Assembly (NCBI GenBank): GCA_003235475.1 | Contig: QJWC01000088.1 | Span: 1 to 42,919 of the forward strand | DNA length: 42,919 nucleotides | Direction: 5' to 3' | Source of the DNA: Acidimicrobiia bacterium | GTDB lineage: Bacteria; Actinomycetota; Acidimicrobiia; Spongiisociales; UBA5794 | In this document: in pieces, positions 1-42,919 of the stretch | Layout of the letters: every line of letters starts with the position of its first letter | Position numbering within the stretch: the stretch's first letter is position 1 | Position numbers and translations under genes: made by a program | Notes under the pieces: model-generated | The model's database searches: none | Seen by the model: only the letters and a program-made list of their open reading frames with translations | Told to the model about the DNA's origin: nothing

Positions 1-2
1 TG

Positions 3-221
3 GAGGACATCGAAGGAACGAAGGATGTGGCGCTCGTTCTCACGATTCCGCTCACCGACAAGGAACACATCGAGGTGATGCGCAAGGAAGACGAGCTGTA
101 TGTCACCGTCGACAACTACCGGAGGAGCCTCGCGCTCCCTGACTCGCTGAAGCGCAGGACGATTCGGCGAGCCAGGCTCGCGGAGGGCGAACTCCGTGTC
201 GAATTCACACTGGAGAAATGA
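3..221 (+). CDS. ArsA/GET3-family ATPase, C-terminal fragment
   Basis: The reading frame is already open at the left edge, so this is the last 72 codons of a longer gene; a GTG at 27 is internal. The visible part, with the stretch YVTVDNYRRSLALPDSL followed by a short beta-rich end, resembles the HSP20-like C-terminal domain that follows the ATPase domain in many actinobacterial ArsA-type anion-transporting ATPases. No ATPase motif is in view, so the assignment rests on this tail alone. The stop lies one base before the ATG of the next small gene, suggesting one transcript. Confidence 0.65.
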   Translation, partial: EDIEGTKDVALVLTIPLTDKEHIEVMRKEDELYVTVDNYRRSLALPDSLKRRTIRRARLAEGELRVEFTLEK

Positions 222-222
222 C

Positions 223-405
223 ATGGACGGGAACCAGATCGAATCCCTCACTGAGGCGACGAAGGATGCCGGGCGGCACTTCGCGAAGGCCGCCTTCGAG
301 GTCGCAGCCGGGGTGAGTGCCCTGGTCGTCGGGATCGTCAAGACGGTCAAGAACGACGATGACACCTCTGGGCCGGAGACCGTCGAGCGCATCGTCGTCG
401 AATAG
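223..405 (+). CDS. Small uncharacterised protein (60 aa)
   Basis: The ATG at 223 has a GGAG ribosome binding site 7 nt upstream, inside the end of the preceding gene. An in-frame GTG at 196 would only add residues overlapping that gene. The protein has a charged N-terminus, a central helix rich in Ala, Val and Gly (about residues 22-43, FEVAAGVSALVVGIVKTV) that could be amphipathic or membrane-associated, and an acidic C-terminus. I recognise no family. Position suggests co-expression with the ArsA-type ATPase. Confidence 0.6.
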   Translation: MDGNQIESLTEATKDAGRHFAKAAFEVAAGVSALVVGIVKTVKNDDDTSGPETVERIVVE

Positions 406-438
406 CGGCCCCGTTCGACGAGTACGCTCCTTCGCGGC

Positions 439-1365
439 ATGGCAGTGATCGGCGTCGACATCGGTGGCACGAAGGCCCTTGCCGTCCGGATCGAGGACGG
501 CAAGGTCGCCGCGACCGAACGACACACGCTCAACGGGTCCGAGGACCTGCTCGAAGCTGTGGAGAAGGCGGTCGCGTCGGTCTCCGACGGGGAACCCACG
601 GCCGTCGGGGTCGGCATCGCAGGGCTCGTCGATCAGGCAGACAGGACATTCGTGTGGGGACCGCACGTGGCCGGCGACCGTGTGGCCGTCGGCGCTGAAC
701 TCGAGACGCGATTCGGTGTCCCCGTCGCGGTCGACAACGACGCGAACACCGCGCTCATTGCTGAACTCGAACTCGGTGTTGCGAGCGGGTACCGCGATGT
801 CCTACTCGTCACGCTCGGGACAGGCATCGGCGGCGCGATCGCTGTCGACGGGGAGATCTACCGGGGCGGCGGGTACGCAGGGGAATGGGGCCACATGCGC
901 GTCGTGGCAGATGGGTTGCTGTGTGACTGCGGAAAGCGCGGGTGCTGGGAGACGCTTGCATCGGGGCCTGCGCTCGAACGGCTCGCGCGTGAGGTGCTGC
1001 ACGCAAATCCATCGTCCTCGCTGGCTCGTTCGCTCGGTGACCAGGAGGTGACCGGATACGCCGTCGTCGCATCCGCAGATCATGGTGACGAGACCGCACG
1101 GGCGCTTGTCGCCGAAGTGGGACGCGCTTTCGGCCAGGGTCTCGCCGACCTCGCTGCCATCTTCGATCCCGAGCTGATCGTCGTTGGAGGGGGCCTCGGA
1201 TCGGTCGGGGAGGGAATCGTCGGCCCCGCCCGACGGGTACTCGCAGACGCGATACATGGTGCGGCACACAGGATCGCACCGACGGTGCAGGTCGCTCGAC
1301 TGGGACCGACGGCCGGAGCGGTCGGCGCCGCCCTGTTGGCAGCTGAGGCCACCAATGGATCGTGA
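439..1365 (+). CDS. glk: ROK-family sugar kinase, probably glucokinase
   Basis: A 308-residue ROK kinase, expected to phosphorylate glucose with ATP at the entry to glycolysis. Visible motifs are the N-terminal phosphate loop DIGGTK (7-12), VDNDAN (98-103) with the likely catalytic Asp, GTGIGG (127-132), GEWGHM (148-153) with the zinc-ligand His, and the ROK zinc motif CDCGKRGCWE (162-171). Length is normal. There is no clear ribosome binding site; TACGCT ends 10 nt before the ATG, so a very short leader is possible. ROK proteins also act on other sugars, so substrate is inferred. The 3' end overlaps the next gene by 11 nt. Confidence 0.82.
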   Translation: MAVIGVDIGGTKALAVRIEDGKVAATERHTLNGSEDLLEAVEKAVASVSDGEPTAVGVGIAGLVDQADRTFVWGPHVAGDRVAVGAELETRFGVPVAVDNDANTALIAELELGVASGYRDVLLVTLGTGIGGAIAVDGEIYRGGGYAGEWGHMRVVADGLLCDCGKRGCWETLASGPALERLAREVLHANPSSSLARSLGDQEVTGYAVVASADHGDETARALVAEVGRAFGQGLADLAAIFDPELIVVGGGLGSVGEGIVGPARRVLADAIHGAAHRIAPTVQVARLGPTAGAVGAALLAAEATNGS

Positions 1366-1774
1366 GTATCCGCACCTCGAGGCGTCAGCCATCGACGATG
1401 CGCCCCCGCCGCCGAGGCGCACGTACGGCGACCTCTTGCGCGAGGTCGCACTTCTCCTGCCGAACATCGCCAGGCTGTTCGGTGGTCTCCTACGTGATCC
1501 CCGCGTCCCGCGACGACAGAAGGTGATGCTGGCGATGGCTGCGGCGTACATCGCCTCGCCGATCGATGTGATTCCCGACTTCGTGCCGGCGGTGGGACAC
1601 CTCGATGATGTCGTCGTCGCCGCGATCGCGGTCGACCAGCTGATGCGGAGCGTGCCGAGCGACGTGCTTTTCGAGCACTGGCGCGGCTCCGTCGACTCCC
1701 TCGACCTTGTTCGGTCGATCGTGGAGTGGGGCGTCGAGATCATTCCCGGCGTCTTCTCCGGCCGAGCTCGCTGA
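1355..1774 (+). CDS. YkvA-like DUF1232 protein
   Basis: A 139-residue protein. The core AYIASPIDVIPDFVPAVGHLDD (about 65-86) is the DUF1232 signature found in YkvA-like proteins, which are small, probably membrane-associated and of unknown function. The ATG at 1355 overlaps the end of the kinase gene by 11 nt and has TGAGG about 6 nt upstream; the longer frame from 1184 is only read-through over the kinase gene. The N-terminal 25 residues are Pro-rich and poorly conserved in character. Tight coupling suggests co-translation with the kinase, which does not by itself show related function. Confidence 0.75.
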   Translation: MDREYPHLEASAIDDAPPPPRRTYGDLLREVALLLPNIARLFGGLLRDPRVPRRQKVMLAMAAAYIASPIDVIPDFVPAVGHLDDVVVAAIAVDQLMRSVPSDVLFEHWRGSVDSLDLVRSIVEWGVEIIPGVFSGRAR

Positions 1775-1801
1775 CGCACCAGGCGCCCGTCGCGCAGCGC
1801 C

Positions 1802-1807
1802 TATCGT
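1802..1807 (+). promoter_or_regulatory. -10 box of a probable leaderless promoter
   Basis: TATCGT ends 6 nt before the ATG at 1814, which has no ribosome binding site. That spacing places transcription start at or next to the start codon. No convincing -35 element is visible. Confidence 0.5.
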
Positions 1808-1813
1808 TGCGGC

Positions 1814-3004
1814 ATGCAATTCCGCCGCATCAACAACCTGCCGCCGTACGTGTTCGCGGAGGTGAACGAACGGAAGCTCCAGGCGCGGCGGGCGGGCGTC
1901 GACGTGATCGACCTCGGATTCGGGAATCCCGACATCCCTTCTCCCGAAGGGGTTGTCGACAAGCTCGTCGAGGCGGCTCGCCAGCCGAAGAACCATAGGT
2001 ACTCGGCGTCGCGGGGCATCCCGAACCTCCGCAAGGCGGTCGCCGATCGATACGAGCGCGCCTACGGCGTCACCCTCGATCCCGACAAGGAAGTCATCAA
2101 CACGATCGGCGCGAAGGAAGGCCTCGCGCACCTCATGTGGGTGCTCGTCCAGCCGGGCGATGTGGCGCTCGTCCCCGAGCCGTCGTATCCGATCCACATC
2201 TATGCCCCCGTGCTCGCCGGGGCAGAGGTTCGGCGGGTCCAGCTCTCAACAGACGCGGACTTCTTCGATCGCCTGACGGCTGCCTTCAGGACCTCCTGGC
2301 CGAAGCCACGGGTCATCGTCACGTCGTTCCCGCACAACCCGACCACCTTGACCGTTGATCGGGACTTCTTCGCGAAGCTGGTGGACCTTGCCCACCGCAA
2401 CGACGTGATGCTGGTCAACGACTTTGCGTATGCGGACGTCGCATTCGACGGCTACCGGCCGACATCGCTCCTCGAGATAGACGGCGCGAAGGACGTCTCG
2501 GTCGAGCTGTTCACGCTTTCGAAGTCGCACTCGATGGCTGGCTGGCGCGTCGGCTTCGTGGTCGGCAACCCCGAGATCGTGGAGGCGCTGCGGCAGTTGA
2601 AGTCCTACCTCGACTACGGCACGTTCCAGCCGATCCAGATCGCTTCGATCATCGCGCTGAACGAGCACGATGCGTACATCGACGTCGTGACAGACGAGTA
2701 TCGGGTGCGCCGCGACACATTGATCGAAGGACTCAACAGGGCGGGGTGGGCAGTAGAGGCCCCGAAAGCGACGATGTTCGTGTGGGCGGCGATCCCCGAG
2801 CGATTCCGGTCGATGGGCAGCCTCAAGTTCGCGCTCGATCTCCTCGACAACGCCAACGTCGCTGTGAGCCCTGGTATCGGGTTCGGCCCGTCGGGGGATG
2901 GCCACGTGAGGTTTGCCCTCGTGGAGAACGAGCACAGAATCACACAGGCGACGCGCAACATCCGCAAGTACCTGGTCGACCGGTCGAACGCGAGCGCGGA
3001 ATGA
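1814..3004 (+). CDS. alaC: Class I/II aminotransferase, AlaC-like
   Basis: A 396-residue fold-type I PLP enzyme. PLP-binding features are GAKEG (99-103), the Asn of FPHNPTT (175), NDFAYAD (202-208) and the Schiff-base Lys237 in [15 protein letters not shown]. The overall pattern is closest to AlaC/YfdZ and LL-diaminopimelate-aminotransferase-like enzymes, which move amino groups between glutamate and pyruvate or related keto acids. Sequence alone does not separate alanine synthesis from other substrates. The start looks leaderless. The following fabD gene begins 47 nt downstream and may be on the same transcript. Confidence 0.78.
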
Positions 3005-3050
3005 TGAAACCCGTTCCATCCAGCCTCGGTCGAACGAACGCTGGCTCCCC

Positions 3051-3974
3051 ATGATGTACGCAGTTCTCTTCCCCGGACAAGGCAGTCAATCCGTCGGGAT
3101 GTGCGCCGATGTGCGCGCCTCCCGCCCGGAGCTGTTCGCTCGCGCCTCGGACATCCTCGGATGGGACCTCGAGGCGGCGATCGCCGATGGCCCAGAGGAA
3201 GCGCTCACCGCGACGGAACGTGCCCAGCCAGCGCTGTTCGTGACCTCGTTTGCGATGTGGGAGGCGTTCTCCGCGGCAACCGGCCACCAGCCGTCGGCCG
3301 TTGCCGGGCACTCGCTCGGGGAGTACACGGCACTTGCAGCCTCGGGGGCGCTCTCCTTCGAAGATGGTGTGGCGCTTGTCGCAGAGCGTGGCCGTGCGAT
3401 GGCCGAAGCGGCAGCCTCGCAGTCGTCATCGATGGCGGCGCTCCTCGGCGCCGACGAGGACGCTGCCGAAGCGATCGCGACCCGTCGACGCGACGAAGGC
3501 GGCCAGCTGTACGTGGCGAACCTGAATGCTCCGGGTCAGATCGTCGTTGCAGGCGGAACGGATGACATCGCGTGGTTGACGGAGAATGCAAGGGAGCTCG
3601 GAGTGCGTCGCGCCATCCCGCTCGCCGTCGCTGGAGCGTTCCACTCCCCGTTCATGGCGAGCGCGAGAGAACGCCTCGACGCGGCCCTGGCGGGCACCGA
3701 CTTCGGCGAGCCTGCGATGCCCGTGATCGCCAACGCCACGGCGCAGGTCATGGATGATCCCAGGGAGGCCCTTTCCGAGCAGCTCACGTCGCCTGTGCGA
3801 TTCGCCGCGTCGCTGCTGTTCCTCGCGGAGGCTGGCTGTCGATCCTTCGTACATGTCGGGCCGGGCGACGTCACGGCCGGTCTCGCGAAACGCACGGTCG
3901 ATGGCGCAGAAGTGCACGTCGCGTCAGACCTCGAACAGGTGCGGAGCGTCGCAGAGGCGGTTTCCGTACAATGA
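3051..3974 (+). CDS. fabD: Malonyl-CoA:ACP transacylase
   Basis: A 307-residue FabD, which loads malonyl groups from CoA onto acyl carrier protein for fatty-acid synthesis. GQGSQ (9-13), nucleophile Ser88 in GHSLGEY, Arg113 for the malonyl carboxylate and catalytic His198 in GAFHSPF are all present at the expected spacing. Tandem ATGs at 3051 and 3054 are both possible starts; neither has a clear ribosome binding site, and the open frame upstream overlaps the aminotransferase. First gene of the fab operon; 22 nt separate it from fabH. Confidence 0.93.
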   Translation: MMYAVLFPGQGSQSVGMCADVRASRPELFARASDILGWDLEAAIADGPEEALTATERAQPALFVTSFAMWEAFSAATGHQPSAVAGHSLGEYTALAASGALSFEDGVALVAERGRAMAEAAASQSSSMAALLGADEDAAEAIATRRRDEGGQLYVANLNAPGQIVVAGGTDDIAWLTENARELGVRRAIPLAVAGAFHSPFMASARERLDAALAGTDFGEPAMPVIANATAQVMDDPREALSEQLTSPVRFAASLLFLAEAGCRSFVHVGPGDVTAGLAKRTVDGAEVHVASDLEQVRSVAEAVSVQ

Positions 3975-3996
3975 CTCACCGATCGGAAGGAGCGGC

Positions 3997-5055
3997 ATGA
4001 TGAACGCCACCATCACCGGCTGGGGCCGGTACACGCCGCAGGCAGTGCTCACGAACGACGACCTCGCAACGGTGGTCGATACATCCGACGAATGGATCAC
4101 CTCACGCTCCGGCATCAAGGAGCGCCGAATCTCGCACATCGTCAACTCGGACATGGCCACCGCGGCTGGCAGGCAGGCAATCGCCGCTGCCGGTCTCGAA
4201 CCCGACGACATCGACTACATCATCGTCGCCACGTGCACGCCAGACCGCCAGATCCCGTCAACCGCTTGCTACGTACAGACGAAGCTCGGAGCGAACAACG
4301 CGGCCGCCGCCGACATCAACGCCGGCTGCACAGGGTTCATCTACGCGCTCTCGATGGCGCACGGCCTCATCGCAGCTGGCACGTCGTCGAAGGTGTTGAT
4401 CATCGGCAGCGAGAGGCTCTCGACATACCTCAACCTCGCCGAGCGATCGACCGCGGTGCTGTTCGGCGATGGCGCGGGCGCTGTCGTCGTCGAGGCGACC
4501 GATCGGGACGAAGGTATCCGAACGATGAGCCTCGGCTCGGACGGCAGCGGTGCAGAATCACTCACGGCGACCGGCCTCGGAACGAACTTCATAGGCACCG
4601 AGGCGCGGCTCGCCATCGTGATGGATGGAGCAGAGGTCTTCAAGAACGCAGTCGTGCGGATGGGTGACGGCGTTGTCAAAGCGGCGGAGGACGCGGGCTG
4701 GGACCTCGATGAGATCGACCTCGTGATACCCCACCAGGCGAACATTCGGATCATTGATGCGGTGCGGCGCCGGATCGGTGCCTCGGAGGACAAGATCTTC
4801 GCCAACATCCACAAGTACGGGAACACGTCGGCTGCGACGATTCCGATCGGCCTGTCCGAGGCGCTCGAGGAGGGCACCATCAAGCCCGGAGCGAAACTCG
4901 TGCTCGTCGCCTTCGGCGCAGGGTTCACGTGGGGAGCGAGTGCCATCGAGTGGGGCGACCGCGTCGATCCCGTCTCGAAGGTGGAGGTCGACTACGGCGA
5001 GCCGGACAGGACCGCGCTCGAGATGATGATCGACCGGCAGCGGGCGTTCACCTGA
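3997..5055 (+). CDS. fabH: Beta-ketoacyl-ACP synthase III
   Basis: A 352-residue FabH that starts fatty-acid chains by condensing a short acyl-CoA with malonyl-ACP. The Cys-His-Asn triad is complete: Cys111 (NAGCTGF), His246 (PHQAN), Asn276 (KYGNTS). GGAAGGAG lies just upstream of the tandem ATGs at 3997/4000. The normal fold ends near GAGFTWGA (307-314), but the protein continues about 38 residues with an acidic then basic tail not typical of FabH. In actinobacteria FabH often prefers branched starters; specificity is not readable here. The stop overlaps the fabG start by one base. Confidence 0.94.
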   Translation: MMNATITGWGRYTPQAVLTNDDLATVVDTSDEWITSRSGIKERRISHIVNSDMATAAGRQAIAAAGLEPDDIDYIIVATCTPDRQIPSTACYVQTKLGANNAAAADINAGCTGFIYALSMAHGLIAAGTSSKVLIIGSERLSTYLNLAERSTAVLFGDGAGAVVVEATDRDEGIRTMSLGSDGSGAESLTATGLGTNFIGTEARLAIVMDGAEVFKNAVVRMGDGVVKAAEDAGWDLDEIDLVIPHQANIRIIDAVRRRIGASEDKIFANIHKYGNTSAATIPIGLSEALEEGTIKPGAKLVLVAFGAGFTWGASAIEWGDRVDPVSKVEVDYGEPDRTALEMMIDRQRAFT

Positions 5056-5789
5056 TGGAAGAAGTTGCGGTTGTCACCGGGGCTTCCCGGGGAATCGGGC
5101 GTGCGATCGCCGTTCATCTCGCTCGCGAGGGCGTGGCCGTTGCGGTCAACTACGCATCGAGTTCGGGGAAGGCCGATGAGGTCGTCGCGGAGATCGAGGG
5201 ATCGGGAGGCACCGCGATTGCGGTCCAGGCCGATGTGTCAGACGAGGCCGCCGTCGCTGCAATGTTCGACCGGGTGGCCGAGGAGCTAGGGCCAGTCACG
5301 ATTCTCGTCAACAACGCAGGGATCACCGACGACGGGCTGGTGCTTCGGATGGGCACCGACCAGTGGGATCGCGTCATCTCGACCAATCTCAGGTCCGTCT
5401 ACCTGTGCACGAAGGCTGCCCTCCGCGGCATGGTCAGGGCGAAGCACGGCCGCATCATCAACATCAGCTCGGTGTCAGGCGTCTCTGGCAACCCCGGCCA
5501 GGCGAACTACGCAGCCTCGAAGGCAGGGATCATCGGGTTCACGAAATCGATGGCCAAAGAGGTCGGATCGCGGGGGATCACAGTGAACGCCGTGGCCCCC
5601 GGCTTCATCGAGACCGACATGACCGAGGCACTCGGCGAGGACGCGACAGGCCGCGCGGCCGGTCAGATCTCGCTCGGACGGCTTGGAACACCTGAAGAAG
5701 TGGCGTCCGTGGTGGGCTATCTTGCCTCGGACGGCGCTTCGTACATCACCGGACAAACGATCGTCGTCGACGGCGGTTTGGCACTCTGA
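5055..5789 (+). CDS. fabG: 3-oxoacyl-ACP reductase
   Basis: A 244-residue short-chain dehydrogenase that reduces 3-oxoacyl-ACP with NADPH. The nucleotide loop TGASRGIG (8-15), NNAG (86-89), Asn111, Ser139, Tyr152 and Lys156 form the complete active site. The ATG at 5055 shares its A with the TGA of fabH, so the frame from 4929 is not used. Many short-chain dehydrogenases look alike, but the position between fabH and acpP fixes the role. Confidence 0.94.
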   Translation: MEEVAVVTGASRGIGRAIAVHLAREGVAVAVNYASSSGKADEVVAEIEGSGGTAIAVQADVSDEAAVAAMFDRVAEELGPVTILVNNAGITDDGLVLRMGTDQWDRVISTNLRSVYLCTKAALRGMVRAKHGRIINISSVSGVSGNPGQANYAASKAGIIGFTKSMAKEVGSRGITVNAVAPGFIETDMTEALGEDATGRAAGQISLGRLGTPEEVASVVGYLASDGASYITGQTIVVDGGLAL

Positions 5790-5809
5790 AACAAAGGGGA
5801 TCACCCACG

Positions 5810-6055
5810 ATGGAACGCTCAGAAATCGAAGCGAAGATGAAGGAACTCCTCGTCGAGGAGCTTGGACTCGATGAAGACAAGATCGCGAACGATTCGCGGT
5901 TCGAGGAGGACCTCGAGGTTGACTCCCTCGGCGTGGTCGAGCTCCTGATGGCGCTCGAGGACAACTTCGGTGTGCAGATCCCCGACGAGGAAGCAGAACA
6001 GCTGACGACCGTCGGCGAAGCTGTCGACCTGGTCCAGAAGAAGCTCGACGGATAG
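5810..6055 (+). CDS. acpP: Acyl carrier protein
   Basis: An 81-residue acidic protein with the phosphopantetheine attachment motif DSL; Ser39 is modified by a holo-ACP synthase not encoded in this window. It carries the growing acyl chain between FabD, FabH, FabG and FabF. A GGGG purine run lies before the ATG, and 9 nt separate it from fabF. Length and acidity are typical. Confidence 0.96.
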   Translation: MERSEIEAKMKELLVEELGLDEDKIANDSRFEEDLEVDSLGVVELLMALEDNFGVQIPDEEAEQLTTVGEAVDLVQKKLDG

Positions 6056-6064
6056 GAACCCACC

Positions 6065-7315
6065 ATGCATGATCGCCGCGTCGTAGTGACGGGCCTTGGG
6101 GCGATCACATCGCTCGGAAACGGCGTCGAACCGTTGTGGGAAAACCTGCTTGCTGGCAAGAGCGGGATCTCCCACATCGAGCGCATCGACGTCTCGGACA
6201 TCCCTGTGAAGATCGCAGCGGAGATCAAGGACTTCGACATCGAGCAGTACATGTCGCGTCGCGAGGCGCGCCGACTCGACCGAAGCTCGCAGTATTTCTG
6301 GGTGGCGACCCAGCAGGCCCTCGCCGACGCAGGCATCCACTACGAGGAGGATGACCCGGCAGCGCTCCGCGCTGGCGTGCTCGCGGGCACGGGCATCGGC
6401 GGCGTCGAGACGTTCGAGGAACAGCTGAACGTTCTCGTCGAGCGGGGCCCACGAAGGATGTCACCGACCGGCATCGCCATGATCATCTCGAACATGGCAG
6501 GTGGTGTTGCGTCGATCGACTTCCACCTGTACGGGCCGAACTCGACCGTCGTCACCGCGTGCGCTGCGTCGGCGAACGCGATCGGCGACGCTGCGGAGGT
6601 CATCCGCCGAGGTGCTGCGGACGTGATGGTCGCTGGTGGGGGAGAGGCGTCGATCACGAGGTTCGCCGTTGGCGGTTTCAGCCAGGCGAGAGCGCTGAGC
6701 ACGAACAATGAAGATCCCCAGGGGGCGTCGCGGCCGTTCGACCTCAACCGTGACGGGTTCGTGATGGGTGAGGGCGCAGCGGTGCTGATCCTCGAGGACT
6801 ACGAGCACGCCGTGAACAGGGGCGCCAGGATCTACGGTGAGGTCATCGGGTACGGGATGTCGGCCGACGGCTATCACATCACGCTGCCGAGGCCGGGCGG
6901 CGCCGGCGCCGCGAGGGCCATGAGTGCAGCTCTGGCGGACGCCGGGATGACACCCGGAGACCTCGACTACATCAATGCCCACGGCACCTCGACCCCTGCA
7001 AACGACACGACCGAGACCTCGGCGATCAAGATCGCCATGGGCGACGATGCCTACAGGGTTCCGATCTCATCGTCCAAGTCGATGACGGGCCACCTGCTCG
7101 GCGCGGCAGGCGCGATCGAATCGCTCGTCTGCCTGCTCGCAATGCGCGACGGGAAGATCCCGCCGACGATCAACTACGAGACGCCCGACCCCGAATGCGA
7201 CCTCGACTATGTCCCGAACACCGCCCGTGATGTCACGGTTCGGACAGCGATGACGAACAGCTTCGGTTTCGGAGGGCACAACGTGTCGCTCGTCTTCGGA
7301 GCCGTCGACTCCTAA
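6065..7315 (+). CDS. fabF: Beta-ketoacyl-ACP synthase II
   Basis: A 416-residue elongating condensing enzyme. The Cys-His-His triad with its Lys is intact: Cys166 (TACAAS), His306 (NAHGTST), Lys338 and His343 (SSKSMTGH). Length is typical of FabF. It ends the fab operon; the dehydratase and enoyl reductase needed for a full type II cycle must lie elsewhere. Its TAA stop overlaps the stop of the convergent minus-strand gene by 4 nt, and no hairpin terminator is evident. Confidence 0.95.
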   Translation: MHDRRVVVTGLGAITSLGNGVEPLWENLLAGKSGISHIERIDVSDIPVKIAAEIKDFDIEQYMSRREARRLDRSSQYFWVATQQALADAGIHYEEDDPAALRAGVLAGTGIGGVETFEEQLNVLVERGPRRMSPTGIAMIISNMAGGVASIDFHLYGPNSTVVTACAASANAIGDAAEVIRRGAADVMVAGGGEASITRFAVGGFSQARALSTNNEDPQGASRPFDLNRDGFVMGEGAAVLILEDYEHAVNRGARIYGEVIGYGMSADGYHITLPRPGGAGAARAMSAALADAGMTPGDLDYINAHGTSTPANDTTETSAIKIAMGDDAYRVPISSSKSMTGHLLGAAGAIESLVCLLAMRDGKIPPTINYETPDPECDLDYVPNTARDVTVRTAMTNSFGFGGHNVSLVFGAVDS

Positions 7316-7731
7316 TCCGCCTCGCCTTCTGGCGGCACCTCGCACCCCGGAGTCGGGGGAGGGGTTCCAGCGACGACGTGCTCGTTGTATTCATCGAACG
7401 ACCGCATCACGAGGGCAGCGACGATGCCGACACCGACGAAGGCTGCGATGCCGGTGATCGTGCCGCCCGCGACTTCGAGCGCGGCGCACGTGTCCGGGAG
7501 GCAGATCGACTCGACGATGCTCGCCCCGACGAGGACGCCAGCCATCGTGCCGACGAATACAGTGCTGGAGATCGCGGGCCGAACGCCGAACCTCGCTGCG
7601 ACAAGTGCGAATCCGATTCCGGCAAGCGCTCCGACGATGCCGAGGAGCGTCGAGCCCAGAAGGAGGCCGGCGACGAACCCGAAGATCCCGCAGATGCCAG
7701 CAACCACGTAGTCCGAGGCGCGCATCGTCAT
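7312..7731 (-). CDS. Small integral membrane protein
   Basis: A 139-residue protein with four hydrophobic segments (about 6-25, 27-47, 52-72, 86-108), each Gly- and Ala-rich, followed by a polar Pro-rich cytoplasmic or external tail. Two Cys (ICLPDTC) sit in the loop before the last segment and could pair. The start at 7731 overlaps the stop of the upstream gene as ATGA, so the two are translationally coupled; the longer frame upstream overlaps that gene entirely. No family recognised. Confidence 0.68.
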   Translation of the reverse strand: MTMRASDYVVAGICGIFGFVAGLLLGSTLLGIVGALAGIGFALVAARFGVRPAISSTVFVGTMAGVLVGASIVESICLPDTCAALEVAGGTITGIAAFVGVGIVAALVMRSFDEYNEHVVAGTPPPTPGCEVPPEGEAD

Positions 7732-8414
7732 GATCGCCACACCGGTTCGGGGAGAGGCGGTGTGATGACGGTCGTGGTGCGACGTGCTGCGGGGAGCCAC
7801 GCAGCGATTGCCGTCGTGACGCCCGCAAGGGCGAGCACGACCGCTCCTGGGATCGTTGTGGCGAACGCTGCCCACATCACCAGTGCGGGCACCACGGTGC
7901 GGAGGGACCAAAGGCCGATCCGGTTCCCCCGGCCGAACAGGACCGCCGCGAGCGTTGCTGAGGTCGCGGCGATCCAATGGGACAGGCTGGCCCCTTGCCA
8001 CGCGCACACGCCGACGACGAAGTACGCCACGGCGCCGATCGACGTCAGGGCGATCGGAACGGGACCAGGGGCCTCGACGAGCTTGCCCTTACGGAGCCAC
8101 AGTGCGAGCCACGGCCCGTGGAGTCCGACGAGGGCGGTCGCGCCAAGCGCGACGGTGGGCCAGATGAGTGCCGATTCGCCGACCGCAGCTGCGGCCATCG
8201 CCGCGACGACGACCAGCGTTGCGCTGACGAGGCCCCACGGTGCCCGCGCGAGCACGATGCCAGAGAGTGACACGAGCGCGCCGATGGCGAGGCCGAGGGC
8301 GATCATGGCTGCGGCACTGCGAGCGATGGGTCCTGGGTCTGCGATCAGCGAGGCGACTCCGGAAACGGCTGCGAGCAGGCAGACGAGCCCAACGGTGAGA
8401 TGCGACGTGCGCAT
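7728..8414 (-). CDS. Polytopic membrane protein
   Basis: A 228-residue, strongly hydrophobic protein with about seven or eight predicted membrane segments separated by short loops, and an Arg/Thr-rich C-terminus. No transporter or enzyme motif is visible. The ATG at 8414 is chosen because the frame upstream is Arg-rich and runs over the neighbouring gene. It lies 8 nt after the cupredoxin-like gene and overlaps the next membrane-protein gene by 4 nt, so the three form one operon. Confidence 0.68.
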   Translation of the reverse strand: MRTSHLTVGLVCLLAAVSGVASLIADPGPIARSAAAMIALGLAIGALVSLSGIVLARAPWGLVSATLVVVAAMAAAAVGESALIWPTVALGATALVGLHGPWLALWLRKGKLVEAPGPVPIALTSIGAVAYFVVGVCAWQGASLSHWIAATSATLAAVLFGRGNRIGLWSLRTVVPALVMWAAFATTIPGAVVLALAGVTTAIAAWLPAARRTTTVITPPLPEPVWRS

Positions 8415-8422
8415 CGAACCAG

Positions 8423-8854
8423 CTACTGCTCGGGTCGTGTATCGACCGAGCCCGGAATGCGCTGGAACCCGATCAAGGCTTCGTAGCGATGGATCCCGGG
8501 TTCGAGCGTCGAGAAGTCGAATTCGAAGGTGTCGCCCTGCCCGAGGGGCTCTGACTGGAAGGAGCCGTCGCTTGCAAGGAGAATGTATTCCCGCGGGTCC
8601 TCGTTGATCCACTGGACGATCTGGATGACGTTCGTGTCGATTTGGAGGACCGAGGGCCTGAACGATCCGTTGTTCAAGCGGACGATCGTGACGCCCTCCG
8701 GCGGCGGCTCGGTGGTCGTCGTTGTGGTCGGCACACGACCGGCGTCGATCGTGGCCTGCGACGGCCCGCTCGTGAGGATGGAACCTACGACGAGGACGAG
8801 GGCAAACACCGCGGCGACGAACACGCCAGCCTTCATGAGATTGCGCCTGCCCAC
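8423..8854 (-). CDS. Membrane-anchored cupredoxin-like protein lacking copper ligands
   Basis: A 143-residue protein from a GTG with AGGA 6 nt upstream. One membrane segment or uncleaved signal (about 7-27) is followed by a Thr/Pro linker (43-55, six consecutive Thr) and an extracytoplasmic beta domain. Phrases such as VQWINED, SEPLGQGDTFEFDF and EPGIHRYEA match the strand order of plastocyanin-like domains. The usual His after the NxD turn and the Cys-His-Met ligand loop are absent (REY and EALIGFQ instead), so copper binding is unlikely. It could serve as a binding or scaffold domain. An ATG at 8836 is an alternative start. Confidence 0.6.
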   Translation of the reverse strand: MGRRNLMKAGVFVAAVFALVLVVGSILTSGPSQATIDAGRVPTTTTTTEPPPEGVTIVRLNNGSFRPSVLQIDTNVIQIVQWINEDPREYILLASDGSFQSEPLGQGDTFEFDFSTLEPGIHRYEALIGFQRIPGSVDTRPEQ

Positions 8855-8924
8855 CGATGGTCCTTTCAACCGGGTTCGAGAAGTGTAGTCGTGCCCTCGA
8901 TGTTGGGGCATGGCACCTCGATCA

Positions 8925-9524
8925 CTATTGGGGTGGCGACCAGTACCCATCGAATCGCCACGTCCCTCCGATCGCTCTCGAGAACGTGGTCACGGATGCG
9001 TGTTCCGGCGGGTTCACTCGAAGCGCCGAGAGCGCGCCGCCTCTGAGGTGGAGGATGGTCGCGTGGATCGGGTCCTGATGGCCGACCACCACGAGGTCCC
9101 CGGTCGTCTCGGCTACAGCCTCGGTGATGGCGCTCATGTATCTACGCACGATCGCGCCCACCGACTCCTCTGCATCGTGGAGCGTCGTCGCGTCTGTGAG
9201 GTAGCGGCCGATCTGGTCGGCGAACCGCTCATGCACCTCCTCCCATCGTCCGCCGGTCCACTCGGGGTACTGGCGCGACTCGACCAGTCGGCCGACGCGG
9301 ATGGGTGACAGTCCGTGCCGGGAGGCGATCGCCGAAGCGGTCTGGAAAGCGCGTGCGAGGGGGGAAGCGACGACCTTCGTGATCGGCGCCCCGGCCAGGT
9401 GCTCCGCTGCGGCGTGGGCCTGGGCCACTCCCGTCGCCGAGAGGTTGAATCCCGGCAGATCCCCGTAGACGACATGGTTCGGGTTGTGGACTTCGCCGTG
9501 GCGTACGAGATGGAGGGAGGGCAC
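8925..9524 (-). CDS. Histidine phosphatase family protein
   Basis: A 199-residue phosphoglycerate-mutase-like phosphatase. The phosphohistidine motif LVRHGEVHN (Arg8, His9), Arg58 in SPLARAFQTA, the acidic Glu82 and the second His149 in VVGHQDP make a complete active site. Members act on small phosphorylated metabolites or phosphoproteins; the substrate is not predictable here. The GTG start looks leaderless. First gene of a probable four-gene minus-strand operon. Confidence 0.85.
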   Translation of the reverse strand: MPSLHLVRHGEVHNPNHVVYGDLPGFNLSATGVAQAHAAAEHLAGAPITKVVASPLARAFQTASAIASRHGLSPIRVGRLVESRQYPEWTGGRWEEVHERFADQIGRYLTDATTLHDAEESVGAIVRRYMSAITEAVAETTGDLVVVGHQDPIHATILHLRGGALSALRVNPPEHASVTTFSRAIGGTWRFDGYWSPPQ

Positions 9525-9530
9525 CGCGAA

Positions 9531-9536
9531 AGCCTA
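9531..9536 (-). promoter_or_regulatory. -10 box of a probable leaderless promoter
   Basis: Read on the minus strand this is TAGGCT, ending 6 nt before the GTG of the histidine phosphatase gene, which has no ribosome binding site. Confidence 0.45.
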
Positions 9537-9627
9537 TTCGGGCCCCATCGGCAGCGCCACGGGCGGAACCTTTCGAGGTGTTGGAACGTTCGAGAAATAG
9601 GGCTACAGCCCGCAAGGCCGTCGCAGG

Positions 9628-9633
9628 TATACT
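9628..9633 (+). promoter_or_regulatory. -10 box upstream of the DUF3040 gene
   Basis: TATACT matches the TATAAT consensus at five of six positions and precedes the DUF3040 start by 29 nt, leaving room for a short leader with a GGGTGGA ribosome binding site. No good -35 is visible at 16-18 nt. Confidence 0.5.
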
Positions 9634-9662
9634 GGCGCCAAGTTCCTGGCAGGGTGGACCAC

Positions 9663-9998
9663 ATGCCTCTCAACGAGCACGAGCAGAAAATCCTCGACGA
9701 GATCGAGCGGAAGCTCATCGAAGAGGACCCGAAGCTCGCGCAACTCGTCGCAAAGGCCGTGAGGAGCGGTGCGAATCGATGGAAGATGCGGTTCGCCGTG
9801 GTGCTCTTCATCGTCGGCGCCGTCGTCATGTTTGCATCGTTCACCCAGTCATGGATCATCGCCGGAGCAGGGTTCCTGGTCATGGTCGGGTCAGCTGGAT
9901 GGCTCGCATACACCGCTCGCGCGGCGAAGATCGCCGCGGGCGGCGGTGCCGGGGAAATGCTCGATCGCCTTCAGCGAAGGTGGCGCAGAGAGGGTTAG
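9663..9998 (+). CDS. DUF3040 membrane protein
   Basis: A 111-residue protein matching the actinobacterial DUF3040 pattern: a charged N-terminal helix beginning MPLNEHEQKILDEIE, then two membrane segments (about 43-60 and 64-83) and a basic tail. Function is unknown; genes of this type often lie near mraZ or in the cell-wall region of actinobacteria. ATG 9663 is chosen over the long upstream frame because of the -10 box and ribosome binding site just before it and because the family starts here. Confidence 0.85.
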   Translation: MPLNEHEQKILDEIERKLIEEDPKLAQLVAKAVRSGANRWKMRFAVVLFIVGAVVMFASFTQSWIIAGAGFLVMVGSAGWLAYTARAAKIAAGGGAGEMLDRLQRRWRREG

Positions 9999-10053
9999 TA
10001 TGTCGCCCTCTCGCCCCTCGGAGCGGTAGGTCTGGGCGACGAGAACCGACAGG

Positions 10054-10081
10054 ATGTGGACATGTCGTACCTCGTCCACGT
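10054..10081 (+). promoter_or_regulatory. Inverted repeat before the MerR gene
   Basis: ATGTGGAC (10054-10061) and GTCCACGT (10074-10081) can form an 8-bp stem (one G-U pair) with a 12-nt loop, ending about 10 nt before the ribosome binding site of the MerR gene. It could be an operator, possibly autoregulatory, or an RNA hairpin. The repeat is short and could be chance. Confidence 0.28.
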
Positions 10082-10103
10082 GGAGTAGAAAAGGGAGACG
10101 GTC

Positions 10104-10598
10104 TTGGAAGGTTTCACCGCCGCACAGGCGTGCCAGTTGACATCGTGCACGCCGCACCAGCTTCGATACTGGGACAAGGTCGGTCTCGTGAAGCCGAGCA
10201 TCCAAACCACAGACGGTCGCCCGGGGCGACGCCGCATCTACAACTTCCGCGACCTCGTCGGTCTCCGCGTCGTCAAGAGCCTTCTCGACAACGGCCTCTC
10301 CATCCAGCGCGTCCGACGGGCGTGGGACTACCTCAGGCGCTCCGGGGACATGGATGACCATCTCGCAAACGTCAGGCTCGTCACTGACGGCCAGACCATC
10401 TTCGCCGTTGCCCACAACGACGCCGAGCTCCTCGATGCCCTCCGCCAGGGCCAGCTTGCCTTCTTCGTGAAGATCGACGAGATAGCGCAGGACGTCGAGG
10501 ACGACGTCACGAAGTTCGAACTCGACCGTGAGAACTTCCGCGCCATGCTCCGCCGGGTGGAAGACGACGTGAGGGGCGAGGCCTCCGGAACCGGCTGA
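10104..10598 (+). CDS. MerR-family transcriptional regulator
   Basis: A 164-residue regulator. The N-terminal 70 residues form a MerR winged helix: FTAAQACQLTSCTPHQLRYW, then RRRIYNFRDLVGLRVVKSLL. The C-terminal part is a charged alpha/beta region without the Cys ligands of metal-sensing MerR proteins, so its signal is unknown. Translation starts at TTG 10104, supported by GGGAG 7 nt upstream; there is no in-frame ATG or GTG near the domain start. It lies 105 nt after the DUF3040 gene, likely on the same transcript, and converges on the TgpA gene. Confidence 0.85.
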   Translation: MEGFTAAQACQLTSCTPHQLRYWDKVGLVKPSIQTTDGRPGRRRIYNFRDLVGLRVVKSLLDNGLSIQRVRRAWDYLRRSGDMDDHLANVRLVTDGQTIFAVAHNDAELLDALRQGQLAFFVKIDEIAQDVEDDVTKFELDRENFRAMLRRVEDDVRGEASGTG

Positions 10599-10626
10599 CC
10601 GCCCGAGCGGCCAGCGTTGATCCGGC

Positions 10627-13038
10627 CTACTTCCGGTTCGAGAGCCTCGACGCCAGCGATCGCCATCGCCGGATGAGGCGCGACGGCCTATATGCCGCCC
10701 GAACCCGCTCCAGCCTCGAGTACCTCGTTGTGAGGTGCTGCGTCGCTCTCGTGTGGGCGTCCGTGGCCTCCACGACCACGGCTGCGGTCGGCTCCCTCTC
10801 CCCATAGAGCGACGCTCCGTACGTGTTGGCGAGGGGGATGAACGCCTCGTCGATCGCGGATGCCGCTTCGATCGGCGTGTCCGTCGCGTTCACAGGTTCA
10901 CGGAGGTCCACGAGGCGTTCGACGATGTCCTCCCACGCCGCTGAGACGTCGCCACTCGCTAGCCGTCGGATCCTGCGCTTCCTGCGGATCCACGTCGCGA
11001 GCGGGGAGAGGCCGAGTACGAAGAGGATCGCGACGACCCCAGCCAGCGCCCAGATGACCCAGTCGGGGATTGAGAAGGGAACGGCTGCCGTTTCTGGGCC
11101 CCTGGGCTGCGGGACGAAGAAGGTGGTGTTGGTCGTGTCCTGGCCGGGGATTCGAGGAATGCCACCCTCGTCGAGGTCCAGGATCTCGCCGAGCGGGACG
11201 TCCTCCAGGTAGGCCGCGGGGGAGAACCCGAGGGCTTGCGTGAGCTCGTCGTTCGCCGTCGGCGCCGAGTACAGCCTGCGAGGAGTCGGGTCGAACGCCA
11301 TCCACCCATAGCTGGGTATCCACAGTTCGACCCAGGCGTGGGCGTTCCGGTCCCTGACCTGCACGAGGTCGTCGTTGAACACGGTCCCAGGCGTGAAGCC
11401 GAGGACGACCCGGCTCGGCACGTCGACTGCACGGGCGAGGAGCGCCATCGCCGTCGCAAACTGCTCGCAGTACCCGTTCCTCGCGTACTCGTTCGTGTCG
11501 TCGGTGAGCCACTCATAGACGTCCGTCGTCGTGAACTCGGCCGGCACGCGGTCGTTGTAGTGGAAGTCGCCGCTGTCGCGGAACCAGTTCTCGAGGGCGA
11601 GCGCCTTCTCGAAATTGGTGTCGACGTTGCCCACGACGCTCGTCGCGAGGCGGTCGAAAGCGGCGCCGAACTCGTCCTCGGGAAGTTGGAGCCAGAACTC
11701 CTCTTCGGGAAGCTCGAGTTCTTCAGGAAGCCTCTGGAAGTCGAGATCGATCGACTCGCCGTTCTGTTCGGCGGTCGCGAACAGGGGGCTCAGCCGTCCC
11801 TCCGCGGTCAGGGCCAGTGCGGCGATCGTCGGGCCGTCGGCGACGGGGACCTCCGCTTGGACGATGTACTGCATACCTTCGTACGTGATGTTGCCCGGCA
11901 TGTACAGGCTGCCGTCGAGCCTTCGCACGCGCATGCTTGCGTTGTCCGATCGGTCCTCGCTGAACGCAGCATTCGGTGTGACTGGCGTCGGGAGCCAGGC
12001 CGAGACGAGGTTGTCGATGCGGATGGCCGTCGTCACCGTCCGCGTCTCGCCGCGGTACTCCTGTCCGGGGAGCAGCCACGGCTCCTCCTCGAGCGGATAG
12101 ATGCCGATCCGGTCGGTCTGCCACTTCCCGTTCTTGTACACGTCGAGCGTGAGCCAGCGGAAGCGGACCGTCGACGGATCGGCGCCCTCGATTCGGGCCA
12201 TGAACAATGGATTGTCCGTCTGACTGATGACCCTCGCCTGTATGTCGGTGAACGGGTTGTAGGAGGTGGAGCCCGAGTACGCGTCGGCGAAGCCAGCCGG
12301 CGAGCGCCATGTCACGACCCCTTGGTTCGGTACCCGGTCCCCGACGAACCGGACCGCGACGAGCGACAGGACGATCGTGCTCGCCACGAGAACGGTGATG
12401 GCAGGTGACGGCCGTTTCGTCGGTCGGTGCGTCGCATTGACACGGTGCAGCCTCCCGGCCCCGGCATCCCGTTCGTCCGCGCGGATGGCGAGGAGCGAGA
12501 TCGCGACGACGCCCAGGAACACCGCGAGGTGGGGGAGCGTCTTCGGTTTGCGATCGATGATGACGAACTGCAGGGAGACGATCAGTGGCGTGAGTATGGC
12601 GACGAAGGGCCGGCCATTGAGCAGACCTGCCACGAGGAGGAACCCGAGAGTCCAGAACAAGGCGCTGAGGAGGAGCACGATGCCCGGGAGGGGAAACACG
12701 GGCTCAACGCCGTGCCGAATCACGTCGAGGGCACGCCCCATCTCAAACCACATTGCGTCCCATGTCAGCCGCGTGGGGAAGACGGCCCACAACGTGTCCG
12801 GTGCGACAAGCAGCCCAGCCGTCAGGATGAAGGCAACCGTGTTGACCACGAGGATGACGACAGGGTGCGCGCGGTACGCGATCGCCGTCCACGTGATCCC
12901 TGCCCCGAGGAGTATCGAAACGAGGATCGCGGCCTGCCACGGCGTGCCGACTTCCGAGTCGCGCAGGAGGTACGAGAGCTCCCAGAACGCGAGCCCGACC
13001 GCGGCGATGCCCGCTAGCCAGCTGAAGCGATAGACCAT
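10627..13038 (-). CDS. TgpA-like membrane transglutaminase
   Basis: An 803-residue protein with six or so N-terminal membrane segments (DUF3488-like, to about residue 210), an extracytoplasmic region with a transglutaminase-like core, and one C-terminal membrane helix (PDWVIWALAGVVAILF) before a cytoplasmic DUF4129-like tail. The catalytic triad is visible: Cys near 523 in NGYCEQFAT, His in NAHAWVE and Asp in AFDPTP. Such proteins are encoded with MoxR and DUF58 partners and probably act on cell-envelope proteins or peptides. ATG 13038 has GGAG 5 nt upstream; ATG 13062 would add 8 residues but has no ribosome binding site. Confidence 0.86.
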   Translation of the reverse strand: MVYRFSWLAGIAAVGLAFWELSYLLRDSEVGTPWQAAILVSILLGAGITWTAIAYRAHPVVILVVNTVAFILTAGLLVAPDTLWAVFPTRLTWDAMWFEMGRALDVIRHGVEPVFPLPGIVLLLSALFWTLGFLLVAGLLNGRPFVAILTPLIVSLQFVIIDRKPKTLPHLAVFLGVVAISLLAIRADERDAGAGRLHRVNATHRPTKRPSPAITVLVASTIVLSLVAVRFVGDRVPNQGVVTWRSPAGFADAYSGSTSYNPFTDIQARVISQTDNPLFMARIEGADPSTVRFRWLTLDVYKNGKWQTDRIGIYPLEEEPWLLPGQEYRGETRTVTTAIRIDNLVSAWLPTPVTPNAAFSEDRSDNASMRVRRLDGSLYMPGNITYEGMQYIVQAEVPVADGPTIAALALTAEGRLSPLFATAEQNGESIDLDFQRLPEELELPEEEFWLQLPEDEFGAAFDRLATSVVGNVDTNFEKALALENWFRDSGDFHYNDRVPAEFTTTDVYEWLTDDTNEYARNGYCEQFATAMALLARAVDVPSRVVLGFTPGTVFNDDLVQVRDRNAHAWVELWIPSYGWMAFDPTPRRLYSAPTANDELTQALGFSPAAYLEDVPLGEILDLDEGGIPRIPGQDTTNTTFFVPQPRGPETAAVPFSIPDWVIWALAGVVAILFVLGLSPLATWIRRKRRIRRLASGDVSAAWEDIVERLVDLREPVNATDTPIEAASAIDEAFIPLANTYGASLYGEREPTAAVVVEATDAHTRATQHLTTRYSRLERVRAAYRPSRLIRRWRSLASRLSNRK

Positions 13039-14198
13039 CCGTGCTCCATTGCGTTTCTCCATGCGTCGGCCCAGGTGGATTCGGGTGTCGTCCGAACCAC
13101 GAGGCCGCCGAGACGTGCGAACCCGAGGATGGAGTCATCATCCCCGTTCGAGACCGACATCACGACCGTTCTGTAGAAATCCTGACTGAGAAGCTGGAAC
13201 GACGAGAGGTCGGCATCGTCCGGATCGCCGGTCACCATGACGAGTACGCCGCCGGCCATACCCGATCTCCTGAGACGGCTTATGAGGTGCCGGAAGTCGA
13301 GGGACCTGGCCGGCGCGATCGTGGCGAGCTCCTCCATTGCTGCAAGGTACGCCTCCCCGCTGTTTACGACGGTGCCGTTGCCCGTTCCCGCCCACATCGT
13401 CGGCGTGTAGCCCGCTCGGTACAGGTGCCGAAGGGCAGAGGCAGCGCCTCGCACTGCCTGCTCGAAGCTCTCTCCCGACGCGTGCGGCTCGACCCTCGGG
13501 TCGAGGACGATGAACGCTCGCGACTGCCACGGCATCTCGAGCTGCTTGATCATCAGCTCGTCTCGGCGGGCCGACGAGGGCCAATGGACCTTTCGCAAGT
13601 CGTCACCCTGGTGGTATTCGCGAAGCGTGAAGAAGTCCTCACCCCCTGAATGCCAGAACGAGGCGCGTGACGTATTGATCGTCTGATCCTGGCCGCGGCC
13701 CGTCGGCACTCCTTCGAGGTCCTCGACCCTCGGGAACACGACAAGGCGGTTCGCGCTCCCAAAGAGGAACGTTGCCTGCGAGAACCCGAGTGGATCACCG
13801 ACGGACACCCTTGCCGGCCCGACCTTGTACACGCCCCGCGGGCGGCACAACACCTCGTAGCGTCCGGCCATGCGATCTCCGTCGCTGATGCGGTCAGCGA
13901 CGAACGTGGCCGACCCGAGACCGTGGACCCGATCCTCGACCTCCACACGGAAGACCTTGCGACGCGATGTCAGCTCGATGTCGACGATGGCACGCTCTCC
14001 GTCATGGAGTTGCTGCGGGTTGATGGCCCGTCCGAGGGCGAGCCTCGGCGCCGCGAAGCGCGAATAGAGCGATCCGCCGATGACACCTACGGAGAGGAAG
14101 GCTGCGAGGGCGAGCAGCAGGTCCTCTCCGAATACGACCCACAGGATCGCGAGCGCGGCGGCTGCGCCGATGGCAGCCCAACCGCGACTGGTCGGCAT
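13014..14198 (-). CDS. DUF58 protein
   Basis: A 394-residue protein with two N-terminal membrane segments (about 9-44), an Ig-like beta region, and the DUF58 signature FFTLREYHQGDDLRKVHWPS followed by a von Willebrand A-like domain. DUF58 proteins are adaptors that work with MoxR ATPases; the partner and target here are inferred from the operon. The start overlaps the moxR stop by one base, and the 3' end overlaps the TgpA gene by 25 nt. Confidence 0.88.
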   Translation of the reverse strand: MPTSRGWAAIGAAAALAILWVVFGEDLLLALAAFLSVGVIGGSLYSRFAAPRLALGRAINPQQLHDGERAIVDIELTSRRKVFRVEVEDRVHGLGSATFVADRISDGDRMAGRYEVLCRPRGVYKVGPARVSVGDPLGFSQATFLFGSANRLVVFPRVEDLEGVPTGRGQDQTINTSRASFWHSGGEDFFTLREYHQGDDLRKVHWPSSARRDELMIKQLEMPWQSRAFIVLDPRVEPHASGESFEQAVRGAASALRHLYRAGYTPTMWAGTGNGTVVNSGEAYLAAMEELATIAPARSLDFRHLISRLRRSGMAGGVLVMVTGDPDDADLSSFQLLSQDFYRTVVMSVSNGDDDSILGFARLGGLVVRTTPESTWADAWRNAMEHGWSIASAG

Positions 14199-15169
14199 CA
14201 GGCGTCGACGCGGGTTCCGGGCACCGGGACGCTGTCGACGATCTCTGCGAGGACGTCGGGAACGGTGATGCCGCGCATCTGGGCGTCCGGGCGCACGATG
14301 AGGCGGTGGTTGAGCACGGGCAGAACGACGGCCTTGACATCGTCAGGCGACGTGTAATCCCGCCCGTTCGCCGCGGCGATCGTGCGCGCCGCGCGTTGCA
14401 TGAAGAGAATCGACCTGGGCGAGGCACCGAGTTTGAGGTCCGGATGTTCGCGGGTGGCGTCTGCCACATCGATCAGGTAGCCGCGGAGCACGTCGGCGAC
14501 GTGCACGGACCGCGCGATCGACGACATCCGCACGACGTCCTCAGCGTGGACGACGGCCTTGAGCTCGTCGAACGACGAGCGCGTCCCGTGCGTCTGGAGC
14601 ATCTCGAGCTCCTTTGCGCGCTCGGGATACCCCATGCGGACACGCATCATGAAACGGTCGAGCTGCGCCTCGGGCAGGGGATAGGTGCCCTCGTGCTCAA
14701 TGGGGTTCTGGGTCGCGATCACGATGAATGGCTCAGCGAGAATGTGCGTTTCTGTGTCGATGGTGACCTGTCGTTCCTCCATCGCTTCGAGCAGCGCTGC
14801 CTGGGTCTTCGGGCTTGCGCGGTTGACCTCGTCGCCGAGCACCACGTTTGCGAAGACGGGGCCCGCGCGGAAGGTGAACGAGCCGAGCTCGCGATCCCAC
14901 ACCGAGACGCCGGTCACATCGGTTGGAAGCAGGTCAGGCGTGAACTGGATGCGCTGGAACGTGCAATCGATCGAACGGGCGAGTGACTTCGCGAGCAGCG
15001 TTTTCCCGACGCCAGGCACGTCCTCGATGAGGAGGTGTCCCTCGGCCACGAGGCTCGAAACCACGAGGTTGATGGTCGAGGCCTTGCCCTGGATGACCTT
15101 GCCGATGTTTGAACTGATCCGCTCGAACTGCTCACCGAACCACGCGAGCTCTTCTTGCGACAGGGACAC
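14198..15169 (-). CDS. MoxR-family AAA+ ATPase
   Basis: A 323-residue MoxR ATPase, a chaperone-like AAA+ protein. Walker A is DVPGVGKT (50-57), Walker B ends in Asp113-Glu114 of VVLGDEVNR, and the sensor region reads ATQNPIEHEGTYPLPEAQLDRF, which is diagnostic of MoxR. The GTG start has AAGGAGG 4 nt upstream. First gene of the moxR-DUF58-tgpA operon; a TATGGT box on the minus strand (15210-15205) may be its -10. Confidence 0.92.
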   Translation of the reverse strand: MSLSQEELAWFGEQFERISSNIGKVIQGKASTINLVVSSLVAEGHLLIEDVPGVGKTLLAKSLARSIDCTFQRIQFTPDLLPTDVTGVSVWDRELGSFTFRAGPVFANVVLGDEVNRASPKTQAALLEAMEERQVTIDTETHILAEPFIVIATQNPIEHEGTYPLPEAQLDRFMMRVRMGYPERAKELEMLQTHGTRSSFDELKAVVHAEDVVRMSSIARSVHVADVLRGYLIDVADATREHPDLKLGASPRSILFMQRAARTIAAANGRDYTSPDDVKAVVLPVLNHRLIVRPDAQMRGITVPDVLAEIVDSVPVPGTRVDA

Positions 15170-15282
15170 AGTGCCTCCTTGGATGTCCGGCTGAAGCAGG
15201 CAGAACCATACCCCTCGGTGGTACTGGTTCGCACGGGAACATCGCTCATTCCGTACACCCGCCGACGGCGCGGCCCTGCGGG

Positions 15283-15288
15283 TACGAT
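15283..15288 (+). promoter_or_regulatory. -10 box of a probable leaderless promoter
   Basis: TACGAT ends 6 nt before the GTG at 15295. The 6-nt gap is CCTCCC, the opposite of a ribosome binding site. Confidence 0.5.
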
Positions 15289-15294
15289 CCTCCC

Positions 15295-15531
15295 GTGTTC
15301 ACCCCACGCGTCCTCCTTGCCATCGTGAAACGTCCCGATCTCTGGGCGACAGCCGTCGGGGCATGGTTCGCCTTCACCCGGAGGGATTGGTGGAAACGCC
15401 CCCCGTTCCTGCCGATCCCGGATGCCGAAGTCCTCAGGTGGAGGGTGACTACTGCCTATGGACAGTCGGATATGACCCTTGCCGCGGATGACGTCATTGC
15501 ATATCTTCAATGGAGGAAATGGGCGAATTAG
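15295..15531 (+). CDS. Small uncharacterised protein (78 aa)
   Basis: A 78-residue protein rich in Trp (six) and Arg, with an N-terminal amphipathic helix and the phrase KRPPFLPIPDAEVLRWR. I recognise no named family. Its own -10 box, leaderless GTG start and gene-like codon use support it as real. The next gene starts 16 nt downstream and is probably co-transcribed. Confidence 0.6.
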   Translation: MFTPRVLLAIVKRPDLWATAVGAWFAFTRRDWWKRPPFLPIPDAEVLRWRVTTAYGQSDMTLAADDVIAYLQWRKWAN

Positions 15532-15547
15532 GGCAAGTGGAGGCAAC

Positions 15548-16312
15548 GTGAGTGCGCGGTCACTTCAGGACGACCTCCTCAGCATTCCGGGCGTGGAAGG
15601 CGCAGATGTTGAGGGGTCGGAGGACCGTCCGGCTGGGCTACGAATCCGCATCGCGGAGGGAGCGGACCAGGGGGCGGTCGGAGGCGCGATACGACGAGTG
15701 TTGAACGCGCACGGATTGGGCACCGACACGCGATTGCCGGGCGAAGACGACGGCGGTGGCGCAGCGGAGGATGAGCCTGCCGAGGCCGCCACGATGCCCG
15801 CCCCGGACGACGGATCCATGGCCATGGAGGCCGAAGCCGCGGCGGCGGAAGGCCTTGCTGCAGTTGCGGTGCTCGACGAGACGGACGCCGACGATCAGCC
15901 ACTTCGAGAAGACGAGCCGTCCATCATCGACCTCACGGATCGCGCAGCCGCACCGGCCCGTCGCGAGCCCGATGTACGTGGCTTTCCCCGATTCGAGAGC
16001 GTTGCCGTCCGAGAGGGCCGCGACGGGATCTCGGTGGTCGTGTCGACTTCCGACGGTCGCACCGAGTCCCAGGCTGCGGCCTCGTCCGAGGGTGGAGTCG
16101 AGGCCGTTGTGGTCCGTGCGACGGCGGCGCTTGCCCGACCTGGCGCACCGCAGGCGCGGGTGGTCGAGATCGACGATCGGCGCGTCGAGGGTGTTGACAT
16201 CGTGCTGATCGTCCTCGAACTCGACGGCCAGCTCGCTTCCGGATCATCGGTCGTGCGAGCCGGACGCGCATACGCACTCGGCCGCGCGACGTGGGCGGCC
16301 CTGACGACCTGA
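15548..16312 (+). CDS. Uncharacterised protein with acidic linker and duplicated C-terminal motif
   Basis: A 254-residue protein from GTG 15548, which has GGAGG 4 nt upstream. The N-terminal 55 residues form a small alpha/beta unit (LQDDLLSIPGVEGADVE onward). Residues 60-135 are an Ala/Asp/Glu/Pro-rich, probably disordered linker. The C-terminal 110 residues contain two similar halves, each a strand pair followed by a helix ending RATAAL or RATWAAL, suggesting an internal duplication. No enzymatic motif is visible and no function is assigned. Confidence 0.62.
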   Translation: MSARSLQDDLLSIPGVEGADVEGSEDRPAGLRIRIAEGADQGAVGGAIRRVLNAHGLGTDTRLPGEDDGGGAAEDEPAEAATMPAPDDGSMAMEAEAAAAEGLAAVAVLDETDADDQPLREDEPSIIDLTDRAAAPARREPDVRGFPRFESVAVREGRDGISVVVSTSDGRTESQAAASSEGGVEAVVVRATAALARPGAPQARVVEIDDRRVEGVDIVLIVLELDGQLASGSSVVRAGRAYALGRATWAALTT

Positions 16313-16337
16313 GTCGAAGCGGGGAAGCGGCGCCCGA

Positions 16338-16847
16338 CTACGCGCCCGGTTTGGCGATCAGCTGGACCACCACGTCGGTTGCATCCTGAACGGCGGTTCG
16401 CGCTGGGGCGACGATGCCCACATCTCCAGCGAGCCCGAAGGCTTCCCTGTACTCGGCCACCTTGGCCACGATGTCGCGCACGACCTGGCGAGCAGGGTCC
16501 TCGGCGGCGTCGGCGAGTGTCTCGACGTCGGCTTCGTCTGTTGCAATCACCGTCACGCCGCTCGCCCTGAGGTCCGCGAGCATGATCTCCTGGAGCATCT
16601 TGTCCGCCGACAGGGCGTCGAGATTTGCGATCACGACGGCGTCAGCCGAGGACGATCTGACGATGTCGAGGAGTGCCCGGTAGCCGCCCCGATCCGCTGT
16701 GGCCGCGGCCGATCCGTCGTCCTGGCACGTCGCGACGAGGTCGTGTCCGGTGTCTCGAACCCAGCGCCGTATCCGCTCGCTCTGGGCGAACGCGGTGTCG
16801 GCCTGCTCGTGCCCGGGAATCTGCCTGATGTAGCCCGCGACTCTCAT
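16338..16847 (-). CDS. Stand-alone serine-recombinase N-terminal domain, catalytically degenerate
   Basis: A 169-residue protein with the fold pattern of the resolvase catalytic domain: GYIRQ near the N-terminus, DDGSAAATADRGGYRALLDIV, AVVIANLDALSAD, and a long helix RQVVRDIVAKVAEYREAF matching the resolvase dimer helix. The nucleophile Ser of the usual YxRVS motif is replaced (YIRQI), and both Arg of the usual LDRLxR motif are Ala. There is no DNA-binding helix-turn-helix or recombinase domain after it. Recombination is therefore unlikely; a structural or regulatory role is inference. It is not accompanied by mobile-element features. Confidence 0.75.
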   Translation of the reverse strand: MRVAGYIRQIPGHEQADTAFAQSERIRRWVRDTGHDLVATCQDDGSAAATADRGGYRALLDIVRSSSADAVVIANLDALSADKMLQEIMLADLRASGVTVIATDEADVETLADAAEDPARQVVRDIVAKVAEYREAFGLAGDVGIVAPARTAVQDATDVVVQLIAKPGA

Positions 16848-16955
16848 GATGCCTTCCTAGGGCCGGAGTATCCCATGTGTGCGTAACGTGGTCAATCATT
16901 GACCGAGTGTGTTCGAGCGTCGCGCGATTGGGAATGCGCTCCATTTCGCGGTTGC

Positions 16956-16961
16956 TACGCT
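16956..16961 (+). promoter_or_regulatory. -10 box of a probable leaderless promoter
   Basis: TACGCT ends 8 nt before the GTG of the HNH endonuclease gene, which lacks a ribosome binding site. Confidence 0.42.
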
Positions 16962-16969
16962 TTCCCGCC

Positions 16970-17458
16970 GTGGCAAGAACGCTTGTCCTCAATGCGAGCA
17001 ACGAACCACTTTCGGTGGTTGCGGCTCGTCGCGGCGTCGTTCTCGTCCTGAGGGGCACCGCGGAGTGCGTCGCAACGCACGACGAGCGTTGGCATGCCGG
17101 CGTCTTCGAGATCGACGTGCCGTCCGTCGTGCGGCTCCGTCGCTACGTCAACGTTCCGTATGGCCGGTCGGTGCCGCTGAGCCGCAGGGCGGTGTTCACG
17201 AGGGACCGATTTCGGTGTCAGTACTGCGGGGGGAACGCAGAGAACATCGACCACGTGGTGCCACGGGTCCAGGGTGGTCAGCATCGCTGGGACAACGTGG
17301 TGGCTGCCTGTCGCCGGTGCAATACACGGAAGGGGGGCCGGACGCCCGTACAGGCAGGCCTCACGCTGCTTCGCAAACCCACCATTCCCGGGCGGTTCGA
17401 CTGGGTGCATGTCGCCGCTGGAGGCGCGATCCATGCAACGTGGAGCCAGTTCGTCTAG
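16970..17458 (+). CDS. HNH endonuclease
   Basis: A 162-residue HNH nuclease. The zinc-finger-type HNH core is complete: Cys83-Cys86 (CQYCGG), Asp94-His95 (IDHVVPR), Asn109 (WDNVVAAC), Cys114-Cys117, then KGGRTP. The N-terminal 70 residues (beginning VARTLVLNASNEPLSVV) match the family widely conserved in actinobacteria and cyanobacteria as a solitary gene. GTG 16970 is chosen over the frame from 16877 because conserved sequence begins there and a -10 box precedes it. Substrate is unknown; no restriction-modification partner is nearby. Confidence 0.86.
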   Translation: MARTLVLNASNEPLSVVAARRGVVLVLRGTAECVATHDERWHAGVFEIDVPSVVRLRRYVNVPYGRSVPLSRRAVFTRDRFRCQYCGGNAENIDHVVPRVQGGQHRWDNVVAACRRCNTRKGGRTPVQAGLTLLRKPTIPGRFDWVHVAAGGAIHATWSQFV

Positions 17459-17479
17459 GCCACCCGGGAGTCGGCCGGA

Positions 17480-17992
17480 TCAGCGCAGAACGAGTACCGG
17501 AACCGATGAGCGGCGAACGATCCTCGCACCCGTCGAACCGAGCAAACCTTGGAAAGCGTTGATACCCCGGGCACCGATCACGATCACATCAGCGCCGGTC
17601 TCCGAGCACAGGCTCATCACGCCGTCGGCTACGTCGTCGCCCTCGATCGCACTCGTCGAGACCGACAGGTCCGACCCCTCGAACTTCTCGGCAAGCGGCA
17701 CGCAGATCTCGTCACCCTTGTCCGACAGGTAGCGCTCGATGAGTGCATCCTCGCCTGGCCAACTCCGCTCGAGCTGGGCGCCGCTCTTGGGTGCTCCGAC
17801 GTACTCGACGTCGGTGTCGACGGACACCGGGGGTTGATCGCCGTACTGCGCCTTCAGATCGGCGACGAGGCGGCGGGGGATGCGTACGACGGTCGCAACG
17901 GTCACTGAACCGCCCGATCCGGCGAGGGCAGAGGCGAAGGTGGCAGCAGCCTCAGCGTCGAGGGCGCCGTCTGTAGCGATGAGCACGTGCAC
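17480..17992 (-). CDS. Universal stress protein (UspA domain)
   Basis: A 170-residue single UspA domain. The first strand VHVLIATDGALDAEAA supplies the conserved Asp, and the C-terminal segment DVIVIGARGINAFQGLLGST followed by VPVLVL is the typical nucleotide-binding end, although the spacing of its glycines is slightly short. GTG 17992 has AAGGA 6 nt upstream; the frame further upstream is Arg/His-rich read-through over the next gene. It is convergent with the HNH gene. Confidence 0.82.
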   Translation of the reverse strand: MHVLIATDGALDAEAAATFASALAGSGGSVTVATVVRIPRRLVADLKAQYGDQPPVSVDTDVEYVGAPKSGAQLERSWPGEDALIERYLSDKGDEICVPLAEKFEGSDLSVSTSAIEGDDVADGVMSLCSETGADVIVIGARGINAFQGLLGSTGARIVRRSSVPVLVLR

Positions 17993-18093
17993 TGGATGTC
18001 CTTCCGAGCGATCTGTGCGCAAGCGTAAACGGAAACGGTTCGCCGCGCAGGGATAGTCCACCCGGTGAGCCGCCGACCGCTGGTGGTGACCGT

Positions 18094-18564
18094 CTAGAGA
18101 TCGGCAGTGAGCACGCTCTGTGTCTGCGTGGTGCGGCTGACCAGCTTGCCGTCGTCGTTGGTGATGTCGGTCTGGACAACGATCGTGCGCGTGCCTGCGT
18201 GGACGATGTGGGAGGTGACGTGGATCGTCCCTGCAGTGACTGGTCGGAAGAAGTTCGTCTTGGATTCGATCGTCGATGTCTGAGCGCCATCCGGCAGTCG
18301 GAGGAAGGCGGCGACAGCGCCGATGGTGTCGGCGACCGACATGAGGTACCCGCCGTGGAGCGCACCTCCGGCCGTGCATCGTTGTGCGGCCCACGGCGCC
18401 CGGGCGACGACGTCCGCGCTGGTCGCGGACTCGATCTCCACGCCGAGCTCACCCGCGAACGGGACCATGTGATGGAGGGCTGCCGTGGAGATGGAGTTGC
18501 TCACACCTCCATCTTCGTCGTTCGAGCGACCGTCCGCGGCAAAGCCGGGGGGAGCGTCCGCCAC
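18094..18564 (-). CDS. PaaI-type hotdog thioesterase
   Basis: Up to 156 residues, with the hotdog-fold thioesterase core GGALHGGYLMSVADTIGA, in which the HGG and the following Asp are the usual active-site positions. Such enzymes hydrolyse acyl-CoA thioesters; substrate unknown. The start is uncertain: GTG 18564 gives the longest form, GTG 18504 gives a more usual 136 residues but its GGAGG lies only 1 nt away. The 5' end faces the DUF1697 gene with 14 nt between starts. Confidence 0.8.
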   Translation of the reverse strand: MADAPPGFAADGRSNDEDGGVSNSISTAALHHMVPFAGELGVEIESATSADVVARAPWAAQRCTAGGALHGGYLMSVADTIGAVAAFLRLPDGAQTSTIESKTNFFRPVTAGTIHVTSHIVHAGTRTIVVQTDITNDDGKLVSRTTQTQSVLTADL

Positions 18565-18565
18565 C

Positions 18566-18571
18566 TAGCAT
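18566..18571 (+). promoter_or_regulatory. -10 box of a probable leaderless promoter
   Basis: TAGCAT ends 7 nt before the ATG of the DUF1697 gene, which has no ribosome binding site (the gap is CGGCCCC). Confidence 0.48.
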
Positions 18572-18578
18572 CGGCCCC

Positions 18579-19088
18579 ATGTCAGTCGTCGTGTTCCTGC
18601 GAGGAATGAACCTCGGTAACCGCCGGGTCACCAACGAGGAGCTGATCTCCGTCTTCACGGACGCGGGCTTTGAGGACGTCTCTGCCTACCAGGCGAGCGG
18701 AAATGTGATCCTTGGCCGGACCGGGTCGGTGGACGAACAGGAGATCTCGGCGATGTTGGCTGATGCGCTCGGGTACGACGTCGACGTGTTCGTGCGGTCC
18801 GGCGACACCCTGGGGACGATCGCCTCGGCGTCGCCGATCAAGGGCCGCGTCGGATCATCCGGCGGAAAGCCGCAGATCGTGTTCCTTCCGACGGGCGCGG
18901 GCGTCGACATCGATGCCGTGTTCCCCGACGACCACGAGGTGCATCAGATCGGAGCCGAACTCCACTGGCTGCCACCGACAGGACTCAACGAGCTCGGCCA
19001 CATCAACGCAGCCATGAACAAGGCGTACGGCACGGCGACCGTGCGAACCCTCGGAACCGTCGAGCGGATCGCCAAGCGGCTGGCCTGA
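18579..19088 (+). CDS. DUF1697 protein
   Basis: A 169-residue protein with the DUF1697 start VVFLRGMNLGNRRVTNEEL, the phrase YQASGNVIL and the C-terminal ELHWLPPTGLNEL/NKAYGTATVRT. Family members are around 170-180 residues and of unknown function. It is the last gene before the dcw promoter, 161 nt upstream of mraZ. Confidence 0.87.
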   Translation: MSVVVFLRGMNLGNRRVTNEELISVFTDAGFEDVSAYQASGNVILGRTGSVDEQEISAMLADALGYDVDVFVRSGDTLGTIASASPIKGRVGSSGGKPQIVFLPTGAGVDIDAVFPDDHEVHQIGAELHWLPPTGLNELGHINAAMNKAYGTATVRTLGTVERIAKRLA

Positions 19089-19177
19089 CGGCTCATTCTT
19101 CGCCTCTGAATTCGCACGTTCCGGGCCCCAACCGCGACTCGATGTGCCTCCCGCGGAAGGAAAGTGGGTCGAATGTG

Positions 19178-19206
19178 TTGACAAGTGGCAGGAAGTGGGC
19201 CATAGT
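19178..19206 (+). promoter_or_regulatory. Promoter of the dcw cluster
   Basis: TTGACA (19178-19183, a perfect -35), a 17-nt spacer and CATAGT (19201-19206, four of six matches) make the best sigma-70-type promoter in the window. Expected transcription start is near 19213, giving mraZ a leader of about 37 nt. Confidence 0.75.
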
Positions 19207-19220
19207 GGGGCGCCGTGGGA
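19186..19220 (+). promoter_or_regulatory. MraZ operator: four TGGGN-type repeats on a 10-bp period
   Basis: TGGCA (19186-19190), TGGGC (19196-19200), TGGGG (19206-19210) and TGGGA (19216-19220) are separated by exactly 5 nt each. This is the arrangement known for MraZ binding in Escherichia coli and Corynebacterium. The boxes cover the spacer, -10 and start site of the dcw promoter, so MraZ should repress its own operon. An additional TGGGT at 19165-19169 is one base out of phase. Confidence 0.85.
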
Positions 19221-19249
19221 GATTTCGGTGATGATGGAGTCCACCTCAG

Positions 19250-19681
19250 ATGTTTCTTGGCGAATACAGCCATTCACTCGACGAGAAGGGTCGGGTCGTG
19301 ATGCCCTCCAAGTTCCGCGTGGGCTTGGCGGGTGGCTGCGTGCTCACCAAGGGACAGGAGCGGTGCCTCTACGTCTTCGCGACGGATCGCTGGGACGAGG
19401 AGGCGCAGAAGGTGCGCAGGCTCCCACGGACAGATCGGCGGGCCAGGAACTATTCCCGCTCGTTCTTCGCCTCTGCGTCGGACCAGACGCTCGACCGTTC
19501 GGGGAGATGTCAGATCCCCGAGACGCTTCGGTCCTACGCGGGGCTCACGAAGGACGTCACCGTCGTCGGTGTTGCAGATCGGATCGAGATCTGGGACACC
19601 GACACTTGGCAGAGGATCGCTGCGGAGGCAGACGAGTACTACGCCGAGATCGAGGAGGTGCTTTCGGAGGAAGGCATATGA
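19250..19681 (+). CDS. mraZ: Transcriptional regulator MraZ
   Basis: A 143-residue MraZ with two SpoVT/AbrB-like halves: FLGEYSHSLDEKGRVVMPSKFR (2-23) and the second copy around DQTLDRSGRCQIPETLR. MraZ forms rings that bind direct repeats upstream of its own gene and represses the dcw operon. The start has GGAG 10 nt upstream. The matching operator is present over the promoter. It is separated from rsmH by a 111-nt structured region. Confidence 0.96.
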   Translation: MFLGEYSHSLDEKGRVVMPSKFRVGLAGGCVLTKGQERCLYVFATDRWDEEAQKVRRLPRTDRRARNYSRSFFASASDQTLDRSGRCQIPETLRSYAGLTKDVTVVGVADRIEIWDTDTWQRIAAEADEYYAEIEEVLSEEGI

Positions 19682-19711
19682 CGAAGAGAGAACCGATGTG
19701 GGCTGGCTCAC

Positions 19712-19792
19712 GGTCAGTCCCCCGGATGCCAATTGGGAGGCCCCTTACTCCGCCCGCTTCCATGTTGGCGCCAGCGCTCCGGGGGACTGACC
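19712..19792 (+). ncRNA. Structured rsmH (mraW) leader with a perfect 15-bp stem
   Basis: GGTCAGTCCCCCGGA (19712-19726) is perfectly complementary to TCCGGGGGACTGACC (19778-19792), which ends directly before the rsmH ATG at 19793. The rsmH ribosome binding site GGGGGA (19781-19786) is wholly inside the stem. The 51-nt interior can form GCCAA/TTGGC (19728-19732 with 19765-19769) and GGAG/CTCC (19736-19739 with 19748-19751). An actinobacterial mraW RNA motif is known at this location; I cannot check this sequence against its consensus. Folded RNA should block rsmH translation until opened by a ribosome or another factor. Confidence 0.78.
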
Positions 19793-20728
19793 ATGGTTCA
19801 GCCCACATCACGCCATCCGCAGGGCGGCTATCACCAGCCCGTGATGGTCGACGAAGTGCTCGGCTTCCTCACGCCGGTCGATCCCAAGGTGGTCATCGAC
19901 GCGACCTTCGGCGGGGGAGGGCATAGCCGTGCAATTCTTGACCTCTTTGCAGACGCTCGCGTTGTCGGTGTCGACCGCGACCCGGATGCTGTCGCACAAG
20001 CGTTCGACCATGAACGCCTCACCGTTGTCAGGGACAACTTCTCGAACCTTGCCTCGGTTGTCGAGCGGGCCGGGGTTGCGGACGCCGTCGATGCCATCCT
20101 TTTCGATCTCGGTGTTTCGTCGCACCAGCTCGACGAGGGCGCCAGAGGGTTCTCGTATCACCGTGCCGGGCCACTGGACATGCGAATGGGTCCCGATGCC
20201 GTTCGCACCGCAGCAGAGCTCATCGATGAGTCCAGCGTCGAGGACCTCGCCCGCATCCTCCGCGACTTCGGAGAAGAACGCCACGCCCGTCGCATCGCAA
20301 CTGCGATCGTCGAAAATCGTCCGTTCGCCTCTACCGCTGACCTTGCGTCGTGCGTTGCGGGTGCCGTCCCTGCAGCCTCGCGCCGCGGGAAGCATCCAGC
20401 ACGCCGAACCTTTCAAGCTCTCAGAATCGCGGTCAACGACGAAATCGGCATCCTTCACGACGCCCTCGTTGGAGCCCTTGAACTTCTACGGCCTCGAGGT
20501 CGCCTGATCGTGCTCGCCTACCACTCCCTCGAGGATCGCATCGTGAAACGGCTTTTCGCAGACCGGTCGCAAGGGTGCGTGTGCCCTCCGGACCTCCCCG
20601 TCTGCCAGTGTGACGCAGACCCGGACGTGCGTTTGATCGCCAAGGGGGTCAGGGCATCGGAGGCCGAGGTCGCGGCCAACCCGCGGGCACGGTCGGCCAT
20701 CCTGCGCGTCGCCGAGAGAGCCTCCTGA
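19793..20728 (+). CDS. rsmH: 16S rRNA m4C1402 methyltransferase
   Basis: A 311-residue RsmH (MraW), which N4-methylates C1402 of 16S rRNA using S-adenosylmethionine. The SAM motif VIDATFGGGGHSRAIL (about 37-52), the HQPVMVDEVL start, DLGVSSHQLDEGARGFSY and the C-terminal AYHSLEDRIVK are all present. The upstream frame from 19733 runs through the leader stem and is not used. Its stop overlaps the ftsL start by one base (TGATG). Confidence 0.96.
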   Translation: MVQPTSRHPQGGYHQPVMVDEVLGFLTPVDPKVVIDATFGGGGHSRAILDLFADARVVGVDRDPDAVAQAFDHERLTVVRDNFSNLASVVERAGVADAVDAILFDLGVSSHQLDEGARGFSYHRAGPLDMRMGPDAVRTAAELIDESSVEDLARILRDFGEERHARRIATAIVENRPFASTADLASCVAGAVPAASRRGKHPARRTFQALRIAVNDEIGILHDALVGALELLRPRGRLIVLAYHSLEDRIVKRLFADRSQGCVCPPDLPVCQCDADPDVRLIAKGVRASEAEVAANPRARSAILRVAERAS

Positions 20729-21117
20729 TGACGGCACAAACGGTATCTGCAAGGCCTCTTCGCCGTGCACGGGGCATCGCGGCCGGAGGGCCCAGGATCC
20801 TCCCGTTGCTCTTCTTCGCGGCGCTCACCATCGCACTGTTCTTCGCGATGATCTACCTGAGGATCGCGCTCGACCGCAACGCCTTCGAGCTCGACCTCCT
20901 CGAGCACAGGATCGAAGTCGCCGAGAGCACCCAGCTCGACCTGCGGCTCGAGATTGCAGGGCTGCAGAACCCCCTTCGGATCACGAACGAGGCCAAGCGC
21001 ATCGGCCTGGAACATCCCAGGGAGCGTGTTGCTCTCGTCGTCACGGGACTCGCGGACTCGGCAGACCCGATCCTTCCCGAGGTACCCGTGCAGGCGCTCG
21101 AGGGGCAACAGCCGTGA
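20728..21117 (+). CDS. ftsL: FtsL-like divisome protein
   Basis: A 129-residue bitopic protein: basic N-terminus, one membrane helix (about 24-46), then a coiled coil (about 50-80) of the FtsL/DivIC type that pairs with FtsQ and other divisome partners. Sequence conservation in FtsL is low; the assignment relies on topology and on position between rsmH and ftsI. The start overlaps the rsmH stop. Confidence 0.85.
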   Translation: MTAQTVSARPLRRARGIAAGGPRILPLLFFAALTIALFFAMIYLRIALDRNAFELDLLEHRIEVAESTQLDLRLEIAGLQNPLRITNEAKRIGLEHPRERVALVVTGLADSADPILPEVPVQALEGQQP

Positions 21118-21157
21118 CACACACTGTTATGCGAGAGATCTGAGAACGGAGACCACC

Positions 21158-21223
21158 ATGGAGACCTTGCCGAACGCTGGCGGCAGGACTCGGCGACCCA
21201 CGCACGAGGACCGCTCGTGGTGA
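21158..21223 (+). CDS. 21-codon ORF overlapping the ftsI start
   Basis: ATG 21158 has GGAG 6 nt upstream and opens a basic 21-residue ORF (beginning METLPNAGG, containing TRRPT) whose TGA at 21221-21223 overlaps the tandem GTG starts of ftsI at 21217 and 21220. It could couple ftsI translation to ribosomes arriving from ftsL, or be a former cytoplasmic tail of FtsI now in a different frame. The peptide has no recognisable function. Confidence 0.45.
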   Translation: METLPNAGGRTRRPTHEDRSW

Positions 21224-22980
21224 GACGCCGCATCTGGAACCGCGGCGACCTCCGTCTGCTGATCGTCGGCCTCGTCTTTGCGCTCGCGTGGGCCGGGATC
21301 GGATATCGCCTGTTCAACCTGCAGGGAAGCCGTGCGGTCGCCCTCGCGACGGTCGGATTCGACCAGCGGATCAGCGAGCAGCCGATTCCCGCGGTGCGGG
21401 GAACGGTGTACGACCGTGACGGCGTTGAACTTGCAATGACCATCGACGGTTGGAACGTGGTCGTCGATCCGATGATGCTCGACGATCCTGCCGCTACCGC
21501 CCTTGTCCTCGCGCCGTTCGCTGATGTCGGCCTTGCGGAGCTCACCACCGAGTTCGTCGAGGCGCAGTCGAAGGGCCGCAGGTACGCAGAGGTCGCGATG
21601 CGGGTGGACTCTGCCCACCGGGACGCGATCAGGGCAGCCATCAGGTCCTACAACGACGCGAATGATCCTGACATCGTCGGTGTCTTCTACCGTGAGCAGC
21701 CCCTCCGCGTGTACCCAACAGGCGACATCGCCGCACAGGTGATCGGGCTGACCGCCTACGACGACGGATCCGGCATCGAGGGCCTCGAGCGCACGTTCAA
21801 CTCTGAGCTTCAGGGCCGTCCTGGCAAGCTGATCGTCGAGCACGACCCCTCAGGCAGGGTCATCCCGCAGGGCCAGGTGCTGCTCGAACCAGCGACACCG
21901 GGATCGGACATCGTGACGACGATCGACAGGGAGATCCAGTTCACCGTCGAACAGGGGCTCCGAAAGGCGATCCAGAAGACGAACGCCATCGGAGGGTCCA
22001 TCGTCGTGATGGACCCCGAGACCGGCGCCATCCTCGCGATGGCGAGCTGGCCGAGCCTCGACCTCAACGACCGGTCGCAGGTATCGCCAGAGGTGCTCCG
22101 CAACCGAGCCGTTGCCGACGTGTACGAGCCCGGTTCGACCCTCAAGGCGTTGACTGTCGCTGCGGCCATCGACCAGGGGATCGTGACCAAGGACACGCCG
22201 ATCGACACGCCGAAGTCGGTCACCGTTGGCGACTACGAGTACGAGGACATCGGTCGGAACCCTGCGTGGATGTCGGTGGCCGACGTCGTGAAGCGCTCGT
22301 CGAATGTCGGCACGATCGAGATCGAGCGAAGGCTCGGCAAGGAGCTGCACTATGACTACCTCACGGCCTTCGGGTTGGGAGCTCCGGCCGGACTCGACCT
22401 CGCTGGCGAGCGCCACGGGCAGCTCAACCCCGTTTCGCGGTGGAACGAGACGAGCGGGTCATCGATCGCAATCGGCTACGCCGTCGGGACGACCCCGCTC
22501 CAGATGGCAGCCGTGTACTCGGCGATCGCGAACGACGGGGTCTACACGGAGCCGTACCTCGTGTCCGAGGTCATCCATCCCGATGGAACACGGATCACCG
22601 CGAAGCCACGCACCAGACGGGTCATCTCGGTTGAGACGGCCGTCATCATGCGCGAGATCCTCGGCCGCGTCGTTTCGGCTGAGGACGGGACTGGCCGCAG
22701 GGCGCGCATGACGGATTTCACGGCGGGAGGCAAGACGGGGTCGACCAACAAGTTCGACGTCGATCTCCAGCGGTACACGGACGAGACCATGGCCTCCTTC
22801 ATCGGCATGGCGCCCCTCAACGATCCGAAGATCGTCATCGCGGTCGTGCTCGACACGCCGACCGGGTCCCTAGAGGACGGCGCAGACCTGGCAAATGGCG
22901 GCGCCTCGGCCGCCCCGGTGTTCGCAGAGGTTGCTCAGATCGTGCTGCATCAACTCGGAATCGCCCCGGACAAGCTCTAG
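21217..22980 (+). CDS. ftsI: Septal peptidoglycan transpeptidase (class B PBP)
   Basis: A 587-residue class B penicillin-binding protein that cross-links septal peptidoglycan. One membrane helix (about 11-32) precedes the dimerisation region and the transpeptidase domain with the active-site Ser near 307 in EPGSTLK, SSN near 361 and KTG near 506. GTG 21217 or 21220 is the start; GAGGA 6 nt upstream serves as ribosome binding site. The cytoplasmic tail is unusually short for an actinobacterial FtsI, and the overlapping 21-codon ORF may explain this. Confidence 0.94.
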   Translation: MVRRRIWNRGDLRLLIVGLVFALAWAGIGYRLFNLQGSRAVALATVGFDQRISEQPIPAVRGTVYDRDGVELAMTIDGWNVVVDPMMLDDPAATALVLAPFADVGLAELTTEFVEAQSKGRRYAEVAMRVDSAHRDAIRAAIRSYNDANDPDIVGVFYREQPLRVYPTGDIAAQVIGLTAYDDGSGIEGLERTFNSELQGRPGKLIVEHDPSGRVIPQGQVLLEPATPGSDIVTTIDREIQFTVEQGLRKAIQKTNAIGGSIVVMDPETGAILAMASWPSLDLNDRSQVSPEVLRNRAVADVYEPGSTLKALTVAAAIDQGIVTKDTPIDTPKSVTVGDYEYEDIGRNPAWMSVADVVKRSSNVGTIEIERRLGKELHYDYLTAFGLGAPAGLDLAGERHGQLNPVSRWNETSGSSIAIGYAVGTTPLQMAAVYSAIANDGVYTEPYLVSEVIHPDGTRITAKPRTRRVISVETAVIMREILGRVVSAEDGTGRRARMTDFTAGGKTGSTNKFDVDLQRYTDETMASFIGMAPLNDPKIVIAVVLDTPTGSLEDGADLANGGASAAPVFAEVAQIVLHQLGIAPDKL

Positions 22981-22982
22981 CA

Positions 22983-24452
22983 ATGCCGGCCTCACTCTCC
23001 GAGATCGCCAGGGCCCTTCCGGGATCGCCCTCGCATACAGGCGATGCGATGATCACGGACGTCACGCACGATTCGAGAAGCGTCGGCCCGGGCACGCTCT
23101 TCGTGGCGATTCCTGGAGCCTCTCACGACGGCCACGACTTCGTGCCTGCCGCGATCGAAGCTGGTGCTGCGGCGATCATGGTGGAGCGGCCGCTTGGGAC
23201 TTCGGTCCCCGAGATCGTCGTTGACGATGCAAGGGTGTCGATGGCGTACGCAGCGAACACCGTTCACGGAAGCCCTGACCGGAACCTCACGCTGCTCGGG
23301 GTCACCGGAACCAACGGGAAGACCACCGTTGTGCACATGTGCCGGGCGGTGTGGGTGTCTTCGCACATCCCATACGCCACGATCGGAACGCTTGGTGCCC
23401 GCATCAATGACCAAATGCTCGAACTCGGGCGCACGACACCTGAGGCGTCCGACCTCCAGCGTCTGCTCGCGACGATGCGTGACCAGGGAGTCGAGTCGGT
23501 TGCGATGGAGGTGTCGTCGCACGCGCTCGATCTCCACCGCGTCGATGCAATGCTCTTCGACGTCGTCGGCTTCACCAACCTGAGCCAGGACCACCTCGAC
23601 TTCCACGGCTCGATGGATGCCTACTTCGCATCGAAGCTCGCGCTGTTCGACCCCGCGCGGGCGACCGTCGGCGTCGTCAATGTCGACGATGCGTACGGAG
23701 CGCGGCTCGCGGAGCAAACGTCCCTGGACATCGTCACCGTCGGCGTCGGCGGCGACGTCTCGATCGTTGATGCGGTTTCCGGTGAGGGAGGTTCCCACGT
23801 CACCATCGTGACGCCGTGGGGGAGCGGGCGTCTGAGGGTGCCACTCGTCGGCGCGTTCAACGTTTCGAACGCGCTCGTGACCGTTGGCATGCTCGGCGCC
23901 TCAGGCGTGGGCCTCGACGCGATCTGTGAAGGCATCGGAGAACTCGATCCGATCGCTGGCCGCATGGAACGGGTGAATCCCGGTGGCGAGCCAGCCGTCT
24001 ATGTGGACTACGCCCACACCCCGGAGGCAATCGCATCGGTTCTCGAGGCAGCATCGGCGTTTGCGAAGGGGAGGCTCATCGCCGTGGTGGGTGCTGCAGG
24101 CGATCGGGACTCCAGGAAACGCGAGGCCATGGGCGCCGCTGCAGCAAGCCGGGCCGACCTCACGATCGTCACGACGGACAATCCTCGATCAGAGGACCCG
24201 GAGACCATCGCCTCGGTCGTCAGGCGAGGGGCAGAGGCGGTTGGCCGCGGGGCCGTGCGAAGCATCATCGACCGACGTGGCGCGATCAGCACCGCCATCG
24301 AGACCGCGAGGGCGGGCGATGTCGTGCTGATCCTCGGAAAGGGCCACGAACAGGGGCAGGAGGTCAAGGGCGTTGTGCGTCCATTCGACGACCGAACGGT
24401 CGCGGCAGATTTCCTCGACGTCCCATGGCCACCGGAAGCCGAAGGTGCATGA
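22983..24452 (+). CDS. murE: UDP-MurNAc-tripeptide synthetase, meso-DAP type
   Basis: A 489-residue Mur ligase that adds the third residue of the stem peptide. The ATP loop is GVTGTNGKTT (106-115) and the substrate signature DNPR lies near residues 399-402; this tetrapeptide is characteristic of enzymes using meso-diaminopimelate rather than lysine. KGHEQGQE near the C-terminus is typical. It starts 2 nt after ftsI. Confidence 0.95.
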   Translation: MPASLSEIARALPGSPSHTGDAMITDVTHDSRSVGPGTLFVAIPGASHDGHDFVPAAIEAGAAAIMVERPLGTSVPEIVVDDARVSMAYAANTVHGSPDRNLTLLGVTGTNGKTTVVHMCRAVWVSSHIPYATIGTLGARINDQMLELGRTTPEASDLQRLLATMRDQGVESVAMEVSSHALDLHRVDAMLFDVVGFTNLSQDHLDFHGSMDAYFASKLALFDPARATVGVVNVDDAYGARLAEQTSLDIVTVGVGGDVSIVDAVSGEGGSHVTIVTPWGSGRLRVPLVGAFNVSNALVTVGMLGASGVGLDAICEGIGELDPIAGRMERVNPGGEPAVYVDYAHTPEAIASVLEAASAFAKGRLIAVVGAAGDRDSRKREAMGAAAASRADLTIVTTDNPRSEDPETIASVVRRGAEAVGRGAVRSIIDRRGAISTAIETARAGDVVLILGKGHEQGQEVKGVVRPFDDRTVAADFLDVPWPPEAEGA

Positions 24453-25783
24453 TGGGGCCCCTCGACTGGACGGTTGGAGCGGTCACGTCCGCGTGTGGTG
24501 GAACCCTGCGGGGCGGCGCGCTCGGTCGTATCGATCGCGTCTCGACTGATTCTCGAGAGGATCTCGACGGCGCGCTGTTCGTCGCGATAGCCGGCGAGCG
24601 ATTCGACGGCCACGACTTCGCCCGCGAGGCACTGGCGAAAGGTGCCGTTGCCGCGGTCGTCGACCGGCCTCTGGAGGGTGACGGGACGCTGGTTGTCGTC
24701 GAGTCGACGTCAGAAGCGCTCCTGGCGCTCGCGGCCAAGCGTCGCGGTGAGCTGAGAATCCCTGTCGTTGCGATCACCGGTTCCACGGGCAAGACGTCGA
24801 CCAAGGATCTCGTTGCGTCGGGGATCGAGGGTGCACATGCGTCACCGAGGTCGTACAACAACGAGGTCGGCGTGCCGCTGACGGTGCTCGGGACGCCGGA
24901 CAGCGCGACGGCACTCGTGCTCGAGGTCGGATCCCGCGGAAGGGGTCACATCGCGTGGCTGGGGCCGGCGATCAGGCCGGACGTCGCGGTCGTGACCAAT
25001 CTCGGTGTCGTCCACCTCGAGACGTTCGGGACGACCGATGTCCTCGCCGACGCGAAGTACGAATTGGTTGAGATGCTCATATCGTCCGGTACGGCGGTGC
25101 TCCCGGCCGACGAGCCGAGGCTCCATCGCGGTCACGAAGTACGCACGGTCACCTTCGGGCGGGGAGGCGACGTCGATTGGTCGGACCTCTCACTCGACGA
25201 TGTAGGACGACCGTCATTCGTGCTTCACGCTGAAGGCCACTCCCACGACGTCACCCTCGAGATGGCCGGCGCGCACCAGACCGCGAATGCCGCTGCCGCC
25301 CTCGGCGTTGCGCTTGCACTCGAGCTTCCAGTCGGTTCCTTCCTGTCGGGGATGGAACGCGCTACAGGGTCGGACTGGCGGATGGACATCCACAGGGGGA
25401 GGGTCACCGTCGTCAACGACGCGTACAACGCAAACCCCCAGTCGATGGAGGCCGCCATGCGGACGGTCGCAACGATGGCGGGCAATCGGCGCATTGCGGT
25501 TGTGGGGCGGATGGCCGAGCTCGGCCCGCTCGAGCGCGCCGAGCACATACGAATGGGAGCCCTCGCTCAATCCCTCGGATTCGAGGTCGTGCTCATCGTC
25601 GGCGACGATCCCGGCTACGCCGAGGGTGCGGGAACGGTGGCTGTGAATGCCACGGGTTTCGAGGAGGCTCTGGATACTCTGCGCTCGATCTTGGAGCCAG
25701 GAGATGTCGTGTTGGTAAAGGCATCGCGTGCCGCGGGCCTTGAGCAGCTTGCCCTCGCGCTCGCATCGGAGACAGCGCAGTGA
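24449..25783 (+). CDS. murF: UDP-MurNAc-tripeptide:D-Ala-D-Ala ligase
   Basis: A 444-residue ligase that completes UDP-MurNAc-pentapeptide. The ATP loop is ITGSTGKTSTKD (109-120), followed by YNNEVGVPLT and later NDAYNANPQSM, both MurF hallmarks. The ATG at 24449 overlaps the murE stop by 4 nt; ATG 24452 is an equally good alternative. No D-Ala-D-Ala ligase gene is in this window. Confidence 0.95.
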   Translation: MMGPLDWTVGAVTSACGGTLRGGALGRIDRVSTDSREDLDGALFVAIAGERFDGHDFAREALAKGAVAAVVDRPLEGDGTLVVVESTSEALLALAAKRRGELRIPVVAITGSTGKTSTKDLVASGIEGAHASPRSYNNEVGVPLTVLGTPDSATALVLEVGSRGRGHIAWLGPAIRPDVAVVTNLGVVHLETFGTTDVLADAKYELVEMLISSGTAVLPADEPRLHRGHEVRTVTFGRGGDVDWSDLSLDDVGRPSFVLHAEGHSHDVTLEMAGAHQTANAAAALGVALALELPVGSFLSGMERATGSDWRMDIHRGRVTVVNDAYNANPQSMEAAMRTVATMAGNRRIAVVGRMAELGPLERAEHIRMGALAQSLGFEVVLIVGDDPGYAEGAGTVAVNATGFEEALDTLRSILEPGDVVLVKASRAAGLEQLALALASETAQ

Positions 25784-26835
25784 TCAACCTTCTTCTCGCG
25801 TCTGCGACCGCGTTCGTCCTTGTCATCTTCGTCACGCCGATCGCCATCAGGTACCTGAAATCGCACAACATCGGGCAGTTCATCCAGACCGAGGTCGAAG
25901 GGCACATGCACAAGCAGGGCGTCCCCACGATGGGGGGCCTCGTCGTCATCGCTGGCGCGATCCTGGGCTATCTGCTCGCCCACTACAGGCTGTTCTCGTT
26001 CAGCGACGGCTTCGGATTGAAGACGGCGCCGATCGACGACAAGGCCTTGCTCGCGCTCGGCGCGGTCGTCGGGATGGGGCTGATCGGGTTTGCCGACGAC
26101 TACGTCAAGTTCGCTCGCAAGCGGAACGAGGGGCTCTCGAAGCGGTGGAAGTTCCTCGGCCAGTTGGTCATCGCTGCGGGCTTCGCATGGGGAGCGCATG
26201 CCGCAGGGGTGTCGACCGAGCTGTCGTTCGTGCGCCCCCTTGGAATCGATCTCGGACCCGTCATCTTCTTCGTCCTCGTGCTGTTCATGCTGACCGCCAC
26301 TGCGAACGGTGTGAACCTCACCGACGGCGCCGACGGCCTCGTGGCAGGGTCGAGCGCGCTGGTCTTCGGGGCGTTCGTGTTGATCTCCTTCTGGCAATCC
26401 CGCAACCCTGACTTCTACGGCCTCGGGAGGTCGTCGGACATCGCCGTTCTGGCTGCTGCGATGCTCGGAGGGGTGCTCGCGTTCCTGTGGTGGAACGCCG
26501 CTCCTGCGAAGATCATCATGGGCGACACGGGCTCGCACGCCATCGGAGGGGCACTCGCCGCGCTCGCCCTCCTGACGAATACCCAGCTCCTCTTGGTGAT
26601 CCTCGGCGGCCTGTACGTCCTCGAGACCCTCTCGGTGATCCTCCAGGTCATCTCGTTCCGATCGACGGGGAAGCGCATCTTCCTCATGGCGCCGTTCCAT
26701 CATCATTTCGAGATGAAGGGGTGGCCCGAGACAACCGTGATCATCCGGTTCTGGATCCTTTCGGGGATCATGGTCGCATTTGGGATCGGCATCTTCTACG
26801 CCGATTGGGTCGGAAACGCGGGGGTCGTCCCGTGA
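25780..26835 (+). CDS. mraY: Phospho-MurNAc-pentapeptide transferase
   Basis: A 351-residue integral membrane enzyme with about ten membrane helices, which transfers phospho-MurNAc-pentapeptide to undecaprenyl phosphate to form lipid I. Key motifs are GFADDYVKF (Asp106-Asp107), NLTDGADGL (about 180-188), GDTGSHA and the His-rich APFHHHFE (about 304-311). The GTG start overlaps the murF stop as GTGA. Confidence 0.96.
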   Translation: MINLLLASATAFVLVIFVTPIAIRYLKSHNIGQFIQTEVEGHMHKQGVPTMGGLVVIAGAILGYLLAHYRLFSFSDGFGLKTAPIDDKALLALGAVVGMGLIGFADDYVKFARKRNEGLSKRWKFLGQLVIAAGFAWGAHAAGVSTELSFVRPLGIDLGPVIFFVLVLFMLTATANGVNLTDGADGLVAGSSALVFGAFVLISFWQSRNPDFYGLGRSSDIAVLAAAMLGGVLAFLWWNAAPAKIIMGDTGSHAIGGALAALALLTNTQLLLVILGGLYVLETLSVILQVISFRSTGKRIFLMAPFHHHFEMKGWPETTVIIRFWILSGIMVAFGIGIFYADWVGNAGVVP

Positions 26836-28121
26836 GCGTGCTCATCCTCGGTTCGAGCCTCCGCGGCCTGGATGCAGTCGCCCGCACGCTCGTCTCCCGC
26901 GGAGAGGACGTGCTTCTCTTCGACTCGGAACATCCGGGAGCCCCGGAAGGCCTCGAGGGCCGGGTCACCGTGCTGCCGTCAGAGTGGCACCGGTCGTTCG
27001 TCGAGGGTGTCGATCGGATTGTGACCTCCCCATGGTTCGCGGAGAACAAGCCTCCGATCGCCGACGCGCTCGCCGAGGGCGTGCCCGTTCTCACCGAAGC
27101 TGGGTTCGGGCTCGAAGCTGTCACCGCCCCCGTCGTGGCCGTCACGGGCACGAATGGCAAGACGACGGTGACCCTTGCCGTTGCCGACATGCTCGCGAAG
27201 TCCGGCGTGCGCGCCGTGGCGGCCGGGAACGTCGGATCGCCGGTGTCGAGCCTCGACCACGACTCATACGACGTTGCCGTGCTGGAGCTCTCCTCATACC
27301 AGCTCCGGTTCATCGGACGTCTGGCCCCCGCAGCCGCGACGGTCCTGAACATCGCCCCGGACCACCTCGACTGGCATGGGTCGATGGAGGCCTACACAGC
27401 CGCGAAAGCGAGCATCGTCGAGGGCGCGCCCGAATCGGCCGTGTTCGCCTACAACGTGGACGACCCTCGCGTCGTCGAGATCGCGAGCGGTGCCCCGTGC
27501 GTCACCGTTCCCTGCTCGGGCACCCATGTGCCGCCCGGCGGCAACGGGGTCGAGGGCGATGACCTCGTCGTGGGTGACCTCCGATTCGGCCTGCCGATCA
27601 CGGACCCGTCCTTCAGGCTCGACCTGTGCATCGCTGCCACCCTCGCGCTCGCCGTGGGCGCGTCTGAGGAGGGCGTTCGTCTGGCGCTCGACGGATTCAC
27701 TCTCGGTCGGCATCGTCGCGAGCACGTCGGGACGGCACACGGTGTCTCGTTCGTGAACGACTCGAAGGCGACGAACCCGCATGCGGCGGTCGCAGCAGCC
27801 CTCGCGTATCCGTCGGTGGTACTCCTTGCAGGTGGGGAGAACAAGGATCTCGACCTCTCGCCGCTGGTCTCGATCCCCACCGTCAGGGCCATCGTCGCTT
27901 TCGGCGAGACAGGCCCCGAGATCGCGGCGCTCGCCGGCGACGGCGCAGTCCAGACCGATACGCTCGAGTCGGCCTTCGACCTCGCCGTCGCCATCGCAGT
28001 CGAGGGTGACACGGTGCTGCTTGCGCCGGGGTGTGCGAGCTTCGACCAGTTCGTCAACTACATGGCGCGCGGCGATCTCTTCAGGTCGCTCGCAGAGGCG
28101 CACATCGAGGAGGCCGCATGA
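26832..28121 (+). CDS. murD: UDP-MurNAc-L-alanine:D-glutamate ligase
   Basis: A 429-residue Mur ligase that adds D-Glu. VTGTNGKTT (104-112), the Lys of YTAAKASI and NDSKATNPHA are typical. The C-terminal motif reads LAPGCASFDQF where SPACASFDQF is usual. The N-terminal Rossmann region is short, consistent with the GTG at 26832, which overlaps the mraY stop by 4 nt; longer upstream frames run over mraY. Confidence 0.93.
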   Translation: MSVLILGSSLRGLDAVARTLVSRGEDVLLFDSEHPGAPEGLEGRVTVLPSEWHRSFVEGVDRIVTSPWFAENKPPIADALAEGVPVLTEAGFGLEAVTAPVVAVTGTNGKTTVTLAVADMLAKSGVRAVAAGNVGSPVSSLDHDSYDVAVLELSSYQLRFIGRLAPAAATVLNIAPDHLDWHGSMEAYTAAKASIVEGAPESAVFAYNVDDPRVVEIASGAPCVTVPCSGTHVPPGGNGVEGDDLVVGDLRFGLPITDPSFRLDLCIAATLALAVGASEEGVRLALDGFTLGRHRREHVGTAHGVSFVNDSKATNPHAAVAAALAYPSVVLLAGGENKDLDLSPLVSIPTVRAIVAFGETGPEIAALAGDGAVQTDTLESAFDLAVAIAVEGDTVLLAPGCASFDQFVNYMARGDLFRSLAEAHIEEAA

Positions 28122-29284
28122 CCGACCTGCTCGAGTCGAAGCCGGCCTCGCGGTTCTCGATCGTCGACCGGACCTATACGAAGCAGTCGCGGCGTACGGC
28201 GTTCTTGTTGGTGATCGTCGCGCTGCTGCTGGTGATCGGTCTCGGTGCCATGCTCTCGGCGTCGTCAGTGGTATCGATCAGGGCGAGCAGCGGCCAGTTC
28301 CAACTCTTCACGAAGCAGGTTGCATGGGTGGTTCTCGGGCTTGTCGCGTTGGTCGTTGCATCGGTCGTGCCGTACCGGACGTGGCACCGCCTCGCGCTCC
28401 CGATCTATGTGGCGACCGTGTTCCTGCTGTTGCTCACGCTCATCGTGGGTGCAACGAGGGGAGGGGCGACGCGCTGGATCGTGATCGGCCCGTTCACCAT
28501 CCAAGCTGCGGAGTTCGCAAAGTTCGCCGCGCTCTCCCTGCTCGCTGCTGCGATCACGAAGAAGGACGCGTTGCTCGACAACTTCTGGCACGTGTTCGTG
28601 CCCGTCACGGTGATCCTGGGCACGGTCTCTGCGTTGCTCCTCGCGCAACCGGACTTCGGAAACATCGTCCTGATCACCCTGCCTGCATTCGCAATGCTCG
28701 CCGCGTCGACGGTGCCGATGCGGTTCGTGTTCGGCCTCGGATCGATGGGTTCACTCCTGCTCGTGATCTTCGCTATGTCGGCTGACTACCGGAAGGCGCG
28801 CCTCCTCAGCTTCCTGAACCCGTTCGATGCGCCACAGGGCGCTGGCCTTCAGGCAGTCCAGAGCATGGTTGCGCTCGGAACGGGTGGCCTGTTCGGCGTT
28901 GGGCTCGGCCAGAGCAGAGCGAGATGGTCCTGGCTCCCGAATGCGCACACCGACTTCATCTTCGCGATCATCGGCGAGGAGACCGGGTTCGCCGGAGCCC
29001 TGATGGTGATCGTGCTGTTCGCGTTCCTCGCGATCGTCGGTGTGTCGATCGCGTACCACGCCCGAGACCGGTACGGGCGACTGCTTGCCATCGGCATCGT
29101 GGCGTGGCTCACCATCCAGGCGCTCGTGAACATCGGTGGCGTGGTCGCTGTGCTTCCCATCACAGGCGTCCCGTTGCCGTTCATCTCCAACGGCGGGAAC
29201 GCGATGCTTGTCAACCTCTTCGCCGTCGGCGTGCTGATCAACATCAACCGATCGACTCCGGCGAGCCCCCAAAGCGGGTCGTAG
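28118..29284 (+). CDS. ftsW: Septal peptidoglycan polymerase FtsW
   Basis: A 388-residue SEDS-family protein with ten predicted membrane helices, which polymerises lipid II at the septum with FtsI. The phrases AQPDFGN, GGLFGVGLGQS and the C-terminal LPITGVPLPFISNGGNAML are SEDS signatures. RodA is similar, but position inside the dcw cluster supports FtsW. The ATG at 28118 overlaps the murD stop by 4 nt. Confidence 0.94.
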   Translation: MTDLLESKPASRFSIVDRTYTKQSRRTAFLLVIVALLLVIGLGAMLSASSVVSIRASSGQFQLFTKQVAWVVLGLVALVVASVVPYRTWHRLALPIYVATVFLLLLTLIVGATRGGATRWIVIGPFTIQAAEFAKFAALSLLAAAITKKDALLDNFWHVFVPVTVILGTVSALLLAQPDFGNIVLITLPAFAMLAASTVPMRFVFGLGSMGSLLLVIFAMSADYRKARLLSFLNPFDAPQGAGLQAVQSMVALGTGGLFGVGLGQSRARWSWLPNAHTDFIFAIIGEETGFAGALMVIVLFAFLAIVGVSIAYHARDRYGRLLAIGIVAWLTIQALVNIGGVVAVLPITGVPLPFISNGGNAMLVNLFAVGVLININRSTPASPQSGS

Positions 29285-29286
29285 CC

Positions 29287-30366
29287 GTGGCCGTTGCATT
29301 CGCCGCCGCAGGCTCGGGTGGGCATGTGTTCCCTGCCCTCGCGGTCGCCGGCGAACTCCATCGTCGCGGCATCCCGAAGGAAGATCTGGTGTTCTTCGGA
29401 GGCGACCGGATGGAAGCGACGACGGTTCCCGAGGCTGGCTACCCGTTCGTTGGCGTCGACATCCGAGGGCTGCGCCGCAGCGCGTCGATCGACAACCTCT
29501 CGCTGCCGAACAAGGTCCGCCGTGCCCGCAATGTCATCGCGTCCGAAGCCAGGGCACGCGGTATCCGGGTGGTGGTCGTCTTTGGCGGGTACGTCGCGGT
29601 CCCTGCCGCGTTGGCGGCTTCGAAGCTTCGGTTGCCGCTGGTCGTCCATGAAGCGAACGCGGTGCCTGGGCTTGCCAACAAGTTCATCGCTCGGAGGGCT
29701 CGGAACGTGTTCGTGTCGTTCGAGGGCGCTCGCCGGGCTTTCCGGCACGCAGAGCTCATCGGCAGCCCGCTCCGGTCGACGATTGCGGCCTTCGACCGGG
29801 ACGCACTGCGTTCGAGAGCGCGCCGTCGGTACGGGATGCCGGAGGAGGGCCCTGTCCTCGGTGTCATCGGAGGGAGCCTCGGTGCCTCGTTCCTCAACGA
29901 TGTCGCGGCGATCCTCGGACATGACCACGCCCGATCGTTCGGCATCGTGCAGACGACGGGAGCGATTCACCACGAATCGATAGCGGCGGACGCCGCGTCG
30001 GAACCTCGATGGACCACCCTCGGGTTCGAGCCGGACCTTCAGGATCTGTATGCCGCGGCCGACCTCGTGCTCTGCCGTGGAGGTGCCATCTCGGTGTCAG
30101 AGGTTCAGGCGACCCGTACCCCGGCCGTTGTCGTCCCGCTTCCCGCGGGGGGCGGATACCAGAGGGAGAACGCTGCCGATCTCGTGGCGACCGGCGGTGG
30201 CATTGTCGTCGAGCAGACGACGCCCGAGGAGATCGCAGAGGTGGTGCGGTCGCTTCTCGACGACGAAAACGCCCTCGCTCGGATGAGAGCTTCGACACCC
30301 GCTGTCGACCACATGGCAGCGGCAGCGGTGATCGCGGATCGAATCGAGGAGCTCATCGATGCGTAG
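29287..30366 (+). CDS. murG: Lipid II synthase (GlcNAc transferase)
   Basis: A 359-residue GT28 glycosyltransferase that adds GlcNAc to lipid I at the inner face of the membrane. The N-terminal GSGGHVFPA (9-17), FGGYVAVPA, HEANAVPG and GGSLGA are characteristic. GTG 29287 begins 2 nt after the ftsW stop; the ribosome binding site is weak, so translation probably depends on ribosomes leaving ftsW. The 3' end overlaps murC by 8 nt. Confidence 0.94.
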   Translation: MAVAFAAAGSGGHVFPALAVAGELHRRGIPKEDLVFFGGDRMEATTVPEAGYPFVGVDIRGLRRSASIDNLSLPNKVRRARNVIASEARARGIRVVVVFGGYVAVPAALAASKLRLPLVVHEANAVPGLANKFIARRARNVFVSFEGARRAFRHAELIGSPLRSTIAAFDRDALRSRARRRYGMPEEGPVLGVIGGSLGASFLNDVAAILGHDHARSFGIVQTTGAIHHESIAADAASEPRWTTLGFEPDLQDLYAAADLVLCRGGAISVSEVQATRTPAVVVPLPAGGGYQRENAADLVATGGGIVVEQTTPEEIAEVVRSLLDDENALARMRASTPAVDHMAAAAVIADRIEELIDA

Positions 30367-31726
30367 CCCATCAAGCGTCCCCGAGGTCGTTCACATCGTC
30401 GGTGCGGGAGGAGCCGGTATGTCGGGCCTCGCGAAGCTGTTGCGCCAACTCGGCCGAACCGTCACCGGATCCGATCTCAAGCCCGGAAGAATGCTCGATG
30501 CGCTCGCCGATGTCGGGGTCGAGACGTGGATTGGCCACCAGCCAGAGCGGGCGGCCGCCGCGTCGCTCGTCGTGTGCTCATCAGCGGTCCCCGAGAGGGA
30601 CCCGGAATTGGTGGCCGCGAGGAAAGCGGGTGTCGACGTTTGGCAGCGCCCGAAGCTCCTCGCGGCACTCACATTGGCAAACCCCGCAATCGGGTGCGCG
30701 GGCACCCACGGCAAGACGACCTCGAGCGCACTCACCGTCACCGCGCTCACGGGCACAGGCAACGACCCCTCGTATCTCGTCGGCGGCGAGATGCTCGGCT
30801 TCAACACGGGTGCCCACGCGGGAGCCGGGAATGCGTTCGTCCTCGAGGCTGACGAGGCATTTGGAACCTTCCGCCATCTCTCTCTTTCCTCGATGCTCGT
30901 CACGAACATCGAAGCCGACCACCTCGACCATTACGGGACGGTCGCCGCGGTGGAGGATGCCTTCGCGCAGGTTGCGAGTGCGGTCGACGGCCCGGTTGTC
31001 GGGTGTATCGACGACGCGGGTGTCCGGAGGCTCATGCAGCGCGTCGATGTGGTGACGTACGGGCGCCATCCGTCTGCCAGGTGGAACATCGCCGACCTCA
31101 GGCACGAGGGCGGGGGAGTGCGATTCACGCTTGCTGGCCCGGACGCCGACGCAGAGGTGCAACTCCGCAAACCGGGCAACCACCTGGCGTCGAACGCTGC
31201 CGGAGTCCTCGCTCTCCTCGGCGAGAACGGACATGATGTCGTTGCAGCGGCCGAGGCATTGGAATCGTTCGCGGGCGTGAGAAGGCGGTACGAGATCCGG
31301 TCCGAGAACGCAGGCATCACGGTCGTGGACGACTATGCCCACCATCCCACGGAAGTTGCCGCGACGATCGAGGCCGCGACCCTCGGGACCCGGGGCAAGG
31401 TGATCGCCGTGTTCCAGCCGCATCGATACAGCCGGACCGCCGATCTCGGCGTCGACTTCGGTGCCCCGTTGGCTTCGGCGGACGAAGTCGTGATCACCGA
31501 CGTCTACGCCGCCGGTGAAGTCCCGATGATCGGCGTCTCCGGGCGCATCGTGGCGGTGGCAGCTGAGGCAGCAGGCGCGTCCGTCACTTATGTGCCACAC
31601 ATCAGGGACGCGGTGCCGGTGGTCGACGCGCTCGCATCGGAGGGGGACACGGTGCTCCTCCTCGGGGCAGGCGACATCGGAAGCATCGCGCCGGATCTCT
31701 CGATCGCGTTCGAGGCACGGACATGA
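30359..31726 (+). CDS. murC: UDP-MurNAc:L-alanine ligase
   Basis: A 455-residue Mur ligase that attaches the first L-Ala. The N-terminal UDP-binding GAGGAGMSGLA (15-25), ATP loop GTHGKTT (115-121), EADEAFGTF and the DDYAHHPTEV motif identify MurC. It overlaps murG by 8 nt and murB by 4 nt. No D-Ala-D-Ala ligase is fused or adjacent. Confidence 0.95.
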   Translation: MRSPSSVPEVVHIVGAGGAGMSGLAKLLRQLGRTVTGSDLKPGRMLDALADVGVETWIGHQPERAAAASLVVCSSAVPERDPELVAARKAGVDVWQRPKLLAALTLANPAIGCAGTHGKTTSSALTVTALTGTGNDPSYLVGGEMLGFNTGAHAGAGNAFVLEADEAFGTFRHLSLSSMLVTNIEADHLDHYGTVAAVEDAFAQVASAVDGPVVGCIDDAGVRRLMQRVDVVTYGRHPSARWNIADLRHEGGGVRFTLAGPDADAEVQLRKPGNHLASNAAGVLALLGENGHDVVAAAEALESFAGVRRRYEIRSENAGITVVDDYAHHPTEVAATIEAATLGTRGKVIAVFQPHRYSRTADLGVDFGAPLASADEVVITDVYAAGEVPMIGVSGRIVAVAAEAAGASVTYVPHIRDAVPVVDALASEGDTVLLLGAGDIGSIAPDLSIAFEART

Positions 31727-32610
31727 TCTCGCACGAAGCCGTCTCAAAGGATGTTCCCCTGGCGCCGATGACGACCTACAAGGTCGGCGGGCCCGCCGAC
31801 TGGTATGCCGAGCCGAAGGACCTCGAGGAGCTGCGGGCGATCCTCGCCGAGGTTCCCGTGGACCTCCCCGTCACCGCGATCGGCCGCGGCAGCAACCTCG
31901 TGGTGTCCGATGATGGCGTCCGCGGCCTGGTGATCCGCCTCGGTGTCGGGTTTGCCGCCATCGACGCGACACGCCCGGAGGTGGTCGCCGGTGGTGGAAC
32001 GCCCCTGCCCGTGCTTGCGCGCACGGCGACGGCGGCGGGCCGAGGTGGACTCGAGTTCTACGTGGGCATCCCCGGTTCGGTCGGGGGAGCTGTGCGGATG
32101 AACGCCGGTGGGCACGGCTCGAGTACCCGAGAGGTCCTCGATCACGCTCTCGTTCTCGACGTCAGGACGAGGTCACTCGACCGACGGACACCAGACGAGC
32201 TCGAGCTCTCGTACAGGCACAGCAACCTGACGGATGACGACCTCGTCGTCCAGGCGACGTTTGCCACCACCTCGGTCGATCCCGAGGAGGGTGAGCAACT
32301 CCTCCGCGAGATCACGAGGTGGCGCAAGGAGCACCAGCCGGGAGGGACGCTCAACGCGGGGTCCGTGTTCAAGAACCCGGAGTCTGACGCCGCCGGAGCC
32401 ATCATCGACCGGCTCGGCTTGAAAGGTCATGCGATCGGTCCGGTGTCCGTCTCGACCCTTCACGCCAACTTCATGGTGGCGACGAGGGACGCGACCGCGA
32501 CCGACATCGCCCGGTTCGTCGCTGACATCCGCGATCGGGTGGAGTCGGCGACGGGTGTCCGACTCGAGCCTGAGATTCGCTTCCTGGGGGACTTCGATGG
32601 AGCAATCTGA
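31723..32610 (+). CDS. murB: UDP-MurNAc dehydrogenase
   Basis: A 295-residue FAD enzyme that reduces UDP-GlcNAc-enolpyruvate to UDP-MurNAc. FAD-binding motifs GRGSNLVVSDDG (54-65) and GIPGSVGGAVRMNAG are present, and the proton-donor Ser near 213 lies in NAGSVFKNP, the arrangement of the shorter type II MurB. The ATG overlaps the murC stop (ATGA). Confidence 0.95.
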   Translation: MISHEAVSKDVPLAPMTTYKVGGPADWYAEPKDLEELRAILAEVPVDLPVTAIGRGSNLVVSDDGVRGLVIRLGVGFAAIDATRPEVVAGGGTPLPVLARTATAAGRGGLEFYVGIPGSVGGAVRMNAGGHGSSTREVLDHALVLDVRTRSLDRRTPDELELSYRHSNLTDDDLVVQATFATTSVDPEEGEQLLREITRWRKEHQPGGTLNAGSVFKNPESDAAGAIIDRLGLKGHAIGPVSVSTLHANFMVATRDATATDIARFVADIRDRVESATGVRLEPEIRFLGDFDGAI

Positions 32611-33379
32611 GGTCGCCATGGACTCACGACTCGCGGAACGTCGCCGAGGCGTGTCCGAGGACAACGCGAGGCGACGCCTGAAATGGGTGTTGATCGCGCT
32701 CGCGGTCGTGCTCTCGGTCGCGGGAGGGGCGTGGCTCATCCAGAGCCCCGTGTTGTCGATTCGAACGGTCGAGGTGTCCGGCGCCGTCCGGTCAAATCCA
32801 GACGCCATCGTGGACCGCCTGGAGTCGGGGGTCGGAACGCCGACGATCAAGGTCAACAGCGCCGAGTTGCGCCAGGCGATCCTCGAAGATCCGTGGGTCA
32901 GGGATGTCCGGGTCTCGGTGCTGTGGCCGGGCACGATCGTCGTCGACGTCATCGAACACGATCCGGTCACGGTCGCTCAACGGGGCGGCGATTGGTTCTC
33001 GATCACGGTGGACGGAACGATCGTCGAGAAGGTCGACGCGCCCGGCGCGTCCGATCACGCGGTCGCGATCGACGTTGGTGACACGGCCGTGGGGGAGAGC
33101 ACGGCGGACGCGGATGTGATTGGCGCAGTTGCCTTCATCGAGAACCTCCCTGACGACCTGCGGATGGGAACGGTCGTGCAACGAGGCGATGCGGGGCTCG
33201 TGACGGCCGTCGCGGGCCACCTCGTGATCCTGGGAGGGTCGCGAGACATGGCGATGAAGGCGAAGGTGCTCACCGCGCTGATCGCGGATGGCCTCAAACC
33301 CGGCGTCACGGTGAACCTGTTGTCCCCGTCGCGCCCGGCGGTGAGCGACCCTGAACCTCAACCAGAGCCTGAGGGATAG
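32597..33379 (+). CDS. ftsQ: Divisome protein FtsQ
   Basis: A 260-residue bitopic protein: cytoplasmic basic tail, one membrane helix (about 30-48), a POTRA domain (about 54-122, including IRTVEVSGAV and DPWVRDVRVSVLWPGTI) and an FtsQ/DivIB-type beta region, ending in a Pro/Glu-rich tail. It bridges FtsL and other divisome members. ATG 32597 has GGGGGA 5 nt upstream and overlaps murB by 14 nt; ATG 32618 with GAGG 5 nt upstream would give 253 residues and is equally plausible. Confidence 0.9.
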   Translation: MEQSEVAMDSRLAERRRGVSEDNARRRLKWVLIALAVVLSVAGGAWLIQSPVLSIRTVEVSGAVRSNPDAIVDRLESGVGTPTIKVNSAELRQAILEDPWVRDVRVSVLWPGTIVVDVIEHDPVTVAQRGGDWFSITVDGTIVEKVDAPGASDHAVAIDVGDTAVGESTADADVIGAVAFIENLPDDLRMGTVVQRGDAGLVTAVAGHLVILGGSRDMAMKAKVLTALIADGLKPGVTVNLLSPSRPAVSDPEPQPEPEG

Positions 33380-33439
33380 GTCCTCCGCGAGCCTTTCGCG
33401 GTGGCTAGTGTTCACGGTCAGACCAGGGAGGAACTACCG

Positions 33440-34528
33440 ATGGCGACGGAGACGGGAATGCCACCCAGCACATATCTCGCAGTGATCAAAGTGGTCGGTG
33501 TTGGCGGCGGTGGCGTCAACGCGGTCAACCGGATGATCGATATGGGTGTCGGCGGCGTTGAGTTCATCGCGATCAACACCGACGCCCAAGCGCTTCTGAT
33601 GTCGGATGCCGACGTCAAGCTCGACATCGGCAGGGATTCGACCCGCGGGCTCGGAGCAGGCGCCAACCCCGAGGTCGGGCGCGAGGCAGCTGAGGAGCAC
33701 CGCGACGAGATCGAGGACGCGCTCAACGGTGCGGACATGGTCTTCATCACCGCAGGCGAGGGAGGCGGCACCGGAACGGGCGCAGCCCCAGTGGTCGCCG
33801 AAGTTGCCCGCGCTGTCGGCGCCCTCACCGTCGGTGTGGTCACACGTCCATTCGGCTTCGAGGGCCGTAGGCGCTCAGTACAGGCCGAACAGGGCATCCA
33901 GTCACTCAAGGATGCAGTCGACACGCTCATCATCATCCCGAACCAGCGCCTCATCGAGATCGCAGAGCCGTCGATGGCGGTCACCGACGCGTTCCGGATG
34001 GCGGACGAGGTTCTCACCGCGGGTGTCCGTGGAATCAGCGAGCTGATCACCACCCCGGGACTCATCAACGTCGACTTCGCCGACGTCAAGACCGTGATGT
34101 CCGATGCAGGCTCCGCGGTGATGGGGATCGGGATTTCGAGCGGTGACAGCCGAGCGCCCCAGGCCGCGGCCAAGGCAATCGACAGCCCCCTGCTCGAAAC
34201 CTCCATGGAGGGGGCCCGCGGCGTGCTGCTCTCGATCGCGGGCCCCAAGGACATGACGCTCCACGAGGTCAATGCCGCCGCGTCGCTCGTCGCAGAGCAC
34301 TCGGACAGCGATGCCAACATCATCTTCGGGTCGATCATCGACGAGACGCTCGGCGACGAGATGCGTGTGACGGTCATCGCAGCGGGATTCGATGCCGACA
34401 GACGCGGAAGCTTCACGACGCAGGCGATGCCGCAGCGCCGTCGCCCGTCGATCCTCGACGACGGTCCTGCCGACGGGGGTCCGGACGGCACTGACGAAAT
34501 GGACATCCCGGGCTTCGTGCAGGGATGA
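33440..34528 (+). CDS. ftsZ: Cell division GTPase FtsZ
   Basis: A 362-residue tubulin homologue that forms the Z-ring. The tubulin signature GGGTGTG (108-114), the T7 loop NVDFADVK (about 211-218) and the C-terminal peptide [10 protein letters not shown], the docking site for SepF, are all present. ATG 33440 has GGGAGG 8 nt upstream; the frame from 33401 only adds leader residues. The 60-nt gap after ftsQ, the largest since mraZ-rsmH, contains TAGTGT (33406-33411), a possible internal -10. Confidence 0.97.
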
Positions 34529-35148
34529 TCCGGTCGGAGGCGATCCCGAACGTCGCCTTCGGAACCCGCAAGGACGGCGACGGCCGCAGCGATATCGCCG
34601 CGCGCCTGCAGATCTCGGCGGAACTCGACATCCCATCGGACTGGGCGACGATCTCCCAGGTCCATGGCGCGCACGTCGTCGAGGCCGACCACGCCGGAGC
34701 ACTCGGGGACGCTGACGCCGTCTTGACGCACAGGTCGGCGCTTCCCATCGCGATCGCGACCGCTGACTGCGTTCCCATAGGGCTGGCAGGGCTCGACAGC
34801 ATTGCCCTGGTGCACGCGGGGTGGCGTGGTGTCGCGGCAGGGGTCATCGACGCGGCCCTCTCGCACATGGCTGACCGAGGCGATCCGGCGACGGTTGCCG
34901 TGATCGGGCCACACATCGGCGACTGCTGCTACGAGGTCGGCGACGAAGTGGTCAAGGCTGTCGGCGTGTCGTATCGGTCGAACACGAGGAAGGGCACGCA
35001 GAGCGTGAGCCTCCTCGCAGCGGTCAGGGACCAACTCGGCGCGATCGAGACCGAGACGCTGTTCTCCTGCACCCTCGAAGACGATCGTTTCGCGTCGCAT
35101 CGGAGGGACGGGACGAAAGACCGACAGATCGCGGTGGCATGGCTGTGA
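34525..35148 (+). CDS. pgeF: Peptidoglycan editing factor PgeF (YfiH/YlmD)
   Basis: A 207-residue multicopper-like DUF152 protein. The zinc/copper ligand motifs QVHGAHV, TADCVPI, VHAGWRG and [11 protein letters not shown] are present. Family members remove misincorporated amino acids from peptidoglycan precursors and also have purine-nucleoside activity; which applies here is inference. The ATG overlaps the ftsZ stop by 4 nt. Confidence 0.9.
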
Positions 35149-35801
35149 CCGGCTTCTCCGAAGTCAACGCCCGAATCGACGCGGCCTGCACGAGGGCTGG
35201 CGTCGGCCGCGACGCCGTGCGACTCGTCGTCGTCTCGAAGACGCAGCCCGATGAGTCGGTTCGCGAGGTCTACGACGCGGGTCAGCGGGTCTTTGCGGAG
35301 AACCGCGAGCAGGGACTCCGCTCCCGCTTCGAATCGGACCTGCCTGTCGACATCGAATGGCACTTCGTCGGACCGCTTCAGTCGCGCAAGACGCAATCGG
35401 TTGCCGACCGCTGTGCGCTGCTGCACTCGCTCGACCGGCCGAAGCTGGCGCGCCTGTGGGGCGAGAAGAGCGATGTGCCGGCGCTCATCCAGTTCAACCT
35501 CGCCATGGAGCCTCAGAAGTCCGGCTATCGACCAGCGGACGCGGATCGCGTCATCGACGATGTCCTCGAAGCAGGGGTCCGAGTGCGAGGGGTCATGGCG
35601 ATCCCCCCGGTGGCCGACGAACCAGACGACGTCCGTCCGTGGTTCGCGTCCCTACGGGACATATACGACCGATACCGCGATCGATACCCGGGAATCGACG
35701 TCTGTTCGATGGGCATGACCGACGATTTCGAGGTCGCCATCGAAGAGGGTTCCAACATGGTGCGCATCGGACGGGCTATCTTTCCGGGGCACGAGGCATG
35801 A
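35139..35801 (+). CDS. yggS: PLP homeostasis protein (YggS/YlmE)
   Basis: A 220-residue single-domain PLP-binding barrel. The PLP Lys34 lies in VVSKTQP, followed by ENREQGLRSR, WHFVGPLQSRK and the phosphate-binding SMGMTDDFEVAIEEGSNMVRIG. These proteins control free PLP levels. The start overlaps the end of pgeF by 10 nt. Confidence 0.94.
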   Translation: MAVTGFSEVNARIDAACTRAGVGRDAVRLVVVSKTQPDESVREVYDAGQRVFAENREQGLRSRFESDLPVDIEWHFVGPLQSRKTQSVADRCALLHSLDRPKLARLWGEKSDVPALIQFNLAMEPQKSGYRPADADRVIDDVLEAGVRVRGVMAIPPVADEPDDVRPWFASLRDIYDRYRDRYPGIDVCSMGMTDDFEVAIEEGSNMVRIGRAIFPGHEA

Positions 35802-35832
35802 CTGCTGCAACGAATCGATGGAGTAGGTAGCA

Positions 35833-36408
35833 ATGGCGTCACTGTGGGACAAGACCTTGTTCTATCTGGGCTTGGTCGACGAGGAACAGGGCGACGATGT
35901 CATGGTCGACGGGGGCCCGGATGTTCGGACGGTCGGTGACACCCCCCAAGCGCCGAGCGGATCGCAGTCTGTCACCGATCTCGTGAGGCCCCCTGGCTCC
36001 GGAGTCGCGGGTCGCCGCGTCGAGCCGCCGCCAGCGACGCGTCGGCTCATGTCGGACGACAGGGAGCAGGCAGAGTCAGGTGTGTACGTGCATCCCACGG
36101 CGACGGACCATCGAAACCGCCGATTCGAACCTGAGTCGCAGATCATCGCAGCGCGCAACTTCTCCGACGCCCAGAATCTCGCAGACGCCGTGAGAGCCGG
36201 ACGAACGGTTGTCCTCGACCTCCGATCCACAGAGCCAGAGATGGTTCGGCGCATCGTCGACTTCGCTTCGGGCCTCGTCTACGCACTCGACGGGAGGATG
36301 GCGAAGACGACGCAGGGCGTCATCCTCGTGTCGCCGACAGGCGTGAGCCTCGGCATCGCGGAGCAGGAGCGCCTCGCGGCCCTCGGCCTCTACGCGACAC
36401 ACGGCTGA
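35833..36408 (+). CDS. sepF: Cell division protein SepF
   Basis: A 191-residue SepF: an N-terminal amphipathic membrane-binding helix (MASLWDKTLFYLGLV), a disordered Pro/Asp-rich linker (about 18-85) and the DUF552 beta domain with ARNFSDAQNLADAVRAGRTVVLDL and FASGLVYALDGRMAKT. SepF ties FtsZ to the membrane and replaces FtsA, which is absent here. The start follows GGTAG-type purines, and 31 nt separate it from yggS. Confidence 0.95.
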   Translation: MASLWDKTLFYLGLVDEEQGDDVMVDGGPDVRTVGDTPQAPSGSQSVTDLVRPPGSGVAGRRVEPPPATRRLMSDDREQAESGVYVHPTATDHRNRRFEPESQIIAARNFSDAQNLADAVRAGRTVVLDLRSTEPEMVRRIVDFASGLVYALDGRMAKTTQGVILVSPTGVSLGIAEQERLAALGLYATHG

Positions 36409-36409
36409 C

Positions 36410-36676
36410 GTGGGGCTCATCAGGCAGGTCATCCAGCTCTTCACCCTGGCAATGCTTGCCTGGATCGTGCTGTCGTACATCGTGGCGTTCGGCAGGGTCG
36501 CCTACGACCACCCGGTCCGGAAGGTCTACGACTTCCTCTCGAAGATCATCGAGCCGGTCCTCAGACCGATCCGGGCGGTCATTCCCCCAGTGCGCGTCGG
36601 CGGGACGGCACTCGACCTGTCTCCGCTGATCCTCATCATCGGCCTCCAGCTCATCGCTGGCCTGCTTCCCGCCTAG
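36410..36676 (+). CDS. YggT/YlmG membrane protein
   Basis: An 88-residue protein with two membrane helices flanking a conserved segment KVYDFLSKIIEPVLRPIRAVIPP, the single YGGT repeat found in actinobacteria. Its function is unknown but it follows sepF in many Gram-positive genomes. GTG 36410 begins one base after the sepF stop. Its TAG lies in the palindrome CTAG (36673-36676), which also contains the ileS stop on the other strand. Confidence 0.9.
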   Translation: MGLIRQVIQLFTLAMLAWIVLSYIVAFGRVAYDHPVRKVYDFLSKIIEPVLRPIRAVIPPVRVGGTALDLSPLILIIGLQLIAGLLPA

Positions 36677-39600
36677 GCGTCGACCGCCTCGAGGGAGAAA
36701 CACAGCGAGTGGCCGACGAGGTCGCATACCGGAACCTGTAGGTGTTCCACCTCCTCGATCCGCGTCGCGAGCACCTCGCCCGCGATCAGGTCGGCGTGGT
36801 CCGTGAGCGCCCGACGGACGAGCTCATCTCCCGATGCCCACGTCATGGCCACCCGGTCGGTGACGTCGAGATCCATCGCACGTCGCTCGTTCTGCACACG
36901 GTTGACGATCTCTCGGGCGAGACCTTCGACCTCGAGGTCCTCGTCGACCTCGGTCTCGAGCGCGACTGACAAGGAGCCCTCGGTGGCGACGACGGTGCCG
37001 TGGCGGGGTGTGCGGGTGACGACGAGGTCGTCCGCCGAGATCTCGACACCTTCCACGTGGGTCGTGGAGCCGTTGAGCAGCTCGCCGATGTCCTCGTGCG
37101 TCAGCTCGGTGATCGCCACTGCCACGTCCTTCGTCTTCGAGCCGAGCCGCGGGCCGAGCATCTTGAAATCTGCCTTCGCCGAGAGGTCGACCAACCCGGC
37201 TTCGTCGGCGTGCACCTCGACCCGACGGACGTTGAGCTCCTCGGCGATGAGCGCCGCGTGGCTCTTGATCGCTGCGGTCTCTGACGGGTCCCTGGTGACC
37301 GCGGTCACCACCGACAGCGGCTGGCGCACCCGCAGGTCCTGTGTCTTGCGCAGGCCGCGGCCGAGCGTCACCACGGTGCGCACGATCTCCATCGCCGACT
37401 CGAGGTCACGGTCGATCAGGTCCGTGTCGGCGACGGGGTAGTCGACGAGGTGGACGCTTGCAGGAGCGCTTGCATCGACCGATCGCACGAGCCCTTGATA
37501 GATCTCCTCGGTCACGAACGGAAGGAACGGCGCGGCCACCTTCGCGAACGTGACGAGGACCTCGTAGAGCGTTGCGAACGCTGCGAGCTTGTCCGCGTCG
37601 TCGCCCTGTCCTCGATGTGCCCAGAACCGCCTCCGACTCCGACGGATGTACCAGTTCGTCAGATGGGACACAAAGCCGATGATCGGGGGGATCACGGCGA
37701 AGAGCCGGTACTCCTCCATTTCGTCGTTCACATCGGCGATGAGGCTCTGGAGGACGCTGATGATCCATCGATCGATCTCCGACCGCTCCGCAACGGGCGG
37801 CGCGTGTTGTAGGTCGGCGATGGTGATGCCATCGGCATCCGCGTAGGTCGTGAAGAACGAGTAGGAGTTCCAGAGGGGGAGCAGCACGGTCCGCACGACC
37901 TCCCTGACACCCGGCTCGGAGAACTGGAGCGGCTCGCCCCTGACGACGGGAGAGTTGATCAGGTAGGCGCGCAGTGCATCCGCGCCGAACTCGTCGAGGA
38001 CGTGGCTCGGGTCCGGATAGTTCTTGAGCGACTTGGACATCTTCCGCCCGTCCTCGGCGAGGATCATCCCGGTCACCACGCAATTCTGGAAGGGTGCCTC
38101 GTCGCGGATCGCCGCGGCGAGCACGAGAAGGGTGTAGAACCATCCGCGCGTCTGGTCGAGGCCCTCCGCGATGAAGTCAGCGGGGAACCGCCGCTCGAAA
38201 CGTTCCTTGTTCTCGAACGGGTAGTGGATCTGTGAGAACGGCATCGACCCGCTCTCGAACCAGCAGTCGAGCACTTCGGGAACCCGGTGCATCGTCCCGT
38301 CGCACTCCGGGCATGAGAACGTGATCTCGTCGACGAAGTGCTTGTGGAGGTCTTCGACGAGGGTCCCAGAGCGTTCAGCGAGGTCCTGTCGGCTCCGCAC
38401 GCACACCGTGTGCTCGCCAGAGTCGCACTCCCAGACGGGAATCGTGGACCCCCAGTAGCGGTTCCGGCTGATCGCCCAGTCCCTCGCGCCCTCCAGCCAG
38501 TTCCCGAAGCGGTTCGATCCGATGGCCTGGGGCACCCACCGAATGGTGTTGTTCGCGGCGACGAGCCGATCCCGGATCGACTCCACCGCGACGAACCACG
38601 TCGGGATCGCCTTGTAGATGAGGGGTGTCTCCGTGCGCCAGCAGAACGGATACGAGTGGCGGATCTGCGTGCGATGAACGAGGTGGCCCGACGCCTTCAT
38701 CAGGTCGATCAGCGCTGCGTCTGCATCCTTGACGTTCTGTCCGGCGACCTCCGGGACCTCGTCGGTGAACCGCGCCTCTGCGTCCACGGGATCGACGATC
38801 ACGGGGATTCCAGCGGCCTGGAGGGCCAGGAAGTCGGCCTCGCCATACGCAGGTGCCATGTGAACGAGGCCGGTCCCCTCATCAGTCGACACATCGTCCG
38901 ACGAGACGACCACAAAGGCGCCCTGTTCTGCCATGTTCGCGAAGTAGGGGAACACGGGCTCGTATCGAACACCGAGGAGGGCGTCACCCATGGCGACCGT
39001 CAGCACCTCGGCCGCGTCGCCGACCACGGACCCCACGAGTCCCTCGGCCACCCAGACGACATCGCCGTCTCCGGTTCGCACTCTGGCGTACGGCAGGTCC
39101 CGCCCGACGGCGATCGCGAGGTTCGACGGCACCGTCCACGGGGTCGTCGTCCAGAAGAGGAGGTGGTCGCCCTTCCTCACGACGTCGTTGCCCTCGACGA
39201 TCTCGACCGCAACCGTGATCGCGGGATCGTCGACGTCCCGGTAATCGAGGTTCGCTTCGAAGTTCGAGAGCGGCGTCGTGGCACCGTACGAATAGGGGAG
39301 CACCTTGAAATCCTTGTAGATGAGGCCTCGGTCCCAGAGTTCCGCGAACACCCACCACACGGACTCCATGAAGTCCACATCCATGGTCCTGTAATCGTCG
39401 TCGAAGTCGACCCAGCGGCCGATGCGGCGCGTGATGTCGTACCACTCGGTCGTCACCTGGTTGACCATCGCCCGGCACGCCTCGTTGAATTCGAACACGC
39501 CGAGTTTCTGGATCTCGGCGGGCCCCGAGACTCCGAGCTGCTTTTCGACCTCCATCTCGACCGGGAGGCCGTGGGTGTCCCAACCGAAGCGGCGTTCGAC

Positions 39601-39858
39601 ACGCCTTCCGCGCATCGTCCAGTACCGCGGCACGATGTCCTTCACCACTCCTTGGAGGATGTGGCCGTAGTGCATTGCGCCGGTCGCGAACGGGGGGCCG
39701 TCGTAGAACGTGTACTCCGTGTCCGCCTCACGGATGTCGACGGATGCGGCGAATGCGTCGATGTCGTCCCAGAATGCCAGCACCCGCTCGTCGAGCGCGG
39801 GGAAATCGACGGAGGGCCCGACCTTCGGGAAACGTGCCGTCTCGTGGTTGCCTGTCAC
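36673..39858 (-). CDS. ileS: Isoleucyl-tRNA synthetase
   Basis: A 1061-residue class I synthetase that charges tRNA-Ile. The ATP motif reads HYGH (63-66, in GAMHYGHILQG) and KMSKS is near residue 604; the CP1 editing domain and a C-terminal anticodon-binding region are present. Length and the HYGH form fit the larger type 2 (eukaryote-like) IleS, which is often less sensitive to mupirocin; that property is not proven here. GTG 39858 has GAGGA 7 nt upstream and is preferred over GTG 39879, which would add 7 residues with no usable ribosome binding site. Confidence 0.93.
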   Translation of the reverse strand: MTGNHETARFPKVGPSVDFPALDERVLAFWDDIDAFAASVDIREADTEYTFYDGPPFATGAMHYGHILQGVVKDIVPRYWTMRGRRVERRFGWDTHGLPVEMEVEKQLGVSGPAEIQKLGVFEFNEACRAMVNQVTTEWYDITRRIGRWVDFDDDYRTMDVDFMESVWWVFAELWDRGLIYKDFKVLPYSYGATTPLSNFEANLDYRDVDDPAITVAVEIVEGNDVVRKGDHLLFWTTTPWTVPSNLAIAVGRDLPYARVRTGDGDVVWVAEGLVGSVVGDAAEVLTVAMGDALLGVRYEPVFPYFANMAEQGAFVVVSSDDVSTDEGTGLVHMAPAYGEADFLALQAAGIPVIVDPVDAEARFTDEVPEVAGQNVKDADAALIDLMKASGHLVHRTQIRHSYPFCWRTETPLIYKAIPTWFVAVESIRDRLVAANNTIRWVPQAIGSNRFGNWLEGARDWAISRNRYWGSTIPVWECDSGEHTVCVRSRQDLAERSGTLVEDLHKHFVDEITFSCPECDGTMHRVPEVLDCWFESGSMPFSQIHYPFENKERFERRFPADFIAEGLDQTRGWFYTLLVLAAAIRDEAPFQNCVVTGMILAEDGRKMSKSLKNYPDPSHVLDEFGADALRAYLINSPVVRGEPLQFSEPGVREVVRTVLLPLWNSYSFFTTYADADGITIADLQHAPPVAERSEIDRWIISVLQSLIADVNDEMEEYRLFAVIPPIIGFVSHLTNWYIRRSRRRFWAHRGQGDDADKLAAFATLYEVLVTFAKVAAPFLPFVTEEIYQGLVRSVDASAPASVHLVDYPVADTDLIDRDLESAMEIVRTVVTLGRGLRKTQDLRVRQPLSVVTAVTRDPSETAAIKSHAALIAEELNVRRVEVHADEAGLVDLSAKADFKMLGPRLGSKTKDVAVAITELTHEDIGELLNGSTTHVEGVEISADDLVVTRTPRHGTVVATEGSLSVALETEVDEDLEVEGLAREIVNRVQNERRAMDLDVTDRVAMTWASGDELVRRALTDHADLIAGEVLATRIEEVEHLQVPVCDLVGHSLCFSLEAVDA

Positions 39859-39887
39859 GATCTCATCCTCGTCCTTCACCTTTCGGT

Positions 39888-40091
39888 GCCGGGACGGGGG
39901 AACCGCGGTACCACCCGGCTTGCCGGCGATTGCCAGCCGCTTCGTTGTGCCCGTGTCGTGGGCCAGACGGCGAGGTCTACCTCCCCGGGGCCCGGGGACT
40001 CTTCTCGCGGCTCGGAGGTGATGTCCAGAGGGTGTGCAATGCCGGGCTCACACTGTCCCCGACTCGCTCTGATCGCACGGGACCGTCTGGC
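39888..40091 (-). ncRNA. T-box riboswitch of ileS
   Basis: On the minus strand the T-box GGGTGGTACCGCGG (39916-39903) sits in a complete antisequestrator: helix GCCGGG (39919-39914) with CCCGGC (39893-39888), the 7-nt bulge TGGTACC, a short helix GCG (39906-39904) with CGT (39896-39894) and a 7-nt loop. Stem I is closed by GCCAGACGG (40091-40083) and CCGTCTGGC (39970-39962). A candidate isoleucine specifier ATC followed by A is at 40022-40020; another ATCA is at 40073-40070. Uncharged tRNA-Ile should favour ileS expression. No U-rich terminator follows, so translational control, known for actinobacterial ileS T-boxes, is likely. Confidence 0.88.
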
Positions 40092-40115
40092 GCGTCCTCG
40101 TCACAGCGTCGGCGC

Positions 40116-40121
40116 AGCATA
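40116..40121 (-). promoter_or_regulatory. Candidate -10 box of ileS
   Basis: On the minus strand TATGCT (40121-40116) lies about 25 nt before Stem I of the T-box. The -35 region is weak. It overlaps the upstream region of yggU, so the two divergent promoters are interleaved. Confidence 0.42.
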
Positions 40122-40134
40122 ACGGCCGCAGGCG

Positions 40135-40140
40135 TATGGT
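40135..40140 (+). promoter_or_regulatory. -10 box of a probable leaderless promoter
   Basis: TATGGT ends 6 nt before the ATG of the yggU gene, which lacks a ribosome binding site. Confidence 0.48.
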
Positions 40141-40146
40141 CGCAGC

Positions 40147-40434
40147 ATGGATTCGATGATCCGAGCCAGCGAAGACGGCGTGGTGGTCGCCGTCGCCGTG
40201 GTCCCCGGTGCCAGGCGCGAAGGGATCGTGGGCCCGCACGGAAGCCGCATCAAGGTTCGCGTCTCCGCACCGCCGGAGCGGGGAAAGGCGAATGAGGCCG
40301 TGGTGGCTCTCCTGGTGGAGGCCACCGGCGCCGATTCGGGCGAGGTCGTCTCCGGGCACGGCCATCGTTTCAAGGTTGTCCGTCTCGACGGCATCGACGT
40401 CGCGCAGGCGAATCGAGCGCTCGATGTGCGGTGA
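40147..40434 (+). CDS. yggU: DUF167 protein (YggU)
   Basis: A 95-residue DUF167 protein with the signature VVPGARREGIVG, RIKVRVSAPPERGKANEAVVALL and SGHGHRFKVVRLDG. Function is unknown. In many bacteria yggU follows yggT directly; here ileS lies between them on the other strand, so this gene needs its own promoter. Confidence 0.9.
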   Translation: MDSMIRASEDGVVVAVAVVPGARREGIVGPHGSRIKVRVSAPPERGKANEAVVALLVEATGADSGEVVSGHGHRFKVVRLDGIDVAQANRALDVR

Positions 40435-40452
40435 ACAACGCCCCCATGGTGC

Positions 40453-40458
40453 TACATT
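40453..40458 (+). promoter_or_regulatory. Candidate -10 box of the dksA/traR-like gene
   Basis: TACATT lies 24 nt before the ATG at 40483, with a strong GGGGAGG ribosome binding site between (40472-40478). No clear -35 is visible. Confidence 0.42.
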
Positions 40459-40482
40459 CCCGCTCCAGCCAGGGGAGGACGC

Positions 40483-40854
40483 ATGGCCAGGAAACTTGCC
40501 AAGTCAACACTTGCCCGGCTCAAGCGGAAGCTTGAGAGCGAGCAGACGCGCCTTGCGGCCATCATCGAAGAACACGAACGCGAGCGGGAACAGAGCAAGA
40601 TCGCCGAGGGATCTGCCGACCGCAGCGCCGATCCCGACAACGTCGATGGCGGGGCCATCGAAGTCGAGATGGAGATCGACCAGGCGATGGTGCAGAACGC
40701 GAGGGAGCTGCTTGCGAGGGTCAATCACGCCCTCGACCGCATGGAGAAGGGCCTCTACGGAATATGCGAAGTGACGGGGAAATCGATCCCGGTGGCACGC
40801 CTGGAGGCGCTGCCGTACGCGACGACGACGGTGGACGCGGCAAACAGGGTCTGA
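40483..40854 (+). CDS. DksA/TraR-like protein with degenerate zinc finger
   Basis: A 123-residue protein: an N-terminal coiled-coil hairpin (about 7-90) and a C-terminal DksA/TraR-type finger YGICEVTGKSIPVARLEALPYA. Of the four zinc-ligand Cys only Cys95 remains; the others are Thr98, Thr116 and Ala119. It may still fold without metal, as some DksA paralogues do, and act on RNA polymerase through the secondary channel, but this is inference. A strong ribosome binding site precedes the ATG. The position before lspA is common in actinobacteria. Confidence 0.84.
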   Translation: MARKLAKSTLARLKRKLESEQTRLAAIIEEHEREREQSKIAEGSADRSADPDNVDGGAIEVEMEIDQAMVQNARELLARVNHALDRMEKGLYGICEVTGKSIPVARLEALPYATTTVDAANRV

Positions 40855-41306
40855 ATCTCCGCCTTCTGGCGTTCGCGGTGGCGGGCGTCGTGGTGCTCGT
40901 CGACCAGCTCACCAAGTGGTGGGCCCTCAACGCACTCGCTGACGGGCCGATCGTCGTGGTCGACGGCTTCTTCCAATTCCGGCTGACCTTCAACTCGGGG
41001 GCGTCGTTCTCGATGTTCACCCAGGCGGGCCCGGTGATCGCGATCGTCGCGTTCGGCGTGATCGGGTTGATTCTCTTCGTGCTCGGGGATGCGTCGCACC
41101 GAATAGAGGCAGTGTCGCTCGGTCTCGTGCTCGGCGGAGCTGTCGGCAACCTCGTGGACAGGCTGTTCCGGGGCGACGGTGCCTTCAGCGGCAAGGTGAT
41201 CGACTTCATCGACTTCTCCTTCTTCGCGACGTTCAACGTCGCGGATGCTGCAATCACGATCGGCGTCATCCTCCTGCTCGGAGCGACCTTCCTCAGACGC
41301 ACATGA
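40764..41306 (+). CDS. lspA: Lipoprotein signal peptidase
   Basis: An aspartic membrane peptidase that cleaves prolipoprotein signals. Four membrane helices, LVDQLTKWWA, TFNSGASFS, and the two catalytic Asp in GNLVDRLFRG and FNVADAAIT are present. The start is uncertain: ATG 40764 gives 180 residues but overlaps the dksA-like gene by 91 nt and has a poor ribosome binding site; the first membrane helix begins near 40856 with no closer ATG or GTG before it, so a CTG near 40851 or re-initiation at the dksA-like stop is possible. Confidence 0.88.
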   Translation: MRSDGEIDPGGTPGGAAVRDDDGGRGKQGLNLRLLAFAVAGVVVLVDQLTKWWALNALADGPIVVVDGFFQFRLTFNSGASFSMFTQAGPVIAIVAFGVIGLILFVLGDASHRIEAVSLGLVLGGAVGNLVDRLFRGDGAFSGKVIDFIDFSFFATFNVADAAITIGVILLLGATFLRRT

Positions 41307-42271
41307 GCGCGTTACGGCTCACCGTGCCCGGCCGCCTCGCAGGCGAACGCGCAGACAAGGTCGTCGCAGAGCTCACCGGCGAGTCCCGCTCCACGGTGCG
41401 CCGGGCCTTCGACGCGGGCGCCGTGACCGTCGGGGGCGAGGCCATCAAGCCGAAGGACCGCCTCTCCGAGGATGTGGCTGTGGAAGTCGACACAACCTTT
41501 GCTCCGCCTCCCATCGAGGCCGACGCGTCCGTGCCGTTCGAGGTACTCCTCGAGCGAGATGACTACCTCGTGATCGACAAGCCCATCGGCGTCGTCGTCC
41601 ACCCGACGTCGCCGCGGTCGTCTGGCACCCTCGTCCACGGCCTCATTGACCGTTTCCCGGAGATCCGGGGCGTCGGACAGGACGGGCGGTGGGGAATCGT
41701 GCACCGCCTCGATCGTGATACGTCCGGTCTCATGGTCGTGGCGCGCACGCACAACGGTTACGAAGCGTTCTCGGAGATGATGCGAGGGCGCCAAGTCGGC
41801 CGCGAATACCTCGCGTTGGCGGCTGGGCTCTTCGGCGCGGCAACGGGGACGATCGACGCGCCGATCGCGAGGGATCCGAAGCACGCGAACCGCATGGCCC
41901 TCGACCGTGCGGGACGGCGAGCCGTGACGCACTATCGACGGCTCGCGGCGTGGGAGCTCCACGACGCGACGCTTCTGTCGGTGCGGCTCGAGACCGGGCG
42001 CACGCACCAGATCCGCGTTCACCTGAAGTCGATCGACCATCCGGTCATCGGCGACCGGACGTACGGTCGCCCCAGATCCGTCGGTGATCCGCGTCGCCCG
42101 TGGCTGCACGCGAGGCGCCTGACGTTCGTGGACCCGTTCATCGCGGAAGAGGTCGAGGTCGTCTCAGCCCTGCCGGATGATCTGGCAACTACGCTTCGCG
42201 ATCTCGGCGAGCCCGATGTGGGGGAGGTCGACATCGACGAACTCGGATCGGGCGGAGGGGATCACGCGTGA
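41303..42271 (+). CDS. rluD: RluA/RluD-family pseudouridine synthase
   Basis: A 322-residue enzyme with an N-terminal S4 RNA-binding domain (about 14-62) and a RluA-type catalytic domain. The catalytic Asp137 lies in HRLDRDTSG; later ETGRTHQIRVHL and DRTYG are typical. It makes pseudouridine in 23S rRNA; the exact sites cannot be read from the sequence. The ATG overlaps the lspA stop by 4 nt, and lspA-rluD is a common pair. Confidence 0.92.
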   Translation: MSALRLTVPGRLAGERADKVVAELTGESRSTVRRAFDAGAVTVGGEAIKPKDRLSEDVAVEVDTTFAPPPIEADASVPFEVLLERDDYLVIDKPIGVVVHPTSPRSSGTLVHGLIDRFPEIRGVGQDGRWGIVHRLDRDTSGLMVVARTHNGYEAFSEMMRGRQVGREYLALAAGLFGAATGTIDAPIARDPKHANRMALDRAGRRAVTHYRRLAAWELHDATLLSVRLETGRTHQIRVHLKSIDHPVIGDRTYGRPRSVGDPRRPWLHARRLTFVDPFIAEEVEVVSALPDDLATTLRDLGEPDVGEVDIDELGSGGGDHA

Positions 42272-42919
42272 CCGTTCACTACGAGCGCCTTTCGAACCTC
42301 GATGCGAGCTTTCTCGCGCTCGAGTCGCGGTCGACCCACATGCACGTCGGTGCCGTGGCGGTCTTCGGCCCGGGGCCAACGACGTCCGACGATGGCGTGG
42401 ACATCGGAACGATCCGATCGCTCATCGCATCGAGGCTCGACCGGATTCCCCGGTATCGGCAGAGGCTCGCCACCGTCCCCGTGGAAGGCCACCCTGTATG
42501 GGTGGACGACGAGCAGTTCCACCTCGACTATCACGTCAGGCACATCGCGCTTCCGCACCCTGGTGGGGATGAGCAACTCAGGGAGTTCGTCGGCAGGAAC
42601 ATGTCCCAGCAGCTCGACCGATCCCGCCCGTTGTGGGAGCTGGCCGTGGTCGAGGGACTCGAGAGCGGTGGGTTCGCGATCGTCTCGAAGATTCACCACT
42701 GCATGATCGATGGAATCTCAGGTATCGATCTCATGGCGGTGCTGCTCGACTTCAGCCCCGACTTCGAGATCACGCCCGCTGAGGAGTGGGAGCCGCGTCC
42801 CGCGCCGAACGGCACGGAACTTGCAGTCAAGGAGATTTCCCGGTCGGTGTCGCGGGTTATTGCCAGCGTCAGCGACCTCTCCCAGCTCGGCGCGAACCTC
42901 GGCGAGGTCGTCGAGGAGT
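42268..42919 (+). CDS. WS/DGAT-type acyltransferase, N-terminal part
   Basis: The gene runs off the right edge; 217 residues are visible. The N-terminus LSNLDASFLALES and the active-site motif HHCMIDG (143-149) identify a wax ester synthase/diacylglycerol acyltransferase, which makes triacylglycerol or wax esters from acyl-CoA. GTG 42268 overlaps the rluD stop by 4 nt and has GGAGGGG about 7 nt upstream. The family is expanded in lipid-storing actinobacteria; whether this one acts on storage lipid is inference. Confidence 0.88.
   Translation, partial: MTVHYERLSNLDASFLALESRSTHMHVGAVAVFGPGPTTSDDGVDIGTIRSLIASRLDRIPRYRQRLATVPVEGHPVWVDDEQFHLDYHVRHIALPHPGGDEQLREFVGRNMSQQLDRSRPLWELAVVEGLESGGFAIVSKIHHCMIDGISGIDLMAVLLDFSPDFEITPAEEWEPRPAPNGTELAVKEISRSVSRVIASVSDLSQLGANLGEVVEE

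Follow-up and report, generated by a model that had tools for sequence, protein, structure and literature searches.

Why is the start of rsmH buried in a long hairpin, and what might open it? This question is raised by the junction between mraZ and rsmH in the window (the whole stretch of 42,919 nucleotides that was analysed; all features described below are on the forward strand). The product of the rsmH (mraW) ORF (19793-20728) matches RsmH structures (e.g., 3tka, E 7e-71); the upstream ORF, mraZ (19250-19681), has homologs that precede the same hairpin in related genomes; and the following ORF (20728-21117), denoted ftsL-like from its position and size, overlaps rsmH by one base (TGATG, 20726-20730). 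The rsmH gene is among the first of the dcw (division and cell wall) cluster; we know of no explanation for the presence of an rRNA methyltransferase gene in this cluster.

Upstream of mraZ, a consensus scan identifies a promoter-like site, TTGACA-17-CATAGT (19178-19206, 10 of 12 matches, 0.1 expected, a consensus match only), and the mRNA that bears the leader probably starts just downstream of it. No intrinsic terminator was found in the region scanned. The promoter-like site is overlapped by direct repeats of the GTGGG type at 19160-19221 (AAGTGGG, AAGTGGC, AAGTGGG, TAGTGGG, CCGTGGG), which resemble MraZ boxes, although AAGTGGG as an exact word by itself is not enriched in the window. An MraZ operator inside the leader was considered and rejected: the AAGTGGG boxes near the element sit at the mraZ promoter instead.

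The hairpin at the start of rsmH

An earlier note on this DNA described a perfect 15-bp inverted repeat (19712-19726 and 19778-19792) whose right arm ends at the base immediately before the rsmH ATG (19793) and contains the whole of GGGGGA (19781-19786), the Shine-Dalgarno (SD)-like sequence of rsmH; all this can be read directly from the sequence. The repeat forms the central part (core) of a more extended stem, P1, with 32-nt arms (19695-19726 and 19778-19809) and two mismatches, in a 115-nt hairpin (19695-19809) that occupies the junction. The outer 5' strand of P1 (19695-19711) is predicted to pair with 19793-19809, i.e., the start codon and codons 2-6 of rsmH, so that the duplex crosses the ATG and reaches codon 6. 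The interior, where further short helices had been expected, is predicted to form P2 (19727-19733 with 19764-19770) and P3 (19736-19741 with 19756-19761, GGAGGC/GCUUCC), which closes a 14-nt apical loop, CCCUUACUCCGCCC (19742-19755); a 7-nt bulge, CCAGCGC (19771-19777), separates P2 from the 3' arm of the P1 core.

The minimum free energy of the fold is -67.8 kcal/mol, with z = -7.0 (19700-19810), and none of 200 shuffled sequences is as stable. In the predicted fold, the SD bases checked have an unpaired probability below 0.001, and opening the SD-to-AUG region would cost about 30 kcal/mol, a value computed with 19783-19795 held single-stranded and slightly underestimating the cost for the whole SD. 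RNAalifold additionally selects a pseudoknot between CGCU (19755-19758) and AGCG (19773-19776), which was rejected because it is invariant and competes with P3, and its AGCG is lost in family f6.

Conservation and covariation within the order

An rsmH gene was identified in 111 of the 119 relatives, and the hairpin with CCGCCCG in the loop is present in 100 of the 101 rsmH spacers read in the order; at least 90 of these 101 loci have an in-frame start codon at the 3' arm. In the lone exception (L110, from a 63% complete assembly), the loop is changed to CCGCCUAUUUCC and the downstream rsmH is full length. In an alignment of 45 sequences, 94.9% of the cells are standard pairs, compared with 31-49% when the partners are slid, and 17 of the 34 pairs show both-sided (compensatory) changes; neither this percentage nor the number of double changes is reached in any of 500 shuffles. 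The compensatory changes back P1, including its 15-bp core, and P2 (4 of 6 modelled pairs); the changes in P3 are all one-sided in this set. The earlier note had made its proposal depend on the inverted repeat and covariation in the mraZ-rsmH spacers of relatives, and both are there. Covariation extends to the pairs between the leader arm and the rsmH codons (columns 1-3 with 100-102), so that the stem appears to be under selection within the rsmH coding region. A covariance model built from these sequences, R1, recovers divergent left-out loci, including family f6, at 52-70 bits.

A single genome could acquire a perfect 15-bp arm by chance or as a recent palindrome, e.g., by template switching or from a mobile repeat, but such an origin is extremely improbable for an element that is present across the order, shows compensatory changes and is found in a single copy within its genome. 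The single copy rules out a repeated mobile or palindromic element, and the z-score of -7.0 together with the covariation rules out a chance fold. With both the SD and the start codon engaged in conserved pairing, according to the fold and the covariation, the element is almost certainly a conserved cis-acting leader RNA that hides the ribosome binding site (RBS) of rsmH.

Constraint on the apical loop

A loop profile covering 96 loci of this order and 50 loci of other orders points to the apical loop as the most conserved part of the element. CUCCGCC is invariant across the 96 order loci, which had been chosen for containing it, and 95 of these loci also retain the C and G that come next, with the stems varying; judging from this profile, the strongest constraint is on the apical loop rather than on the stem. 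In two other loci of the order, outside these 96 (L017 and L067), AACCGCCCG and UACCGCCCG replace the CUCC-containing loop sequence; these have lost CUCC and retain ACCGCCCG, with an A preceding CCGCCCG that matches 16S rRNA. The CAGCG of the 3' bulge is invariant in alignment A2 and missing from family f6. In a species-wide genome collection, rsmH is located directly 3' of the loop core in 72 of the 76 named contigs carrying it, most of which are labelled Acidimicrobiia or Actinobacteria. As a separate observation, locus L208 (3797-3940), on a contig labelled Acidobacteria, contains the loop-core pattern twice, at a spacing of about 120 bases, with no rsmH nearby.

In other orders of the class Acidimicrobiia, to which this genome belongs, the loop is kept in 40 of 88 loci under the strict pattern, on different stems; many of these leaders add a CGGGGAGAxAUCCCG hairpin, and in some the start codon lies well downstream. 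Among the remaining loci, the leader is lost in many and near variants occur in some. Given that the loop is kept while the stems and the start codon spacing differ, the loop, and not the RBS lock, is the constant part, and its persistence where the hairpin is away from the start codon shows that RBS burial alone does not account for the element. These observations bear on the possibility that the hairpin is a passive lock or a processing site, in which a long duplex that senses nothing either holds down the translation of rsmH compared with that of mraZ or serves as a substrate of RNase III. Such a role would fit the very stable duplex over the SD and AUG, with its approximately 30 paired positions, probably long enough for RNase III, but is quite unlikely given that the loop is conserved more than the stem and persists in loci of other orders whose start codon is away from the hairpin.

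The additional hairpin of the other orders, CGGGGAGA(C/A)AUCCCG, follows the loop module and replaces the 3' bulge of this order (L135-L138, L240, L256, L271, L272, L322 and others). Kissing of the loop CUCC with the GGAG of this second hairpin was considered and rejected, as several loci are without GGAG. In L254, L261, L283, L295, L304 and other members of family f10, the leader is lost and mraZ almost abuts rsmH; relatives from the same family retain the leader, which makes this loss a natural comparison for leader function.

Resemblance of the loop to the 16S rRNA target of RsmH

RsmH methylates N4 of C1402 in 16S rRNA (PMC5053481). The 16S rRNA of this genome reads ACACCGCCCGUC in the C1402 region and the leader reads ACUCCGCCCGC; ACUCCGCCCG (19747-19756) is identical to 9 of the 10 bases of the 16S sequence ACACCGCCCG (1396-1405, E. 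coli numbering), including all 7 bases of CCGCCCG around C1402, with C19753 as the equivalent of the target C. The match of 9 out of 10 over ACNCCGCCCG is the top 16S site. The resemblance was noticed post hoc, and for the heptamer match by itself the chance probability is 0.013-0.044 (in shuffled loops of the same composition, P is 0.013 for CCGCCCG and 0.044 for any 7-mer over C1402). When the loop-core profile is scanned over 16S rRNA, the C1402 site comes first, with 12.0 bits vs 0.9 for the next site; this top rank is lost with the full 23-nt profile. The equivalent of G1405 is the first base of the P3 3' strand (19756-19761) and is thus predicted to be paired, as is G1405 itself within helix 44 (PMC5053481).

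Several observations bear on the weight of this resemblance. CCGCCCG is common in the GC-rich window (27 copies), and the genome has four occurrences of the 11-mer ACUCCGCCCGC, in line with its control. The loop almost always has U in place of A1398, and the equivalent of G1401 is A in 6 of the 50 loci from other orders, CCGCCCG being kept in 100 of 101 loci of this order. The scan for mimicry covered 16S rRNA, no 23S having been found in this genome.

The strict conservation of the loop implies a binding partner, which might be one other than RsmH that controls access to the RBS, either a small molecule, making the leader a riboswitch, or a protein reading the same 16S site, such as RsmI or an assembly factor, the 16S match then being partial or coincidental. 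Two features unexplained by 16S identity, the U in place of A1398 and the CAGCG conserved within the 3' bulge, are compatible with this possibility; it is nevertheless fairly unlikely, considering that the element is confined to rsmH (72 of the 76 contigs) and that, within 16S rRNA, the RsmH target is the site best matched by the loop core. The same association with rsmH and the retention of the loop on differing stems in other orders speak for mimicry of the RsmH target.

Possible feedback on rsmH

In target mimicry, the loop would serve as a decoy of the RsmH target: free RsmH, or another factor reading the C1402 site, when in excess of its ribosomal substrate, would bind the leader and change how often the RBS opens. 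The simplest form would be negative feedback on rsmH, which might extend to ftsL by coupling via the TGATG overlap; candidate openers for basal expression would be ribosomes arriving from mraZ, RNase III or a helicase. That such feedback acts on rsmH is a tentative proposal whose chances fall short of even, because the resemblance was found post hoc, chance matches occur, the G1401 equivalent varies, E. coli RsmH acts on the 30S subunit and not on protein-free 16S rRNA (PMC5053481), and METTL15 shows similar micromolar affinity in vitro for h44 oligonucleotides and for poly-A, with non-specific binding via the backbone (PMC10828496). Furthermore, the predicted hairpin seems stable enough to make repression by a bound protein superfluous unless something else opens it, and the loss of the leader in part of the class counts against mimicry feedback.

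Taken as a whole, the combination of a conserved RBS-hiding leader RNA with target-mimicry feedback has slightly less than an even chance. The version in which RsmH controls its own translation via a hairpin that reproduces its target nucleotide, C19753 perhaps being methylated itself, and in which RsmH and ftsL would be matched to the supply of unmethylated 30S, is possible if doubtful. If the leader does read the supply of the RsmH substrate, ribosome maturation would be linked to cell division genes.

Comparison with known systems

In autogenous control by rRNA mimicry, exemplified by ribosomal proteins and by the action of the ErmC methylase on its own mRNA, a protein binds a copy of its rRNA site in its own mRNA and alters translation. 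The rsmH leader is similar in that the mRNA carries a copy of the rRNA site of the encoded protein, but in those systems binding is proven by experiment, whereas here the evidence comes from sequence and structure; moreover, RsmH is a housekeeping enzyme that needs the 30S subunit in E. coli (PMC5053481). The literature searched contains no description of RsmH feedback on its own leader or of a function of the mraW motif, an absence that is not proof. In the msiK RNA motif (RF01747), the basal 3' strand of a long hairpin likewise includes a predicted RBS, and feedback by the encoded protein has been proposed (PMC2864571); the msiK gene is unrelated, and there is no RF01747 match in the window at the gathering score.

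The closest comparison by location is the mraW RNA motif (RF01746; Weinberg et al. 2010, PMC2864571). The earlier note suggested that the leader might be a distinct class if it did not match this motif, and the searches agree with that view. The RF01746 model finds no match in the window, either at the gathering score of 50 bits or with E up to 10, and none in 16 related loci (E limits of 5-10 over these searches); it matches 19 of 297 genomes of the phylum, this genome not among them. A search of 17 mraW-type loci with R1 finds no motif, the single chance match (E 2.7) being outside the motif, and over 397 genomes of the phylum R1 matches only in Acidimicrobiia, except for one perfect palindrome. 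This palindrome (L139, around position 1544) has more than 40 bp per arm, contains CTCCGCCCGC and is located away from rsmH. No Rfam family reaches its gathering score in the window, and the miRNA matches in the cmscan output are long-hairpin artefacts far under their gathering scores. By these searches, the element is a distinct class of rsmH leader, specific to Acidimicrobiia among the genomes sampled.

The two leaders nevertheless share several features: both lie between mraZ and rsmH in Actinomycetota, the mraW RNA, a candidate cis-regulator, is also a long hairpin of about 100 nt whose apical loop is conserved (PMC2864571), and UACUYC..CC occurs in both loops. The mraW loop, ACUUCCCC, differs in being closed by CCUG/CAGG on a nearly unbroken stem and in missing CCGCCCG; it is not present here, where CCCUUACUCCGCCC is closed by P3. 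In most loci read, the mraW RNA ends well before the rsmH start, whereas the leader in this genome runs through the start codon. One mraW RNA match (L048) has two tandem apical hairpins, with ACUUCCCC in each. The shared location, long hairpin and loop motif are compatible with distant kinship or with convergence. That the leader belongs to the mraW RNA family as a strongly diverged member, which would fit any of the mechanisms proposed and accords with the occurrence of both in the same place and phylum, is unlikely, given that neither model finds the loci of the other and that the loop and architecture are unlike. For the orphan mraW RNA motif, which occupies the same place in actinomycetes, RsmH itself would be a testable ligand hypothesis.
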